DNA from: Thomasclavelia spiroformis DSM 1552
GTDB taxonomy: Bacteria; Bacillota_I; Bacilli_A; Erysipelotrichales; Coprobacillaceae
Length of the DNA stretch: 64,000 bases
Direction: 5' to 3'
Assembly: GCF_025149465.1 (NCBI RefSeq)
Contig: NZ_CP102275.1
Coordinates: 1,302,001 to 1,366,000, forward strand
The notes under the pieces were generated by a model. The model was given only the letters and a program-made list of their open reading frames with translations, was not told where the DNA came from and did no database searches. Each line of letters begins with the position of its first letter. Position 1 is the first letter of the stretch. Of this stretch, positions 1-64,000 are shown one piece after another. A program made the position numbers and the translations under genes.

Positions 1-240
1 TCGTGAATGTAATCTACCTTTTATTGCTATCATGCTTCCTGGTAATGCTGTTTCAATAATCATTTCTGCAATCCCACGCCACAAAGAAACTGTTACATAA
101 TCACTTTCATACGCTCCTAAACCATTTTTAAACCCTTGTTCAATCTCCAATGTTGCATTGGCTACTTTTACACCACCTTTAGTAGTTTTCATTACTGGTA
201 TATCAACTAATCTTCCAATTAGCATAACTTGATTTAACAT
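1..240 (-). CDS. Single-stranded DNA-binding protein-like, partial (3' end outside window)
   Basis: Only the first 80 residues are present; the gene runs off the left edge. The visible part has the SSB-type OB-fold pattern: MLNQVMLIGRL at the start, a strand with KVANATLEI, then YVTVSLWRG and MIAIKGRLHSR. SSB proteins coat single-stranded DNA in replication, repair and uptake. The start at 240 is set by a strong ribosome site (GAGGAGGGAG) just upstream and a good promoter at 266-294. It is transcribed away from acpS. It is more divergent than a housekeeping Ssb and could be a second SSB paralogue; the missing C-terminal tail would settle this. Confidence 0.75.
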   Translation of the reverse strand, partial: MLNQVMLIGRLVDIPVMKTTKGGVKVANATLEIEQGFKNGLGAYESDYVTVSLWRGIAEMIIETALPGSMIAIKGRLHSR

Positions 241-265
241 TTAATCTCCCTCCTCTTTCAAAATA

Positions 266-294
266 ATTATATGAATATAATTATTGCTTTTCAA
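266..294 (-). promoter_or_regulatory. Sigma-A type promoter for the SSB-like gene
   Basis: On the minus strand, TTGAAA and TATAAT are separated by 17 bp. They lie about 26 bp upstream of the SSB-like start codon and its ribosome site. Confidence 0.6.
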
Positions 295-434
295 GCTAAC
301 TTAAAAATGTAAAAATTCATAAAAATACAAAAATCAATCAATATTGATCGATTTTATTTTATATATGAAATAAATACTTTTTTATATGTGTTTTTAGACC
401 GTTAATGTCTACTAAAATTTGGCTAAAATATAAA

Positions 435-460
435 TAAAAAAAGAAGTCATTTAGACTTCT
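435..460 (-). terminator. Rho-independent terminator of the acpS operon
   Basis: Minus-strand hairpin AGAAGTC/GACTTCT followed by a run of seven T. It overlaps the acpS stop codon and closes the leftward operon. Confidence 0.75.
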
Positions 461-783
461 ACAATAACATAAGCAATGGCATAATCATTTTCATGAGCAA
501 TTGAAATATAAGAATTAACATAATTTAAAAATGGTTTTCCATTAGTATCATTTAAAATTTCAACATCATTAAATGAAACCAATTTTTCTTCTATTCCAAC
601 AGCTTTAAAAAAAGCTTCTTTACCCGCAAAACGACCACCAAGAAATTCACGTTTTTGTTTATCTGTTTTTTTATTACGATAAATTTCAAACTCCTTAAAC
701 GTTAAGATTTTACAAGCAAACTCATCCAAACAATCATTCAAGCGATTTAAATCAACAATATCGCAACCAATTCCTTTAATCAT
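451..783 (-). CDS. acpS: Holo-[acyl-carrier-protein] synthase
   Basis: Transfers 4'-phosphopantetheine from CoA to the serine of apo-acyl carrier protein, switching on fatty acid synthesis in the cytoplasm. The 110 residues match the usual family length. The N-terminal GIGCDIVDLNRL carries the metal-binding Asp, and FLGGRFAGKEAFFKAVG is the second signature with the conserved Glu and Lys. It is the last gene of a leftward run, 2 bp after the charged protein at 786-1496, and is followed by a terminator. Confidence 0.95.
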   Translation of the reverse strand: MIKGIGCDIVDLNRLNDCLDEFACKILTFKEFEIYRNKKTDKQKREFLGGRFAGKEAFFKAVGIEEKLVSFNDVEILNDTNGKPFLNYVNSYISIAHENDYAIAYVIVEV

Positions 784-785
784 AA

Positions 786-1496
786 TTAATCCTTAAACTT
801 CTTTTCATATAAACTCATTAATTCATCTAATGACATATCATCATCAATTTCGTCAATTAAACTATCTTTCTTTTTTTCTTCATCCCCAGAAAAATCCAAC
901 TTAAACTCTCCAGTTCTTTCTTCAATAATTTTTAATTGGTCTTTTTCTTCTTCAACAATTTTAGCAATATTACGAAGATTATCTTCTACAGTAGGTAGAC
1001 CATCAGTTTCTCTATTTACTCTTTTTTCAACTTTTGGCTTTTCTTCTTTAACATCTGGTTTTTCTTCTTTAATAGCTGTCAACTTAGATTCTGTTTCTAC
1101 CTCAATCTTTTTTTCAAAATTACCAAAATATGGACTTAATACGGGAACTAACTCATCATCAGATAGTTTTCTTTTAGGTCTAGCTTTAGTTTTTTTAGAA
1201 ACCTTTTTTTCTGGTTCTTTACTTTTAGTAATTCCTCGCATTGGCGAAATAATTTCACTCATACGATAAATTTCTTTTGGTTCTTCTTCAACTATTTTCT
1301 TTGATTCACTTACTTTTGGTTTTTCAACAGGTTTAACTTTAACATTTTCTTTTGGTTTTTTAGTCTCTTTATTTTTAAATTCTTCATCATAAATTAATGG
1401 CGTGCTAAATTTTTCTTTACGACGTTGTTCGACAACTGGGTCAACTTCAAAAATATCATCATTTTGTACATGCTTTTTAAATAACCCTTTAAACAT
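786..1496 (-). CDS. Unknown highly charged protein with two SPxxG motifs
   Basis: I do not recognise this 236-residue protein. It is dominated by Lys and Glu, has no signal peptide or membrane segment, and is probably largely disordered. The N-terminal MFKGLFKKH is basic and amphipathic. Two related short motifs stand out, IISPMRGI near residue 84 and VLSPYFGN near residue 120, like repeated linear binding motifs. The C-terminus (DDDMSLDELMSLYEKKF) looks helical. It lies between a tRNA-binding protein gene and acpS and is probably co-transcribed with acpS. A scaffold or adaptor role is possible but unproven. Confidence 0.6.
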   Translation of the reverse strand: MFKGLFKKHVQNDDIFEVDPVVEQRRKEKFSTPLIYDEEFKNKETKKPKENVKVKPVEKPKVSESKKIVEEEPKEIYRMSEIISPMRGITKSKEPEKKVSKKTKARPKRKLSDDELVPVLSPYFGNFEKKIEVETESKLTAIKEEKPDVKEEKPKVEKRVNRETDGLPTVEDNLRNIAKIVEEEKDQLKIIEERTGEFKLDFSGDEEKKKDSLIDEIDDDMSLDELMSLYEKKFKD

Positions 1497-1516
1497 TCTA
1501 TTATTCCCCCTCTAGT

Positions 1517-2119
1517 CTAAAAAAAAGATTCACCAATATTATATTTTTCTTTATCTAATACCAAAATTCCACGCACTTGAGGTGCATTTGGTAAGCCTAA
1601 TTCTCGAGCCGAACAAATCATCCCATTAGAATCAACCTTACGTAATTTAGATGGTTTAATTACTAAACCACTTGGCATAATTGCTCCAATTGTAGCAACT
1701 ACAACTCTTTGCCCTTGTTCAACATTGGGTGCACCACATACAATTTGAGTTTCTTCGTTTCCTAAATTAACTTGACAAATATGTAAATGATCAGAATCTG
1801 GATGATCACACATTGAAACAACTTCACCAACAATAAAACGTGGTGTTTTATCAACTGTAACTGCTAAAAAACCATATTTTTCTAAAATTTCATTAAAAGC
1901 ATCAACTTGTTCATCACTAAATTTAATCAAACCATTATTAAGACTACCTAAATATTTGCTGGCATTTAATAAATTATAACCAATAACATTTTCCTTTTTA
2001 TCTTTTAAAACAACTAAATCATCATATTTATCATAGCTAAATGTTTTACCATCCACTATTCTTGCAAGCATAATATCGCCTACATGATCTAAATTATAAA
2101 ATCCATGAAACATCATCAT
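1517..2119 (-). CDS. ytpR: YtpR-type tRNA-binding domain protein
   Basis: 200 residues. The N-terminal half is a DUF4479-like region. Residues about 90-195 form an EMAP-II/Trbp111-type tRNA-binding OB fold, with HPDSDHLHICQVNLG, IVCGAPNV and SNGMICSARELGL. The same domain is found at the N-terminus of the PheRS beta subunit, but here it stands alone, as in Bacillus YtpR. The start is preceded by AGAGGTGTT; three ATG codons in a row leave the exact start uncertain by two residues. It follows the thioredoxin gene by 8 bp, so they share a transcript. The physiological role of the family is not settled. Confidence 0.88.
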   Translation of the reverse strand: MMMFHGFYNLDHVGDIMLARIVDGKTFSYDKYDDLVVLKDKKENVIGYNLLNASKYLGSLNNGLIKFSDEQVDAFNEILEKYGFLAVTVDKTPRFIVGEVVSMCDHPDSDHLHICQVNLGNEETQIVCGAPNVEQGQRVVVATIGAIMPSGLVIKPSKLRKVDSNGMICSARELGLPNAPQVRGILVLDKEKYNIGESFF

Positions 2120-2127
2120 AACACCTC

Positions 2128-2448
2128 TTATTTTAAACTATCAATAAATGCTTGAATTTCGTCTTTTGTCTTACGAAGTTTACTTACAAAGCGTCCAATC
2201 TCTGCTTCATCATTATAAGCCACAAAAGATGGAATACCTAAAATATCTAAAGATTTACATAAATCTAATAAATCATCACGATTTACTACATAAAACTTAA
2301 ATTCTGGATTTGCATCAACAATATCACCAATAAACGGTTTAACAAACATACAGTCAGGACACCAATTAGCCGTAAACATAAAAATAGTTTTACCAGCTTT
2401 TGCTTTTTCAAATTCTTCAACTGTCTTAATTTCAATTAATTTATCCAT
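2128..2448 (-). CDS. Thioredoxin-like protein (WCPDC)
   Basis: 106 residues with a thioredoxin fold. The redox site is Trp29-Cys30-Pro31-Asp32-Cys33 in FTANWCPDC, with the cis-proline region at LDILGIPSF. The CPDC site differs from the CGPC of general thioredoxins and is common in thioredoxin-like proteins of Bacillota linked to ytpR. It is cytoplasmic, with no signal peptide. Its start directly abuts the trmB stop codon, so trmB, this gene and ytpR form a tight operon. Its substrate cannot be told from sequence. Confidence 0.85.
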   Translation of the reverse strand: MDKLIEIKTVEEFEKAKAGKTIFMFTANWCPDCMFVKPFIGDIVDANPEFKFYVVNRDDLLDLCKSLDILGIPSFVAYNDEAEIGRFVSKLRKTKDEIQAFIDSLK

Positions 2449-3093
2449 TTATTTATACCTTCCAATTAATTTATAAATTGGTCCTTTCTTACAAAATTTA
2501 CGCTCATATTCAGTCATAATATTTCCTTCACTTTCAGGACTATTATGCAAATCAAGACTTATATATTCAAAATCCATTGGATATTGATTCAATGAAATCA
2601 ATGAATACTCAAACAAACCACGATTATCTGTCTTAAATTCAATAACTCCTTGATCAATTAAAATTTGACGATAAACATCTAAAAACTTACTAGAAGTAAG
2701 TCTTCTTTTAGCATGTCTACTTTTAGGCCAAGGATCACTAAAATTCAAGAAAATTTTATCTACTTCATTTTTTTCAAATACATTATTCAACTCAATTGCA
2801 TCATAACGCATTAAACGAAGATTACTCACTTTATTTTCTTGTAAATTAATCTTATTAATCGCTGCTGCTAAAACACTTGGATATTTTTCAATCCCAATAT
2901 AATTTATGTCAGGGTTCAAACGGGCATTTTCATAAATAAAATCACCCTTACCCATTCCAATTTCTATATAAATTGGATTATCATTTCCAAAAACACTTTT
3001 CCAATTATTTTTAAAACTTTCTGGCTCAATTACTACAAAATCTTTATTTTCATTCATAATGTCATAAGCCCTTGGATTATTTCTAAGTCGCAT
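2449..3093 (-). CDS. trmB: tRNA (guanine46-N7)-methyltransferase
   Basis: Uses S-adenosylmethionine to form m7G46 in the variable loop of tRNA. The 214 residues are normal for bacterial TrmB. The SAM-binding loop is EIGMGKGDFI near residues 43-52. The TrmB hallmark SDPWPKSRHAKRRL follows near residues 118-131. The C-terminal TEYERKF is also typical. The gene starts a short operon with the thioredoxin and ytpR genes, and the stop codon abuts the next start. Confidence 0.95.
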   Translation of the reverse strand: MRLRNNPRAYDIMNENKDFVVIEPESFKNNWKSVFGNDNPIYIEIGMGKGDFIYENARLNPDINYIGIEKYPSVLAAAINKINLQENKVSNLRLMRYDAIELNNVFEKNEVDKIFLNFSDPWPKSRHAKRRLTSSKFLDVYRQILIDQGVIEFKTDNRGLFEYSLISLNQYPMDFEYISLDLHNSPESEGNIMTEYERKFCKKGPIYKLIGRYK

Positions 3094-3125
3094 TATTACT
3101 CCCCTTTACACATGTATATATTTTA

Positions 3126-3845
3126 TCATAATTCTTTAGTCAAGTCGATAAATTCCTCTTTAGTAAGTTCGCGAAAATCACCTAATTGTAAACTACGGTC
3201 TATTGTCAATCCTTTAATACTTATTCGTTTTAAATAAGTTACTTTTTTATTACAAGCTTCTACCATTTTCTTTACTTGATGAAATTTTCCTTCAAAAATC
3301 TCTATTTCAACCTCACAACTATCATCAAACACTTCTAAAATTTTCAAATTAGCTGGTTTACATTTATAACCATTATCCAAAATCACACCATCTTTAAACG
3401 CTAAAATATCAAATTCATTCATTATTCCTGCAATTCTAGCAACATATACTTTGGCATGATTTCTATTTGGTGACATTAATCGATGAGCAAAATCACCATC
3501 ATTACTAATTAATAAAAGTCCTTCAGTATCAATATCTAGTCGACCAACTGGAAATAAATCATAATTTTCATATCCAACAATCAAATCAATAACCGTTGGA
3601 TGAACATTATCTTTAGTAGCACTTACATAACCCTTAGGCTTATTTAACATTAAATAAACATATGGGCGGTATTCAATTAGTTCACCATCAAAAATAATCT
3701 CATCTTTTTGATAATCAACTTTATAATCATCTTTTTTTATGATTTCACCATTAACTTCAACAAAACCCTTTCGAATATAACTTTTAACTTCTTTACGTGT
3801 TCCTATTCCATAATTAGCTAAAAGCTTATCAAGTCTCATCATCAT
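3126..3845 (-). CDS. rsuA: 16S rRNA pseudouridine synthase, RsuA family
   Basis: Converts a uridine of 16S rRNA (U516 in E. coli) to pseudouridine during 30S assembly. An S4 RNA-binding domain occupies residues 1-60 (MRLDKLLANYGIGTRKE). The catalytic domain follows, with the active-site motif GRLDIDTEGLLLISNDG holding the nucleophilic Asp. The 239-residue length fits RsuA rather than the longer RluB. Three consecutive ATG codons at 3845, 3842 and 3839 leave the start uncertain. The 5' end overlaps the 3' end of the upstream lipoprotein gene. Confidence 0.9.
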   Translation of the reverse strand: MMMRLDKLLANYGIGTRKEVKSYIRKGFVEVNGEIIKKDDYKVDYQKDEIIFDGELIEYRPYVYLMLNKPKGYVSATKDNVHPTVIDLIVGYENYDLFPVGRLDIDTEGLLLISNDGDFAHRLMSPNRNHAKVYVARIAGIMNEFDILAFKDGVILDNGYKCKPANLKILEVFDDSCEVEIEIFEGKFHQVKKMVEACNKKVTYLKRISIKGLTIDRSLQLGDFRELTKEEFIDLTKEL

Positions 3846-4326
3846 CCAATCTTATAAACCTTTCTTCCAATTTTTTACTATTTTCATCATTATAAAACCT
3901 TAAATATATAATAACTCTAATATCCTTTTTCTTTGTAACTCCTGATAAATTAACTCCACGATATATTCCCTTTGTTTTATCAACAACACCAGGCACTAAA
4001 GAAAAACTCTCATCTTCTAAAATCCCTAAACTAGGCAAACTGCTTTCATCATCATTTTCAACTTTAGCAATCGCTTGTAAATCATACATATTTATTCTAG
4101 GACTGTCAATAATAATATCATAACGTGTTTTGCTATCATTAATTTTATTTAAAACTAATCTGATTGAAAACTCGTCACTTCCATCTTTAAATTCACGTTG
4201 TTCAATAAGTTTTTGTGTATATTTTTTATATTGCATATCAAGCTTATCATTTACCTCAGTTTCACTAGCTTTACAGCCAGTTATTAACAAACAAAGCATA
4301 ATTATAAGAATTCGTTTCAATTTCAT
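3829..4326 (-). CDS. Putative lipoprotein, function unknown
   Basis: 165 residues from the chosen start MKLKR. The N-terminus is a lipoprotein signal peptide: a basic start, a hydrophobic core and the lipobox LLITGC with Cys near position 18. The rest is a soluble extracytoplasmic domain with mixed strands and no recognised family. A further ATG lies at 4338, but it overlaps the probable -10 box TATAAT at 4334-4339, so the later start is preferred. It lies just beyond the 3' end of the group II intron and overlaps the rRNA pseudouridine synthase gene by 17 bp. Confidence 0.65.
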   Translation of the reverse strand: MKLKRILIIMLCLLITGCKASETEVNDKLDMQYKKYTQKLIEQREFKDGSDEFSIRLVLNKINDSKTRYDIIIDSPRINMYDLQAIAKVENDDESSLPSLGILEDESFSLVPGVVDKTKGIYRGVNLSGVTKKKDIRVIIYLRFYNDENSKKLEERFIRLDDDET

Positions 4327-4419
4327 CACCGCTACCATTATAACATGTTTTATCTTAATCTAATAGAAAATAATGATAAACTAATTTTATTCACAAATTC
4401 ACATCTAATTCACAATTGA

Positions 4420-6310
4420 ATAGGGGCTAAGAATTAAAATCTTTCGCCCCTTTCACAACACCGTGCGTAGGGTTCCCTACACGGCGTTTCATAAGTTTAT
4501 AGAGTTGTAATAATCTAGTGCACTTATAAATCCGTATATTTTTAATACTTCATTTGTAAGTGTCCTTTTTAGTATGAAGCTATTGGCGATGTGCCAGTAG
4601 CTTTTTCTTGTGTTTGCCCATTCCCATGCCTTACTTTTATTAATACCTAGTTTTTGTAAATTTCTATACCTTGTTCTTACTAACTTCCATCTTTTCCAAT
4701 ATATCATTCGTATTCTTCTTCTCATCCATGAGTCTATTTCCCTTAGATGTTTACTCATATTCGCTATCCTATAGTAATTCACCCAACCTGTAATGTATTC
4801 TTTTAACTCTTTAGCTAATTCCTTACTTGATATTGGTCGGTTCCTTTTGGTGATTTCCTTTATTCTCTTTTTCATCTTTTCTTTAGATTTCTTGTGAACA
4901 GTGATTCGTACATTACCACTCTTCTCTATATAAAATCCAAAGCCCAAGAATTTTATATCAGTAATATAGGCTACCTTTGTCTTCTCTTGGTTCACTTTTA
5001 CAAATAATTTCTCTTCTAAATATCTTGTCACTGTTTCTTTGACTCTCATTGCACTTCTTTTACTTTTGAATAGTATGACACAGTCATCTGCGTACCTTAC
5101 AAATCGATTTCCTCTTCTTTCCATTTCTTTATCAAATTCATTAAGATATATATTTGATAATAATGGGCTGAGTGGCCCACCTTGGGGTACTCCTTTTGTA
5201 GTTTCTTCAAACTTATGTTTTACTATGACTCCTGCATTGAGATATTTATGTATGAGTGATATAACTCTTCCGTCTTTAATAGTTTGTGACAATATCTGTA
5301 TAAGTCTTGAATGGTTGACTGTATCAAAGTACTTCTCTAAATCTAGGTCTACTGTATATCGATATCCTTCATTGGCGTATTCGACTACTTTTCTTACTGC
5401 TTGATGGGCATTTCTTCTTGGTCGGAACCCATAACTATTGTCACTGAATTGGGGTTCAAATATTGGTGTCAGTACCTGTACTATCGCCTGTTGTATGACC
5501 CTATCCGTCACTGTTGGAATTCCTAACTCTCTTTTCTTTCCGTTATCTTTTGGTATTTCTACTCTTTTAACGGCTTGTGGACTATAATGTCCCTCCATGA
5601 TAAGTTTCTTTAGATAAGACCAGTGTTGTGCGAAATGCGTACGAACTTCTGCGACTTGCATTTTATCTACACCACCACTTCCCTTATTACTCATAACCCT
5701 TTGGATTGCCTTTTCTATATTGGCATCCTCCATAATTGTTTCAAGTAACTTCTCATGTACTACAAATCTATTGGTGTTCTTCGTATGTGATATCTCTTGT
5801 TTTGATGTAGGATACACTTCTCCACTATTGTCGTATTCCGTACTATCTTCATAGAGTAAGCCTAATGATAGTTGACAGTATCCTATTTTATCTTGAGTAT
5901 CTTTCATTTCCAGTTCACCTCCTTATGTTCGGTCCTTCGCTAGATAACCATTACAGTTATCATCATCACTACTATGACCTCGGCTGACTTCCTAGGACAA
6001 ACGTTTCCACCATGATTACATTTTCATCATGTTCCTAGGACCTCCCACGGTAAGACATAACACTTTCATCCTATGTACCCACTATCTTTACACTGCTTAT
6101 TCCGTCGTACTATTGGACTTCGATTTGTTTAGCAATCTCATCCGATAAGCTTCTGCCTAAAATAGTTCGTATTCCTTGGGTCAGGACTTTGCCTCCAACT
6201 TCCTCCCGTTCACACCTTACGATGGATACCTTGTCTTCGGCTAGTGGTTGGTAGTACGAAACCCCCACAGTGGACTTTCACCACCTAGTCTTATGTCATG
6301 CGTGGCACAC
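4420..6310 (-). mobile_element. Group IIC intron, apparently complete
   Basis: The intron reads on the minus strand. The 5' end is GTGTG at 6310. The 3' end lies at about 4420, after a domain VI helix whose bulged A sits 8 nt from the end. Domain V at about 4454-4490 is 32 nt long, with a CGC catalytic triad and a 2-nt CG bulge, as in class C introns rather than the 34-nt AGC form. The maturase gene occupies domain IV. The 5' exon is a perfect terminator hairpin plus its T-tract, the preferred target of class C introns. The about 1.9-kb length is usual. The 3' boundary was set by eye and may be off by 1-2 nt. Confidence 0.85.
4489..5907 (-). CDS. ltrA: Group II intron reverse transcriptase/maturase (no endonuclease domain)
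   Basis: 472 residues encoded inside the intron. It helps fold and splice the RNA and copies it into DNA at new sites. The reverse transcriptase fingers and palm span about residues 55-330, with VDLDLEKYFDTV, GVPQGGPLSP and the catalytic RYADD at 271-275. A thumb and maturase domain X follows to about residue 400, and then a short basic RNA/DNA-binding tail. There is no HNH endonuclease domain, as expected for class C introns, which prime from the replication fork. The start is preceded by AAGGAGGTG. The frame is intact, so the element may still be active. Confidence 0.93.
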   Translation of the reverse strand: MKDTQDKIGYCQLSLGLLYEDSTEYDNSGEVYPTSKQEISHTKNTNRFVVHEKLLETIMEDANIEKAIQRVMSNKGSGGVDKMQVAEVRTHFAQHWSYLKKLIMEGHYSPQAVKRVEIPKDNGKKRELGIPTVTDRVIQQAIVQVLTPIFEPQFSDNSYGFRPRRNAHQAVRKVVEYANEGYRYTVDLDLEKYFDTVNHSRLIQILSQTIKDGRVISLIHKYLNAGVIVKHKFEETTKGVPQGGPLSPLLSNIYLNEFDKEMERRGNRFVRYADDCVILFKSKRSAMRVKETVTRYLEEKLFVKVNQEKTKVAYITDIKFLGFGFYIEKSGNVRITVHKKSKEKMKKRIKEITKRNRPISSKELAKELKEYITGWVNYYRIANMSKHLREIDSWMRRRIRMIYWKRWKLVRTRYRNLQKLGINKSKAWEWANTRKSYWHIANSFILKRTLTNEVLKIYGFISALDYYNSINL

Positions 6311-6341
6311 TAAAAATAAATAGGAACATAAGTTCCTATTT
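6311..6341 (-). terminator. Terminator of the DUF1540 gene; intron insertion target
   Basis: Perfect 10-bp stem AAATAGGAAC/GTTCCTATTT with loop TTAT, followed by ATTTTTA on the minus strand. The intron begins at the very next base. The TAG stop of the DUF1540 gene lies inside the stem. Confidence 0.85.
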
Positions 6342-6485
6342 ACATCTGAAAGTTTCACACGCAGTCTCTTTAATTTCTTTTGCATGATTACATTTACAAT
6401 TACATACTGTAATTTCTTGAGCTTCACATTTACAGTTATTATTGTAAACACAATTATCCACATGACAACATACGTCTTTAGCCAT
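6336..6485 (-). CDS. Small Cys-rich DUF1540 protein
   Basis: 49-residue protein read as MAKDVCCHVDNCVYNNNCKC and onward. The spacing CxVxNCxYN..CxCxA..I.V fits DUF1540, a short Cys-rich family of Clostridia and Erysipelotrichia whose role is not established (metal binding is likely from its cysteines). A second Cys cluster, VCNCKCNH, follows, and the protein ends CETFRCK. The start at 6485 follows GGAGGTGATTCC. A longer reading frame overlaps here in another phase and gives a composition unlike a real protein. The gene is immediately upstream of the group II intron. Confidence 0.8.
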   Translation of the reverse strand: MAKDVCCHVDNCVYNNNCKCEAQEITVCNCKCNHAKEIKETACETFRCK

Positions 6486-6538
6486 GGAATCACCTCCATA
6501 ACTATTTTTAACAATCTCATTAAAACTATACGAGAAAA

Positions 6539-6715
6539 TTATTTTTTATCTTCATATTCTATCAGGCAACTAAAACTATATTCCAATTCATTTGAAAAAG
6601 TCATTGCAACTTGATAATGTAAATTAATAATTGAAACTTCCTCCTTTGCAATAAAATCGTTCAACTCATCTTCTAAATCTAATTCATGTGTTTTTTCAAT
6701 AATTTTTATTTTCAT
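6539..6715 (-). CDS. Cse60-like sporulation protein
   Basis: 58 residues, beginning MKIKIIEKTHELDLEDELND. It resembles the Cse60 family of small sporulation proteins, which share an acidic helix followed by a strand pattern I.NLHYQVA and a Cys- or Phe-containing SFSCLIEYE end. Cse60 in Bacillus is expressed in the mother cell; its function is unknown. The gene lies 53 bp upstream of the DUF1540 gene on the same strand, so the two may be co-expressed. The assignment rests on pattern only and is moderate. Confidence 0.6.
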   Translation of the reverse strand: MKIKIIEKTHELDLEDELNDFIAKEEVSIINLHYQVAMTFSNELEYSFSCLIEYEDKK

Positions 6716-6752
6716 AATTAAATTATAAAAAAATCATCATGAAAAAATTGTC

Positions 6753-7631
6753 TTATTGGTTTATTTCAATTTTAAAAGTTGCTTCAAATTGCTCATTTTC
6801 TTTTAAACTAACAATTCCTTCTTTATCTTTAAATTCTCCACAAAAATCATCATAATCACTATGACCAAACCATGGTTCAATAGCAATTAATCCTCCTACA
6901 TGTTTAGCTGCCCAAATACCTAAATGAGTAAAACCATCCATGTGAACAACCAATGATTTATTATGATTTAATGATTTTAATGCCATTTTATTTGATTTGA
7001 AATTTTCTAAAACGATCGTATCATTACTAAAAAGCTCTTGGCGAACAAAAAATCTTTTTTCATTATCTAAAAAAGAAACAGTTTCATGACTAATTCCTTT
7101 TTTCTTTAAATTAAGTACTTTTCTAGCTAAAGTTTCATTATCGCTAAATTCTAAATAATAATCATTACTTGATTCACCTTCCATAAATGGACAAGCAAAA
7201 GCAGGATGTCCTCCTATCTGAAAATAAATTTCTTTATTATCAGTATTTATAACCTTCAAATTACAAGCAAGAACATTATCATTTAAACTATAAGTTACTT
7301 CTAATTTAAATAAATAAGGATACTGTTTTAATATTTCTTCATTCGGTTCCAGTGTAAAAATAACTTCAGTATCATTTATTTGATTAGCAAGATATTCGCT
7401 GTGACGTGAAAAACCATGCTGTGTCATACTGTATGTTTTACCATTAATATGACATTCATTATTTTGAAGTGCTCCTACGATTGGAAATAAAATCGGCGCG
7501 CTGCTTCCCCATTGAATCGGATCACGACGCCACATATAATTGATTTGGTCTCTCTGTCCAACTATTTTAATAATTTCAGCCCCTTTATTTTTTAGAACAA
7601 CTTCTAAAAAATTATTTTTTAATGTTATCAT
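6753..7631 (-). CDS. Aldose 1-epimerase (mutarotase) family protein, LacX-like
   Basis: 292 residues. The family interconverts alpha and beta anomers of aldoses or binds sugar phosphates. Recognisable parts are SAPILFPIVGAL and MTQHGFSRH near the N-terminus (His-containing catalytic loop), GGHPAFACPF in the middle and AIEPWFGHSDYDDF near the C-terminus. These fit the LacX/YeaD branch rather than classical GalM. The start MITLKNN at 7631 is chosen because AGGAGGTAATT precedes it; an in-frame start 18 bp upstream lacks such a site. It stands alone between the cse60-like gene and rbfA. The actual sugar is unknown. Confidence 0.85.
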   Translation of the reverse strand: MITLKNNFLEVVLKNKGAEIIKIVGQRDQINYMWRRDPIQWGSSAPILFPIVGALQNNECHINGKTYSMTQHGFSRHSEYLANQINDTEVIFTLEPNEEILKQYPYLFKLEVTYSLNDNVLACNLKVINTDNKEIYFQIGGHPAFACPFMEGESSNDYYLEFSDNETLARKVLNLKKKGISHETVSFLDNEKRFFVRQELFSNDTIVLENFKSNKMALKSLNHNKSLVVHMDGFTHLGIWAAKHVGGLIAIEPWFGHSDYDDFCGEFKDKEGIVSLKENEQFEATFKIEINQ

Positions 7632-7709
7632 AATTACCTCCTGAGTCATATATCTATAATCTATTATAACATATCTATAATTAAACTAAAAAGTATATAA
7701 ATTTTAATT

Positions 7710-7742
7710 TTAAAATAAAAGAGGCAATAATTGCCTCTAATT
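7710..7742 (-). terminator. Terminator of the nusA-infB-rbfA operon
   Basis: Minus-strand hairpin AGAGGCAA/TTGCCTCT, followed by TTTATTTTAAAATT, directly after the rbfA stop. Confidence 0.75.
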
Positions 7743-8085
7743 ATTTATTATGATTTAAATCATCAATAATTTTTTCAATCTTATTACCATATTGTAAAGA
7801 AGTATCATTTACAAAATGTAACTCAGGAACTTTACGAATTGTAAGACGTTTTGCAAGCAACGAACGAATAAAACCCTTTGAACGCTCTAAAGCCTGCATT
7901 CCTTTACGTGTATCAAAATCTTTACCTAAAAATGTTACATAAATTTTAGCAATAGATAAATCATTAGTTAAATCAACTGCAGTAATCGTACAAAATCCTA
8001 TCTTAGGATCACGAACTTCCATTTGAAGAATTTGTGATAACTCTCTTTGAATAATACCACTAACTTTTTCCTTCTTTAAAACCAT
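7741..8085 (-). CDS. rbfA: 30S ribosome-binding factor A
   Basis: 114-residue KH-like protein that binds the 5' region of 16S rRNA and is needed for late 30S maturation. Family features are IQRELSQILQMEVRDPKIGF near the N-terminus, LSIAKIYVTFLG in the middle and the C-terminal VPELHFVNDTSLQYGNKIE. Length is normal. It is the last gene of the rimP-nusA-ylxR-ylxQ-infB-rbfA operon, 8 bp after infB. In many relatives truB and ribF follow here; neither is present. Confidence 0.95.
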   Translation of the reverse strand: MVLKKEKVSGIIQRELSQILQMEVRDPKIGFCTITAVDLTNDLSIAKIYVTFLGKDFDTRKGMQALERSKGFIRSLLAKRLTIRKVPELHFVNDTSLQYGNKIEKIIDDLNHNK

Positions 8086-8093
8086 GTAATCAC

Positions 8094-9932
8094 CTACTTA
8101 ACTTCTACTTCTTCCATGATATAACCTTCAACAATATCGCCCTCTTTAATATCATTAAAGTTTTCAATACTTAAACCACATTCAAAGCCACTAGCAACTT
8201 CTTTAACATCATCTTGGAATCTTTTCAATGAACCAAGTTTTCCTTCATAAACAACGACACCATCACGGATTAAACGAACGCCACAATTACGACGAATAAA
8301 TCCATCAGTTACATAACATCCAGCAATATTCCCGACTTTTGACACTTTAATAACTTGACGAATTTCTGCTTGACCAGTAATTACTTCTTTGATTTCAGGC
8401 GCTAACATACCTTTCATTGCAGTTTCAATTTCTTCAACCATTTTATAAATGATATTATGAAGACGAATTTCAATACCTTCTTCTTCAGCCTTTTGACGAA
8501 CTTTAGCATTAGGACGAACATTGAAACCATAAATGATTGCTTTTGAAGCTGTGGCTAATAAAACATCAGATTCTGAAATACCACCAGCTGTAGAGCGAAT
8601 AACATTAACTCTTACACCTTCTACATCAATTTTTTCAAGTGAAGCTTTAACTGCTTCAGCTGTTCCTTGCACATCAGCTTTAACGATAATATTTAAATCA
8701 AGTACTTCACCATCTTTAATTTGTGAAAATAAATCATCTAAAGACATAGCAGCTCCTACACTACGTTCCTTATCTAATTTTGCTTTCAAACGTGATTCTC
8801 CAACACTACGAGCTTGTTTTTCACTTTCAAAAACCATGAATTTATCTCCAGCAACTGGAACATCATTTAACCCTGTAATTTCTACTGGTGTTGCTGGTAA
8901 AGCTTCTTTAATTACTTTTCCACGATCATCTAACATTTGACGTACACGTCCATGAGCAGTTCCTACAACAATTGGATCCCCAGCTCTTAAAGTACCATTT
9001 TCAACTAATAATGTTGCAACTGGCCCACGTCCACGATCTAGTTTTCCTTCAACTACACTACCATATGCATAACGATTTGGATTTGCTTTTAAATCAGCTA
9101 ATTCAGCGACAACAATCAATGTTTCTAATAATTCATCGATTCCAATCCCTTTTTTTGCAGAGATTTCACAATATACTGTATCTCCACCCCAATCTTCAGG
9201 TAATAATCCATACTCAGACATTTCACCTTTGATTCTTTCAGGATCAGCACCTTCTTTATCAATTTTATTAATAGCAACAACAATCGGTACACCAGCCGCT
9301 TTAGCATGGTCAATTGCTTCTTTAGTTTGTGGCATCACACCATCATCAGCTGCTACAACAATAATAACAATATCAGTAACTTGTGCTCCACGAGCACGCA
9401 TTGCAGTAAAAGCTTCATGTCCTGGAGTATCTAAAAAAGTAACTTTTTTACCATTTACATCAACTTGATAAGCACCAATATGTTGTGTAATTCCTCCAAA
9501 TTCACCTTCAACAACTGCAGATTTTCTAATAGTATCTAATAATGTTGTTTTACCATGGTCAACATGTCCCATGATCGTAACAACTGGACAACGAGGTACT
9601 AAATCACTTTCATCATCAACAATCTCAATTTCTTCAAAATTGATTTCATTTACTTCTATATGTTTTTCAGCATCAAAACCATATTCTAAACAAATTAATT
9701 CTACTTGTTCATCACTAAGAGCCGAATTTATTGTTACCATTGTTCCAAGTAAAAACAATACTTTGATAATATTAGCAGGTGTTTGTCCAATTTTTTCTGC
9801 TAATTGTCCAACAGTAATTCCCTCTTCATATACAATCACTCCATCTTTAGCAACTGATTCTTCTTGTTTTGATGGAAAATTAGACATTAACTGTTTTTTT
9901 CCTTTTTTATTTTTTTTGTTTTGTTTTGCCAT
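8094..9932 (-). CDS. infB: Translation initiation factor IF-2
   Basis: GTPase that brings initiator tRNA to the 30S subunit and promotes 50S joining. The 612 residues make it a short form with a reduced basic N-terminal region ([12 protein letters not shown]). An IF2-N domain covers about 35-90. The G domain begins near 120 with GHVDHGKTT (G1), [17 protein letters not shown] (G3) and NKID (G4). Domains II-IV follow, ending in the fMet-tRNA-binding C2 domain. It is directly downstream of ylxQ in the standard nusA-infB arrangement. Confidence 0.97.
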
Positions 9933-9936
9933 AATT

Positions 9937-10233
9937 TCACCCTCCTGTCTTTTCTTTTAAACTTTTTGCAAATCCAGCATCCTGAATTCCTAAAGCAACC
10001 CGATTATTTTTACCAATTGCACTCGATAATTCTTCTCTACTACTAGTTACTATATAATCAACATTATAACTAGTACACTTGTCAATAAATTTCTTTTTAG
10101 TATTATCGCTAGCATCACTTGCAATAATAACTAGATGTATTGCATTTGTTCTAATTTTTTTGATTAATGTTTCTCCAGTAACAATTTTACGGGCACGACT
10201 AGCTAGTCCCAATAAATTTAAAAAATTATTCAT
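9937..10233 (-). CDS. ylxQ: L7Ae-family ribosomal/K-turn-binding protein YlxQ
   Basis: 98 residues with the L7Ae fold: [31 protein letters not shown] and [16 protein letters not shown]. Related YlxQ/YbxF proteins bind kink-turn RNA, but the cellular partner of YlxQ is not known. The start overlaps the end of ylxR by 8 bp, which implies translational coupling, and it sits in the conserved nusA-ylxR-ylxQ-infB order. Confidence 0.9.
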
Positions 10234-10483
10234 TAATCAACTTACCTAATTCCTCAAATATTTCATCAGGAATTTCAACTTGTAAAGAACGTGCTAACAA
10301 TTTTTTCTTTTTTGCAATTTCAAAAGCCTCTTTACTTTTTTTTAAATAAGCCCCACGCCCATTCATTTTCCCTGTCAAATCAACAAACACTTCGCCCTCT
10401 TTATTACGAACGATTCTTACTAATTCTTTTTTAGGTAATTGTTCACCGGTAGCTAAACATTTTCTTAATGGTATTTTACGCAA
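10226..10483 (-). CDS. ylxR: YlxR family RNA-binding protein (RnpM)
   Basis: 85 residues with the conserved start RKIPLRKCLATGEQLPKKEL and the basic GRGAYL motif of the YlxR fold. Recent work on the family (RnpM) describes it as a modulator of RNase P. The start is taken as TTG at 10483 because GGGAG lies 8 nt upstream and family members begin at this point; a GTG nine bases earlier is the alternative. It is located 3-12 bp after nusA and overlaps ylxQ. Confidence 0.88.
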   Translation of the reverse strand: MRKIPLRKCLATGEQLPKKELVRIVRNKEGEVFVDLTGKMNGRGAYLKKSKEAFEIAKKKKLLARSLQVEIPDEIFEELGKLINE

Positions 10484-10495
10484 TATTATCACTCC

Positions 10496-11794
10496 CTAGT
10501 CAGCATCATAATATTTATCATATTCATCATAATCAATTTCTTCATCATATTTACTATATTCGTCATCTAAATCATAAAAATCATCATCATAATCTTCTTC
10601 AGCATCAATAATTTCATCATCATTTTTAACAATGACTTCTTCATCATTTGCTTCATCGTTATTTTCCAACATTTCTTGAGCAAATTGTTCTTCAAAACTT
10701 GCATCAACAGGTACTGATTTTGATTCTAATTCTTCCAAAGTAATTAAACCATTTTCTAAAGCTTCACTTACTGATTTAATATCAATCTTCCATCCAGTTA
10801 ATCTTACTGCTAAACGTGCATTTTGTCCACGTTTACCGATTGCAAGCGATAATTGATCATCTGGAACAATTACTAAAGCACTATGATCTTTTTCATTAAT
10901 AGAAACATATTTAACTTCTGAAGGACTCAATGCATTTGAAATAAATTCAACAGGATCATTGCTCCAAATAATGATATCGATCATTTCACCATTTAATTCA
11001 TCAACAACATTTTTAACACGACTTCCTTTAGGTCCAACACATGAACCGATTGGATCAATATTTTCATTACTTGCATAAACTGCAATTTTACTTCTTTCTC
11101 CTGGTTCACGAGAAACTGCTTTAATTTCAACTGTTCCATCAAAAACTTCAGGTACTTCTAATTCAAATAATCTTTTAACAAAATTTGGTTCTGTTCTACT
11201 TACTACAATATGAGTTCCTTTAGTTCCACGATCAACATCACAAACATAAACTTTTAAATGTTGTCCCTCTTTTAATTTTTCTCCAGGAATTTGCTGATTT
11301 AATGCTAAAAACGCTCCTGTTTTTCCAATATTTACGATTGCAAACTTATCTTCAACACGATCAACTATACCAGTGATAATATCATCTTTTTTATCAGCAA
11401 ACTCATTATAAAGAGTTTCTTTTTCAGTTTCACGAATTTTTTGTCTAAACAGTTGCTTTGTTTGAATCGCTGCTAAACGACCAATATGTTCAACGTCTGC
11501 TTCTGTTTCAACAACATCACCGATTTTATAAAATGGGTTAATCGCTTGAGCTTCTTCCAACGATAATTCTAAATCTTCATCTTCAAGATCATCAACAACC
11601 GTTCTTAATTCAAATAATCTAAATTTACCAGTTTTTTCATTAATTTCAACACGGACATTAGCATCAGAATTTAAATAATTTTTCTTATATGCTTTTGCAA
11701 TAGATTCTTTCAACATTTCTAAGAAGACATCTTTTTCAATTCCTTTTTCTTCAATTAATAAATTTAATGCCTCCATGAATTTAATACCAGCCAC
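10496..11794 (-). CDS. nusA: Transcription termination/antitermination factor NusA
   Basis: Binds RNA polymerase and nascent RNA to control pausing and termination. In the 432 residues I see the N-terminal polymerase-binding domain (1-125), an S1 domain (about 135-200) and two KH domains, with the motifs IGSCVGPKGSRVKNV and AIGKRGQNARLA. An acidic tail from about 370 is extremely rich in Asp, Glu and Tyr. That tail takes the place of the AR repeats of enterobacteria and is longer than in Bacillus. It follows rimP by 12 bp in the conserved operon. Confidence 0.96.
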   Translation of the reverse strand: MAGIKFMEALNLLIEEKGIEKDVFLEMLKESIAKAYKKNYLNSDANVRVEINEKTGKFRLFELRTVVDDLEDEDLELSLEEAQAINPFYKIGDVVETEADVEHIGRLAAIQTKQLFRQKIRETEKETLYNEFADKKDDIITGIVDRVEDKFAIVNIGKTGAFLALNQQIPGEKLKEGQHLKVYVCDVDRGTKGTHIVVSRTEPNFVKRLFELEVPEVFDGTVEIKAVSREPGERSKIAVYASNENIDPIGSCVGPKGSRVKNVVDELNGEMIDIIIWSNDPVEFISNALSPSEVKYVSINEKDHSALVIVPDDQLSLAIGKRGQNARLAVRLTGWKIDIKSVSEALENGLITLEELESKSVPVDASFEEQFAQEMLENNDEANDEEVIVKNDDEIIDAEEDYDDDFYDLDDEYSKYDEEIDYDEYDKYYDAD

Positions 11795-11806
11795 TTTAAT
11801 ATCCTC

Positions 11807-12277
11807 CTAAAATTTCACAGCTAATCTAATAAATTTAATATTGTTGTATTCAATTTTTACTTTCTTTTTAATATTCTTAACTAAATATTCAAATTCAATC
11901 GTTTCATCTTCAATCGAATTAATAAAACCTTCAACTTCATCTAATCCTGCAATTGGATTATAAAATTTTGCATATACATACTTTCCAATAGAAGATTTAA
12001 CCTGTTCAAATGTTTTTAATGGTTTTTCAACCCCAGGCGAAGAAACCTCCAAATAATATTCTCCCTTAATCGGATCTTCTTCATCCAGCTTTTGACTGAT
12101 TTGCTCACTTACCGCTACACAAGTATCCATATCTAAAAAACCTTCATTTTTTTCAACAAAAATTCTAAGATACCATTCTCCTTTATCTTGAACATATTCA
12201 ATATCATCAAGATAAACATCGTTACTTTGTAAAATTGGTTCAATCATTTCTTTAATCTTATTTAAAAGTTCCATCAT
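11807..12277 (-). CDS. rimP: Ribosome maturation factor RimP
   Basis: 156 residues. RimP binds early 30S intermediates. The family signature YYLEVSSPGVEKPLKTFEQ is clear near residue 80, followed by the SH3-like C-terminal domain. The start is the ATG at 12277 preceded by AGAGGTGAA; a TTG 15 bp upstream overlaps that ribosome site and is less likely. This is the first gene of the nusA-infB operon, separated from polC by a terminator hairpin. Confidence 0.93.
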   Translation of the reverse strand: MMELLNKIKEMIEPILQSNDVYLDDIEYVQDKGEWYLRIFVEKNEGFLDMDTCVAVSEQISQKLDEEDPIKGEYYLEVSSPGVEKPLKTFEQVKSSIGKYVYAKFYNPIAGLDEVEGFINSIEDETIEFEYLVKNIKKKVKIEYNNIKFIRLAVKF

Positions 12278-12289
12278 TTCACCTCTATT

Positions 12290-12317
12290 CAATAATAAAG
12301 AGTGGGTTGCCCCACTC
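12290..12317 (-). terminator. Terminator between polC and rimP
   Basis: Minus-strand GAGTGGG-GCAA-CCCACTC hairpin with a GNRA-type loop, followed by TTTATTATT. It ends the polC transcript just before the rimP ribosome site and may allow partial readthrough. Confidence 0.7.
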
Positions 12318-12370
12318 GCTTCTCTATGAAACTACAGCTATAATAACATATCTATTTAAAAATTGCAACT

Positions 12371-15300
12371 TTAAAAAAGTGATAATTGATTTCTTTCCTG
12401 CATTCCATTAAATACACCCATCTTAGTTAATGTTTTAATATGGGAATTATTTAATTTAGTACGTTTAATCACATCTTCTTTTGATAAAAATGGAGCTTGA
12501 TTACGAGCATCAATAACTGTTTTAGCAACTGCTTCACCTAATGCATCAACTGCACTAAAAGGTGGAATTAATCCAAATTCATCATTAGGATCTAAAATGA
12601 ATTTGCTGGCTTGTGAATATTGTAAACTAATTGGATTAAAATGATAACCACGCTCAATCATCTCTAAAGCGATTTCAAAAACATCCCACAAACCTTCTTC
12701 TTTATTTGAAGCACTGCGTTGTGCTTTTAATTGCGCAATTTCTTCACGACGTGCCATAATAGCATCTTTCCCTTGAATCAATGTTTCAATTTCATAAAAA
12801 TCACAACGAGTCGAAAAATACACAGCATAGTATTCACGCGGATAATAAACTTTCCACCACGCTACTCGGATTGCTGAAAGAACATAAGCAACCGCATGAG
12901 CCTTAGGAAACATGTACTTAATTTTTTTACATGATTCAATATACCATTGCGGTACATTATGCTTTTTCATTAATTCCTCATATTGCATTTTTGGAAATAC
13001 CGCAGTAGATTTACCTTTACGAACACATTCCATAATATCAAAAGCATCCTTATTTGGTAATCCCTTTTCAATTAAATAAACCATGATATCATCTCGACAT
13101 CCAATTACTTCAGACAATGTACAAGTACCCGATTTAATCAAACTTTCAGCATTTCCTAAATAAACATCAGTACCATGAGATAACCCTGAAATAATTACCA
13201 GATCACTAAATGATTTAGGTTGTGTTTGATCAAGCATTCCTCTTACAAAGTTAGTTCCAAATTCCGGTAAACCTAAAGCACCACTTTTACAACCAATAAA
13301 TTCCAAATCACAGCCAAGTGCTTTACTGCTTGTAAATAATGACATTACTTTTTTATCATTAGTAGGAATTGTTTTAGGATCAACTCCTGTCAAATCTTGT
13401 AAAGCACGAATCACAGTAGGATCAACGTGTCCTAAAATATCAAACTTTAAGACATTATCATGAATTGCATGGAAGTCAAAATGAGTTGTCTTCCAAGTAG
13501 CACTTAAATCATCAGCAGGGTATTGATAAGGTGTAAAATCAAAAACATCCATATCCCTAGGAATGACAATAATCCCTCCCGGGTGTTGCCCTGTTGTTCG
13601 TTTAACACCACCACATCCAGCTGCTATTCTTTCTAATTCGGCACTTCTAATGGACTGATCTTTCCCCATCAATTCTGCATATCCTTTAGCATATCCATAT
13701 GCTGTTTTTTCAGCTACTGTTGAAATTGTTCCTGCTCTAAAAACATGGTCTTCACCAAAAATTTCTTTAGTAAACGCATGGGCATTAGCCTGATATTCTC
13801 CAGAAAAATTAAGATCGATATCAGGAACTTTATCAGCATTAAATCCTAAGAAAGTTTCAAAGGGAATATTATGGCCTTCACCTTTCATAATCGTTCCACA
13901 CTTAGGACAGGGTTTATCCTCTAAATCATAACCATCAGCAATTGTTCCTTCTTCTAAAAACTCACTATAAGTACAATTAGGACATACATAATGAGGTGGT
14001 AGCGGGTTAACTTCTGTAATTCCCGACATTGTTGCAACAAACGATGAACCAACAGAACCTCTTGAACCAACCAAGTAACCATCATCATTAGATTTTTTTA
14101 CAAGTAAATGAGAAATATAATAAATAACCCCAAAACCATGTTTAATAATATTACTCAGCTCTTTTTCTAATCTCTTTTCAACAATTGATGGTAAAGGATT
14201 ACCATAAGTCTTATGCGCTGTTTCATAACAAAGCTTCTTTAAATTTTCATCAGCACCATCAATTTTTGGCGTAAATAATTTATCATGAATTGGTTTTATT
14301 TCTTCAACCATATCAGCAATCTTATTAGTATTTGTTACAACGTATTCAAAAGTTTCTTCTTTTGATAAATATGGATAACACTCAAGCATCTCATCAGTAG
14401 TTCGTAAGTATTGACATGGATTTTTTGCCTTTGGATTACGACGATCACAAAGCGGATGAGCTTTATGACCAATTCCAATCGTTGGATTTGAAATAAAGAC
14501 ATCTCTAAAAATTCGATCTTTAACATCTAAAAAATGAACATCACCGGTTGCTACAATTATTTTATTTAACTTTTTAGCACAAGTAACAATTCTCTGTAAA
14601 GATTTGATCAATTCATCTTTATCTTGTAACTTACCACGTTCAATTAAATGAAAATAGTCTTCCAGTGGCTGGATTTCAATATAATCATAGAATTTCATTG
14701 CATTTTCTAAACGCTCATCAGATAAATTTAATGCCGCTTCAAAAACATCACTATTATAACAGCTACTTCCAAACAACAAACCTTCTCGATAATATTCCAA
14801 ACGTTCCTTTGGTATTCTTGATTCACCATGAAAATATTTAGTATTTGCTTCACTAACTAGTTTAAACATGTTTTTTAATCCTGTCTTATTTAGTGCTAAA
14901 GCGCACATATGATAAGGATAAACAATTTTATAAACATCATCACTTGTTAATTTACAAACATCTAACAAACTATATTTTTCACTTTGCATAATTTGATGAA
15001 TCATTAAATTAAATACATCACCAAGTACCTTTGCATCATAATCAGCACGATGCGCTACTTCATCATCATAATTAACACGATAACTTCGACAAACATTGCC
15101 TAATCGATATGATTTCATCGGTTTTAATATTGCTCTTGCTAGAGCTAATGAATCAATAATTGGATTTTTAATTTCTGACATATTACTTCTTCTTAAATTC
15201 TCATTTAAAAAACCTACATCGAAACTTGCATTATGAGCAACTAAAATACAATCACCAAAAAACTCCATAATTTCAGGCAAAACTTTATCAATAGTCGGTT

Positions 15301-16690
15301 CGTTTTTTACCATTTCATTTGTAATATTTGTAAGGCTACTGATTCGTGAAGAAATTGTCTTTCCAGGATTAATAAATTTTTGCATTCGATCAATTACTTC
15401 ACCATTTTTTATCTTGACCGCACCAAATTCAGTAATTCCATCATGAATTACTGATAAACCAGTTGTTTCTAAGTCAAAAGCTACATATGTTGCATGTTCA
15501 ATTGAAACATCAATTGGATTATAAACAATATTTAAGACCGGTTCGACCATATTGAACTCAACACCATAAATCATTTTGATTCCTGCTTGCAAACTAGCAC
15601 TTTGAGCTTCAGGAAAAGATTGCACATTTCCATGATCAGTTACAGCAATTGCTTTATGTCCCCATGAAGCTACAGTTTTTATATATTGTTCAATTGTTCC
15701 AATTCCATCCATTGCCGACATCTTTGAATGAGTATGTAATTCTACTCGCTTTATTTCACTTGTATCCTTTCTAGGTGCAGGACCTTTGATAATTTCAACC
15801 TCACGAGCTATCATTACCGTTTCATGAGCATAACTGTCATAACGCACTTCTCCGCGTACTTTAACCCATACATTTCCTTTACCAATTGATTTTAGTTCTT
15901 CAAGTGAATTATTTGAATTATTTTCAAAGCGTTTAACAATGATTGAATCAGTATAATCAGTTACCCATAAACTTTGAATATGTTTATTAGATTTAGTTAC
16001 AATTATATCTGTTTTAAAAACATAACCTTTTATACAAATATTATTATCTAGTGTTTGATCTGTTATTTCTTCAATTTTCATATCAACTGCATTGCTTTTT
16101 TTGCGATATTTATTTTGAAAAGTATTTTCTTTCATACTTGGTTTTTCTGTTTTTTGAAGAAGTGACATATCAATTTCAACTGGTTCATATGTTTCCATTT
16201 CTTCTTTAATATCTTTAAAAGTATCATTTTCTTCATCAAGATAAAAATCAAAGTTTCGTTTAATTCCTGTTTGATTAAATAGTGATTCTATTTCACTTTT
16301 TAACTGTGTCAATTGTTCAAGTTGAATTGTATTACATGCTCCAATTTTAATAATTGGGCCCACTTTAAAATTATCTGTTGTTAAAGTTAAACAAACCGGA
16401 TATTTTTGTTTTAATACTTCTAAAAGATAACCAATATATGGAATTAATTCTTCTTGGGTAAAATCATCATTTTCATAATCAATCACATATTTTATTGGAA
16501 AAGGAAAATTATCTTTGTTTTGTATTAATAATTGATATTCATTAAATGGAATCAATTTTTGAAAAGATAAATAAAAAGTATAACTATCATCCTTACTTAC
16601 AAATACTTTCGTTATTTTACCATCATTCAATCCATCAGCTTCTTTTTCAATACCCAAATTTTTTAATAATATCAATAATTTATTATCCAT
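12371..16690 (-). CDS. polC: DNA polymerase III alpha subunit, PolC type
   Basis: Main replicative polymerase of low-GC Gram-positives, 1439 residues. An N-terminal domain is followed by an OB fold (about 220-310). The PHP domain starts at ELHTHSKMSAMDG near 318 and is interrupted by the 3'-5' exonuclease, with FDLETTGLS near 403 and AHNASFDVGF. A four-Cys zinc site (CPNC, then CPKC) lies near 901-935, just before the catalytic palm with PDIDLNFSG near 957. It ends with a helix-hairpin-helix and the clamp-binding tail QLSLF. GAGGTGAAATA precedes the start. In Bacillus proS lies between rseP and polC; here it is absent. Confidence 0.98.
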   Translation of the reverse strand: MDNKLLILLKNLGIEKEADGLNDGKITKVFVSKDDSYTFYLSFQKLIPFNEYQLLIQNKDNFPFPIKYVIDYENDDFTQEELIPYIGYLLEVLKQKYPVCLTLTTDNFKVGPIIKIGACNTIQLEQLTQLKSEIESLFNQTGIKRNFDFYLDEENDTFKDIKEEMETYEPVEIDMSLLQKTEKPSMKENTFQNKYRKKSNAVDMKIEEITDQTLDNNICIKGYVFKTDIIVTKSNKHIQSLWVTDYTDSIIVKRFENNSNNSLEELKSIGKGNVWVKVRGEVRYDSYAHETVMIAREVEIIKGPAPRKDTSEIKRVELHTHSKMSAMDGIGTIEQYIKTVASWGHKAIAVTDHGNVQSFPEAQSASLQAGIKMIYGVEFNMVEPVLNIVYNPIDVSIEHATYVAFDLETTGLSVIHDGITEFGAVKIKNGEVIDRMQKFINPGKTISSRISSLTNITNEMVKNEPTIDKVLPEIMEFFGDCILVAHNASFDVGFLNENLRRSNMSEIKNPIIDSLALARAILKPMKSYRLGNVCRSYRVNYDDEVAHRADYDAKVLGDVFNLMIHQIMQSEKYSLLDVCKLTSDDVYKIVYPYHMCALALNKTGLKNMFKLVSEANTKYFHGESRIPKERLEYYREGLLFGSSCYNSDVFEAALNLSDERLENAMKFYDYIEIQPLEDYFHLIERGKLQDKDELIKSLQRIVTCAKKLNKIIVATGDVHFLDVKDRIFRDVFISNPTIGIGHKAHPLCDRRNPKAKNPCQYLRTTDEMLECYPYLSKEETFEYVVTNTNKIADMVEEIKPIHDKLFTPKIDGADENLKKLCYETAHKTYGNPLPSIVEKRLEKELSNIIKHGFGVIYYISHLLVKKSNDDGYLVGSRGSVGSSFVATMSGITEVNPLPPHYVCPNCTYSEFLEEGTIADGYDLEDKPCPKCGTIMKGEGHNIPFETFLGFNADKVPDIDLNFSGEYQANAHAFTKEIFGEDHVFRAGTISTVAEKTAYGYAKGYAELMGKDQSIRSAELERIAAGCGGVKRTTGQHPGGIIVIPRDMDVFDFTPYQYPADDLSATWKTTHFDFHAIHDNVLKFDILGHVDPTVIRALQDLTGVDPKTIPTNDKKVMSLFTSSKALGCDLEFIGCKSGALGLPEFGTNFVRGMLDQTQPKSFSDLVIISGLSHGTDVYLGNAESLIKSGTCTLSEVIGCRDDIMVYLIEKGLPNKDAFDIMECVRKGKSTAVFPKMQYEELMKKHNVPQWYIESCKKIKYMFPKAHAVAYVLSAIRVAWWKVYYPREYYAVYFSTRCDFYEIETLIQGKDAIMARREEIAQLKAQRSASNKEEGLWDVFEIALEMIERGYHFNPISLQYSQASKFILDPNDEFGLIPPFSAVDALGEAVAKTVIDARNQAPFLSKEDVIKRTKLNNSHIKTLTKMGVFNGMQERNQLSLF

Positions 16691-16711
16691 TATTTCACCT
16701 CACATCTTATC

Positions 16712-16741
16712 AATATAAGAAAAGGGAATTAAATTCCCTTT
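16712..16741 (-). terminator. Terminator of the pyrH-rseP run
   Basis: Minus-strand palindrome AAAGGGAATT/AATTCCCTTT followed by TCTTATATTG. It overlaps the rseP stop codon and separates the run from polC. Confidence 0.6.
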
Positions 16742-17819
16742 AACCAAACATTCTTGAAATATCATTAATTGTAACATAAATCATTAAACCAAATACTAAC
16801 ACTAACCCAGCAACCTGAAGTAAATATTTAAGTTTAATCGGAATATCACGACCAATAATTTTTTCAACTACCGCAAACAATGTTTGACATCCATCTAACC
16901 CTGGAATTGGAAGTAAATTAAACATTCCAATATTAGTAGATAAAAGCGCCAATAGTATCAGCAATTGACTAATTGAACCAGTTTCCGTAATTTGTGATGT
17001 AACACTATAAATACCAGCAGGTCCAGATAATTGACCGATCGTATTAGCTGAATCTGTAATCAACTTACCTAAAGTTGTAAAAATCAATAATGACATTTCA
17101 ACAAACTGATCCCAGCCATAATTAACTGCTTCAAAAAAACTTAATTGTCTAGTTGCCGCTGTAATTCCTATCATGTACGAATTACTATCCGCATTAAATT
17201 TAGCGTTAACATTCTTAGTTAAAACTTTACCATCTCGAATAACTTCTACTTTTAAATTAATTTGTTCGCTTTCAGACTTTATGTTTGAATTATCTAATAT
17301 TTCTTGAATATCACTAAAAGACGCAATAATATTTTCTTCACCATCATATGTTATTTTTGAAATCACATCTCCGGCTTCTAATCCTGCCATCATCGCCGGA
17401 CTATCATTACTAATAGTTCCGATTTCAGGAGTATTTGTTTGGACATTAATAAAACTATATACCCCAATCAAAATAACTAATGATAAAATGAAATTCATGA
17501 ATACACCAGCTAGAAAAACAACGCATTTTTTCCAACAGCTAATTCCTTTAATTGTTCTTTCATATGGCACATCTTTAAATTCTTCAATATCATTATCAGC
17601 TTCACCTGCCATGCTTACAAAACCACCAATTGGTAAAGCTCTAATTTCATATTCAGTTTCACCAATTTTTTTAGAAAATAATTTAGGTCCCATTCCAATT
17701 GAAAACTCTGAACAATAAACACCAAAAAGTTTAGCAGTTACAAAATGACCTAATTCATGAACTAAAACTACAATTCCTAATATTAAAATAAAAACTATAA
17801 TATTTATTAATGTCTGCAT
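16740..17819 (-). CDS. rseP: Site-2 intramembrane metalloprotease RseP/RasP
   Basis: 359-residue membrane zinc protease that cleaves anti-sigma factors and signal-peptide remnants within the membrane. TM1 carries the active-site HELGH near residues 21-25. A PDZ domain spans about 125-210. The third metal-ligand motif appears as NLLPIPGLDG near residue 305, within the C-terminal TM segments. Its start overlaps the stop of dxr by 1 bp. The order uppS-cdsA-dxr-rseP is the usual one in Bacillota. Confidence 0.95.
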   Translation of the reverse strand: MQTLINIIVFILILGIVVLVHELGHFVTAKLFGVYCSEFSIGMGPKLFSKKIGETEYEIRALPIGGFVSMAGEADNDIEEFKDVPYERTIKGISCWKKCVVFLAGVFMNFILSLVILIGVYSFINVQTNTPEIGTISNDSPAMMAGLEAGDVISKITYDGEENIIASFSDIQEILDNSNIKSESEQINLKVEVIRDGKVLTKNVNAKFNADSNSYMIGITAATRQLSFFEAVNYGWDQFVEMSLLIFTTLGKLITDSANTIGQLSGPAGIYSVTSQITETGSISQLLILLALLSTNIGMFNLLPIPGLDGCQTLFAVVEKIIGRDIPIKLKYLLQVAGLVLVFGLMIYVTINDISRMFG

Positions 17820-18970
17820 TAATCTTCTCCTATCTCATTTAATACAAAATTACGAGCCCAACTATCAATATCAATTAATTCATTTAAAGTAGGATTTTCA
17901 ATTTTCTTATGGCAAGATAAAGCTTTTTCTACTAATTCTTCGATTTGTAAAAACTCAATCTTACCATTTCTAAATAACTCATTTGCTTGTTCATTAGCTC
18001 CATTTAAAACACACGGCATACTTCCACCATCATTTCCTGCTTGAAATGCAAGCTTCAAGGCTCTAAATCGTTCAAAGTCTGGTTTTTTAAATGTTAATGT
18101 CATGACTTTAGCCAAATCTAAACTTTCACTACCTACTAAAACATCACGATTTGGGTAAGTTAACGCATATTGAATTGGCAAACGCATATCTGGATTACCT
18201 AATTGTCCAATAATCGAATTATCAATAAATTCAACCATCGAATGAACAATACTTTCAGGATGAATCAATACTTCAATTTGATCATAATCAACATTAAATA
18301 ACCATTTAGCCTCAATTACTTCTAAACCTTTATTAAATAATGTAGCACTATCAATTGTAATTTTAGCCCCCATTGACCAATTAGGATGATTCAATGCTTC
18401 TTGAACACTTACCCCTACAAGTTCTTCACGTTTTTTATCTCTAAAACTACCACCACTTGCAGTTAAAATGATTTTTTTAATTTGTTTACTATTTTCACCA
18501 TTTAATGACTGAAAAATTGCTGAATGTTCACTATCTACCGGCAAAAGCTTTACACCATTTTCCTTTACTAGCTTAGTAATTATATGCCCAGCAACAACTA
18601 AAGTTTCCTTATTTGCTAGAGCAATATCTTTTTTAGCTTTAATTGCTTCAATTGTTGGTAAAAGACCAGCAAACCCAACAATTGCATTTAAAACAATATC
18701 AACTTCACTTAAAGTAGCAATTTTTATTAAACCATCATTCCCATAATAAATCTTTTTATCCGGATATTTTGTTTGTAAATAATTTGCATCTTCTTTTCTA
18801 ACAACACAAATATATTCCACTTCAATTATCTTTAAAATTTCTTCTACTTTTTCAATATTATAACCTGCTGACATAGCTATAATTTTAAAACGTTCACGAT
18901 GATTTTTTACAACATCAACAGTTTGCATACCTATTGAACCAGTAACACCTAATACTGTTATATACTTCAT
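17819..18970 (-). CDS. dxr: 1-deoxy-D-xylulose 5-phosphate reductoisomerase
   Basis: Second enzyme of the MEP isoprenoid pathway, making MEP from DXP with NADPH. Motifs over 383 residues are VLGVTGSIGMQT (NADPH loop), LANKETLVVAG, LPVDSEHSAIFQ (metal and substrate site), TASGGSFRD and HPNWSMGAKITIDSATLFNKGLE (split over the substrate site). Isoprenoids made here feed UppS two genes upstream. It follows cdsA by 1 bp and overlaps rseP, so translation is probably coupled. Confidence 0.97.
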   Translation of the reverse strand: MKYITVLGVTGSIGMQTVDVVKNHRERFKIIAMSAGYNIEKVEEILKIIEVEYICVVRKEDANYLQTKYPDKKIYYGNDGLIKIATLSEVDIVLNAIVGFAGLLPTIEAIKAKKDIALANKETLVVAGHIITKLVKENGVKLLPVDSEHSAIFQSLNGENSKQIKKIILTASGGSFRDKKREELVGVSVQEALNHPNWSMGAKITIDSATLFNKGLEVIEAKWLFNVDYDQIEVLIHPESIVHSMVEFIDNSIIGQLGNPDMRLPIQYALTYPNRDVLVGSESLDLAKVMTLTFKKPDFERFRALKLAFQAGNDGGSMPCVLNGANEQANELFRNGKIEFLQIEELVEKALSCHKKIENPTLNELIDIDSWARNFVLNEIGED

Positions 18971-18971
18971 T

Positions 18972-19754
18972 TTATACCCTCACCATCACTAAAAAGAAAC
19001 TTAATACTAATGCATTAAATAAAATACTATCAATTCGATCTAGTACACCACCATGTCCCGGAAGTAAATTAGAATAATCTTTAACTCCAAAATGACGTTT
19101 TATCGCACTAAATACTAAATCACCTACTTGACCAGTAATTGTTAAAACAAAACATGCAACAATCAAAACTCGATTAGTTTCAATTATACCTAAATAACTA
19201 GCATAAGCAACTGAAAGTATTGTTCCAAGTAAAATTCCACCAATTGACCCTTCAATTGTCTTTTTTGGTGAAAGTCGAGGAATCAATTTATGTTTTCCAA
19301 TAGTTACCCCAGTAAAATAAGCACCTGTATCACTACCATATGTAGCTAATGCTAACAACAATAAATATTCAAAACCATAAATATCACGAAGAGCCATTAA
19401 TGCATGTAAACCACTACAAATTAATACCCCCATCGTAAAAATATAACTAGTTCGTTCAATTGTTAAAGTATCATCAAAAATCGTTGCGGTAAAAAGAACA
19501 ACTAAATAAAGTAAAATCCCATATGATGCTAAAAACAAATCATTTTGATCAAATAAAAATCCATAAACAAAAAACAAAGCTACCAATGGATAAATATATA
19601 ATTTTACTTTCGGCCTTGTACAAATACGTAGCATTTCATAAACCGCTGCAATTAAGGCTACAGCAATAAATCCCTTAAAAAAATAACCACCAAGAATAAC
19701 ACATGGTAAAGCAACAGCAATTAAACAAATCGCAGTAATAATTCTTTGTTTCAT
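18972..19754 (-). CDS. cdsA: Phosphatidate cytidylyltransferase
   Basis: Makes CDP-diacylglycerol from phosphatidic acid and CTP at the membrane. The 260 residues contain about seven membrane segments. The family signature is clear at the C-terminus: GDLVFSAIKRHFGVKD followed by PGHGGVLDRIDS, which holds the metal-binding Asp residues. The start overlaps the stop of uppS by 1 bp. Confidence 0.96.
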   Translation of the reverse strand: MKQRIITAICLIAVALPCVILGGYFFKGFIAVALIAAVYEMLRICTRPKVKLYIYPLVALFFVYGFLFDQNDLFLASYGILLYLVVLFTATIFDDTLTIERTSYIFTMGVLICSGLHALMALRDIYGFEYLLLLALATYGSDTGAYFTGVTIGKHKLIPRLSPKKTIEGSIGGILLGTILSVAYASYLGIIETNRVLIVACFVLTITGQVGDLVFSAIKRHFGVKDYSNLLPGHGGVLDRIDSILFNALVLSFFLVMVRV

Positions 19755-20509
19755 TATTTCAATCCTCCAAAACGTCTATCACGATTTTGATATTGCCAAA
19801 TTACTTTTAACAACTCATCATCATTAAAATCTGGCCAAAAAACATCAGTGAATACAAATTCTGCATATGCTAGTTGCCATAATAAAAAATTTGATAATCT
19901 TTGTTCCCCACTAGTTCGAACCATCAAATCAACATCCGGTAAATCACTAGTCATTAATTCACTTTCAAACAACTTTTCATTAATTTCATCAGCATCAATT
20001 TGTCCATCTTTAACTCTTTTTGCAAGCTTTTTACTTGCCCAAACGATCTCATCACGTCCACCATAAATAAAAGCAAAACATAATTTCAAGCCAGTATTAT
20101 TTTTTGTTTGTTCAATAGCTTTGTTAATGATATCTTGCGTTTCTTTAGGTGCCATTTCAAGATGTCCAATCGTGCATATTTTAACATTGTTTTCCATTAA
20201 TTCTTTCATATATGAATTAAAAAAATCTTTTGGTAATTTAAAAATATATTGTACTTCACTATCAGGACGAGCAAAATTTTCTGTTGAAAAAGCGTAAACT
20301 GTCATTGCTTCTACTTTTAATTCATTACATTTTAAAGCAATATCACGAATTGTTTTTGTTCCTTCATGGTGTCCATAAGTTCGTGGCATTTTTCTTTTCT
20401 TTGCCCAACGTCCATTTCCATCCATGATAAAAGCGATATGCTTTGGTATATTATCTAAATCTATATCATGATAATCTATTTCTTCAATTTTATTTTTCTT
20501 TAAAAACAT
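19754..20509 (-). CDS. uppS: Undecaprenyl diphosphate synthase (isoprenyl transferase)
   Basis: Adds isopentenyl units in cis to build the C55 lipid carrier for cell-wall synthesis. Key motifs in 251 residues are HIAFIMDGNGRWAKKRKMPR (catalytic Asp and diphosphate site), YAFSTENFARP, GGRDEIVWA and DLMVRTSGEQRLSNFLLWQ. The gene has its own extended -10 promoter upstream and couples with cdsA downstream. Confidence 0.97.
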   Translation of the reverse strand: MFLKKNKIEEIDYHDIDLDNIPKHIAFIMDGNGRWAKKRKMPRTYGHHEGTKTIRDIALKCNELKVEAMTVYAFSTENFARPDSEVQYIFKLPKDFFNSYMKELMENNVKICTIGHLEMAPKETQDIINKAIEQTKNNTGLKLCFAFIYGGRDEIVWASKKLAKRVKDGQIDADEINEKLFESELMTSDLPDVDLMVRTSGEQRLSNFLLWQLAYAEFVFTDVFWPDFNDDELLKVIWQYQNRDRRFGGLK

Positions 20510-20537
20510 TTGTCAACCTCCCGCTTAACTAATCGAG

Positions 20538-20546
20538 ATTATACCA
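20538..20546 (-). promoter_or_regulatory. Extended -10 promoter of uppS
   Basis: TGGTATAAT on the minus strand, about 30 bp before the uppS start and just after the frr terminator. The -35 region is only T-rich, so the TG extension probably matters. Confidence 0.5.
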
Positions 20547-20557
20547 TAAAAAAGCAA

Positions 20558-20592
20558 TAAAAAAAAGATGCTAAAATAAGCTTAGCATCTTT
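20558..20592 (-). terminator. Terminator of pyrH-frr
   Basis: Minus-strand 11-bp stem AAAGATGCTAA/TTAGCATCTTT followed by TTTTT, right after the frr stop codon. Confidence 0.8.
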
Positions 20593-20596
20593 GATA

Positions 20597-21142
20597 TTAT
20601 ACTGTCATAATTTCTTTTTCTTTTACTTTAGCAATTTCATCAATTTCTTTAACAAATTTATCAGTTAATTTTTGAACTTTTTCTTGTCCAGCTTTAATTT
20701 CATCTTCACTTCCATCAACTTTTTTTATTTCATCATTACTATCACGACGGATATTACGAATTGAAACCTTAGCATTTTCAGCAAATTTCCATACCTGTTT
20801 AGCAAATTCTCTACGACGATCTTCTGTTAAAGCAGGAACCATGATACGGATAATTTCACCATCATTTTGAGGAGTTAATCCTAATTCAGCTTCATAGATT
20901 CCATGTTCAATATCTTTAATCACTGATTTATCATAAGGTTTGATTACTAATTGACGTCCTTCTACAACTGAAATACCTGCCATTTGATTAATTGGTGTAG
21001 GTGAACCATAATAGTTAACCATAACACGATCAAGCATCGCTGGATTAGCACGTCCAGTTCTAACAGTAGTTAAATCACGCTTAAAAGAGTCAATTGTTTT
21101 ACCCATTCTTTCACTAGCTTCATCTAAAATCATATCAATCAT
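20597..21142 (-). CDS. frr: Ribosome recycling factor
   Basis: Splits post-termination ribosomes together with EF-G. The 181 residues are normal. Conserved parts are LTTVRTGRANPAMLDRV, YYGSPTPINQMA and the GEIIRIMVPALTEDRRRE hinge region, then the long coiled third helix. It follows pyrH by 2 bp, as in most bacteria. Confidence 0.96.
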   Translation of the reverse strand: MIDMILDEASERMGKTIDSFKRDLTTVRTGRANPAMLDRVMVNYYGSPTPINQMAGISVVEGRQLVIKPYDKSVIKDIEHGIYEAELGLTPQNDGEIIRIMVPALTEDRRREFAKQVWKFAENAKVSIRNIRRDSNDEIKKVDGSEDEIKAGQEKVQKLTDKFVKEIDEIAKVKEKEIMTV

Positions 21143-21144
21143 TT

Positions 21145-21861
21145 TTATTTACCTCCAGAAATAGTTGTTCCAATCTTATCGCCATTACATGCCTTAGCAA
21201 TATTACCATCTTTAGACATATTAAACACGCATAAATCAATATTATTGTCTTTACATAAAGTAATTGCAGTTTGATCCATAATCTTTAAATCTTTTTGTAA
21301 AACATCAAAATATGAAATCTCATCAAAACGTACTGCATTTGCATCAAGTTTAGGATCAGCAGAATATACACCATCAACACCATTTTTAGCCATCAAAATG
21401 ACATCAGCATTAATTTCAGCCGCTCTTAAAGCCGCTGTTGTATCTGTTGTAAAAAAAGGACTACCAGTACCAGCACCAAAAATAACGATTCTACCCTTTT
21501 CTAAATGACGAATTGCACGTCTTCTAATATATGGTTCAGCCACTTGACGCATTTCAATTGCTGAAAGAACTCTAGTTGGAACCCCAATTGCTTCTAATGC
21601 ATTTTGGACCGCTAACCCATTCATAACAGTTGCCAACATTCCCATATAATCAGCACTAGAACGATCCATTCCCATGTCTGCTCCAGTTTTACCGCGCCAT
21701 ATATTTCCACCACCACAGACAATTGCTATTTCAACACCCAAATCTTTAGCATCTTTAATTTGTCTAGCAATATCGGCAACAGTTTTAGCATTTATACCAA
21801 TTTTGTCTTCTCCAGCTAAAGCTTCACCACTTAATTTTAATAACACTCGCTTATACTTCAT
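21145..21861 (-). CDS. pyrH: Uridylate kinase
   Basis: Phosphorylates UMP to UDP for nucleotide and sugar-nucleotide synthesis. 238 residues of the amino-acid-kinase fold: [22 protein letters not shown] (ATP/UMP loop), [20 protein letters not shown] and [11 protein letters not shown]. It lies between tsf and frr, the standard position, and has its own promoter at 21943-21971. Confidence 0.96.
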
Positions 21862-21942
21862 AATTCTCTCCTTTTATATTTTTTAAGAGTCATGCATAAT
21901 TTACATCAATTATTAGCAATGATGAATACATTATCTTTAAAA

Positions 21943-21971
21943 AATTTATCACATTTTTTTCTTTTAGTCAA
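21943..21971 (-). promoter_or_regulatory. Sigma-A type promoter of pyrH
   Basis: TTGACT, 17-bp spacer and TAAATT on the minus strand, about 85 bp upstream of pyrH and just past the tsf terminator. Confidence 0.55.
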
Positions 21972-21985
21972 GCGACACTCATTTC

Positions 21986-22028
21986 ACAAAAAAGTCCCTT
22001 TGAAAGGCTATAAAGCGTATCAAAGGGA
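21986..22028 (-). terminator. Terminator of rpsB-tsf
   Basis: Minus-strand stem TCCCTTTGA/TCAAAGGGA with a 16-nt loop, followed by CTTTTTTGTG. It lies 29 bp after tsf. Confidence 0.75.
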
Positions 22029-22056
22029 TACTTTGTCCAATTATTAAATAATACAA

Positions 22057-22944
22057 TTAAGCTTTCATTTGAGCAGCAACTTCTTCAGCAAAGTTTTCTT
22101 CTCTTTTTTCCATTCCTTCACCAACTTGGAATCTAACCATATTCAAAACTTTACCTTCACCCAAGAATTTAGCTACAGTTTCATCAGGATTTTTAATAAA
22201 TTCTTGATCAACCAAGCACATTTCTTTTAAGTTTTTATTTAGTCTACCTTCAACCATTTTTTCAATAATATTTTCTGGTTTAGGTTTAGCTGCTTGAGCA
22301 TTTTCTTCCATAGCTTGAGCTTTTAATACAGCTAATTCATGATCTAAAACATCTTGAGGGATAGCAGTTCTATCAATATATTGTGGATTTGAAGCAGCCA
22401 CATGCATAGCAACATCACGAGCTTTTTCATCAGTAGAATTAGCAATTTTAACAATTGCAGTCATTTTTCCACCCATATGTGAATAAGCACCAAATACTTC
22501 ACCATCTTCTTTAGTTAAAACTTCAAATCTTCTAAAGCTTAATTTTTCTCCGATTTTTCCACTAGCTTCAGCAATAACTGTTTCTAATTTTTTACCTTCT
22601 ACTTCAGTATTTAATGCAGCTTCTAAATCTGCTGGTTTGCTTAATGCAACAGTTTTAGCGATTGTATTTACTAATGCTTGGAATTCAGCATTTTTTGCAA
22701 CGAAGTCAGTTTCAGAGTTAACTTCAACGATTGCAGCAGTATCTCCATCAACTACAAATGTAGTTAAACCCTCAGCAGCGATACGATCAGCTTTTTTAGC
22801 AGCTTTTGCAATTCCTTTTTCTCTTAACCAGTCGAATGATTTTTCAATATCACCATCACAAGCTTCTAATGCTTTTTTACAATCCATCATCCCAGCACCA
22901 GTTTTTTCACGTAATTCTTTTACTAATTTTGCACTAATTGCCAT
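22057..22944 (-). CDS. tsf: Elongation factor Ts
   Basis: Nucleotide exchange factor for EF-Tu. The 295 residues begin with an N-terminal UBA-like domain ([21 protein letters not shown]) and include the EF-Tu contact [11 protein letters not shown]. The rest is the core and dimerisation region. It follows rpsB with a weak hairpin in between. Confidence 0.97.
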
Positions 22945-22973
22945 TTTTATTTTCTCCTTTATCCTTCTTTATT

Positions 22974-23000
22974 TAAAAAGAGAAAGCTAAGCTTTCCCTT
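22974..23000 (-). terminator. Hairpin between rpsB and tsf (attenuator-like)
   Basis: Minus-strand GGGAAAGC/GCTTTCTC hairpin with loop TTA, followed by TTTTTAAATAAAG. It lies in the short rpsB-tsf gap and may lower tsf expression relative to rpsB. Confidence 0.5.
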
Positions 23001-23011
23001 ATTTTCCATAA

Positions 23012-23875
23012 TTAATTTTCAGTTCCAGCTGTCTTTTCTTCTTTAGTTGCTTTTGGAGCATTATTTTTTCTTGGATTTGGTTTTCCAGCTTTATTTCTTG
23101 GAGCTCTTCTTTGGTTATTTTCAACTGAAGTGATAGCATCATTCATAGATACTTCTTTATCATCTTCATCTTTGATATATGCTACAGTTAATGGTTCATT
23201 TTTAGCTTCACAAATAGCATCCGCCATAGCTGCAACAATTAATTTAACAGCTCTAATTGCATCATCATTAGCTGGGATAACATAATCCACTTCATCTGGA
23301 TCACAGTTAGTATCAACAATACCGAATACTGGGATACCTAAGATTCTAGCTTCAGCTACTGCATTATGTTCAGCTTTTGGATCAACTACAAATAAGGCAT
23401 TTGGTAATCTTCTCATTTCTTTAATACCACCTAAGTTCTTTTCTAACTTAGCAGCTTCTTTTTTAAGTAAGATTACTTCTTTTTTAGGTAATAAATCAAA
23501 AGTTCCATCAGCTTCCATTTTTTCTAATTCAATTAATCTTTTAATTCTTTTTTGAATTGTTTTAAAGTTAGTTAAAGTTCCACCTAACCAACGAGAATTT
23601 ACATAGAAACTTTCAGAACGAATTGCTTCTTCTTTTACTGCTTCTTGAGCTTGTTTTTTAGTACCAACAAATAATACTTTTCCACCTTTAGCAGCGATTT
23701 CATTCATAGCTTTATAAGCTTCGTCAATTTTTTTAGATGATTTTTGTAAATCGATAATATAAATTCCATTTCTTGCTGTAAAAATATATGGAGCCATTTT
23801 AGGATTCCATCTTTTTGTTTGATGTCCAAAGTGAACACCTACTTCTAATAATTTTTTCATTGAAATTACTGACAT
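23012..23875 (-). CDS. rpsB: 30S ribosomal protein S2
   Basis: 287 residues from the start [19 protein letters not shown], which is preceded by AAAGGAGGAAG; a possible start 51 bp upstream is not used by the family. Typical S2 motifs are [35 protein letters not shown] and [15 protein letters not shown]. The C-terminus has an extra basic tail of about 35 residues ([17 protein letters not shown] and onward) beyond the Bacillus protein. It is the first gene of rpsB-tsf. Confidence 0.97.
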
Positions 23876-23980
23876 TGTAACTTCCTCCTTTTCGTTTTTT
23901 CCTCCATTATTTCGAACATTTATCACCGATAGGCACTAGATAAATGAATCCATAATGTGTGTATTTTTCATACCTTTTGA

Positions 23981-24009
23981 ATTTTATCATAGTTTTTTCT
24001 ATCATTCAA
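23981..24009 (-). promoter_or_regulatory. Probable rpsB promoter and start of an about 100-nt leader
   Basis: TTGAAT, 17-bp spacer and TAAAAT on the minus strand. The leader that follows to 23876 contains short inverted parts around GTGCCTATCGGTGATAAA; I do not recognise a named riboregulator in it. Confidence 0.45.
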
Positions 24010-24025
24010 GAATTTTTTTACATTT

Positions 24026-24922
24026 TTAACTACGCGGATGTGTTTTCATATAAACCTTTTTCAAATGATTTTTACTAATATGTGTATATACTTGTGTTGT
24101 CGCTAAATTTTTATGTCCTAATAATTCCTGAACCGTACGAATATCAGCTCCGGCATTTAATAAATGCGTTGCAAACGAATGACGAATTGTATGAGGATGT
24201 ATTTTTTTTGTAGCATCATATTTAAAAGTAACCCGGTCAACAATATTTTCAATTCCGCGATTAGTCAAAGGATTGCCAAGCTTATTAACAAAAATAAAAT
24301 TATGGCCCGCATTTTTGATCATCAAATTATTTCTTGCTTCATCAATATATTTAACCAACCAATCACGAGCATATTCATGAAAAGGAACATAGCGATCTTT
24401 TCCACCTTTGCCATGAACAAGAACGACCATCTGATTAAAATCAATATCACTGATTTGTAAATTAGCCACTTCTGAACACCGTAATCCTGAAGCATACATC
24501 AATTCTAGCATTGCTTTATTTCTAATACCTAAATCATCTTTAGTTTCAATACTATCCAATAAGTCAATCATTTCTTCTTGAAAAAGAAAATCCGGATTAC
24601 GCTGACCAACTTTTTGTGATTCAATTAATTTAAAAGGATTATCTTTGATAAACTCTTCTTTTAACAAATAATCAAAAAAACTTCTCAACGCGCTCAAACG
24701 ATGATTAATACTAGATTTAGCTAAATTTTTATCATATAACTTAGTTAAGTATCCTCGTAACATCAAATAATCAACATCATTATAATCACTTATTCCCTCT
24801 TGCACTAAATAAACCTTAAAATGCATAATTTCACGACGATATGATGCAATTGTATTATTTGAATAATTGCGTTCATATTTTAAACAATCTAAATACTCAT
24901 TAATTAATTTATCCAAGTTCAT
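24026..24922 (-). CDS. xerC: Tyrosine recombinase XerC
   Basis: Resolves chromosome dimers at dif. The 298 residues have an N-terminal SAM-like core-binding domain (residues 1-90) and a catalytic domain. The RKHRHY set is visible: Arg in ASGLRCSEV, Lys in [17 protein letters not shown] with His and Arg, GHKN, and the nucleophile Tyr in TTQVYTH. It overlaps the 3' end of trmFO by 14 bp, an arrangement typical of topA-trmFO-xerC clusters, so it is a housekeeping Xer protein rather than an integrase. Confidence 0.92.
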
Positions 24923-26213
24923 TTTCTACAATAAATTCTTTCATTGTATTAATCGCTCGCATAGCATATGCCTCTTTACGCTCTTTCTTTTTAATCCTAG
25001 TAGGAAAATCAGGTAAAATTCCAAAATTAGCTTTCATTGGTTGGAAATCATCTTTAGAAGCATTAGTTATATAATTAGCTAGTGCTCCCATAACTGTTTC
25101 TTTAGGAAAAACTAACAGCTCTTTACCCTCTAGTAATCTAGCCATATTAATCCCTGCCACAATCCCACTTTGAGCTGACTCAACATACCCTTCAACTCCA
25201 GTAATTTGTCCAGCCATAAAAATATTATTAGCAAGCTTTAATTGATATGTATTTAATAAATACTTTGGTGAGCAAATAAAACTATTTCGATGCATTACCC
25301 CATAACGAACAAAAGATGCATTTTCCAACCCAGGAATCATATGAATAATTCGTTTTTGTTCCGGCCACGTTAAATGAGTTTGAAAACCAACGATATTATA
25401 CAAACTAGCTTGTACATTATCCTGACGTAATTGAACCACTGCAAATGGTCTTTTTCCCTCAGGTGTATTTAATCCCACCGGTTTCATTGGTCCAAATAGT
25501 AATGTTTGTTTGCCTCTTCGCGCCATTTCTTCAAAAGGCATACAACCTTCAAAAAACTTCTCTTCAAACTCTTTTGGTTTTACAACTTCAGCATTAATCA
25601 ACGCATCATAAAAATCATTGAACTGTTCTTCGGTCATTGGACAATTAATATATTCATTATCACCTTTATCATATCTAGATTTATAATAAGCAATTTCAAA
25701 ATCAATACTATCTTTAGTTACAATTGGTGCTGCTGCATCATAAAAATAAAAATAATCCTCACCTAATTTATCTTTAATTGCATTTGATAAACTATCACTT
25801 GTAAGCGGTCCTGAAGCAATGATTGTATAACCTTCAGGAAACTTTTTAACTTCTTCATTAATAACTTCAATCAACGGATGAGTTTTAATAAATTCTGTAA
25901 TTGATTTCGAAAAATTCTCACGATCTACCGCTAATGCTCCACCCGCTGGAACCTGATGGATTCGAGCATATTTAATAACTATACTATCCAACATTTCCAT
26001 TTCACATTTTAATACTCCAACCGCATTAGTCATCCCATCTGCCCTTAAAGAATTAGAACAAACTAATTCAGCAAAATTTTCACTATGATGTGCCGGTGTC
26101 ATTTTCTTAGGACGCATTTCATATAAGCGTACCTTATAGCCACGTTTTGCCAGCTGATAACTAGCTTCAACTCCAGCTAATCCAGCACCAATTACATTTA
26201 CTATTTTTTCCAT
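24909..26213 (-). CDS. trmFO: Methylenetetrahydrofolate-tRNA-(uracil54-C5)-methyltransferase
   Basis: FAD-dependent enzyme forming m5U54 in the tRNA T-loop with methylenetetrahydrofolate. The 434 residues begin [21 protein letters not shown] (FAD-binding GxGxxG). The family-specific [15 protein letters not shown] and [20 protein letters not shown] are present. The start is the ATG at 26213 because AAAGGTGAT lies just upstream; an alternative start lies 9 bp earlier. It sits between topA and xerC. Confidence 0.96.
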
Positions 26214-26251
26214 CTTTATCACCTTTTTTACATTTTAACATTTATAAATTG

Positions 26252-26280
26252 AAAACAAAAGTAGAACAAATGTTCTACTT
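26252..26280 (-). terminator. Terminator of topA
   Basis: Minus-strand stem AAGTAGAACA/TGTTCTACTT, followed by TTGTTTTC, overlapping the topA stop codon. Confidence 0.65.
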
Positions 26281-28347
26281 AATAATTGTCTTACATTTAG
26301 GATAATTTGAACAAGCTTTAAATTCCCCATAGCGTCCTTGTTTAATTACTACCGGAGAGCCACAATTAGGACAAACTTCATCTGTCATCACCGGTTCTTT
26401 TTTCTTGCTATTTTTAATATACTTACATTCCGGATAATTTGAACAAGCTTCAAAACGACCGAAGCGACCATTTTTAAAGACCATTTTACCTCCGCACTTA
26501 GGGCACTCTTCACCCGTATATTCTAATTCAACAGGATCTTTTTTAATATATTTACATTCCGGATAATTTTCACATGCTACAAACAATCCATAACGTCCGC
26601 GACGTTCAACTAAATCATGTCCACATTCAGGACATTTTTCACCAGTTTTTTTCGGTGCCACTACTTCCATTTTATCATATGCATCATCTAACAATGGTTG
26701 GAAAACATCCATAAAACTTTGCAAAGCACTTACATAATCATCTTCACCTTCAGCAATTTCATCTAATTCATGTTCCATTTTTGCTGTGTATTCAACATTA
26801 ATAATATCATTAAAATACTGCGTTAAACGATCACTAGTTAAAATTCCTGTTTCTGTTGGCTTGAAAGCTTTATCAACTAATTCAACATAACCTCTAGTTT
26901 GAATTGTATCAATAATCATCGCATAAGTACTAGGACGTCCTATTCCAAGCTCTTCCATTTCTTTGATTAACTTAGCTTCACTATAACGAGCAGGTGGTTT
27001 AGTAAAGTGTTGTGTTTTTTCAACCTTTTTACTTTCCAACATTTCCTTTTCTTTAAGTTCTGGTAATAATTCATTATTTTGTTTTTCATATTCACCATAA
27101 ACACGTAAATATCCATCAAATTTCATTACTGAACCAGTAACCTTAAATTCATAACCATTGTTCATTAATGATACCGAAGTAGCATCAAATTTTGCTGGTG
27201 CCATCAATGAAGCCATTGCTCGAGCATAAATCAACGAATACAATTTATATTCATCTGGTTTTAAAAATTTCTTTACACTTTCAGGTGTTCTTAAAGCGCT
27301 AGTTGGACGAATCCCCTCATGAGCATCTTGAACATTTTCTGTTTTTTTACTCACTTTTACCTTTCCAACATAGTCTTTACCATACTTTTCTTCAATATAT
27401 TCATACGCACTTTTTACAAACACATCCGATAATCTCGTTGAATCAGTACGCATATAAGTAATCAAACCTACCGTTTCATCTTCTAAAGCAACACCTTCAT
27501 ATAGTTTTTGAGCAATCGACATTGTTTTTTTAGCTTTATATCCTAATTTTGAAGAGGCTTCTTGTTGCAAAGTTGAAGTAATAAATGGTAATTTTGACTC
27601 TCTTTTTTTAGTTGTCTTTTTAACATTAGCAACTTCAAACTCTTTATTTAAAGATTCATAGATTTGATTAGCTTCTTCACCATTTTTAATTTCTAATTTA
27701 ACATTATTGTATTTAGCTAATTCACCAGTAAATTCAATTTCATCCTTTTCAAACTCAGCTTTTATTTTCCAATATTCTTGAGGAACAAAAGCTTCAATTT
27801 CACGTTCTTTTTCTACAATTAAACGCAATGCAACCGATTGAACTCGCCCAGCGCTTTTTGATTTAATTTTCTTTTGTAATAACTTTGATAATTTAAAACC
27901 AATAATTCGATCTAAAACTCTTCTTGTTTCTTGAGATTTTACTAAATTTTGATCAATCTTACGTGGATGTTGCAAAGCATTAACAACAGCATCTTTAGTA
28001 ACCTCATTGAAGACCACACGATTTTCTTTATTCATATCAACATTTAACACTTGTGCTAAATGCCATGAAATCGCTTCCCCTTCACGATCGGGGTCAGTAG
28101 CTAAATATACTTCATCAGATTCTTTAACTAAATGTTTCAATTCTTTTACAACATCCTTTTTATCTTTGTTTATCACATATTTAGGTAAAAATTGATTTTC
28201 AACATCAACTCCTAATCCCTCTTTACCAGAAGTTGCCAAATCTCTTACATGTCCTTTTGAAGAAGTAACTATATAGTCACTTCCTAAATATTTTTCAATT
28301 GTTTTGGACTTGGATGGCGACTCAACTATAACTATTTTTTTGCTCAT
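26275..28347 (-). CDS. topA: DNA topoisomerase I
   Basis: Type IA topoisomerase that relaxes negative supercoils. In 690 residues, the Toprim domain has VESPSKSKTIEKYLG and ATDPDREGEAISWHLA, and the active-site Tyr is in GLITYMRTDSTR. Three C-terminal four-Cys zinc ribbons (CPECG, CPKCGG and CPNCG blocks, each followed by NYP and a Cys) bind single-stranded DNA. It lies downstream of dprA in the usual dprA-topA-trmFO order. Confidence 0.97.
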   Translation of the reverse strand: MSKKIVIVESPSKSKTIEKYLGSDYIVTSSKGHVRDLATSGKEGLGVDVENQFLPKYVINKDKKDVVKELKHLVKESDEVYLATDPDREGEAISWHLAQVLNVDMNKENRVVFNEVTKDAVVNALQHPRKIDQNLVKSQETRRVLDRIIGFKLSKLLQKKIKSKSAGRVQSVALRLIVEKEREIEAFVPQEYWKIKAEFEKDEIEFTGELAKYNNVKLEIKNGEEANQIYESLNKEFEVANVKKTTKKRESKLPFITSTLQQEASSKLGYKAKKTMSIAQKLYEGVALEDETVGLITYMRTDSTRLSDVFVKSAYEYIEEKYGKDYVGKVKVSKKTENVQDAHEGIRPTSALRTPESVKKFLKPDEYKLYSLIYARAMASLMAPAKFDATSVSLMNNGYEFKVTGSVMKFDGYLRVYGEYEKQNNELLPELKEKEMLESKKVEKTQHFTKPPARYSEAKLIKEMEELGIGRPSTYAMIIDTIQTRGYVELVDKAFKPTETGILTSDRLTQYFNDIINVEYTAKMEHELDEIAEGEDDYVSALQSFMDVFQPLLDDAYDKMEVVAPKKTGEKCPECGHDLVERRGRYGLFVACENYPECKYIKKDPVELEYTGEECPKCGGKMVFKNGRFGRFEACSNYPECKYIKNSKKKEPVMTDEVCPNCGSPVVIKQGRYGEFKACSNYPKCKTIIK

Positions 28348-28423
28348 TTCATTTCCTCCACATAATTAACACCAATTATTAGTGTTTTTTGTTATTTTGT
28401 CAACCTAAAATTTAAAAAAACCT

Positions 28424-29179
28424 TTAATCATCAACAATATCACTAATATCCATAACTAATTTAGCTCCTTGTTGAATCAAACGATTACAACCTGAAGAAT
28501 CATTAATTCTACTTGGAATACAGTAAATATCTTTCCCTTGTTCCAAAGCATGACCTACCGTAATCATCGTGCCACTACGTTCATTTGCTTCAGTTACTAA
28601 TATAGATTCACTTAACCCAGAAATTATTCGATTTCTTCGTGGAAAATTAATTTTCTTAGGTACTAAATTTCCTGGATATTCACTAATAACCAACTGATTT
28701 ACTTTCATTATTTCATAAATTGTTTTGTTTTTTAATGGATAACAATTATCAATTCCACTTCCAAGAACTGCAATCGTCTTTCCTAGTACATTCATTGCGC
28801 TTTGATGAGCCATAGCATCAATTCCTAAAGCCATTCCGCTTACAATCGTATAATTTTCCAACACTAATTTACTAACTATCGTCTTAGTTACTTCAATTCC
28901 ATAATCACTAGGTTGGCGCATTCCGATAACTCCTATACATTTAGTGTTAACTAAATTTAAATCACCATAGTAAAACAACACAAATGGTGGGCAATTTATT
29001 TCTTTTAAAGCAGCTGGATAATCATCAGAAATTATTGTTGTATACTTAGATTTTAACTCCTTAAAAAGATGCCCCTTTAGATCATCGTCAATTTTTTCTT
29101 TACGTTCCAAAGCCTGATAGATTTTATCAAAATCACCGGCATATTTTAACGCAAAATATAATATAATTTCTTCCATCAT
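28424..29179 (-). CDS. dprA: DNA-processing protein DprA (short form)
   Basis: Loads RecA onto incoming single-stranded DNA in natural transformation and is also kept in non-competent species. The 251 residues are essentially only the Rossmann-like domain: GVIGMRQPSDYG, VSGMALGIDAMAHQSAM, VLGSGIDNCYP, SEYP, FPRRNRIISGLS and RSGTMITVGHALEQG. The C-terminal winged-helix part seen in longer homologues is missing. It lies upstream of topA. Confidence 0.92.
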   Translation of the reverse strand: MMEEIILYFALKYAGDFDKIYQALERKEKIDDDLKGHLFKELKSKYTTIISDDYPAALKEINCPPFVLFYYGDLNLVNTKCIGVIGMRQPSDYGIEVTKTIVSKLVLENYTIVSGMALGIDAMAHQSAMNVLGKTIAVLGSGIDNCYPLKNKTIYEIMKVNQLVISEYPGNLVPKKINFPRRNRIISGLSESILVTEANERSGTMITVGHALEQGKDIYCIPSRINDSSGCNRLIQQGAKLVMDISDIVDD

Positions 29180-29224
29180 TTAATCACCTCATTATCTTTT
29201 ACAAATAAAAAAAGATAATTACTA

Positions 29225-29263
29225 CAAAAATAAAAATGTCACTTTAAAAATCAAATGACATTT
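29225..29263 (-). terminator. Terminator of the rbgA-rnhB pair
   Basis: Minus-strand stem AAATGTCA/TGACATTT, followed by TTATTTTTG, overlapping the rnhB stop. Confidence 0.65.
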
Positions 29264-29864
29264 GTTTTTGCATTGCCTTTACAACTGGTGCAAAAGATTT
29301 TCGATGGATCGGGCAAGGTCCATATTTTTCAAGTGCTTCTTTATGCATTTTAGTAACATAACCTTTATGTTTATCAAAACCATATTCCGGATAAATTTTA
29401 GCATATTCTTCCATTAAATGATCTCTAGTTACTTTAGCTAATATACTCGCTGCTCCAATTGAAATACTCTTAGCATCTCCTTTAATAATTGCTTCATGAT
29501 TAAAATAAGATAAAGGCATAGCATCACTTAAAGCAAACATTTTATCTCGCATTAAATTACTAATACATTTTTCCATTGCTTGCTTACTTGCTTGATAAAC
29601 ATTTAATTTATCCACATCTTCAACACTAACTATTTCAATATCATATGCAAGGGCATTTTCAACAATCAATCCATATAATTCTTCGCGTTTTTTATTTGAA
29701 AGCTGTTTAGAATCATTAATTCTTTCATCATAATAGCCTTTAGGAAAAATAACACCTGCCACTACTAACTCTCCAGCCATAGGTCCTCGTCCTGCTTCAT
29801 CTAAGCCAATAATGTAGTCATATCCTAAATTATAATACTTATTTTCATATTCATAGCGCTTCAT
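29244..29864 (-). CDS. rnhB: Ribonuclease HII
   Basis: Cleaves RNA in RNA-DNA hybrids and at single misincorporated ribonucleotides. The metal-binding residues lie in YIIGLDEAGRGPMAGELVV and later in SIGAASILAKVTRDHLM. The start chosen is the ATG of MKRYEYENKY at 29864, with AGGGAGAAACC-like bases upstream inside the end of rbgA; this gives 206 residues. An earlier start at 29903 would add 13 untypical residues. Confidence 0.93.
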   Translation of the reverse strand: MKRYEYENKYYNLGYDYIIGLDEAGRGPMAGELVVAGVIFPKGYYDERINDSKQLSNKKREELYGLIVENALAYDIEIVSVEDVDKLNVYQASKQAMEKCISNLMRDKMFALSDAMPLSYFNHEAIIKGDAKSISIGAASILAKVTRDHLMEEYAKIYPEYGFDKHKGYVTKMHKEALEKYGPCPIHRKSFAPVVKAMQKQMSFDF

Positions 29865-30717
29865 CTGGTTTCTCCCAAGTAATTTTACCAATATTACCAT
29901 CAAAAATATCGTTAAAAAAGACTTCCATCACTCGATCATAATCAGTATATCCTCTTACTGGCTTTATTTTACGATTTTTAGCAATATCGTCATATACTTT
30001 TTCAATCCAATCACTTTCAAAATCAATTTCAATATCATATCGTTTTTTTACACTGTTAGGATATGTTTTTTCTAAATATTCGATTGCATAAATAAACAAT
30101 TCATCTAGTGGTAAAATATCTTGTTTAATCGAACCAATTAATGCAATATTTCTAGCAATATTTATATCTTCAAAACGTGGCCACAATACTCCTGGAGTAT
30201 CAAATAATTCAAAATCTTTATCAACTCGAATAATCTGTTGAGCCTTAGTCACTCCTGGGCGATTTCCAGTAACAGTCGCTTTGCGTTTAGCTAAACGATT
30301 GATAAACGTTGACTTCCCAACATTAGGAATACCTAAAATCATCGCCCGCATCGCACGAGATTTAAGTCCTCTTTTTGCTTCACGTTCCATCTTTTCTTTT
30401 AAAATTTCCTTACAGACATTTATTACTTGCTGATACTCATTAAAGTTTTTTAAATTCACACAAATCGCATGAAGATTTTTGCTTTTAAAATACTCAATCC
30501 AAAGTGCTGTAACTTTATCATCAGCTAAATCTTTTTTGGTCATAACAATTAATCTTGGTTTATTATTACAAATTTGATCAAACATTGGATTTTTAGAGGA
30601 TAATGGTGCTCTTGCATCCACTAACTCCACAACAATATCAATCAACTTCATTTTCTCACTAATTTCACGGCGTGCTTTAGCCATATGCCCAGGAAACCAT
30701 TGAATTTGTTTAGACAT
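29851..30717 (-). CDS. rbgA: Ribosome biogenesis GTPase RbgA (YlqF)
   Basis: Circularly permuted GTPase needed for late 50S assembly. The motif order is G4-G1-G3: MTKKDLAD near residue 64, GIPNVGKSTFINRL near 130 and DTPGVLWP near 175. The N-terminus has IQWFPGHMAKARREI, typical of YlqF. The C-terminal RNA-binding domain follows. The 288 residues are normal. It overlaps rnhB and lies between lepB and rnhB as in Bacillus. Confidence 0.96.
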   Translation of the reverse strand: MSKQIQWFPGHMAKARREISEKMKLIDIVVELVDARAPLSSKNPMFDQICNNKPRLIVMTKKDLADDKVTALWIEYFKSKNLHAICVNLKNFNEYQQVINVCKEILKEKMEREAKRGLKSRAMRAMILGIPNVGKSTFINRLAKRKATVTGNRPGVTKAQQIIRVDKDFELFDTPGVLWPRFEDINIARNIALIGSIKQDILPLDELFIYAIEYLEKTYPNSVKKRYDIEIDFESDWIEKVYDDIAKNRKIKPVRGYTDYDRVMEVFFNDIFDGNIGKITWEKPDEAL

Positions 30718-30731
30718 ATTATCTTCCTCCG

Positions 30732-31277
30732 TTATTCTACAAATTTCATATTTTTTAAAGGAAAAATTACTATTCCTTTTTTACCAATTATATCACTGTA
30801 CTTAAAAGTTCCCAATGTTCTAGAATCAGATGAACGCAAACGATTATCTCCTAAAACAAAAATTTCATCATTATCTAAAGTTATTTCAAAATCTTCAGTA
30901 AACAACTTAGCATTATATTTTTCCTTTGCCTCTTCAATATAATCTTTATCTAAATAATCCTCTACATAATATGTACCATTAATATATAATTTATCATCTT
31001 TAAAAACAATATTATCTCCAGGCAACCCAATTACTCTTTTAATAATATCTTGATTTAATTTATTAGACTTTAAAACAACAATATCAAAACGCTTAATATC
31101 ACTTCTATTTAAATATAATTTATTTACAATCAAGGTATCTTTATCATGTAAAGTAGGATACATACTATCGCCCTGTATTTTTACTGGGACAACAATTTTA
31201 GTACAAACAGTAGCTGTAACTGCAACAATAATTACCAATTCTAATGAAAACCTAATCAATTCTTTTCTTTTTGCCAT
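30732..31277 (-). CDS. lepB: Signal peptidase I
   Basis: Membrane-bound serine protease that removes signal peptides from exported proteins. One N-terminal TM segment (about residues 9-30) is followed by the catalytic Ser in QGDSMYPTL and Lys in DIIKRVIGLPGDNI, with GDNRLRSSDSR near the C-terminus. At 181 residues it is the small Gram-positive form. It lies between rplS and rbgA, the conserved position. Confidence 0.95.
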   Translation of the reverse strand: MAKRKELIRFSLELVIIVAVTATVCTKIVVPVKIQGDSMYPTLHDKDTLIVNKLYLNRSDIKRFDIVVLKSNKLNQDIIKRVIGLPGDNIVFKDDKLYINGTYYVEDYLDKDYIEEAKEKYNAKLFTEDFEITLDNDEIFVLGDNRLRSSDSRTLGTFKYSDIIGKKGIVIFPLKNMKFVE

Positions 31278-31361
31278 TACAAAGCCTCCTACGATATTCT
31301 ATTATACAAAAAAAACATTTAAAAAGAAATGAAATAATTTCTTGTTTTAATTAAAACCAGT

Positions 31362-31389
31362 AAAAAAAAGAAATGGGAACCCATTTCTT
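31362..31389 (-). terminator. Terminator of rplS
   Basis: Minus-strand stem AAGAAATGGG/CCCATTTCTT followed by TTTTTT, overlapping the rplS stop codon. Confidence 0.8.
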
Positions 31390-31738
31390 ATTTTCTAATT
31401 TCTTTAATTCTAGCAGCTTTACCAGATAATCCACGTAAATAGTGAAGTTTAGCACGACGTACTTTACCAATTTTAGCCACTTCAATACGATCAATAATTG
31501 GTGAATGAACTGGGAAAGTTCTTTCAACACCTACTTGATAAGAAATCTTTCTTACTGTAAATGTTTCAGAAATACCACTACCTTTTCTTGCAATACAAAC
31601 CCCTTCAAATAACTGAACACGGAATTTGTCACCTTCTTTAATTTTTACATAAACTTTTAATGTATCCCCTGCTTTGAATTCAGGAATATCACTTCTTAAT
31701 TGTTTTTTAGTAATTTGTTCTACTAATTGTAAATTCAT
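31388..31738 (-). CDS. rplS: 50S ribosomal protein L19
   Basis: 116 residues. Conserved regions are [52 protein letters not shown] and [10 protein letters not shown]. The protein bridges the 30S and 50S subunits near the factor site. It has its own promoter and an L19-type leader upstream, although trmD lies just before it. Confidence 0.97.
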
Positions 31739-31744
31739 TTCTTT

Positions 31745-31812
31745 TCTCCTTTATCAAATTTTGTCTTGGATGTTCATTCGATTAACCAGCGGAACACCTG
31801 CAGTCTTACGAC
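31745..31812 (-). promoter_or_regulatory. Probable ribosomal protein L19 leader (autoregulatory)
   Basis: The rplS 5' leader on the minus strand contains a stem GGTGTTC/GAACATC around a compact loop, flanked by GACTGCA and CCAAGAC, just before the ribosome site. L19 leaders in this position are known in Bacillota and are thought to let L19 repress its own mRNA. I matched it by position and stem layout only. Confidence 0.5.
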
Positions 31813-31818
31813 TTCGAT

Positions 31819-31848
31819 ATTATACATCATTTAAACAACAATTGTCAA
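31819..31848 (-). promoter_or_regulatory. Sigma-A type promoter of rplS
   Basis: Perfect TTGACA and TATAAT with an 18-bp spacer on the minus strand. The -35 box overlaps the last codons of trmD. Confidence 0.75.
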
Positions 31849-32567
31849 TCTTCTTCTTCAATTTTTTTCATCATTTCTAAGCTTTCATTATCAAATTCAT
31901 ATTTTTCTAATAAATCAGGTCTTTTTAAATACGTTCTTTTTAACGATTGATATTTACGCCACTTACGAATATTTTCGTGATGTCCACTAAGCAAAACATC
32001 AGGTACACTCTTTCCTTCATAACATTGTGGTCTAGTATACTGTGGATATTCTAAAAGTCCTTGACTAAATGAATCATCTTGATGACTGTCTTCTTTAATT
32101 GCCCCATCAAGTAGCCTAATTATCGCATCACTTACAACCATACTACTTAACTCACCACCGGTTAACACATAGTCACCAATTGATATTTCCATGTCAACAT
32201 AATCACGAATTCTTTCATCAAACCCTTCATAATGACCACAAATAATAATTAAATGTTTTTTAGTTGATAAAGTGGTTGCTAGAGCATGATTAAAAGTTAA
32301 TCCTTGCGGTGACATCAAAATAACCAAACTATCATCATCAACAAGAGTTTTTAAACATTCAATAATCGGCTCACATCTAAGCACCATCCCTTGTCCGCCA
32401 CCATACGGATAATCATCAACATGTTTATGCTTATCATTAGAAAACTCTCTAAAATCATACAACTTAACATCAACAAGATTTTTTTCTATTGCTCTTTTAA
32501 TAATAGACGTATTTAAAAAACCTTCAAACATTTCTGGAAATAATGTTAAAATATCAATCTTCATCAA
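31845..32567 (-). CDS. trmD: tRNA (guanine37-N1)-methyltransferase
   Basis: Makes m1G37 next to the anticodon, preventing +1 frameshifts. The 240 residues have the SPOUT trefoil knot: [65 protein letters not shown] and PQYTRP. The start overlaps rimM by 14 bp. The order rpsP-khpA-rimM-trmD-rplS is the standard one. Confidence 0.97.
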
Positions 32568-33063
32568 TTAATCCCTTAATCAATTCAACTTCAATAACTT
32601 CATTATTTAAATCTACATCTTTAATGAAAGCATCAACATATGGAATTGCGACATTTTTTCCATTATAATCAATATTTAAAATATCATGACGTCCATTATT
32701 ATAAATTGTTTTTACTTTTCCTATTATTTTATCATCACACTTTACCATCAACCCAATTAAATCATCATAAAAATATTCATCTTCACCTAATAAGGTATTA
32801 TCCTTTAAACCGTAAATAAATGAACCAACATATTTTTCTACTAAATTAATATTTTGATGATCCTTGAAGGCTACTAAATAATTATTTTTATGAAATCTAG
32901 AGGAAATAATTTCTAATTCAATATCATTTCCATGATAACGAATATATAAAGAATTACCCTTTTTAAATCTTTCATTACTAAAATCACTATTCGATCTAAT
33001 TTTCAACTCACCTTTTAAAGCATGAGTACCCACAATCTTACCTACTTTAACCTTATCCATCAT
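32554..33063 (-). CDS. rimM: 16S rRNA processing protein RimM
   Basis: 169 residues: an N-terminal RimM domain ([18 protein letters not shown]) and a C-terminal PRC barrel ([10 protein letters not shown]...GRHDILNI...[13 protein letters not shown]). It binds S19 and helps mature the 30S head. The local ribosome site is weak (GTGAAATG), whereas a strong AAAGGAGC lies about 40 nt upstream with a short hairpin and a 7-codon open frame between, so translation may be initiated or coupled in an unusual way. Confidence 0.92.
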
Positions 33064-33143
33064 TTCACTATGAAAATCTATAAATTTTCATTTAGCTCCT
33101 TTCAACTTATTCACAACATATTCACTTACCAAATATTTCACTT

Positions 33144-33174
33144 AAAAAAATAGATGTGCAAACCACATCTATTT
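33144..33174 (-). terminator. Terminator between khpA and rimM
   Basis: Minus-strand stem AAATAGATGTG/CACATCTATTT followed by TTTTAAG. It splits rpsP-khpA from rimM-trmD, at least partly. Confidence 0.7.
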
Positions 33175-33175
33175 T

Positions 33176-33424
33176 CTATTCATACGATTCAAACTTAATA
33201 TCTAATTTTTTACTAGTCATTCGACCAGCTACTGACATCAATTGTCTAATTGAATTGGCCATTACTCCTTTACGTCCAATCAATCTAGCGATATCATTTT
33301 GAGCGCAAAACACATGCAATACTACAACATTTTCTTCTAACGAAGGCATTTCACGTACTTCTAAGTGTTCTTTGTCTTCGACTAATTCAATTGCGATATC
33401 TTTAAGAATCTTTGCGTAATCCAT
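33176..33424 (-). CDS. khpA: KH-domain RNA-binding protein KhpA (YlqC)
   Basis: 82 residues that are almost all one KH domain, with the loop IARLIGRKGVMANSIRQLM. KhpA pairs with KhpB/Jag in Gram-positives and affects cell division and small RNA function. It follows rpsP by 2 bp. Confidence 0.93.
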   Translation of the reverse strand: MDYAKILKDIAIELVEDKEHLEVREMPSLEENVVVLHVFCAQNDIARLIGRKGVMANSIRQLMSVAGRMTSKKLDIKFESYE

Positions 33425-33426
33425 AA

Positions 33427-33699
33427 TTATTTACCTGATTTTGAATCAGCAAATTTTTTCATAATTCCTTGCTTAGATAATAAGTTTTTAACTGTATCAG
33501 ATGGTTGAGCTCCGTTATTTAACCATTTTAATACTTCTTCTTCTTTAATAGTTACTTGAGCAGGATTAGTGCAAGGATTATATGTTCCTAACATTTCAAT
33601 AAAACGCCCATCTCTTGGTGCTCTTGAATCTGCTGCTACTATTCTATAGAAAGGAGCTTTTTTAGCACCCATTCTAATTAATCTTAATTTTACTGCCAT
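33427..33699 (-). CDS. rpsP: 30S ribosomal protein S16
   Basis: 90 residues: [40 protein letters not shown], then [16 protein letters not shown]. It is a primary 16S-binding protein. First gene of the rpsP-khpA unit, with AGGAGGATAT upstream and a promoter at 33731-33759. Confidence 0.97.
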
Positions 33700-33730
33700 T
33701 TATATATCCTCCTAATTAATTTACTCGTCT

Positions 33731-33759
33731 ACTTTAACATACCAAACATTAGGTGTCAA
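33731..33759 (-). promoter_or_regulatory. rpsP promoter with -35 inside a hairpin arm
   Basis: TTGACA, 17-bp spacer and TAAAGT on the minus strand, ending about 30 bp before rpsP. The -35 lies in one arm of the perfect hairpin at 33751-33778. Confidence 0.6.
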
Positions 33760-33778
33760 GCTTTTTTGCTTGACACCT
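33751..33778 (-). terminator. Perfect 11-bp hairpin downstream of the Rpn pseudogene
   Basis: AGGTGTCAAGC, loop of six T on plus (A on minus), GCTTGACACCT. It has no T-tail on the minus strand, so it may be a weak terminator, a structure shared with the rpsP promoter, or both. A related GTGTCAAGC hairpin occurs at 36374-36394. Confidence 0.45.
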
Positions 33779-33891
33779 CTAATTTTTAAATAAATTCCTG
33801 TTTATCTTGTTCATTCGCCCAACGATTTAAGCTCCTTTTATATGCCATGTCTCTTAACTGCTCATCCTGATTGAATCAGTCTATCTTTCCT

Positions 33892-34186
33892 GGTATATTG
33901 TAATTGACTCATTTAATAGTCATCTACAGTATACCTTCTCCTTTCTATCAACCTTGTTTATCCGTGGTTGATGACGTTTAAGTTATTCTGTAAAATATTG
34001 AATATGTGAATGTAGATTTGTATTTTTTTCCTTGTGGCTTGACTACTTTAGAAAGGATCTTACCACACCTTATTCCTAAACAATGATGAGTTAGATGAGT
34101 CTTGAATTCCTATTTTGCACCAGGTTTTGTGGTCTAAGTGTTGTGGATACCATTTCACATAATCTATTAGGAAAGGATGTTTTATC
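33892..34186 (+). ncRNA. Candidate bridge-RNA region of IS110 copy 1
   Basis: In IS110-type elements the long non-coding end before the recombinase encodes a bridge RNA that pairs with donor and target DNA. Here a hairpin ATCAACC/GGTTGAT with a 12-nt loop (about 33946-33971) is kept in both copies. It is followed by a stretch that differs between copies, then a block from TTGTGGCTTGACTAC to GTGTTGTGGAT that is nearly identical. Structured RNA is inferred; the ends are not known. Confidence 0.45.
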
Positions 34187-35371
34187 ATGAAGTTAGTTGG
34201 AATCGATATTGGAAAAAACAGACACTTCTTTTGCATCATGGATAAAGATACAGGTGAACTTATTATTTCGCCTACTTCTTTTGCCAACAATAAAGAAGGA
34301 TTTGATTTTCTTGTTCAAAAACTTAAACCTTATTCTAAATCTTCTGTCTTGATTGGTATGGAAGATACCGGACATTATCATTTTGCTTTGTTAAAGTATC
34401 TCTTAGATCAAAGTTTTACTGTTGCCTTGATCAATCCCAAAACGACCGATTTCACGCGCAAGCTCCAAGGTGGTATCACGAAAAATGACAAACTTGATAC
34501 GCTGACTATTTGCGACGTCTTAGATACCCCCAAACGTAAGAAACAGTATCGTATTACAAAGGTTGACAGTTTCGACCTTTATGAACAAAAACAGCTGACT
34601 AGACATCATCATAATTTAAAAAAGGAAATAAACGTCTATACAAATCGTTTACAAAAATGCATTGATGTTGTGTTTCCCGAGTTTAATAGTCTATTCAAGT
34701 GCAAGTATGGTACTGTCTACATGAATGTACTTAAAACATTTGGCAGTGCTGAAAATATCGCCAGTGCTGATATCAGAACCATTCGTAAATGTTTTGACAT
34801 CAAAGGCAGAGGTGGTCGTATCTCTCTGACCGCTGAAAAACTTAAAGAGTGTGCCAAATCTTCTATAGGCATTTCTTCATCTGCAGAAGTGATTCAAATC
34901 AAGCATCTCATTAGTCAAATTGAACTTATTCATGATCAAATCGCTGAAATAGATAAAAAAATAGAAGAGTTCTCTGTTCAAAACAACTCTCCTATCCTAA
35001 GTATCCCAGGAATTTCTCATTTCTCTGGTACCTCTATTTTAGCCGAATTAGGAGAGATAAGCAACTACTCCAGCGCAAGAAAAATCATTAAATTTGCAGG
35101 AGTCGCTCCTTTGCATTATGAATCCAGTCAGTTTACTGCACAGCATACCGCTATTACAAAGAAAGGATCTAAATACTTGAGAAAGACCTTATATCAAATC
35201 ATACTGCCTGTGATCAACAATAATCCAGTATTCAAACAGTATTATCAATTGAAGCTTTCTCAAGGCAAGGGACATCGTTGTGCTCAGGGACATTGTGTAA
35301 GAAAGTTGCTTAGAATCATTTATCATCTATTAACTACAGGTCAGCAGTTTGACCCTGAACTCCTGAGATAG
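34187..35371 (+). CDS. IS110-family transposase (DEDD/Ser recombinase), copy 1
   Basis: 394 residues. The N-terminal RuvC-like DEDD domain has GIDIGKN, GMEDTGHYH and INPKTTD. The C-terminal Transposase_20 domain has PILSIPGISHFSGTSILAEL, with the probable catalytic Ser, then FAGVAP and KKGSKYLRKTLYQ. The start follows GGAAAGGATG. The frame is intact and about 85% identical by eye to copy 2, so the two are distinct lineages rather than a recent duplication. It is transcribed against all neighbours. Confidence 0.95.
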   Translation: MKLVGIDIGKNRHFFCIMDKDTGELIISPTSFANNKEGFDFLVQKLKPYSKSSVLIGMEDTGHYHFALLKYLLDQSFTVALINPKTTDFTRKLQGGITKNDKLDTLTICDVLDTPKRKKQYRITKVDSFDLYEQKQLTRHHHNLKKEINVYTNRLQKCIDVVFPEFNSLFKCKYGTVYMNVLKTFGSAENIASADIRTIRKCFDIKGRGGRISLTAEKLKECAKSSIGISSSAEVIQIKHLISQIELIHDQIAEIDKKIEEFSVQNNSPILSIPGISHFSGTSILAELGEISNYSSARKIIKFAGVAPLHYESSQFTAQHTAITKKGSKYLRKTLYQIILPVINNNPVFKQYYQLKLSQGKGHRCAQGHCVRKLLRIIYHLLTTGQQFDPELLR

Positions 35372-36003
35372 TAAATAGCCATATGCAAATTTTAAAAATA
35401 CCTTTTTCAAGGTAGTTTTCATCATGCCCAAAAACTACAAATACATATTCACTTTTTAAAGAACTTTACTAGTTGATTCATAAAATCAGGAAGTTTATTA
35501 TTTTCAGACTTTTTCATCAAAAACTCTTGATTTTTATATAGTTAGCTTTCATGATCTCTACCATCTTATTTCCTTCTTCATTTCTGCTTTCATAGCAATC
35601 ATATAGTTTTAAGTTAGCTTTATCGATATCATCGATAAAGATTATCTGATATACATGATTGATATTTTTTTTGATAATCATCTCCTTCTTTTTCCTATCT
35701 TGATAACAATGATGCACCATATATTTGATACTGTTTTTTAGAAAACATTTCAATATTAACATAATCACCAGTATTGGTTTGTACTCTAATATCTAAAAGC
35801 ATATCTTTATCTTCAATATTTTCAACGACAAGATCAAGATTTAAGATCGTAATTGATTTACGGCTGATATTTAAAATACCTTCTATAAAGAGCTTAAGTA
35901 AATAAAAGGAATCAGAATCTTGATTATTACCAAGAGAATGTTTGAACATGAAATTATTTTTAAAATCATAGATTTTATCTACTCGTTTAACTAATTTGAT
36001 CAC

Positions 36004-36408
36004 CTCATTATCTTATACTTTTTTAGTGATCATTTTTCTTTTTTTATTTATGCTTTAATTAATTTTATTGATAACTGTTTATATAAAAATAAATTTCAAA
36101 TTATGATTTTTAATAAAAATATAATTATTCATCTAATAACTTAAACCTTTATCAATTGACACAATTAAAAAATTGATATAGTTTTTAACTTATTCACATT
36201 ATTCACAATATATTCACTTATGTTAAAAAATATAAAAATCACATATAAGCTTGGTATCTTAATTTTTACTATTCATTCACACGATACTAACATCAATTAC
36301 TTATTAATGATTCGATCACTATCTTTAGTCTATTTAGCCTTCATTCTAATCAACTTTGGCATATTAAATATAAATGCCAAGCATTTCTGCTTGACACTTC
36401 AAAACGTT
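36004..36408. other. AT-rich gap with tandem TTATTCACA boxes
   Basis: No gene seen. A short plus-strand open frame here has no ribosome site. Two TTATTCACA sequences abut at 36190-36198 and 36199-36207, with a third partial copy (ATATTCACTT) at 36210. They fit the DnaA-box consensus TTATNCACA. An imperfect hairpin with GTGTCAAGC/GCTTGGCA at 36374-36394 probably terminates the DUF368 gene. Confidence 0.4.
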
Positions 36409-37248
36409 TTACTGTATTTTAGATAATCCAAAAACAATTATACCTCCAAAAGCAAACGCTACTAAAGAAGTTATAATTAAATTAAAATCATAAACAACAT
36501 CAAAAGGAATCAATACTAATGACGATGCAACGATCAAACCTAATATTAAGCTTAAAAAACCAGCCTTATGTGTTTTAGTAAAATAAGAACATAACTTAGC
36601 ACTAATAACAATTCCTATTGCAATTCCAATAGCCATAAATCCTAATGGTAAAATAACCTCTAAACTAAAACTAGTAACATTTGCTAAATATGACTTAAAT
36701 AAATAATACTCGCCCAAAATAAGTAATACCATACTACCACTAACTCCAGGCATAATCATCGTAGCCCCGGATACAGCTCCAATAATTACCATTTTAATAA
36801 ATAAAGCTGCACTTAATGGAGGAAAATCAGGGTTTACAACTGTTTTCCCTTCACCAGGATTTAAAAATTCTAAAACAAAAATAATAGCCAAACCACAAAT
36901 AAAAGGTATTATCGCCAATTTTTGTCCGCTCATTTCACCTTTTAAAAATAGCGGTATACTAAAAGCAATTAAGCCAATAAACCAATATATCGTTTGAGTT
37001 GGACAATATTCAAACAAAACTTCTAAAATTTTAGCAAAACCAATTATCCCCACAGCTGCTCCAATTAAAACTTGTACAATAAAAATAATATCATCTTTTC
37101 GATTTGGATTTTCACGTTTAAACACACCACTAATTGCATCCATCATCCGATTAAAAATACCAAGGATTACCATCATTGTACCCCCACTTACACCAGGAAT
37201 AACATTTGCAATCCCAATTGCAATACCACCTATTATATTTCTTAACAT
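36409..37248 (-). CDS. DUF368 membrane protein (PopT-type polyprenyl-phosphate transporter)
   Basis: 279 residues with about eight membrane segments and an internal repeat: GIANVIPGVSGGTMMVILG near the N-terminus and TMIMPGVSGSMVLLILGEY in the middle. DUF368 proteins (PopT) have been shown in other Gram-positives to return undecaprenyl phosphate across the membrane for reuse in wall synthesis. It therefore works with the product of UppS, which makes the C55 chain. It stands alone between the Rpn remnant and the ABC locus. Confidence 0.88.
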   Translation of the reverse strand: MLRNIIGGIAIGIANVIPGVSGGTMMVILGIFNRMMDAISGVFKRENPNRKDDIIFIVQVLIGAAVGIIGFAKILEVLFEYCPTQTIYWFIGLIAFSIPLFLKGEMSGQKLAIIPFICGLAIIFVLEFLNPGEGKTVVNPDFPPLSAALFIKMVIIGAVSGATMIMPGVSGSMVLLILGEYYLFKSYLANVTSFSLEVILPLGFMAIGIAIGIVISAKLCSYFTKTHKAGFLSLILGLIVASSLVLIPFDVVYDFNLIITSLVAFAFGGIIVFGLSKIQ

Positions 37249-37326
37249 ACTAGCCTCCTTATCAATAATTAATTATTATAGTAAAATTGTTTTCATATAA
37301 CAAGGATTATTTGTAAAAAAACACCC

Positions 37327-39475
37327 TTAACAGTAATCATCTTCATCAGATTCATCTTCTAAATAATTGATAATATCTTGACATTGATAAAATAGCCACA
37401 CAATTAAATAAGCAATCACAACAACAAATATCAAAGCAATCACAAAGAACATAAAATGCTTCCATGAAAACATTGTAAAATCGCTAAATTTGATATATAA
37501 ATCAGGAAAAAGAGAACGAATTAGTGATATGTTTAAATCTGTTCTATCACCAATAATCAATGGAAGTGAGCCAATCACATATATGACCACTGCCATACAT
37601 AAAATAATCAATCCCTGATACAACCCATGAATGATAAAAATTTTATTTTTTTTGATAATTACAATAACTATTTAATCTAAACATCATATATGTTGATTTA
37701 TATCTTTTTAAATAAAATATCTCTACAAGTAGCGTAGCTAAAATAAACATGCCAATACAAATAAACATCATCTTAGCTATAACATCTTTCATTAAATTAT
37801 TATCATTTTTTAACCCTAAAGTATTTTGATACTCATTATAAACAAATACTAAATCAGATATCTCACTTATTTCCTTTTGAACTTTTTCAACATGCTTTTC
37901 ATCATCAATAAAAATAGCTTTTGCATATGGTTTTAAATCTATAATTGTCGTATATTTTTCATATAACTTATAGTCTAAATTAATTTCTCCATCATGATAT
38001 CTTTTAACTTGTTCATCAATCATTTTAGTCATGATTTTATTTGAAAGATAAATTTCATTACTTACTTGTGAATCCATTTCAATAATCCCTGCTACTTTTA
38101 CTGTTAGTGGTACTTTTTCACCAATGCACGCCACTTGATGATATGCTCTTCCTTTAGTACCATCATCAAACCCCAATATTTGCTTATCAATTGATTTAGC
38201 CATCGCATATGGCACATTTATTTCTAATTCTAAAGTATCACCTACTTTAATATTATAATTATATGCCATATTACTATTTACATAAATACCTTTATCTAGC
38301 CTAAGTTTTTCTTCAGGAAAAAATGGAATAATTGAAAATGAATAATCTTCATCACAATCTAATTTACGTCTTGCAATTTCTTGATCAGCTCTTACTACTT
38401 TAACTGACATATCTTGACTAAACCCCGAAGCCGATAACATCGAATAATTAAAAGTATAATAATCATAAATTTTTTTAATATTTTCGATACCTTCCATCTG
38501 TTCAGTAATTTTAGTATCTAAGGGCTCTTGATGATAAATATAATGCAATCCATAACCAATTTGTAATCCATCATTAATTTGATGAAAAAAACTACTTTCA
38601 TTACTGATTGCTAAAAGTTTAATTGGCGTTAAGTAATTTGTTGCATAACGATTATCAAAATTATTATTTACAAAATTAAAAATCGATGCACTTGCAAATA
38701 ATATTGACATCACGATAAAGCTTATTAATATTCGTCTTAGATTATATTTTTTATTTGACCGAAATAAAATTTCAAATATTCTAAATACATCAATTTTGCT
38801 TTGTTTAAAACTTTCATCTTGTACTGTTAAATTAGATTCACTTTCTTTTTCTAATGTCAATTTGGAATTTTCTAAACGATAAACACGATCACTGTTTCTT
38901 ACAATTCTTTCACCGTTGCTTGCCAAGATTACAATTTTACCTTGATTAGCATACTCTTTAAGTAGATTTAAAATTAACTCATCATTATGATTAGTAAACA
39001 TCATTTTATCATCTATCAAAATAATCTTAGTATTTTTAGCTAATCCACAAGCTAGAATAGCTCTTTGTAATTCAGCATCAGATAAATCACTTGGCATAGC
39101 TTCTTTTTTATTAATCAAATTTAATTTTATTAATAAATCATCAACGGTTTCATCACTGTTTACTTGCTGTAAATAAAACTCGATATTTTTTTCAATACTA
39201 ATAGTATCAATTAATAAACTGTTTTTCGTAATAAAAGTAATATACTTATTTCTAAAATCCATTTGTTGCTTTTTATCATATGCTAATAATTTACCATTAT
39301 AATAATATTTACATTTATTCGATACTAACATTGCCAGTATATACAATAAAGTATTTTTGCCACTACCACTTTTATCAATAATTGATGTGATTTGATTAGA
39401 ATATGCAATAAAACACCCATCTATAATAGCTTCTTTTTCATCACATAAAACATTAATGTCTTTTAATTCAATCAT
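37327..39475 (-). pseudogene. Degenerate MacB-like ABC protein (third copy)
   Basis: It aligns along its whole length with the intact protein at 41537-43678. The ATPase motifs are ruined: Walker A is DKSGSGKNTLL (Ser/Thr to Asn), the signature is LSDAE instead of LSGGE, Walker B reads LIDDK, and the switch His is Asn (LASNGE). The permease half is well kept. At 37643 the frame ends in an A-run (C then eight A), and the last 98 residues (HGLYQGLIILCMAV to EDDYC) continue one base out of phase. A terminator at 39650-39698 separates it from the intact pair. Confidence 0.85.
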
Positions 39476-39525
39476 TTTTACCCCTCATAACAATATTTTT
39501 CCCTAATTAATTTTCATTCAAGAAT

Positions 39526-39612
39526 TTATAATTCACCTTTCAACAAAGCAACCAGCTTTTCTTTTCATAATATGTAATATACACTAATTCAATTAGTAAT
39601 TCTAGTAAAAGA
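39526..39612 (-). pseudogene. Fossil 3' end of a second DUF1430 membrane gene
   Basis: Minus-strand translation gives LLLELLIELVYITYYEKK and, after one frameshift, LVALLKGEL and a stop. This matches the end of the broken DUF1430 gene at 46314-48341 (LELVIELLYISYYERKK...ISLLKGEK). Only about 28 residues remain. It lies just before the degenerate ABC gene. Confidence 0.65.
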
Positions 39613-39649
39613 TCACTTTCAATAAATAAGAGATTTTTATGATTAATAA

Positions 39650-39698
39650 ATCTAAAAGTGAGACATTTGATGATAAGAAATCAAATAACTCACTTTTT
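39650..39698 (-). terminator. Terminator of the two intact ABC genes
   Basis: Minus-strand stem AAAAGTGAG/CTCACTTTT with an inner ATTTGAT/ATCAAAT stem, 32 bp after the 601-residue ABC gene. Confidence 0.75.
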
Positions 39699-39729
39699 AT
39701 ATAACTAAATATTTTAACTTCTAAAAAAT

Positions 39730-41535
39730 TTAATTATCTCTTAAAATTTTAGCAATATCTTTAGTAAAAATTTGTTTCGATGAAATAATTAACGGAATAA
39801 TTTGGCTTATTAATAAACATAAGATTGATTGTAATAAAATCAACGATAAATTACTAAGTACTAGTGATGATTTAAAATAAGATACTGCTATTATATATCC
39901 CATGACACAGCCAACAATTGTAGCCAAAATAACAAATCTATTTTCGTAATAATATAATTTATAAAATGTTTTTTCTGTAATCCCATTTATTCTCAAATTA
40001 GTAATCTCTTTTATTCTACTTTTATTTTCCATTATTTGAATGATATAGACAATTACAATAATCCCTATAATTGTTACAATACGCAATAAGTTAATCAACT
40101 GTTCAATATTTTGTAAATTATCTAATTGTTCTTTATATTTAGTTCCATTAGACAAAACAGTTACTTCAGGTAACCAATTAGTAATTTTAGTCATCGTATT
40201 TTCAATATTATCTACGTTATCACATCTAACTACCAGTGAAGCACTATTAGTGATATTTTGTTGTAAAAGTAATTTATCAATGAGTTTATCTGGTAAAAAA
40301 ATCACTTCATTATCAATATTTTCACTTATTAAATAATCTTTAACTATATAATCATCTATTATCGTTTTAAATTCATATATTTGATTTTCAACTGATAACA
40401 TCATTGATAATGACATTTTTTTTGTTGTTTTATTTGCTAAAGATGATGGAATGGCTATTTTATCTAAATCTTTTTTAGGAATAACAGTTATGTTTTTTGC
40501 ATCTTTACCAAAACTCAATGCACCTTCTAATTGCCAATAATAATCGACATCAATAACATGTTCTATTTCCTTCAACATATTTATTTGCTCTATACTAAAA
40601 ACATTAGCTTTACCATCATATAACACATTTAGTAAATTTTCATCTGAGTTTACAACAATTATTTCATCACTAGCATACTGATCATATAATTGCTTGATTT
40701 CATTTATATACATTGTTAAAATAGCCGGTCCGATGCATATTACAATAATCATGATCGTATAAATTAATTTCATTAACAATTTTGTTATTTTATAATTATT
40801 CTTATTATAAATTTTATAAAAATCATTACTGATCTTAGTATCATTTTTCAACATAGATACATTTTCTTTAATTAGTGATTGTGTTTTTAAAACAAGACGA
40901 CAATTTTCAATTTCATATAAAACATCACAATTATTTTTCACATATCTATCATGACTAGCAATAACAATCATCTTATGATAATTTTTTGCAATAATTTGAA
41001 GATACGCCATCAGTTTTATTGTATTATCTTTATCCAATGAAGAAGTAGGTTCATCTAAAATAATTAATTTTGCATCTTTTATAAGAGCTAAAACCAAAGC
41101 AAAACGTTGTCTTTGACCTCTGGATAATTCATCAATTTTTTGATCCAATAAACCATCAAGATTCATTTTATGCATATATTCATCAACTTTAGCCCAATCA
41201 TCTTTCTTATTTATAAGTGCAAACATACATTTAATATTATCTCGAAGAGTTAAATTCTCGCTGATAAGTTCTAAATCTTGTAAAATATAACCAATCTGAT
41301 TTTTTCTAATCATTGCAATCTTTTCATCACTTAAATTATCAATTCGCTGATCATCCCAATGATAAATAGTATTAGAGTAATTAGATAACAGTGAAATTAC
41401 ATATAATAATGTTGTTTTCCCACAGCCACTTTTTCCACTGATTACATAAATATAACCTTCGTTAATATTTAATTGTTCATTTTTAAGCAGCACTTTATCT
41501 TGAATCTGTAAATGAATATTTTTTATCTCAATCAT
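39730..41535 (-). CDS. MacB-like ABC transporter, fused ATPase and permease (601 aa)
   Basis: The N-terminal ABC ATPase (about 1-215) has intact motifs: GKSGCGKTTLL, LSRGQRQR, LIILDEPTSSLD and the switch ASHDR. One TM segment (about 258-280) leads into an extracellular region of about 200 residues, and three TM segments at the C-terminus form an FtsX-like permease. It starts 1 bp after the stop of the 713-residue homologue, so they probably form a heterodimer exporting or expelling a peptide. Such mechanotransmission-type pumps often give self-immunity or resistance to peptide antibiotics. The substrate is unknown. Confidence 0.85.
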   Translation of the reverse strand: MIEIKNIHLQIQDKVLLKNEQLNINEGYIYVISGKSGCGKTTLLYVISLLSNYSNTIYHWDDQRIDNLSDEKIAMIRKNQIGYILQDLELISENLTLRDNIKCMFALINKKDDWAKVDEYMHKMNLDGLLDQKIDELSRGQRQRFALVLALIKDAKLIILDEPTSSLDKDNTIKLMAYLQIIAKNYHKMIVIASHDRYVKNNCDVLYEIENCRLVLKTQSLIKENVSMLKNDTKISNDFYKIYNKNNYKITKLLMKLIYTIMIIVICIGPAILTMYINEIKQLYDQYASDEIIVVNSDENLLNVLYDGKANVFSIEQINMLKEIEHVIDVDYYWQLEGALSFGKDAKNITVIPKKDLDKIAIPSSLANKTTKKMSLSMMLSVENQIYEFKTIIDDYIVKDYLISENIDNEVIFLPDKLIDKLLLQQNITNSASLVVRCDNVDNIENTMTKITNWLPEVTVLSNGTKYKEQLDNLQNIEQLINLLRIVTIIGIIVIVYIIQIMENKSRIKEITNLRINGITEKTFYKLYYYENRFVILATIVGCVMGYIIAVSYFKSSLVLSNLSLILLQSILCLLISQIIPLIISSKQIFTKDIAKILRDN

Positions 41536-41536
41536 T

Positions 41537-43678
41537 CTATTTACCTCTTAACCATTTAATAGTATCTATTCGATTATAAAATACTTTCATCCCTAAATGG
41601 CTAACTATAAGAACCAACCCTAAAATACAAGTAAAGAAGATAAAATGTTGCCATGAAAATACTGCATAACCTGTAAAAGTATTATAAAAATCCGGAAAAC
41701 TTGAACGTACCAATAAAATATTTTCTTTAGTTTTCAAAGCAATAATCAAGGGAATCGATCCAATTATATATACAATCATTGCTGTACATAAAATAATTAA
41801 TCCTTGATATAACCCATGAATGATAAAAATTTTATTTTTCTTTTTTTCACTATATCCAATCAACTTTAACATCATATATGTTGATTTATATTTTTTTAGA
41901 TAAAATATTTCTATAATAATTACACCTATCACTATTATTAATATACATACAATAGCTAATTTAATTGTATCATTTTTTATTTGCTCACTATTATTTTCTA
42001 ATTCTAAAATACTTTGATATTCATTATATGCAAATACTGCATCAGATATTTCATTAATATCATTTTGTACTTTTAAAACATTTTCTTTTTTATCAACAAA
42101 AATAGCTTTTGCATATGGTTTTAAATCCATTATTGATGAATAACCTTCAAAAATATTATAATTAATTTCTATTTCATTTTTTTGATATTTTTCAACTTGT
42201 TCATTAATCATATTTTCCATAATACTATGATGAAGATAAACTTCATTATCAAGTTGTGAATTTGAATCAATAATACCAATTACTTTACCTTTATATGGTA
42301 CCCTATTACCAAGACAAGATACTGGATTATATGCTTTTGCTTCAATGTTATCATCAAGGGTTAAAGTTTCTTGATTATTTAATTCTAACATTGCATAAGG
42401 AACATTAATTTCTAATTCTAAAATATCTCCTACTTCAATATTGTAATAATATGCCATATTGCTATTTACATAAATGCCACTATCATTTGAAACAAATTCG
42501 TCTTCTGGAAAAAACGGAATAATTGAAAAAGGATAATCTTTATCAACACTTATTGTATTTTCATTACTTCGTTTTAAAATTTCTTTGTTATCTCTAAATA
42601 CTTTTATTGTCATATTTTCAAAAATACCGTTACCTGACGACATTGAATAATTGAATGTATAATAATCATAGCTTTTTTTAATATGATCCAGATTATTTAA
42701 TTGATTAATAATAGATGTATCTAATGGCTCTTGATTTTCAATAAAATGGATACTACATCCTAGCTGTCCGTCAATTTGATGAAAAAAGCCACTTTCATCA
42801 CTAACTGCAAGAAGTTTATTAATTGATAAATTATTTGTAGAATAATTTTCATTATTAAGTTTTTCATTAGATGTTACAAAAATTGATGCACTTAAAAATA
42901 TAAACGACATAACTACTACACTAATCAAAAGTCTTCGTAAATTATTTTTTTTATTCGAATAAAATAAATTTTTAAATATTCTAAAACAACTAGTATTATT
43001 TCGATTATCAACTTCACTATTTGTATTTGAATTTATCGATGTTTCTTTTTCTAAAATCAATTCCAAATGTTCAATACGATAAATACGATCACTATTTTCA
43101 ATAATATTATCTTCATGACTTACTAAAATAACAATTTTTCCCTGATTAGCACACTTTCTAAGTATCTTAGTAACTATTTTTTTATTTTCATCATCAAGAG
43201 CTGAAGTTATTTCATCACCTAAAATAATTTTACTATCTTTAGCTATTGCACAAGCCAAAGCAACTCTTTGACGCTCACCACCGGATAAATTATTTGGCAT
43301 TGCATGTTTTTTATCTTGTAAATTTATTTCTTTTAATAAATCATCAACAGTATAATTACTTTTTGACATCTGTAAATAAAGTTTGATATTTTCTTCGACA
43401 CTAATTGTATCAATCAAAATACTATCTTGACTAATAAATGATATTTCTTTATTTCTAAAATTACTTTTATCTTTTTCGTTAAATTCTAATAATTTACCAT
43501 TATAATAATATTTACAACTTTTTGATGTTAACATTGCAATCAAATACAATAATGAACTCTTACCTGTACCACTTTCTCCGATGATTGAAGTTATCTGATA
43601 AGGATATGCTTTAAAATGACCATTTTTAATACACTCTTTTTTTCCAAAAGATATATTAATATTCTTTAACTCTATCAT
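41537..43678 (-). CDS. MacB-like ABC transporter, fused ATPase and permease (713 aa)
   Basis: The N-terminal ATPase has GESGTGKSSLL, NLSGGERQRVALA and ILGDEITSALD, with switch VSHED. The permease half has a TM segment near residue 255, a large extracellular domain and three C-terminal TM segments (YKSTYMMLKLIGYSEKKK in the first cytoplasmic loop). The start MIELKN at 43678 is set by GGAGGGAGATAAT; an earlier ATG lacks this. Its partner follows directly. The gene lies about 320 bp downstream of the secreted 109-residue protein, whose own terminator lies between. Confidence 0.85.
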   Translation of the reverse strand: MIELKNINISFGKKECIKNGHFKAYPYQITSIIGESGTGKSSLLYLIAMLTSKSCKYYYNGKLLEFNEKDKSNFRNKEISFISQDSILIDTISVEENIKLYLQMSKSNYTVDDLLKEINLQDKKHAMPNNLSGGERQRVALACAIAKDSKIILGDEITSALDDENKKIVTKILRKCANQGKIVILVSHEDNIIENSDRIYRIEHLELILEKETSINSNTNSEVDNRNNTSCFRIFKNLFYSNKKNNLRRLLISVVVMSFIFLSASIFVTSNEKLNNENYSTNNLSINKLLAVSDESGFFHQIDGQLGCSIHFIENQEPLDTSIINQLNNLDHIKKSYDYYTFNYSMSSGNGIFENMTIKVFRDNKEILKRSNENTISVDKDYPFSIIPFFPEDEFVSNDSGIYVNSNMAYYYNIEVGDILELEINVPYAMLELNNQETLTLDDNIEAKAYNPVSCLGNRVPYKGKVIGIIDSNSQLDNEVYLHHSIMENMINEQVEKYQKNEIEINYNIFEGYSSIMDLKPYAKAIFVDKKENVLKVQNDINEISDAVFAYNEYQSILELENNSEQIKNDTIKLAIVCILIIVIGVIIIEIFYLKKYKSTYMMLKLIGYSEKKKNKIFIIHGLYQGLIILCTAMIVYIIGSIPLIIALKTKENILLVRSSFPDFYNTFTGYAVFSWQHFIFFTCILGLVLIVSHLGMKVFYNRIDTIKWLRGK

Positions 43679-43708
43679 ATTATCTCCCTCCATTTGCTTT
43701 TTTATCAT

Positions 43709-44026
43709 ATATAAATATATATAAACAATAATTTAAATTAAAAAATTATACATTTTTTATTGATTAGACACCTTAAATTTAAACAATTTTAACTCAACAA
43801 ATTAAACCGTTATTTTATAAATAATAAACTATCTTAAAAATTCTTATTTATTTAATATATATTTATATACAAAATCCATTCAAACATTTATAAAATTGAT
43901 ATCAAAAACAATGAATATAAAATCTATTGTTATAATTAACCCTAAGATATTCTTCTTATATAAAAAATCAATAAAATTCAATAGTTTAATATTATATTTA
44001 AAATAGGGAGCTAGCCCCCTATTTAG
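43709..44026. other. AT-rich gap between secreted protein gene and ABC genes
   Basis: No open frame of note. It holds the terminator at 43996-44024 and several TATA-rich stretches that could be a separate promoter for the ABC pair. I could not fix a -35 box. Confidence 0.4.
43996..44024 (-). terminator. Hairpin terminator after the secreted protein gene
   Basis: Minus-strand AAATAGGG...CCCTATTT palindrome (with GCTAGC centre) followed by TAAATAT. It would make the small secreted protein more abundant than the transporters. Confidence 0.65.
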
Positions 44027-44356
44027 CTAAATACTTAAATGGACAGTTCCTCGATAAAGTCCTTGATATCTAAAATTAACATCTACATTAGCAGAAAATT
44101 GATTAGGTCTTTGAATCGTCTCAAAATCAACTACAACTTGACCTTTTACCGTTTTACTTGTTTTAACATTGCTTAATCTATCGGTACTGGTATCCCTTTG
44201 ACCACTTAATGTTACAATAGCATAATTTGCTTGATTATATGCATAAGAATCTGTGTCTTGTACAGTAATATAAGCGGCAGTAAGTATATTCATCGATACA
44301 AATAAACATGCTATCATTAAACTACAACTAAATAATAATTTTTTCATAATAAACAT
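44027..44356 (-). CDS. Small secreted protein, candidate bacteriocin or signal
   Basis: 109 residues. The N-terminal MKKLLFSCSLMIACLF... is a signal peptide with likely cleavage after NILTAA. The mature part is about 82 residues, has no Cys and is rich in alternating hydrophobic residues (YAIVTLSG, GQVVVDFET, ANVDVNFRY, TVHLSI), suggesting a small beta sandwich. Lactococcin 972 is also a secreted beta-sandwich of similar size, but I see no sequence match. The ribosome site AAGGAG lies 19 nt from the ATG, with the hairpin GGTATGATTATACC between. It lies downstream of a LytTR-box promoter. Confidence 0.7.
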   Translation of the reverse strand: MFIMKKLLFSCSLMIACLFVSMNILTAAYITVQDTDSYAYNQANYAIVTLSGQRDTSTDRLSNVKTSKTVKGQVVVDFETIQRPNQFSANVDVNFRYQGLYRGTVHLSI

Positions 44357-44751
44357 GAGGTATAATCATACCTTTCTCCTTCCCTAAAATATTTTAAAAT
44401 TACAAAATATAGCATTAAGCAAATAAATGTTTTATAAAAATTTCATGCATTATATGTAATAAAACTTTAATCGGTAAAAATAACAACATACTAACATAAT
44501 GGATATTTTATATCATAAAATTATTCTTATTTGTATCATCTCCTTTTAAAAATATTTTAATTATTTCATTATCACATATTCATAAAATTTTTATGACCAG
44601 ATTTAAAAAATAAATATCATTACTTTTCTATTTTTATTATTAATATCATAGAAAAAGATAAGTTTTCAATTCACTATTTAAAAATCAAATATTTTATTTA
44701 GTAATTAAATTTGCCTTTTTAAATAAATCTTATATTATCTTCTACACTTGC
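44357..44751 (-). other. Long AT-rich leader of the secreted protein gene
   Basis: About 390 nt between the LytTR promoter and the start codon. No RNA family or convincing small gene was recognised. One AAAAGGAG near 44542 is followed only by a very short frame. Confidence 0.4.
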
Positions 44752-44819
44752 ATCATAGCATAAAAAAAAAGAGAAATATTATTTTTCTCTTTAAACGGTT
44801 AAATATGTAATTAAACGGT
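44752..44819 (-). promoter_or_regulatory. LytTR-type promoter P1 (paired ACCGTTT boxes)
   Basis: On the minus strand, two ACCGTTT boxes (44813-44819 and 44793-44799) are exactly 20 bp apart start to start. TATGAT (44752-44757) begins after a further 35 bp. The same geometry is found at 49588-49655. Direct repeats spaced two helical turns apart are the usual target of AgrA-like LytTR regulators. It reads toward the secreted protein gene. Confidence 0.7.
44762..44792 (-). terminator. Terminator of the response regulator gene, inside P1
   Basis: Minus-strand stem AAAGAGAAA/TTTCTCTTT followed by TTTTTT. It lies between the LytTR boxes and the -10 of P1, so readthrough from the regulator gene stops within the promoter. 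Confidence 0.65.
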
Positions 44820-44829
44820 CAAATAAACA

Positions 44830-45489
44830 CTATTTAATTTCATAAAAAGCTCTTACTACCTCTTTTCTTTTTCTTCGACTTACATAAAATAAACAATTTA
44901 CACCCTTTAGATATATTCCTTCATTACAGATTCTGTCAATTCTATTTTTATTAATTACAACACCGCGATCAATCATAATAAAATCATCATTTAAGTTTTC
45001 CATAATACTCTTTATTGTTTGATTTTTAACTATCATCTGACTATTTTCATACACTAATGCAATATTTTTATCACCTAAATACATAAAATAAATAATCATA
45101 TTTTGTTTTATTGATATTTCCTGACCATTTACTTTAAAACTAAGCATAACATCATTTTCTATTAATTTAATCATCTTAGATACATTTTCTATTATTTCTG
45201 TTTCTAAATTATCTTTGGTGATATATCCATATATATTAGGCCCATATGCTTGTTTATATCTAGTATCATAGCTTGATATAAAGATAATTTTTTGATCTAA
45301 ATGTTTTTTTGAATACTCTATTCCATCATAATCAGGCATTTCAATATCTAATAAAATAAAATCATATTCTTGATCTAATAAACTTAATGAATTATATGTA
45401 TATGTTCTTATGTCATCAAATTTAAGTAATATGTTTTTTATTTTATCACATATTGCTTGTTCATCATCTACTATAGCTACCTTTATCAT
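44830..45489 (-). CDS. LytTR response regulator (AgrA-like), no kinase nearby
   Basis: 219 residues. The receiver domain has VAIVDDEQ with the acidic pair, DFILLDIEMPDYDG with the phospho-accepting Asp, and ISSYD and YITKD with the conserved Lys. The C-terminal LytTR DNA-binding domain is about 125-219 (DDFIMIDRGVVINKNRIDRI, FYVSRRKRKEV). The start is the ATG at 45489 with GGGAGAG upstream. Paired LytTR boxes directly follow its stop and occur again at 49.6 kb. No histidine kinase gene is present in the window, so the signal input is missing or elsewhere. Confidence 0.9.
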   Translation of the reverse strand: MIKVAIVDDEQAICDKIKNILLKFDDIRTYTYNSLSLLDQEYDFILLDIEMPDYDGIEYSKKHLDQKIIFISSYDTRYKQAYGPNIYGYITKDNLETEIIENVSKMIKLIENDVMLSFKVNGQEISIKQNMIIYFMYLGDKNIALVYENSQMIVKNQTIKSIMENLNDDFIMIDRGVVINKNRIDRICNEGIYLKGVNCLFYVSRRKRKEVVRAFYEIK

Positions 45490-45667
45490 ACATATCTCTC
45501 CCACTTATATATGCTAATTATAACACATTTTTACATTTTATGTTGCATATTTACCTTAAAATATAAAAATAGACTCATCATAATAGTGGAATTATGATTA
45601 ATCTATTCTTTTACATTTATCTGATATTTTTTAAATAAACAAATTTAGTCTAACTCAAATATAATTA

Positions 45668-46312
45668 TTATCTGCTAACATCATTATTTAAATCAATTAC
45701 ATTATCTGCAATTGCTTCAAAGAATGAATCATGACTTACTATAATAATTGTCTTCCCCTGTTCCTGCATATTTTTTAACAGCTTTACTACAATCTCCCTA
45801 TTTTTTATATCCAGTGATCCTGTCGGTTCATCAGCTAAAATTAACTCACATGGCTTTAATAATAGTCTAGCAATTGCTGCTCTTTGTTGTTCTCCTCCTG
45901 AACATTTAAATATTTTTTTATTTTCATAGCCTTCTAGACCTACTTCTTTTAATGCTGCACTGATTTTCTCTTTTTTATTACCTCTTACATTTTCTAATGC
46001 TAGTTTTAAATTATTTGCAACTGTTTCATTTTCAATCAGAGCAAAATTTTGAAATAAATATCCTATTTTATTTTTAAGCATCTGCTCTGCTTTCATTGAA
46101 AACGGTCGGATATTCTTTTGTCCAAACAAAATCACATCACCGCTTGTTGCTTTATCTAGTAAACCGATGATATTTAAAATTGTTGATTTCCCAGAACCAG
46201 ATGCTCCCATAATAACATTAAATGTTCCCTCTTCGATTTTAAAACTTAAATTATTTAAAACATTTTTATCTCCATAACTTTTACTGACATTTTCTAATTC
46301 TACAATAGTCAT
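45668..46312 (-). CDS. ABC transporter ATPase, lactococcin-972 export/immunity type
   Basis: 214-residue free-standing ATPase with all motifs intact: MGASGSGKSTILNIIG, CSGGEQQRAAIARLL, LILADEPTGSLD and IIIVSHD. It starts 1 bp after the DUF1430 membrane gene, the pairing seen in lactococcin-972-type bacteriocin loci. Since that membrane gene is broken, the ATPase may have no working partner, unless it serves another permease. Confidence 0.82.
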   Translation of the reverse strand: MTIVELENVSKSYGDKNVLNNLSFKIEEGTFNVIMGASGSGKSTILNIIGLLDKATSGDVILFGQKNIRPFSMKAEQMLKNKIGYLFQNFALIENETVANNLKLALENVRGNKKEKISAALKEVGLEGYENKKIFKCSGGEQQRAAIARLLLKPCELILADEPTGSLDIKNREIVVKLLKNMQEQGKTIIIVSHDSFFEAIADNVIDLNNDVSR

Positions 46313-46313
46313 A

Positions 46314-48341
46314 TTACTTTTCCCCCTTCAACAGTGAAATCATCTTCTTTCGTTCATAATAACTAATATACAATAATTCAATTACCAGTTCTAAAATCGC
46401 AAAAGTACAAATAAACTTAATACTGTCTTTTCTAGTTATATCTAATTTTGTACTGGCTGCAAAGATTACTGCATAACTTAGTACACTGACACTGAATAAT
46501 TCCCAATATCTTTTTATCTTTGATTTTCCTAGCATGTATTTAACTGCAATCGTCTTTCCATGTTCATTATAAAACATTAAGATTGACTGAATGATTAAAA
46601 TTAAATATAAAATTACATAAATAATAAATATCAAACCAAAGTCAATCAGCTGTTCTTTAAATGTCATTATATAATGATCATATCGATATTGTGCAGTGAT
46701 AAATTGATGAATACCGTATGGTTTCAGTTCCTCTAGTAATGTCTTAGGATCATCTGTTTTAAAGAACATGCTTTGAATTTCATTGTCAATGAATGAAAAA
46801 GTTCTTTGAATATAAAGAATTGGATTATCCAGTACATATGGCTGCCATAATTTATAATTATAAAATTTACCGTTATTCTTGATATATATTACCGGTTCAT
46901 TTCTTTTTTGATACTTAGCCATTTTTAAACTCTTCAGGCACTAAAATAGTATCTTCTTTGATTTTTTCAATATCAATTTTATTGCCAGCTAAATCCCTGA
47001 TATCATGATCTTTTAAATAAACTGCATTGGTTCTAATCATTGGATAAGGATAAACATCATCTTTTGAAACATCATCATATCTAAGGGTGTCAACATTGTC
47101 AAAATATGTCTGAAAATCACAGTATACTGCTTTATCTATATATTCATAAAATATCTCTTTGCTTTTTTCAGGATTGAAATCTATTGAATATAAATTACCT
47201 ACCTCATCCTTCATTGCTCTTACATTTAGGTAATTAAATACGGTTTACCGTAATTATAGGCATTGACAAACGGTACCAGTAAAACAACCGTAATAATTAC
47301 TTTTATAATCGCCTGAATATAATAAAGCTTACTGAGCTGATTGTGACTGTTTAAATATTTTACATGTCCAACTAAGCGAATAAATAAACAGCTGATTATT
47401 CCAATTCCAAGTAATATTATTAAAAAATAGCCATCAAACTTTATTATATCTCCTAAAACCTTCCATTTAGTTACACTTTCCTGTTTAACTAGGATAAAAA
47501 ATGATAATACATTAATTAATGCAAACTCACCAAACAGCAATGCAAATAGTTTTCCAAATTCATTGATAAATATTTTTATTGTCGATGTCCCCATCATTCG
47601 TCTGATCATATAATTGCGATTCTGTTTTAAGATCATACTGATAATAATTACTGCAAAAACGATTACATTAAACTGTAATAATTTTTTACCTTAAGCTATT
47701 ATTCCTTCGCTCTCGTTAAGAATTGTAATTTCATTAATGCTTCCAGTATGATTAGATACAGAAATACTTTCATCATAGTCATAAAGAAATTCAATAAACT
47801 TATTAAAAACTTTTTCTTTACAGACTATATTAATATAAAGATCATTATCCTTGCATTCTTCAATTTTATTAAACGTTTTAAAATTAAATATCTGTAAATA
47901 CTGGTCAAAAAAATGATTGTCTAAAATCATAATTCGTCCATTGCTTTGATCATCAGCAGCACTGCTGTAATAAGCATCTGTATCTAAACGCGAGAAATCA
48001 ATTTCATCTTTGATATTAATATCAAAAGCTTCCATGACATCATCCCGACTTGAAAAAATATAGCGATTCAAAATCGTATACATCAGCTGATCATCATTTT
48101 TCTCATCACGATATACATATGTAATTTCCTCATTACCGGCAAACTCTATCAAAGCATTATAAATAGTTTCAAAATTATTACCGCTAATACTTAATGAATA
48201 ATTTGTTTCATTAAAGTAATCAGCAATAGTATAATCAGCCAAATAAAGATTCGTTCCCTGAATAATATTAACTTCTCTAACTGACAGATAGACCATTAAA
48301 AATGAAAAAAGTCCCACGATAATAACTAATAATTTTTTCAT
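46314..48341 (-). pseudogene. Bacteriocin-associated integral membrane protein (DUF1430), broken
   Basis: The whole stretch corresponds to one protein of about 675 residues. The N-terminal part MKKLLVIIVGLFSFLMVYLS is followed by an extracellular region. A TAA at 47691-47693 interrupts an otherwise open frame (...NESEGIIA stop GKKLLQFNVIVF). A 1-nt loss near 47230 shifts frame (KPYLIT instead of KPYLNYLNVRAMKDEV), and a second shift near 46920 returns to the first frame. The C-terminal piece has the family features YNYKLWQPYVLDNPILYI and HGKTIAVKYMLGKSK. It would partner the ATPase at 45668-46312. Confidence 0.85.
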
Positions 48342-48360
48342 CCTATCCCTCCTAAAGCTA

Positions 48361-48390
48361 TAAAATACTTATCACTTGATAAGTATTTTA
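48361..48390 (-). terminator. Perfect 13-bp hairpin before the DUF1430 gene
   Basis: TAAAATACTTATC/GATAAGTATTTTA with a 4-nt loop, ending just before the AGGAGGGAT ribosome site of the DUF1430 gene. Bacteriocin precursor genes are often followed by such a leaky terminator. Confidence 0.55.
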
Positions 48391-48568
48391 TATTTAATCT
48401 AATAATTTTCATATCTGTTATAATTATGTTCATGATCTGATTATAATAGTAATGATTTGAATTCCATGTACATTCATCATAACGTTTATCGAAGCTACCA
48501 CCACAACTTACTTTTTCATCACAATATCATTAAACCTAATATCTCCATATTTCTTTTGAATAAACAAT

Positions 48569-48835
48569 TTAAATTAATCCAAACAACCGAATCATTCCAT
48601 ATATTAAACATCCAATTAGAATTATCGCTATCAATAAATATAAAAGTTTTTTGTTTTTAGATGCGTCATCTTTTAAAAAGTTTAAAAGTGCTAATTTTTC
48701 TACAAAAAAGAATGCACTAAAACAAAGAAATACAATTTCATTCCTTTCCATAAAAAATAATGGCATTATTACTATATAAATAAAAGTTATAACTGTAAAT
48801 ACTTTATCAAATTTAAAAAAATATTCTTTTTTCAT
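48569..48835 (-). CDS. Small membrane protein, unknown
   Basis: 88 residues with three to four hydrophobic stretches: VFTVITFIYIVIMPLFF, EIVFLCFSAFFFVEKLALL and LLYLLIAIILIGCLIYGMI. AAAGGAAAGAT precedes the start. It follows the 183-residue protein gene by 39 bp and precedes the DUF1430 remnant. Its size and position resemble small immunity proteins, but no family is recognised. Confidence 0.6.
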   Translation of the reverse strand: MKKEYFFKFDKVFTVITFIYIVIMPLFFMERNEIVFLCFSAFFFVEKLALLNFLKDDASKNKKLLYLLIAIILIGCLIYGMIRLFGLI

Positions 48836-48874
48836 AACTATCTTTCCTTTAAACTTGTTTTATAATTATTGATA

Positions 48875-49426
48875 TTACCAAATATTTTCAATTTCATCTT
48901 GCCATTGTTGCTTGTATTCTTCATAAAATATATCAGTACCTTTAACACTCATATTGCCATTTACATTATAAGTAATTACAAAATCAACAAGTTTATTATC
49001 TTGATAATTTAAACAAACAAAATAATCATCTTTATATACAAATTTTACAAGATCAACTATTTCTATTAAATTAAATTCCTTTGATAATTCTTCTTTATTC
49101 ATTTTTAATAAATCATAATCATCAATTTTTAATGTTTTAATATTATCATTAATTGTTAAACCGATTGCCATTACTGAATTATTTTTTACATTTTGTTCCA
49201 TTGTATAAAGATTTATCCCTGGTTTTTGATTATATAAATTTACATTATCTTTATTATCCATTCTTGTATAACCAGCATTAATGATATTTTGATGTGTTGA
49301 TGTTTTTAGCTCTGTTTTAAGATCATTTATTTGAACAATCACTTCATCATCTTTTTTTGGAAAAATAAATAGTGTTAGAACTATAGCTATTACTACAACG
49401 ATTAAACCAGCTATTATCTTTTTCAT
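48875..49426 (-). CDS. Membrane-anchored extracellular protein, unknown
   Basis: 183 residues from MKKIIAGLIVVVIAIVLTLF; one N-terminal anchor and an extracytoplasmic domain with NQKPGINLYTMEQN and LKIDDYDLLKMNKEELSKE. There is no Cys, so it is not a lipoprotein. The start at 49426 is chosen because GAAAGGA lies upstream; a TTG 18 bp earlier overlaps it. It is the first gene after LytTR promoter P2, so probably part of the bacteriocin-type regulon. Function unknown. Confidence 0.62.
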   Translation of the reverse strand: MKKIIAGLIVVVIAIVLTLFIFPKKDDEVIVQINDLKTELKTSTHQNIINAGYTRMDNKDNVNLYNQKPGINLYTMEQNVKNNSVMAIGLTINDNIKTLKIDDYDLLKMNKEELSKEFNLIEIVDLVKFVYKDDYFVCLNYQDNKLVDFVITYNVNGNMSVKGTDIFYEEYKQQWQDEIENIW

Positions 49427-49587
49427 AGTATCAAATCCTTTCAATAATTATTAAATTTATATCAGTGTATAGCAAATCACTACTTGGATATTTAATATTT
49501 TTGTTATCTAACTCATCGCTCTATTTAAACATTACACAAACAACAAAATTTCTATATAACTTAAAAAGTTTATACTTTTCTATTTAT

Positions 49588-49655
49588 ATTATATTAAATA
49601 AAAACAAATAATCGTCTATTTTATCTTCAAACGGTCAAACATTTACTTAAACGGT
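49588..49655 (-). promoter_or_regulatory. LytTR-type promoter P2 (paired ACCGTTT boxes)
   Basis: ACCGTTT at 49649-49655 and 49629-49635 (20 bp apart, minus strand) and a perfect TATAAT at 49588-49593 after 35 bp. Spacing is identical to P1. It drives the two small membrane proteins and presumably the DUF1430/ATPase genes. Confidence 0.75.
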
Positions 49656-49671
49656 AAATTTCTTAATTAAT

Positions 49672-49703
49672 TAAAAAAGGACCTAAGATATTATCTTAAG
49701 TCC
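49672..49703 (-). terminator. Terminator of the marR-ABC exporter operon
   Basis: Minus-strand stem GGACTTAAGATA/TATCTTAGGTCC followed by TTTTTTAATT, just after the exporter stop codon. Confidence 0.8.
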
Positions 49704-49710
49704 GCATATA

Positions 49711-51564
49711 TTAGTTATCAAGTCCTTCAAACTGTGAACGATATAACGATGCATAGAAACCATCTTTTTCAAGTAATGACTCATGATTACCAAGTTCAAC
49801 AATATCGCCATCTTTCATAACAATAATTGTATCAGCATCTCGAATTGTTGATAAACGATGAGCAATAACAAAACTTGTTCTTCCTTCCATCAATCTTTCC
49901 ATTCCTTTTTGAATCAAAACTTCTGTTCTTGTGTCTACTGATGAAGTAGCTTCATCAAGGATCAAAATTTTTGGATCCTTTAAAAATGCTCTTGCAATCG
50001 TTAATAACTGTTTTTGTCCTTGTGAAATATTTGATGATTCTTCATTAATAACTGTATCATAACCATCTTCTAAAGTTTGAACAAAGTGATCAACATAAGC
50101 CACTTTACAAGCTTCTTGAACTTCTTGATCACTGGCATCTAATTTACTATACATTAAATTTTCTTTAATCGTACCATTAAATAACCAAGTATCTTGTAAA
50201 ACCATTCCAAATAATGAACGTAAATCTTTACGAGCAAAATCTCGAATATCTTTACCATCAATAAAGATAGTTCCTCCATTTAACTCATAAAATCTCATTA
50301 ATAATTTAACAATTGTTGTCTTGCCTGCTCCTGTAGGTCCTACAATTGCAACAGTTTGTCCAGAATGAACATGCAAACTAAAATCATTAATAATTGTTTG
50401 ATCTTCTAAATAACCAAAATTAACATCAGCAAAGGTTACAGAACCTTTGATCTTTTCAAGTTCGTCTTTTGTAATCTTAGGAGTTTCTTTTTCTAACTCT
50501 TCTTCATCTAAAAACTCAAAAACACGTTCTGCAGCTGCTGCTGTACTTTGTAACATATTCATTGTTTGAGCTAATTGACTAATTGGTTGATTAAATTGTC
50601 TTACATATTGGATAAATGCTTGAATATCACCAATCGAAATATTTCCACCACCGGCTAAGACACCACCTAACAAACAAACGGCAACATAACCAACATTACC
50701 AACAAAATTAGTAATTGGCTGCATTAAGCCAGAGAAAAATTGCGATTTCCAGGCACTTTCATATAAACTATCATTATATTCATCAAACTGTTTTACTGAA
50801 GCTTCTTCACCATTAAATGCTTTAACAACGTTATGTCCACCATACATTTCTTCAATATGGCCATTGACATCACCTAATGCTTGTTGCTGTTTAGCAAAAT
50901 ATTTTTGTGAACGTTTCATTACAATGCTAATTAATAACATTGAAACAGGTAAGACACACACTGCAATAATTGTCATTTGTGGCGAAATACTTAACATCAT
51001 GATAAAAATTCCTACCACCGTAACACTCGAAGTAATTACCTGTGACATACTTTGATTCAATGATTGAGCAATTGTATCAATATCATTAGTTACCCTACTC
51101 AATATATCCCCACTAGTATGTCGATCAAAATAACTGAGTGGCATACGATCCATTTTTTTAGAAATTGATGTTCTTAAATCATAAGCTACGCGTTGTGAGA
51201 TAGTAGAAGTAATAAATCCTTGAATATAACTAAATAAAGCACTCACTAAATATAATCCTACTAAAATCCAAATTATATATCCAATATATTCAAAATCAAT
51301 ACCACCAGTACCACTGACTTTAGCCATAATTCCTTCACTCAACTTATCAGTTGCTTTAGCTAAAATCTTTGGTCCAACAATTGAAAATACTGTTGAAGCA
51401 GCTGCAAAAATAATTACTATAACTAATTTAAAATAATAAGGTTTTAAATATCTGAATAACTTAGCAATCGTTCCTTTAAAATCCTTAGCTTTTTCACCGC
51501 CACCACGCATACCATGCATGCCAGGGTTGAATTTAGGGCCGTTTCTTCTTTGATTATTACTCAT
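49711..51564 (-). CDS. Heterodimeric ABC exporter subunit with canonical catalytic residues
   Basis: 617 residues: six TM segments (about 40-340) and a C-terminal ATPase. Walker A is GPTGAGKTTIV, Walker B ILILDEATSSVD keeps the catalytic Glu, and the switch His is in VIAHRLST. Its signature, ISQGQKQL, is altered. Together with the 742-residue partner this fits the asymmetric BmrCD/TM287-288 type, with one active and one degenerate site. Such pumps export drugs, peptides or lipids. The start overlaps the partner's end by 8 bp. Confidence 0.9.
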   Translation of the reverse strand: MSNNQRRNGPKFNPGMHGMRGGGEKAKDFKGTIAKLFRYLKPYYFKLVIVIIFAAASTVFSIVGPKILAKATDKLSEGIMAKVSGTGGIDFEYIGYIIWILVGLYLVSALFSYIQGFITSTISQRVAYDLRTSISKKMDRMPLSYFDRHTSGDILSRVTNDIDTIAQSLNQSMSQVITSSVTVVGIFIMMLSISPQMTIIAVCVLPVSMLLISIVMKRSQKYFAKQQQALGDVNGHIEEMYGGHNVVKAFNGEEASVKQFDEYNDSLYESAWKSQFFSGLMQPITNFVGNVGYVAVCLLGGVLAGGGNISIGDIQAFIQYVRQFNQPISQLAQTMNMLQSTAAAAERVFEFLDEEELEKETPKITKDELEKIKGSVTFADVNFGYLEDQTIINDFSLHVHSGQTVAIVGPTGAGKTTIVKLLMRFYELNGGTIFIDGKDIRDFARKDLRSLFGMVLQDTWLFNGTIKENLMYSKLDASDQEVQEACKVAYVDHFVQTLEDGYDTVINEESSNISQGQKQLLTIARAFLKDPKILILDEATSSVDTRTEVLIQKGMERLMEGRTSFVIAHRLSTIRDADTIIVMKDGDIVELGNHESLLEKDGFYASLYRSQFEGLDN

Positions 51565-53785
51565 GTCCTAATTCCTCCTTTGATAACTGTGAATATGCGA
51601 TTTCTTGATATACTTTACAGTTTTTCATCAATTCATCATGCGTTCCTTTACCTACAATCTTTCCTTCATCTAAAACAATAATTTGATTAGCTGACATAAT
51701 TGATGCGATTCGTTGTCCTACAATTAAAACTGTACTTCTTGTCTTTTCAATCATTTTATTCAATTCATTTCTTAACTTAGCATCTGTTTTAAAATCAAGT
51801 GCAGAAAAACTATCATCAAAAATAAATATTTCTGGTTTTTTAGCAATAGCTCGAGCGATTGCTAAACGTTGTTTTTGACCTCCAGAAACATTTGTACCAC
51901 CCTGAGAAATTGGATCATCTAAACGTTTTTCTTTTTGATCAATAAATTCTTTTGCTTGAGCAATTTTAATAACTTCTTCCAATTCTTCATCAGCTGCATC
52001 AGGTGCTCCATAAGTTAAATTAGATTTAATTGTTCCTGAAAATAATAAACCTTTTTGAGGAATCAAACCAATTTTATCTCTTAAATCATGTTGATTAACA
52101 TTTCTAATATCAACCCCATCAACTTCAATTTTACCATCAGTCACTTCATAAAAACGGGGAATTAAATTAATTAATGTACTTTTACCAGATCCAGTTGAGC
52201 CAATAAATGCAGTTGTTTCACCAGGTTTAGCGGTAAAGCTAATATTTTCTAATACTGCTTCATTAGCTCCTGGATACTTAAATGTAACATTTTTAAATTC
52301 AACTAATCCTTTTTTATTTTCATCAAATGATTCAGGATTTTTTGGATCACTGATTTTTACTTCCATTGATAATACTTCATAAATACGATTAGCTGCTACA
52401 CTAGCACGGGGTAACATAATTGCAATCATTGCAATCATTAAAAATGACATAATAATTTGCATTGCATATTGCATAAATGCCATCATTTGTCCAATTGCAA
52501 TATTACCTAAATCAATTTGTTTAGCTCCATAATATACAATCAATAAACTAACAATATTGAAAATAAACATCATGATTGGCATCATTGATACCATTGTACG
52601 ATTAACAAATAAATTAACTTTAGTTAAATCACTATTAGCTTTATCAAATCTTTGTTCACTATGTTCCTCATTTCCAAAAGCTCGAATAACTAACATCCCT
52701 GATAAATTTTCTCTCATTGTTAAATTCAATTTATCAATCAATGATTGCACAATTTTAAATTTAGGCATTACAATTATAAATGTTACAATAATAACCATAA
52801 AAATAATAATTAAAACTAATCCAATGATCCAAGTCATAGATGGTGTATTATTAAAAGCTTTAATTAATGCCCCAATTCCCATCATTGGTGCAAAACATAC
52901 AATCCTAATAAACATAATTACAACCATCTGAACTTGCGTAATATCGTTAGTAGTACGAGTAATTAATGATGCAGTTGAAAATTTATTAAATTCTTCATTA
53001 GAAAAACTTTCAACTTTTTTAAACACATCACTACGTAATAATCTTGAAACACCTGAACCAACTTTACTAGCTAAAAAGCCACATCCAATGGCACAAGCAG
53101 TTCCAATAAGCGCAATTCCTAACATTTTAATACCAGTTTGTAAAATATAACTGTTTTGTACTTGATCAACATCACAACCAAGTTTTTCATATTCAGCTTT
53201 TACACCATTTCCAGCTGCAATTTTTAATGTTGATTCACCCATTGTTTCCATTTGTTGATCAATTTTTTCAAACATTTTATCTTTTTGATCTTGAGGCATC
53301 ATGCCAATAGCATCATATGGGCTCATCCCTGCAGGTAAACTACCAAATTGTTCTTGATATTCTTTAGAATTTGGATCCATGCTATCAATTGATGTAATCA
53401 ATAACATTGGTTTAATTAATATATCTTCTAATTGATCCATTTCTTCATCATCGAGTTCTTTTAATTCATAAAGGTTTTTTCCTTTAGCTTTACTAAATTT
53501 ATCCAATAAATCCTGATCAATATCTTTTGAAGTCACTAATTGATAAGAATCCTCTAAAATTGTTTGATCATCTTCATTTAATAAAACTAATAAATGATTA
53601 AAAGTTTCTTCACTTAATACATCACTTACAGCACTATCAAAACCACCTGCTTGAATACCGACTGATACAATATCTGACATATAATCAGGCAAAGCCAACT
53701 CTGATTGTGATTGCATAAATAATAAACCAACACAAAGTAAAATCGGTGCCCAAAACTTTTTAAAATAATGTTTTAATTTCAGCAT
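51557..53785 (-). CDS. Heterodimeric ABC exporter subunit with degenerate Walker B
   Basis: 742 residues. A first TM segment is followed by an unusually long extracellular insertion of about 180 residues (about 35-215), then the remaining TM segments and an ATPase. Walker A GSTGSGKSTLI and signature VSGGQKQR are intact, but Walker B is IFIFDDSFSALD (Asp for the catalytic Glu) and the switch is VGQRIAS (Gln for His). That is the pattern expected of the non-catalytic half of such heterodimers, not decay. It overlaps the marR stop by 7 bp. Confidence 0.9.
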   Translation of the reverse strand: MLKLKHYFKKFWAPILLCVGLLFMQSQSELALPDYMSDIVSVGIQAGGFDSAVSDVLSEETFNHLLVLLNEDDQTILEDSYQLVTSKDIDQDLLDKFSKAKGKNLYELKELDDEEMDQLEDILIKPMLLITSIDSMDPNSKEYQEQFGSLPAGMSPYDAIGMMPQDQKDKMFEKIDQQMETMGESTLKIAAGNGVKAEYEKLGCDVDQVQNSYILQTGIKMLGIALIGTACAIGCGFLASKVGSGVSRLLRSDVFKKVESFSNEEFNKFSTASLITRTTNDITQVQMVVIMFIRIVCFAPMMGIGALIKAFNNTPSMTWIIGLVLIIIFMVIIVTFIIVMPKFKIVQSLIDKLNLTMRENLSGMLVIRAFGNEEHSEQRFDKANSDLTKVNLFVNRTMVSMMPIMMFIFNIVSLLIVYYGAKQIDLGNIAIGQMMAFMQYAMQIIMSFLMIAMIAIMLPRASVAANRIYEVLSMEVKISDPKNPESFDENKKGLVEFKNVTFKYPGANEAVLENISFTAKPGETTAFIGSTGSGKSTLINLIPRFYEVTDGKIEVDGVDIRNVNQHDLRDKIGLIPQKGLLFSGTIKSNLTYGAPDAADEELEEVIKIAQAKEFIDQKEKRLDDPISQGGTNVSGGQKQRLAIARAIAKKPEIFIFDDSFSALDFKTDAKLRNELNKMIEKTRSTVLIVGQRIASIMSANQIIVLDEGKIVGKGTHDELMKNCKVYQEIAYSQLSKEELGHE

Positions 53786-54237
53786 TGTCTTTCTCCTTTA
53801 TATTCTTCAATATTCAATTTAATAATATTTATTACATCATTTAATTGACTAATTTGTTCTTTACTAACACCTTTAAACAAATTAAGTATTTTTTCTTGTA
53901 ATATTTCCATTCCTTCATTAATAAAGGTATCACCCATATCAGTAATATTTAAGATATAATTTCGTTTATCATGAATGTCTTGCTTTTTAGTAAGATATCC
54001 CATTTTTTCAAGACGCTGTAACCTAACTGATAAAGTTGCTTTAGTTACATTGAGTTTTTTAGCTAACGCATTTTGATTAATATTTTGATGTTTTTTTACA
54101 ATCATCAATAATCTAATCTGACTAGCAGAAAGATCAAATTGTTTAGTTTTTTCGTTTAATAAATAATGCATATTTTTATGCAAATCTTGAAAATTTTCAA
54201 TTAACTTTTTTACATCATCATATTTAACATCCGACAT
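53779..54237 (-). CDS. MarR-family transcriptional regulator
   Basis: 152-residue winged-helix repressor with NQNALAKKLNVTKATLSVRLQRLEKMGYLTKK as helix-turn-helix and wing, and DKRNYILNITDMG. It most likely represses its own operon with the two exporter genes, responding to a small ligand. The ribosome site (AGGAGGT) lies at the edge of IS110 copy 2, which has moved the original promoter and operators 1.65 kb away (see 55929-55971). Confidence 0.9.
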   Translation of the reverse strand: MSDVKYDDVKKLIENFQDLHKNMHYLLNEKTKQFDLSASQIRLLMIVKKHQNINQNALAKKLNVTKATLSVRLQRLEKMGYLTKKQDIHDKRNYILNITDMGDTFINEGMEILQEKILNLFKGVSKEQISQLNDVINIIKLNIEEYKGERQC

Positions 54238-54249
54238 TTTATACCTCCT

Positions 54250-54539
54250 GGTATATTATAAATGACTCATTTAGTTGGTCATCTACAGTATACTTTTTCT
54301 ATCAACCTTATTGATCCGTGGTTGATTACGGTTAGCTTTACTTGTAAAATATTGAAGTATGTGAATGTGGATTTGTATCGCTCCTTGTGGCTTGACTACT
54401 TTAGAAAGGATCTTACCACACCTTATTTCTAAACAATGATTAGTTAGATGAGTCTTGAATTCCTATTTTGAACCAGGTTTTGTGATCTAAGTGTTGTGGA
54501 TGCCATTTCACATGATTGAATTGAAAGGATGTTTTCATT
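54250..54539 (+). ncRNA. Candidate bridge-RNA region of IS110 copy 2
   Basis: It keeps the hairpin ATCAACC/GGTTGAT and the TTGTGGCTTGACTAC to GTGTTGTGGAT block found in copy 1, with small differences spread in the segments between. Inferred by analogy with known IS110 elements. Confidence 0.45.
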
Positions 54540-55724
54540 ATGAAATTAATTGGTATTGATATCGGAAAGAACAAGCACTTCTTTTGTATTATGGATAAAG
54601 ATACTGGTGAAGTTGTCGTTTCGCCATCTTCTTTTCCCAACAATAAAGAAGGGTTCGATTCTCTGATTCAAAAAATTAAACTTTATTCCAAGGACTCTGT
54701 CCTCATCGGTATGGAAGATACCGGTCATTATCACTTTGCTTTGCTGAAATACCTTTTGGACAACCATTTTGCTGTTGCTTTAATCAATCCTAAAACCACT
54801 GATTTTGCTCGTAAGATGCAGGGCGGCATTACTAAAAACGATAAACTTGATACTATAACTATCTGTGATGTCCTGGATACTCACGAACGCAAGAAGCAGT
54901 ATCGTATCACCAGAGTCGATCGCTTCGATCTTTATGAACAGAAGCAGCTGACCAGACATCATCATAATCTAAAAGAAGAATTGAACGTCTATACGAATCG
55001 TCTTCAAAAATCTATCGATATCGTATTTCCTGAGTTCAATCGTCTGTTCAAGAGCAAGTACGGTTCCGTCTACATGAATATCCTTAAAACATTCGGAAGT
55101 GCTGACAATATCGCCAATACTGATATAAGAACGCTTCGCAAATGTTTTGAATCAAAAGGCAGAGGAAGACGTATATCTTTGACACCTGAGCAGCTCAAAG
55201 AATGTGCGAAAATATCAATCGGCATCCCATCAGCTGCTGAAGTGATTCAGATCAGACATCTCATCAGCCAGATCGAGCTTGTCAATGAGCAGATTGCCGA
55301 AATAGATAAAAAAATAGAAGAGTTTTCCGTCCAAAACAACTCTCCTATCCTAACCATACCAGGAATTTCACATTTTTCTGGTACCTCTATTTTAGCCGAA
55401 TTAGGAGAGATATGCAACTATTCCAAACCGTCCCAAATCATTAAATTTGCAGGAGTAGCTCCTTATCATTACGAGTCAAGTCAATATAATGCACAGCATA
55501 CTGCCATTACCAAGAAAGGATCTAAATACTTGCGAAAGACCTTGTACCAGATAATACTTCCTGTAATCAGGTTCAATCCTGTATTCAAAGAATATTATCA
55601 GTTGAAGATTTCTCAAGGCAAAGGCCATCGATGTGCACAAGGGCATTGTGTAAGGAAGCTGCTTAGAATCGTTTATCATCTGCTGAGTACAAATCAGCAG
55701 TTCAATCCTGGACTTCTAAGATAA
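54540..55724 (+). CDS. IS110-family transposase, copy 2
   Basis: 394 residues, intact. It has the same DEDD and C-terminal Ser motifs as copy 1: GIDIGKN, GMEDTGHYH, INPKTTD, ILTIPGISHFSGTS and FAGVAPYHYE. It follows GAAAGGATG. It differs from copy 1 at roughly one residue in six or seven. Confidence 0.95.
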   Translation: MKLIGIDIGKNKHFFCIMDKDTGEVVVSPSSFPNNKEGFDSLIQKIKLYSKDSVLIGMEDTGHYHFALLKYLLDNHFAVALINPKTTDFARKMQGGITKNDKLDTITICDVLDTHERKKQYRITRVDRFDLYEQKQLTRHHHNLKEELNVYTNRLQKSIDIVFPEFNRLFKSKYGSVYMNILKTFGSADNIANTDIRTLRKCFESKGRGRRISLTPEQLKECAKISIGIPSAAEVIQIRHLISQIELVNEQIAEIDKKIEEFSVQNNSPILTIPGISHFSGTSILAELGEICNYSKPSQIIKFAGVAPYHYESSQYNAQHTAITKKGSKYLRKTLYQIILPVIRFNPVFKEYYQLKISQGKGHRCAQGHCVRKLLRIVYHLLSTNQQFNPGLLR

Positions 55725-55928
55725 TCGATTGAGAAAAATAAAATTTTAAAAATTGGACCTAGAAGGTTGTTTTCGTCATGCCTAAAATTGCAAATCCGTA
55801 TTCACTTTTCAAATAACTTTACTATCTAACTGTTAGAATCAAAATATTTACTATTTTCAAACTTTTTCATTAAAAACACTTGATTTTTATATAGTTAGCT
55901 TTCTTAAATAAATAATTCCACCTATTAT

Positions 55929-55971
55929 TTAGTATACGAACCATTATAGTTAGTATTCAAACTATTGTCAA
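55929..55971 (-). promoter_or_regulatory. Displaced marR promoter and twin operators
   Basis: Perfect minus-strand TTGACA (55966-55971), 17-bp spacer and TATAAT (55943-55948). Two copies of TTAGTATNCRAAC (plus strand, 55929-55941 and 55950-55962) flank the -10 box 21 bp apart, each with a TAGT...AC[TC]A half-palindrome. They look like MarR operators. The promoter points at marR, but IS110 copy 2 lies between. Confidence 0.7.
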
Positions 55972-55998
55972 TATAAACTTTTTACCCTAATTTTTATA

Positions 55999-56030
55999 AA
56001 AATAAAAATGTCTCATTAAATAAGACATTT
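55999..56030 (-). terminator. Terminator of the C_GCAxxG_C_C gene
   Basis: Minus-strand stem AAATGTCT/AGACATTTT followed by TATTTTTATAAA, ending the proB-proA-side genes before the marR promoter. Confidence 0.7.
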
Positions 56031-56035
56031 TTCAT

Positions 56036-56455
56036 TTAATCAATCAAATATTTTTCTAATAATCTAACAACTTCTTCAATTAAATCATCACAAGTAGCAC
56101 GATTAACTTCTTTATCAGTTTTTCTAATTCCTAATAATTCTCCACAAATAACCGAACCATGAGATGCTTCAAATTCTTTACATAAAGCAGAGACTTTTTC
56201 ATTAACAAATTTCTTTTGTTTAACATCTGCTTCACCTTTACCATATTTTAAACCAAGTGCCATAGCTCCACCTGTTAAAGTACCACAAATCTCACGAGTC
56301 ATTCCAACTCCACCTCCAAAGCCATAGGCAATCGTCATTGCTTGATCCATTTCTAAATCAAATAAATCAACATAAGCTCCTAATACTGCTTGAGCACAAT
56401 TATAACCCATATGATGTAAATCATATGCTTTTTTTACTCTTTCTTCAATATTCAT
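56036..56455 (-). CDS. C_GCAxxG_C_C family protein
   Basis: 139 residues with the family pattern: NCAQAVLGAY (Cys near 20), GFGGGVGMTREICGTLTGGAMALGL, then VSALCKEFEASHGSVICGELLG and RATCDDLIEE. These proteins have four or five spaced Cys and are thought to bind metal or be redox-active, but no function is established. It follows proA by 26 bp on the same strand. Confidence 0.9.
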   Translation of the reverse strand: MNIEERVKKAYDLHHMGYNCAQAVLGAYVDLFDLEMDQAMTIAYGFGGGVGMTREICGTLTGGAMALGLKYGKGEADVKQKKFVNEKVSALCKEFEASHGSVICGELLGIRKTDKEVNRATCDDLIEEVVRLLEKYLID

Positions 56456-56481
56456 TTTTATTCCTCTTTCTTATAAAATAT

Positions 56482-57708
56482 TTATCTAATTTGTCCTTTA
56501 CCATAAATCAAATACTTAGTTGATGTCATTTCTTGCAAGCCAATTGGTCCTCGAGCATGTAATTTTTGAGTACTTATTCCTACTTCAGCTCCAAAGCCAA
56601 ATTCTCCCCCATCGCTAAAGCGTGTTGAAGCATTATGATAAACACATGCTGAATCTAAAGAATCCATAAAATACTTGGCTGTAGTATCATTATTAGTAAT
56701 GATACTTTCTGAATGTTTAGTTGAGTAACTATAAATATGTTCAATTGCTTCATCAATATCTTTAACTACTTTAAAATTACAAATATAATCGTCATATTCT
56801 GTAGCATAATTTTGTTCTAATGCTAATTGCCCATCTAAATATTTTAATGTTTCAATGTCCCCATATATTTTTATATTTTTAAATGGTTCCTTTATTTTCA
56901 TTAAAAATTCAGTTGCAATATCTTGATGAACTAAAATTGTTTCAATAGCATTACATACTGATGGTCGTGAAATTTTTGCATTGATTGCAATTTCTACTGC
57001 CATATCAAGATTAGCTTCTTTATCAATATATAAATGACATATTCCGGCACCTGTTTCAATTACTGGTACTGTTGCATTATTAACAACATATTGAATCAAT
57101 CCAGCTCCACCTCTAGGAATAACTACATCAACATAGTTATTTGACCTAATAATCTCACTTACAATAGAACGATCAGTATTTTCAATTAATGTAACAACAT
57201 TATCTGGTAAAATATCTCTAATTGCCATATTAATTACATTTATTAAAGCAATATTAGAATGAATCGCTTCTTTTCCACCTTTTAAAACACAAACATTGTT
57301 CGTTTTTATACAAATTGAAGCAATATCTACTGTAACATTTGGTCTTGATTCATAAATTGTTGCAACAACTCCAATAGGAATTCTAATTTGTTTAATATCC
57401 AATCCATTTGGTCGTTTTATCTCTCGAACGACTTCACCAATACAATCTTTTAAATCAGCAACTTTTTCAACATCTTTAGCCATTGCTTCAATTCGCTGTT
57501 TTGTCAGTAATAAACGATCAATCATCGCTGATGATATACCATTTGCTTTCGCATTATTAATATCTTTAGCATTTTCAGCTAAAATATATTCGATATTTTC
57601 AAGTAATCCTTTACTAATTGCATCTAAAGCATTCATTTTTGTATATTTATCAACTTTTTGCATTTGACGACAAGCTAATTTTGCTAGTTTTAATTGATCT
57701 TCAATCAT
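56482..57708 (-). CDS. proA: Gamma-glutamyl phosphate reductase
   Basis: Second step of proline synthesis: gamma-glutamyl phosphate to glutamate semialdehyde with NADPH. The 408 residues have IGVVATIYESRPNVTVDIA, CVLKGGKEA, VIPRGGAGLIQYV, the catalytic Cys in SRPSVCNAIETILVH, and STRFSDGGEFGFGAEVGIST. It overlaps proB by 8 bp, so the two are coupled. Confidence 0.97.
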   Translation of the reverse strand: MIEDQLKLAKLACRQMQKVDKYTKMNALDAISKGLLENIEYILAENAKDINNAKANGISSAMIDRLLLTKQRIEAMAKDVEKVADLKDCIGEVVREIKRPNGLDIKQIRIPIGVVATIYESRPNVTVDIASICIKTNNVCVLKGGKEAIHSNIALINVINMAIRDILPDNVVTLIENTDRSIVSEIIRSNNYVDVVIPRGGAGLIQYVVNNATVPVIETGAGICHLYIDKEANLDMAVEIAINAKISRPSVCNAIETILVHQDIATEFLMKIKEPFKNIKIYGDIETLKYLDGQLALEQNYATEYDDYICNFKVVKDIDEAIEHIYSYSTKHSESIITNNDTTAKYFMDSLDSACVYHNASTRFSDGGEFGFGAEVGISTQKLHARGPIGLQEMTSTKYLIYGKGQIR

Positions 57709-58840
57709 TATTTTTCACCCCTTCTACTAAAACCAAATTGTTCGCATGAACGATTTCATCATAATCTTTATAATTTAATATACTTTCAATTTCACTAGTA
57801 TTTAACCCTTTAATCAATTTAATTTCATCACTTGAATAATTAACCATTCCTCGCGCTAGTAAATTATCTTCTTCATCAACAATATCAACAATTTGAGAAA
57901 TTAAAAAATTTCCCGTAACATCAATAATTCCTTTAGGTAATAAACTGCTATGATTATTTACAAGTGCATTTTTCGCTCCAGTGTCAACAATAATTTTACC
58001 TTTAGGCATACTACGATACATGATCCAATGCTCTCGAGCACTTAACTTTCTACCTACATCACCATTAAAATATGTACCAACGTCTTGTCCATTCAATAAA
58101 TCAACCAAAACATTTTCTTTACTACCATTAACAATTGCCATTGCACAACCATAATCGTTGCACACTTTTGCAGCTTTGATCTTTGTAACCATTCCTCCGG
58201 TACCTACTTTACTAGAAGCATCTTTAGCCATATTTTCAATTTCACTAGTAATACCATTAACATCACAAATCAATTTAGCATCTTTGTTAGTATGTGGATT
58301 ATCATCATATAAACCATCAATATCACTAACTAAAATAACCATATCAGCATCTACAGCTGGAACAATCAATGATGCTAAAGTATCATTATCACCAACTTTT
58401 ATTTCATCAACCGCTAAAGTATCATTTTCATTAATAATTGGTACTGCATCATATTTAATTAATGCTTGTAGTGCATGGTTAAAATTCATTAAACGCTTAC
58501 GGTCATCAAAATCATCATGATTTAATAAAATTTGTGCACATTTTAAATCAAATAAACTAAATAAATCTTCATATATTTGCATTAATGAAGCTTGACCAAT
58601 TGCTGCTAATGCTTGTTTTTCAGGAATTGTTTGGGGACGTTCAGTAAGATTCATAATATGAACCCCTGCATTAATTGCTCCACTACTGACTAACGTAATT
58701 TTAATTCCTTTACGCTTTATTTGAGCAATCTGCCAAATCAAATTTAATATCTTTTCCTTATTGATATTGCCTTCATCATCACATAGCGATGATGAACCAA
58801 TTTTAATAATCAAACTTTTTACTTTACTTAAATCCCTCAT
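57701..58840 (-). CDS. proB: Glutamate 5-kinase
   Basis: First step of proline synthesis; phosphorylates glutamate. From the ATG at 58840 (with AGGAGGAAAAGTT upstream) it has 379 residues: LIIKIGSSSLCDDEG, VSSGAINAG, INENDTLAVDEIKVGDNDTLAS and GTGGMVTKIKAA. A C-terminal PUA domain (about 285-370) gives the long two-domain form that is usually proline-inhibited. An in-frame start 57 bp upstream lacks a ribosome site. Confidence 0.96.
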   Translation of the reverse strand: MRDLSKVKSLIIKIGSSSLCDDEGNINKEKILNLIWQIAQIKRKGIKITLVSSGAINAGVHIMNLTERPQTIPEKQALAAIGQASLMQIYEDLFSLFDLKCAQILLNHDDFDDRKRLMNFNHALQALIKYDAVPIINENDTLAVDEIKVGDNDTLASLIVPAVDADMVILVSDIDGLYDDNPHTNKDAKLICDVNGITSEIENMAKDASSKVGTGGMVTKIKAAKVCNDYGCAMAIVNGSKENVLVDLLNGQDVGTYFNGDVGRKLSAREHWIMYRSMPKGKIIVDTGAKNALVNNHSSLLPKGIIDVTGNFLISQIVDIVDEEDNLLARGMVNYSSDEIKLIKGLNTSEIESILNYKDYDEIVHANNLVLVEGVKNND

Positions 58841-58919
58841 AACTTTTCCTCCTGCAATTTCCTTAATTATACAAGTTTTATAGTCACATAACAACATTAA
58901 AGCCGTGTTATTTTAATAA

Positions 58920-60188
58920 TTAACAATCCATCATAATCTTGATAATTTCTTTATCCGTTTCTTTCATTCCAATTTTACCAAGACGGGCTACATTACGAAT
59001 CGTATTTTCAACTCCTTTGATAACAATTCCATCACCATCTTTAAACTCTTGCCCTTCTAAATACATTTTATAACCTAAAATCCCTGCGTCAACACTTGCA
59101 GCAATTTTCGCAGCACAAGAAGATTTTGCACCATCACAAATTATTCCCGAAGTAATTGCAAGAGAATTTACAAGCGTATGAGCAATACACTGATAATCAC
59201 CGCCATGTAAAAACGCAATACCACTACCAGCAGCACATCCAGCACTTACTGCTCCACAATATGCTGATAAACGCCCAATTCCATTTTTTTGATGAATTGC
59301 GATTAAATTAGCTAAAACTAAAGCACGATATAATTTTTCATCACTAACATTTAAAGCCTTAGCATATTCAACGATTGGTAAAGTTATTGTTATTCCCTGA
59401 TTTCCACTACCAGAATTTATCACTACTGGAAGTTCACAGCCACTCATTCTTGCATCACTACCAGCCGCTGCCATAGCTTTTGCCTTTGTAGCTGTATCAT
59501 TTCCACTTTTTAATAATACACTACCAATATTAGCACCATAATTATTAATAATTCCTTCATTTGCAATTTTACTATTGTAGTCAATTTGACGTTTAATTAC
59601 CTCTTTAATGTCATCAATTTTTACAAGACAAGCAAATTCATAAATATCAGCGACATTTAATTCATCATAATTTAAAACAATTTTATCATTGAATTTCTGA
59701 TTTTCTTTTGAAAAAAGAATCTCATTATCTTTTTCAATTAAAATAATATTAGTATGCGAATCGACAATTCGTACACTTGCGTAATGATTACTTTCAAATA
59801 ATGTAATTTTTATATCTAAAATATATTCACTATCTAGTGGTTTGATTTCAATACAATCTCTTTTTAAGAATTCATTGATTGCAGCAATTTCTTCGTCTTT
59901 AACATCAGCAATTACTTCTAATAACTTATTTGTATTTCCCGCAACAATTCCAGCTGCTACAGCTGCCTCAATTCCTTTTAAACCATTAGTATTAGGAACA
60001 ACTACACTTTTTACATTTTTAATAATATTACCACTTACTTCAACTAAACATCTCTCTGGCATTTTATTTAAAATATCATGAGCTTTACTAGCACAATATG
60101 ATAAAGCAATTGGTTCTGTACATCCCATTGCAGGAACAAGCTCCTCTTTTAGTATTTGAATATACGTTTGATATTTAATATTGTTCAT
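58920..60188 (-). CDS. L-cysteine desulfidase/serine dehydratase alpha family (UPF0597, CyuA-like)
   Basis: 422 residues. Cys in PAMGCTEPIALSYC, the pair AYCGAVSAGCAAGSG and GIICDGAKSSCAAK would hold an iron-sulfur cluster as in CyuA/CdsB, which convert L-cysteine to pyruvate, ammonia and sulfide in anaerobes. GNQGITITLP is the family's conserved central motif. The start is the ATG at 60188; a TTG 12 bp upstream touches the ribosome site. It is read divergently from asnA. Confidence 0.85.
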   Translation of the reverse strand: MNNIKYQTYIQILKEELVPAMGCTEPIALSYCASKAHDILNKMPERCLVEVSGNIIKNVKSVVVPNTNGLKGIEAAVAAGIVAGNTNKLLEVIADVKDEEIAAINEFLKRDCIEIKPLDSEYILDIKITLFESNHYASVRIVDSHTNIILIEKDNEILFSKENQKFNDKIVLNYDELNVADIYEFACLVKIDDIKEVIKRQIDYNSKIANEGIINNYGANIGSVLLKSGNDTATKAKAMAAAGSDARMSGCELPVVINSGSGNQGITITLPIVEYAKALNVSDEKLYRALVLANLIAIHQKNGIGRLSAYCGAVSAGCAAGSGIAFLHGGDYQCIAHTLVNSLAITSGIICDGAKSSCAAKIAASVDAGILGYKMYLEGQEFKDGDGIVIKGVENTIRNVARLGKIGMKETDKEIIKIMMDC

Positions 60189-60267
60189 TATTTTATACAA
60201 TCCTTTCTATTTTTACTAACATAATCTATTTTACCATAAATCTTAACAAAATTACTCAATTTTCTTA

Positions 60268-60297
60268 TTGTATCATGACATTCTAACGTGTTACAAT
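60268..60297 (+). promoter_or_regulatory. Probable asnA promoter
   Basis: TTGTAT, 18-bp spacer and TACAAT on the plus strand, about 35 bp upstream of asnA. The match is moderate. Confidence 0.4.
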
Positions 60298-60331
60298 GTA
60301 GAAAAATGATTAAAGGAGATATATTGTTACA

Positions 60332-61339
60332 ATGAAATTAATTATACCTGAAAATTATGATCCCGTACTAAATTTACGACAAACACAAGAGGCAATTAAA
60401 TATATTCGTGATACTTTTCAAAAAGAAATTGGAAGAGCTTTACAGCTTTCTAGAATTTCAGCCCCTTTGTTTGTTCCAAAAAGCAGTGGATTAAACGATA
60501 ATTTAAATGGTGTAGAAACACCTGTTTCATTTATCATTCCACAAATGCCAAATGAAGAAATCGAAGTAGTTCATTCACTTGCTAAATGGAAAAGAATGGC
60601 TTTAAAAAAATATGGTTTCAAAATGCATGAAGGTCTATATACAAATATGAATGCCATTAGAAAAGATGAAGAAGTTGATAACTTGCATTCATATTATGTT
60701 GATCAATGGGATTGGGAAAAAATTATTTCTAAAGAAGAAAGAAATGAAGAAACATTAAAACGTCATGTTTTAAAAATATTTAAAGTTATAAAACATATGG
60801 AACATGAAGTATGGTACAAATATCCCCATGCTGTAAATAGATTACCAGATAAAATACATTTTTTCACATCACAAGAATTAGAAGATCGTTATCCTGATTT
60901 AACACCTACTGAACGTGAAACTGCAATGTGCAAAGAATACGGATGTATCTTTGTAATGGGGGTTGGAAAAAAACTTAAAAGTGGTATTAAACATGATGGA
61001 CGTGCTCCAGATTATGATGATTGGGATTTAAATGGTGATATTTTATTCTGGTTTGAACCACTTAAATGCGCTTTAGAAATTTCATCAATGGGGATTCGTG
61101 TAGATGAAGATAGTCTAGTTAAACAATTAGAAACAGAAAATTGTTTAGATCGTTTACAATTACCATATCATCAACAAATTATGAATAAAGAATTACCATA
61201 CACTATTGGTGGTGGTATCGGTCAATCAAGATTATGTATGCTATTACTTAAAAAAGCTCACGTTGGTGAAGTTCAAGCAAGTATTTGGCCTCAAGAAATG
61301 ATTGATGAATGTAGTAAACATAACATTAATTTATTATAG
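60332..61339 (+). CDS. asnA: Aspartate--ammonia ligase (asparagine synthetase A)
   Basis: Makes asparagine from aspartate, ammonia and ATP; its class II aaRS-like fold is ammonia-dependent. 335 residues: [68 protein letters not shown] and [23 protein letters not shown] lies 13 nt before the ATG. It is one of the few plus-strand genes here and is followed by a terminator. Confidence 0.97.
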
Positions 61340-61425
61340 TTATAAATACTCAATAACATAATACATAAACCAAAATAAATAAAAATAGAGATATTAGCCC
61401 TTTCTTATTTTAAGGCAGAATATTA

Positions 61426-61482
61426 AAAAGAGACTTCTTAAACGATTGATAAATACAATCATTTTCGAAATCTCTTTTTTTA
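61426..61482 (+). terminator. Terminator of asnA
   Basis: Long hairpin with AAAAGAGA/TCTCTTTT outer and GATTG/CAATC inner stems, followed by TTTTATT on the plus strand. Confidence 0.7.
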
Positions 61483-62121
61483 TTATCCATTATCGAGTAA
61501 GAACCATTATAATATCTCATCTTTTTTATCATATGCTATCATTATCTCCTTATGCTTTAATATTTATATTCATAAAAAATTTTGTAAATATAAAATCAAT
61601 TTCAATATTATAATATTATTAAAAATATTTATTTCTTTATCTATCAGGATATATATAGTAATATAACTAAAATATGATTTAGATACAATATAAAAATAAG
61701 TATGAAGTATTATAATCCAACATTATTAAAATATATATGTTCCCTTATACAAGGGTTACAATTATTACTAATGAAAAAGCAAATGTTTCTATATAATAAA
61801 TATGACACTTAAAAAATAATCCATCAGCATACATATATATGCATATTTTTGAATAATTTCTATTAACAAATTATTTAAAAAAGATTTCAAAGAAAAACAA
61901 AAGAAAATATACATACTAGGTAGGATAATTTTACCAGATTCCTTCATTTAATAAGATATTTTCTAAGAAAACCTCACTTACAACTCATCTAAAACCAAAA
62001 AAATTTTGCTCATTCTACTTACTAAAAAAATATTCGACAAGTTAAACAAAAAATTATAGTGTACTTTAATTATATGCCTTGTAAAATACAATATCAGTAC
62101 TGTATTTTTTCTAGTTTACAT

Positions 62122-62164
62122 AAACAAAAACCAGAAATTATATCGATAGATAGTAATTTCTGGT
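62122..62164 (-). terminator. Terminator of the RiPP operon
   Basis: Minus-strand 11-bp stem ACCAGAAATTA/TAATTTCTGGT followed by TTTTGTTTA, about 50 bp after the precursor peptide gene. Confidence 0.75.
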
Positions 62165-62214
62165 CAAAATAAAGTCATCTTAACTTAATAATATTAAGAT
62201 AAATTTTTACTCAA

Positions 62215-62322
62215 TTAATAGTTAATAAACATTACAGTTTGAGTATACCAAGGACACCAACAAGATCCTAAAGCAACAGTTTCTTGTTTTTTATTTTCAA
62301 CAATTACCTTAACTTCTTCCAT
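62215..62322 (-). CDS. Candidate RiPP precursor peptide with CWCPW core
   Basis: 35-residue peptide with a very strong ribosome site (AAGGAGGGGAG) 4 nt before the ATG. The first about 18 residues are charged and leader-like. The last 17, GSCWCPWYTQTVMFINY, have two Cys, two Trp, two Tyr and no charge. It follows a radical SAM/SPASM gene by 36 bp on the same strand and is the last gene before a terminator. That is the layout of a ribosomally made, radical-SAM-modified peptide. The leader end ETVALGSC weakly recalls CLI_3235-type Cys-rich precursors, but the core does not match any family I know. Confidence 0.75.
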   Translation of the reverse strand: MEEVKVIVENKKQETVALGSCWCPWYTQTVMFINY

Positions 62323-62358
62323 GATTCTCCCCTCCTTCCTTTTTATTAACAAACCAAA

Positions 62359-63882
62359 TCAATTATCAATTGATTTGATAATGTTCACAAGCAATTCAGG
62401 GTTATTTTCTAATAACTCATGGTAAATTATCAAGCAATCTTTCACAAAATTTTTCATTCTAATACAATCATTTCTCTTAGCGACTATATTAAATCCTTTT
62501 TCATCATAACAATTTGAAAAGCATGCTGGACACAATTTTGAAGCCCAACAATGTAAACAATCATTTTTAGACTGTTCTATATAATCATAATAATAATGTT
62601 TAATCAGTTCATCTTTATTGAAACCAGTTTCAACATTACCAATTGATGGTGAATGACCAATTTTTTCACAAACTTTAAATTCACCATTAGTTGTAATAAA
62701 AATTCTTTTTTGTCCTGGTATACAACAACCATTCATAGGAATTATACAACCAGGTGCTTGACTAATTCTACGATTATTAATCTTTATAATTAGCCTTCTA
62801 ATAGCTTGAACTGCGTAATCAAATGGATCAGTAGTCTTTAACGATTTTCTCAAAAAGAAATCCTTTATTGGTTCTGATAGCAATTTATTAGGATATTCAA
62901 TATTATCTTTAACTTCGTATGTTCCTGCCTTTACTTTGGTATTCTCACAATTAATTTCTTTTGGTAACCAATCTAATCCAGTAAAAAAATCATAAATTGC
63001 TTGCAATCTTTCATCTGTATATGGCGGACAAATTACCGTATAGATAGATAAACATCTTTTAGCTCTTTCCCCAAATGCATCTATCAAATTATGCAAACCT
63101 TCTATTGTTTTATCAAATGTACCTTCATCATTGATTGATACTCTAAAATTATCGTGAATATTCTTAGGACCATCTATACTACAAGTGATAGTACAATCTT
63201 CTAGATTAGCAAAAAAATGTGCTCTTTCTCTAGTCATCAAAGACAAGTTAGTTGTCAAAGCGTATTTGATTTTTAGTTTTTTGGGTTTATGTATATTCAC
63301 ATAATTTACAGTTTTTTCTATTAAATCAAATCGAACTAAAGGTTCACCTCCATAAAATCCTATAACTAATAAACCTTTAGCTAAAGGTAACATATAATCC
63401 AGAGCTTTTTTTATTATTTCCTCATTCATGTTTTTAGCAGAAAAATTTCTAAAATAATCACTTTGCTCATTATAAATACAATATTTACATCTAAAATTAC
63501 AATTTTCTGTTAATTCAAATACTATTTGTGTAACTATATCTGTTGAATGTTCTATAAATTCTCTATATCCATCATAAAATTGAAGATCTTTTTCATTAGA
63601 TAATATTTTAGTATTTTCTATTATTGCATTTACTTTTTCTATTTCTTTATCTAAATATTTATCATAAATATCTACACCATTTAATATATCATTTAAAATA
63701 TTATACTGTGTTGGTTCACATCTAAATACTTTCTCAGTCTTAGTATCATAAAAATACTTAGAATTAGATGTAGAAAAAGTAATACCTAAATTAGATAAAT
63801 TCAATATATTCCCCTCTTCCCATTTAAATAAAGTTTCCTTATCTATTATTATAAAATCTTTTTCAAATATTTCAATATCCAA
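62359..63882 (-). CDS. Radical SAM/SPASM peptide maturase (CcpM-like)
   Basis: 507 residues. An N-terminal about 120-residue region with SKYFYDTKTEKVFRC may bind the leader peptide. The radical SAM cluster is CNFRCKYC (Cys128, 132, 135), followed by GFYGGEPLVR and a TIM-barrel core with TCSIDGP. The C-terminal SPASM region has GCCIPGQ, FKVCEKIG and CLHCWASKLCPACFSNC, enough Cys for two auxiliary 4Fe-4S clusters. It would introduce thioether or other carbon-centred links into the peptide at 62215-62322. The only start is TTG at 63882, with no clear ribosome site and a TAA two codons upstream, so the true N-terminus is uncertain. Confidence 0.88.
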   Translation of the reverse strand: MDIEIFEKDFIIIDKETLFKWEEGNILNLSNLGITFSTSNSKYFYDTKTEKVFRCEPTQYNILNDILNGVDIYDKYLDKEIEKVNAIIENTKILSNEKDLQFYDGYREFIEHSTDIVTQIVFELTENCNFRCKYCIYNEQSDYFRNFSAKNMNEEIIKKALDYMLPLAKGLLVIGFYGGEPLVRFDLIEKTVNYVNIHKPKKLKIKYALTTNLSLMTRERAHFFANLEDCTITCSIDGPKNIHDNFRVSINDEGTFDKTIEGLHNLIDAFGERAKRCLSIYTVICPPYTDERLQAIYDFFTGLDWLPKEINCENTKVKAGTYEVKDNIEYPNKLLSEPIKDFFLRKSLKTTDPFDYAVQAIRRLIIKINNRRISQAPGCIIPMNGCCIPGQKRIFITTNGEFKVCEKIGHSPSIGNVETGFNKDELIKHYYYDYIEQSKNDCLHCWASKLCPACFSNCYDEKGFNIVAKRNDCIRMKNFVKDCLIIYHELLENNPELLVNIIKSIDN

Positions 63883-64000
63883 AAATTATAAGTTTAATAA
63901 TTTAAACATAAGTATTTAAAAATAAATATTTTTATCTACTTAATTTATTTATTTATTTTTAAATACTATTTTTTCAAATAATGATACTCTTAAAACAAAA
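63883..64000. other. AT-rich edge upstream of the maturase
   Basis: No gene seen. A short open frame ATG TTT AAA TTA TTA AAC TTA ending in TAA lies in phase with the maturase at about 63886-63909. The promoter of the RiPP operon is probably here or beyond the window edge. Confidence 0.35.

Follow-up and report, generated by a model that had tools for sequence, protein, structure and literature searches.

We describe a real, conserved and apparently hitherto undescribed two-gene RiPP cassette in Thomasclavelia spiroformis, found in a stretch of 64,000 nucleotides (the window, positions 1302001-1366000 of a genome consisting of a single contig of 2,528,470 bases). It encodes a radical SAM/SPASM maturase and a 35-residue precursor peptide, on which the maturase probably forms a single nested thioether hairpin of the RumC kind. 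On the best reading, the pair represents a new subfamily of thioether peptides of the RumC type with one hairpin only, encoded by an orphan cassette inserted between asnA and purB. The occurrence of the pair together in six genomes, with the peptide credible nowhere else in the order, counted for a two-gene RiPP cassette. A RumMC score far under the cut-off, the lack of a match to any precursor model and the variability of the residue 13 positions after the first cysteine counted against the RumC-like reading.

The peptide gene lies at 62215-62322 on the minus strand and encodes MEEVKVIVENKKQETVALGSCWCPWYTQTVMFINY, with a leader of approximately residues 1-20 and the core CWCPWYTQTVMFINY at residues 21-35. 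A Shine-Dalgarno sequence, AGGAGG, precedes its ATG at about 62331-62336 (minus strand), and the ORF follows the stop codon of the maturase gene, also on the minus strand, after 36 nt. An earlier, sequence-only reading had called this a real gene for its strong ribosome site and its position behind the maturase; comparison with the relatives, in which the frame is conserved beside every complete maturase gene, confirmed the 35-codon ORF as such. The same reading had ended the gene at a terminator. Folding does give a hairpin followed by a T-rich tract at 62130-62164 (minus strand), a probable terminator of the cassette, but it went unflagged in a strict scan for terminators.

The 5′ end of the maturase gene had to be moved. 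It had been placed at TTG 63882, giving a frame of 507 aa that is over-extended by 26 codons; the start is likely to be TTG 63804, and we take the gene as 62359-63804 on the minus strand (481 aa) because of the starts of the relatives, a stop codon upstream in T. cocleata and a promoter match inside the extension. In T. cocleata and a second congener, G003, the gene reads ...AAAATGAATTTATCTAAT and starts at about the same place, the window codon aligned there being TTG 63804, behind a probable ribosome site AGAGGGG (63811-63817, minus strand). The extra stretch is not kept as coding in either relative, and the stop in T. cocleata is in frame. Upstream of the corrected start lies a promoter-like TTGAAA-16-TATAAT (63848-63875, minus strand; 11 of 12 consensus positions), with a similar −10 region in G003 and T. 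cocleata; since promoter-like matches are overall no commoner than in shuffles, this promoter is backed by its position and not by their count. Since the gene upstream of the pair, purB, has a strong terminator-like hairpin at its end, the two genes probably form a separate transcription unit.

The assignment of the enzyme to the radical SAM/SPASM proteins, already made by the sequence-only reading, holds. Pfam Radical_SAM was detected, and CX3CX2C is accompanied by the SPASM motif CX13GX4CX36CX2CX5CX2CX18C (residues 128-135 and 386-473 of the 507-aa frame), exactly the spacing reported for RumMC1 and RumMC2 (PMC8188230). The top curated model (NCBIfam) was RumMC, NF035951, with 453.6 bits (E 8.4e-136), which does not reach the cut-off of 720 bits; the relatives score 460-557 bits. 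The models for CcpM (TIGR04068, 234.3 bits, below the cut-off of 500), the SCIFF maturase (TIGR03974, 109.6 bits, below 425), lachnocin and PapB all score far under RumMC, and judged by sequence the kinship of the enzyme to RumMC is firm. The AlphaFold model (mean pLDDT 69.5, from an alignment of 8 sequences) aligns with the thioether-forming enzyme CteB over residues 2-465 (Z 21.8-22.2, rmsd 4.2-4.3, 398-417 residues) and has an N-terminal domain of three strands and three helices (residues 7-87), as expected of an RRE.

That the best full-length structural match is CteB, a SCIFF maturase, favours a different chemistry, namely ranthipeptide-type thioethers (to a beta or gamma carbon) or another radical link, for instance at the Trp or Phe of CP[WF], in place of alpha-carbon sactionines. 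The thioethers made by CteB have since been reassigned to a carbon other than the alpha one, ranthipeptides or cyclophanes are the products of many SPASM maturases, and the aromatic residue at CP[WF] is conserved. However, sequence favours RumMC, an alpha-carbon sactisynthase, by a wide margin (PapB, SCIFF and cyclophane models reach at most 117 bits among the matches listed), and the RumMC SPASM spacing is exact. We regard these other links as unlikely.

In the RumC-like mechanism, which we prefer, the maturase would bind the leader through a putative RRE at its N terminus, with the leader strand VKVIVE as the presumptive natural ligand; modification by RumMC2 is abolished without its RRE (PMC8188230). 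Folding of a fusion in which the enzyme reads on into the peptide (natural frame, TGA as Trp) left the peptide unplaced (pLDDT about 22-34). With its radical SAM cluster and its two SPASM clusters, the enzyme would then link the sulfur of one or both CxC cysteines to carbons of later core residues by thioethers; as with RumMC, alpha carbons are the likeliest acceptors. The first hairpin of RumC1 is made by Cys3-Asn16 and Cys5-Ala12 (PMC8172795), the acceptors lying at +13 counted from the first cysteine and at +7 counted from the second; in precursor numbering, Cys22-Asn35 and a link from Cys24 to residue 31 were reported, the N-terminal connectivity being harder to fix (PMC6779426). By analogy, Cys21 would be joined to Asn34 and Cys23 to Val30, a single nested hairpin corresponding to RumC without its C-terminal half. 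At +7, five of the six precursors have Val and the sixth has Ala, while the +13 residue varies (N, N, N, T, F, G) yet is always present; the peptide of G057 ends exactly there, and only that of G147 has a longer tail past it. Because the +13 position is just reached by the window peptide, there is room for the first RumC hairpin only. Leader removal and export would fall to proteins encoded elsewhere. The precursor has no GG site for leader cleavage; the RumC leader is removed by trypsin (PMC6779426), and trypsin-type removal is conceivable here, as Lys residues are also present. We infer that the enzyme modifies the adjoining peptide, and likewise the bridge type, the acceptor residues and the purpose of the product, be it antibacterial or signalling.

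To follow the pair through the order, 316 genomes were searched. The maturase (E<=1e-40) was present in six, and a peptide profile, the search for co-occurrence that the sequence-only reading had proposed, recovered the peptide in the same six and no other credible copy in the 316. The complete maturase relatives, 36-86% identical and belonging to three genera and two families, are always followed by a gene for a short CxCP peptide. T. cocleata has a maturase 85% identical and then MKEVKVIVESKKQQTIAEGSCSCPFTSQTVMFFTF, G003 one 86% identical and then MKEVKVIVENKKQEAIAKGSCWCPWTSQTVMFINF; in G007 the same peptide as in G003 stands at the start of a contig and its maturase at the end of another. 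The maturase of G057, from another family, is 41-42% identical and precedes MKLVNPLNKVVIEKAGNEFYSAACSCPFMSQTVMFNF, and that of G147, from another genus, is 36% identical and precedes MKMVNQKMTDENKRNLICNCPFASQSAMFGGGWYLVNKG. As four of the six carriers belong to one genus, the independent lineages number three; neither gene was seen in five of the nine genomes of the genus.

All these peptides share the core C-x-C-P-[WF]-x-[ST]-Q-[TS]-[VA]-M-F. A conserved core beside the maturase had been predicted, but the CWCPW put forward as its hallmark is one variant only. Between families, identity is 50-92% in the 12-residue core, 20-30% in the leaders and 35-41% in the enzymes; T. cocleata and G057 share 11 of 12 core residues. 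The distant homologs have their own ribosome sites and varying distances between enzyme and peptide. The sequence-only reading stood to fall if relatives that keep the maturase had lost the frame, or if another precursor lay just past the window edge: the frame is kept wherever the downstream side of the maturase gene is assembled, and beyond the edge there are a terminator and purB only.

Other matches to the peptide profile were discarded, those in G141, G086 and G089 as chance (they run antisense to uvrB) and the weak ones in the phylum (E 0.005-0.009) with stops in three of four. No relatives of the peptide were found on plasmids and viral contigs, and the latter held no close relative of the maturase, only distant kin with multi-Cys precursors. 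A contig scan with single-protein patterns matched T. cocleata alone. G007 has a second RumMC-like maturase, 38% identical, on its contig 145 (L034 1-1662), adjoined by mannose-type PTS genes as in G147; the contig edge falls just after a GGAAAGGAG ribosome site and GTGAAA, which cuts off the precursor. In the maturase tree, G147 groups with this contig-cut copy, apart from the other four, the backbone being open; the tree does not show the CxCP group as one clade.

The asnA-purB interval that holds the cassette is about 3.0 kb long, from 61340 to the window edge at 64000 and about 364 nt past it. The congeners T. cocleata, G003 and G007 carry the cassette elsewhere, and their asnA and purB are adjacent, with 154, 248 and 172 nt between the stops, respectively. 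DNA similarity to the T. cocleata cassette covers 62158-63910, with one more match of 98 nt upstream. The pair thus moves as a unit. The genes flanking the pair differ among the three genera while the pair stays together, and nothing dedicated to export, proteolysis or immunity is conserved along with it. An exporter with a C39 peptidase was considered as a partner and rejected: all nine genomes searched within the genus have C39 domains, irrespective of the cassette, and in G147 there are none, so they are not tied to it.

Several other features were recorded. A 394-aa ORF at window 54540-55724 resembles, by eye, an IS110-type transposase. Two species have similar hairpin-like sequences, AGAGACT...CTCTTTTT, close to the flanks of the cassette (window 61428-61480; L003 about 7980-8040), possibly a genus-wide repeat or terminators. 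A SCIFF-like pair in the same genome as the window (L030 1402-3012, contig 1 near 1057538) consists of a 52-aa peptide, MKHIMTLETRNLCDSAKNGGCGECQTSCQSACKTSCGIANQKCENTNKKNEK, and then a 461-aa radical SAM enzyme that is 27% identical to the window maturase.

The near-freezing of the core between families while leader and enzyme diverge, and the lack of the export and immunity genes seen in antibiotic sactipeptide clusters, would point to another role for a new RiPP subfamily, that of a conserved non-bacteriocin molecule (a signal or a peptide-derived cofactor); we hold this as a minority view. Much less probable is that the peptide gene, though real, shares a transcript with an orphan maturase whose substrate it does not encode, its product being a small peptide that acts in regulation or in the membrane. 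Such a peptide would fit the hydrophobic, uncharged tail and the missing exporter or immunity gene; yet the pair is kept together in three genera despite differing flanks, and both the CxC that opens the core and the MKLVNP that starts the G057 leader resemble substrates of related maturases. The small ORF is short, and synonymous changes between congeners are too few to make a codon test firm, but the idea that it is a frame open by chance behind the maturase gene is refuted by its conservation, the core being kept behind enzymes only 36-42% identical, with separate ribosome sites and different spacing (profile E 5e-19 for G057 and 1e-14 for G147, each row itself part of the scoring profile).

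As for the precursor, no NCBIfam or Pfam model matches the window peptide, which had been proposed as part of a probable undescribed RiPP pair. The RumC precursor model NF035950, a family with four Cys in two hairpins where this peptide has two Cys only, gave no match at E 10, and neither the CA_C0660 model NF035954 (cut-off 60 bits) nor the CLI_3235 precursor model TIGR04065 matched. The G057 precursor does match NF035954 over residues 1-27, its leader and CxC (E 3.9e-4; 20.4 bits, under the 60-bit cut-off). A profile-profile comparison of these precursors with Apre_1838-type precursors found nothing, so homology rests on that one weak model match, and kinship to known sactipeptide precursors is suggestive only. 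Related maturases on plasmids and viral contigs (31-34% identical), mostly with ABC transporters alongside, are followed by precursors of 65-66 aa such as MKFINPLGRHPGSGAQPQACMCSTG... On the Paraclostridium bifermentans plasmid CP124692.1 (L053 3932-5487), a RumMC-like maturase is split into two annotated frames in front of an intact Apre_1838-like precursor, which indicates a broken gene or a sequencing misread. The placing of the precursor after the enzyme, remarked on at the outset, is correct but usual among the nearest relatives and no distinguishing mark. The peptide does differ from CLI_3235, SCIFF and Clo7bot, as had been said, but its nearest kin are the RumMC/RumC and CA_C0660/Apre_1838 sactipeptides.

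Keyword searches of the open literature, with the core letters included, returned no description of the cassette; subscription journals lay outside their scope, and novelty is to that extent not proven. If our reading is true, the cassette offers a natural minimal substrate for an enzyme of the RumMC type, with one short precursor, two cysteines and one maturase, in which the choice of thioether acceptors and the activity and stability of a lone RumC hairpin would become easy to test. Whether such peptides serve gut bacteria in some way other than as antibiotics is a further question, prompted by the conserved core and by a cassette that is both orphan and mobile.

Among known systems, SCIFF (CteA-CteB) and CLI_3235/CcpM share the architecture of radical SAM and SPASM domains, preceded here by a putative RRE, and CteB is the nearest solved structure, but their precursors have six or many Cys in contrast to two here, and the maturase falls below both cut-offs. 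Streptosactin (GggA/GggB) is also a short sactipeptide, whose two thioethers come from a single SPASM enzyme (PMC8172795), although its rings are unnested, its precursor and maturase belong to other families and its cluster contains a protease and regulators. Closer are the CA_C0660/Apre_1838 systems (NF035954, TIGR04067), in which maturases of the Apre_1838 type are about 33-34% identical, the precursor comes directly after the maturase and the leader and CxC resemble those of G057; unlike the window peptide, which matches neither model, the examples have five or more Cys in 65-66 aa, with ABC transporter genes beside them. RumC, with RumMC1 and RumMC2 (NF035950, NF035951), differs in its precursor of 63 aa (35 here), in its four Cys (two here, with no second hairpin and a hydrophobic QTVMF tail) and in having two maturases and five precursors where the window has one gene of each; the window enzyme, moreover, is far below the family cut-off and has no exporter or immunity genes adjoining. 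Nevertheless, the radical SAM and SPASM domains are the same, with a putative RRE-like domain in addition, and the Cys spacing is identical, CxC opens the core in both, and the geometry of the N-terminal RumC hairpin (+13, +7) fits within the window peptide.
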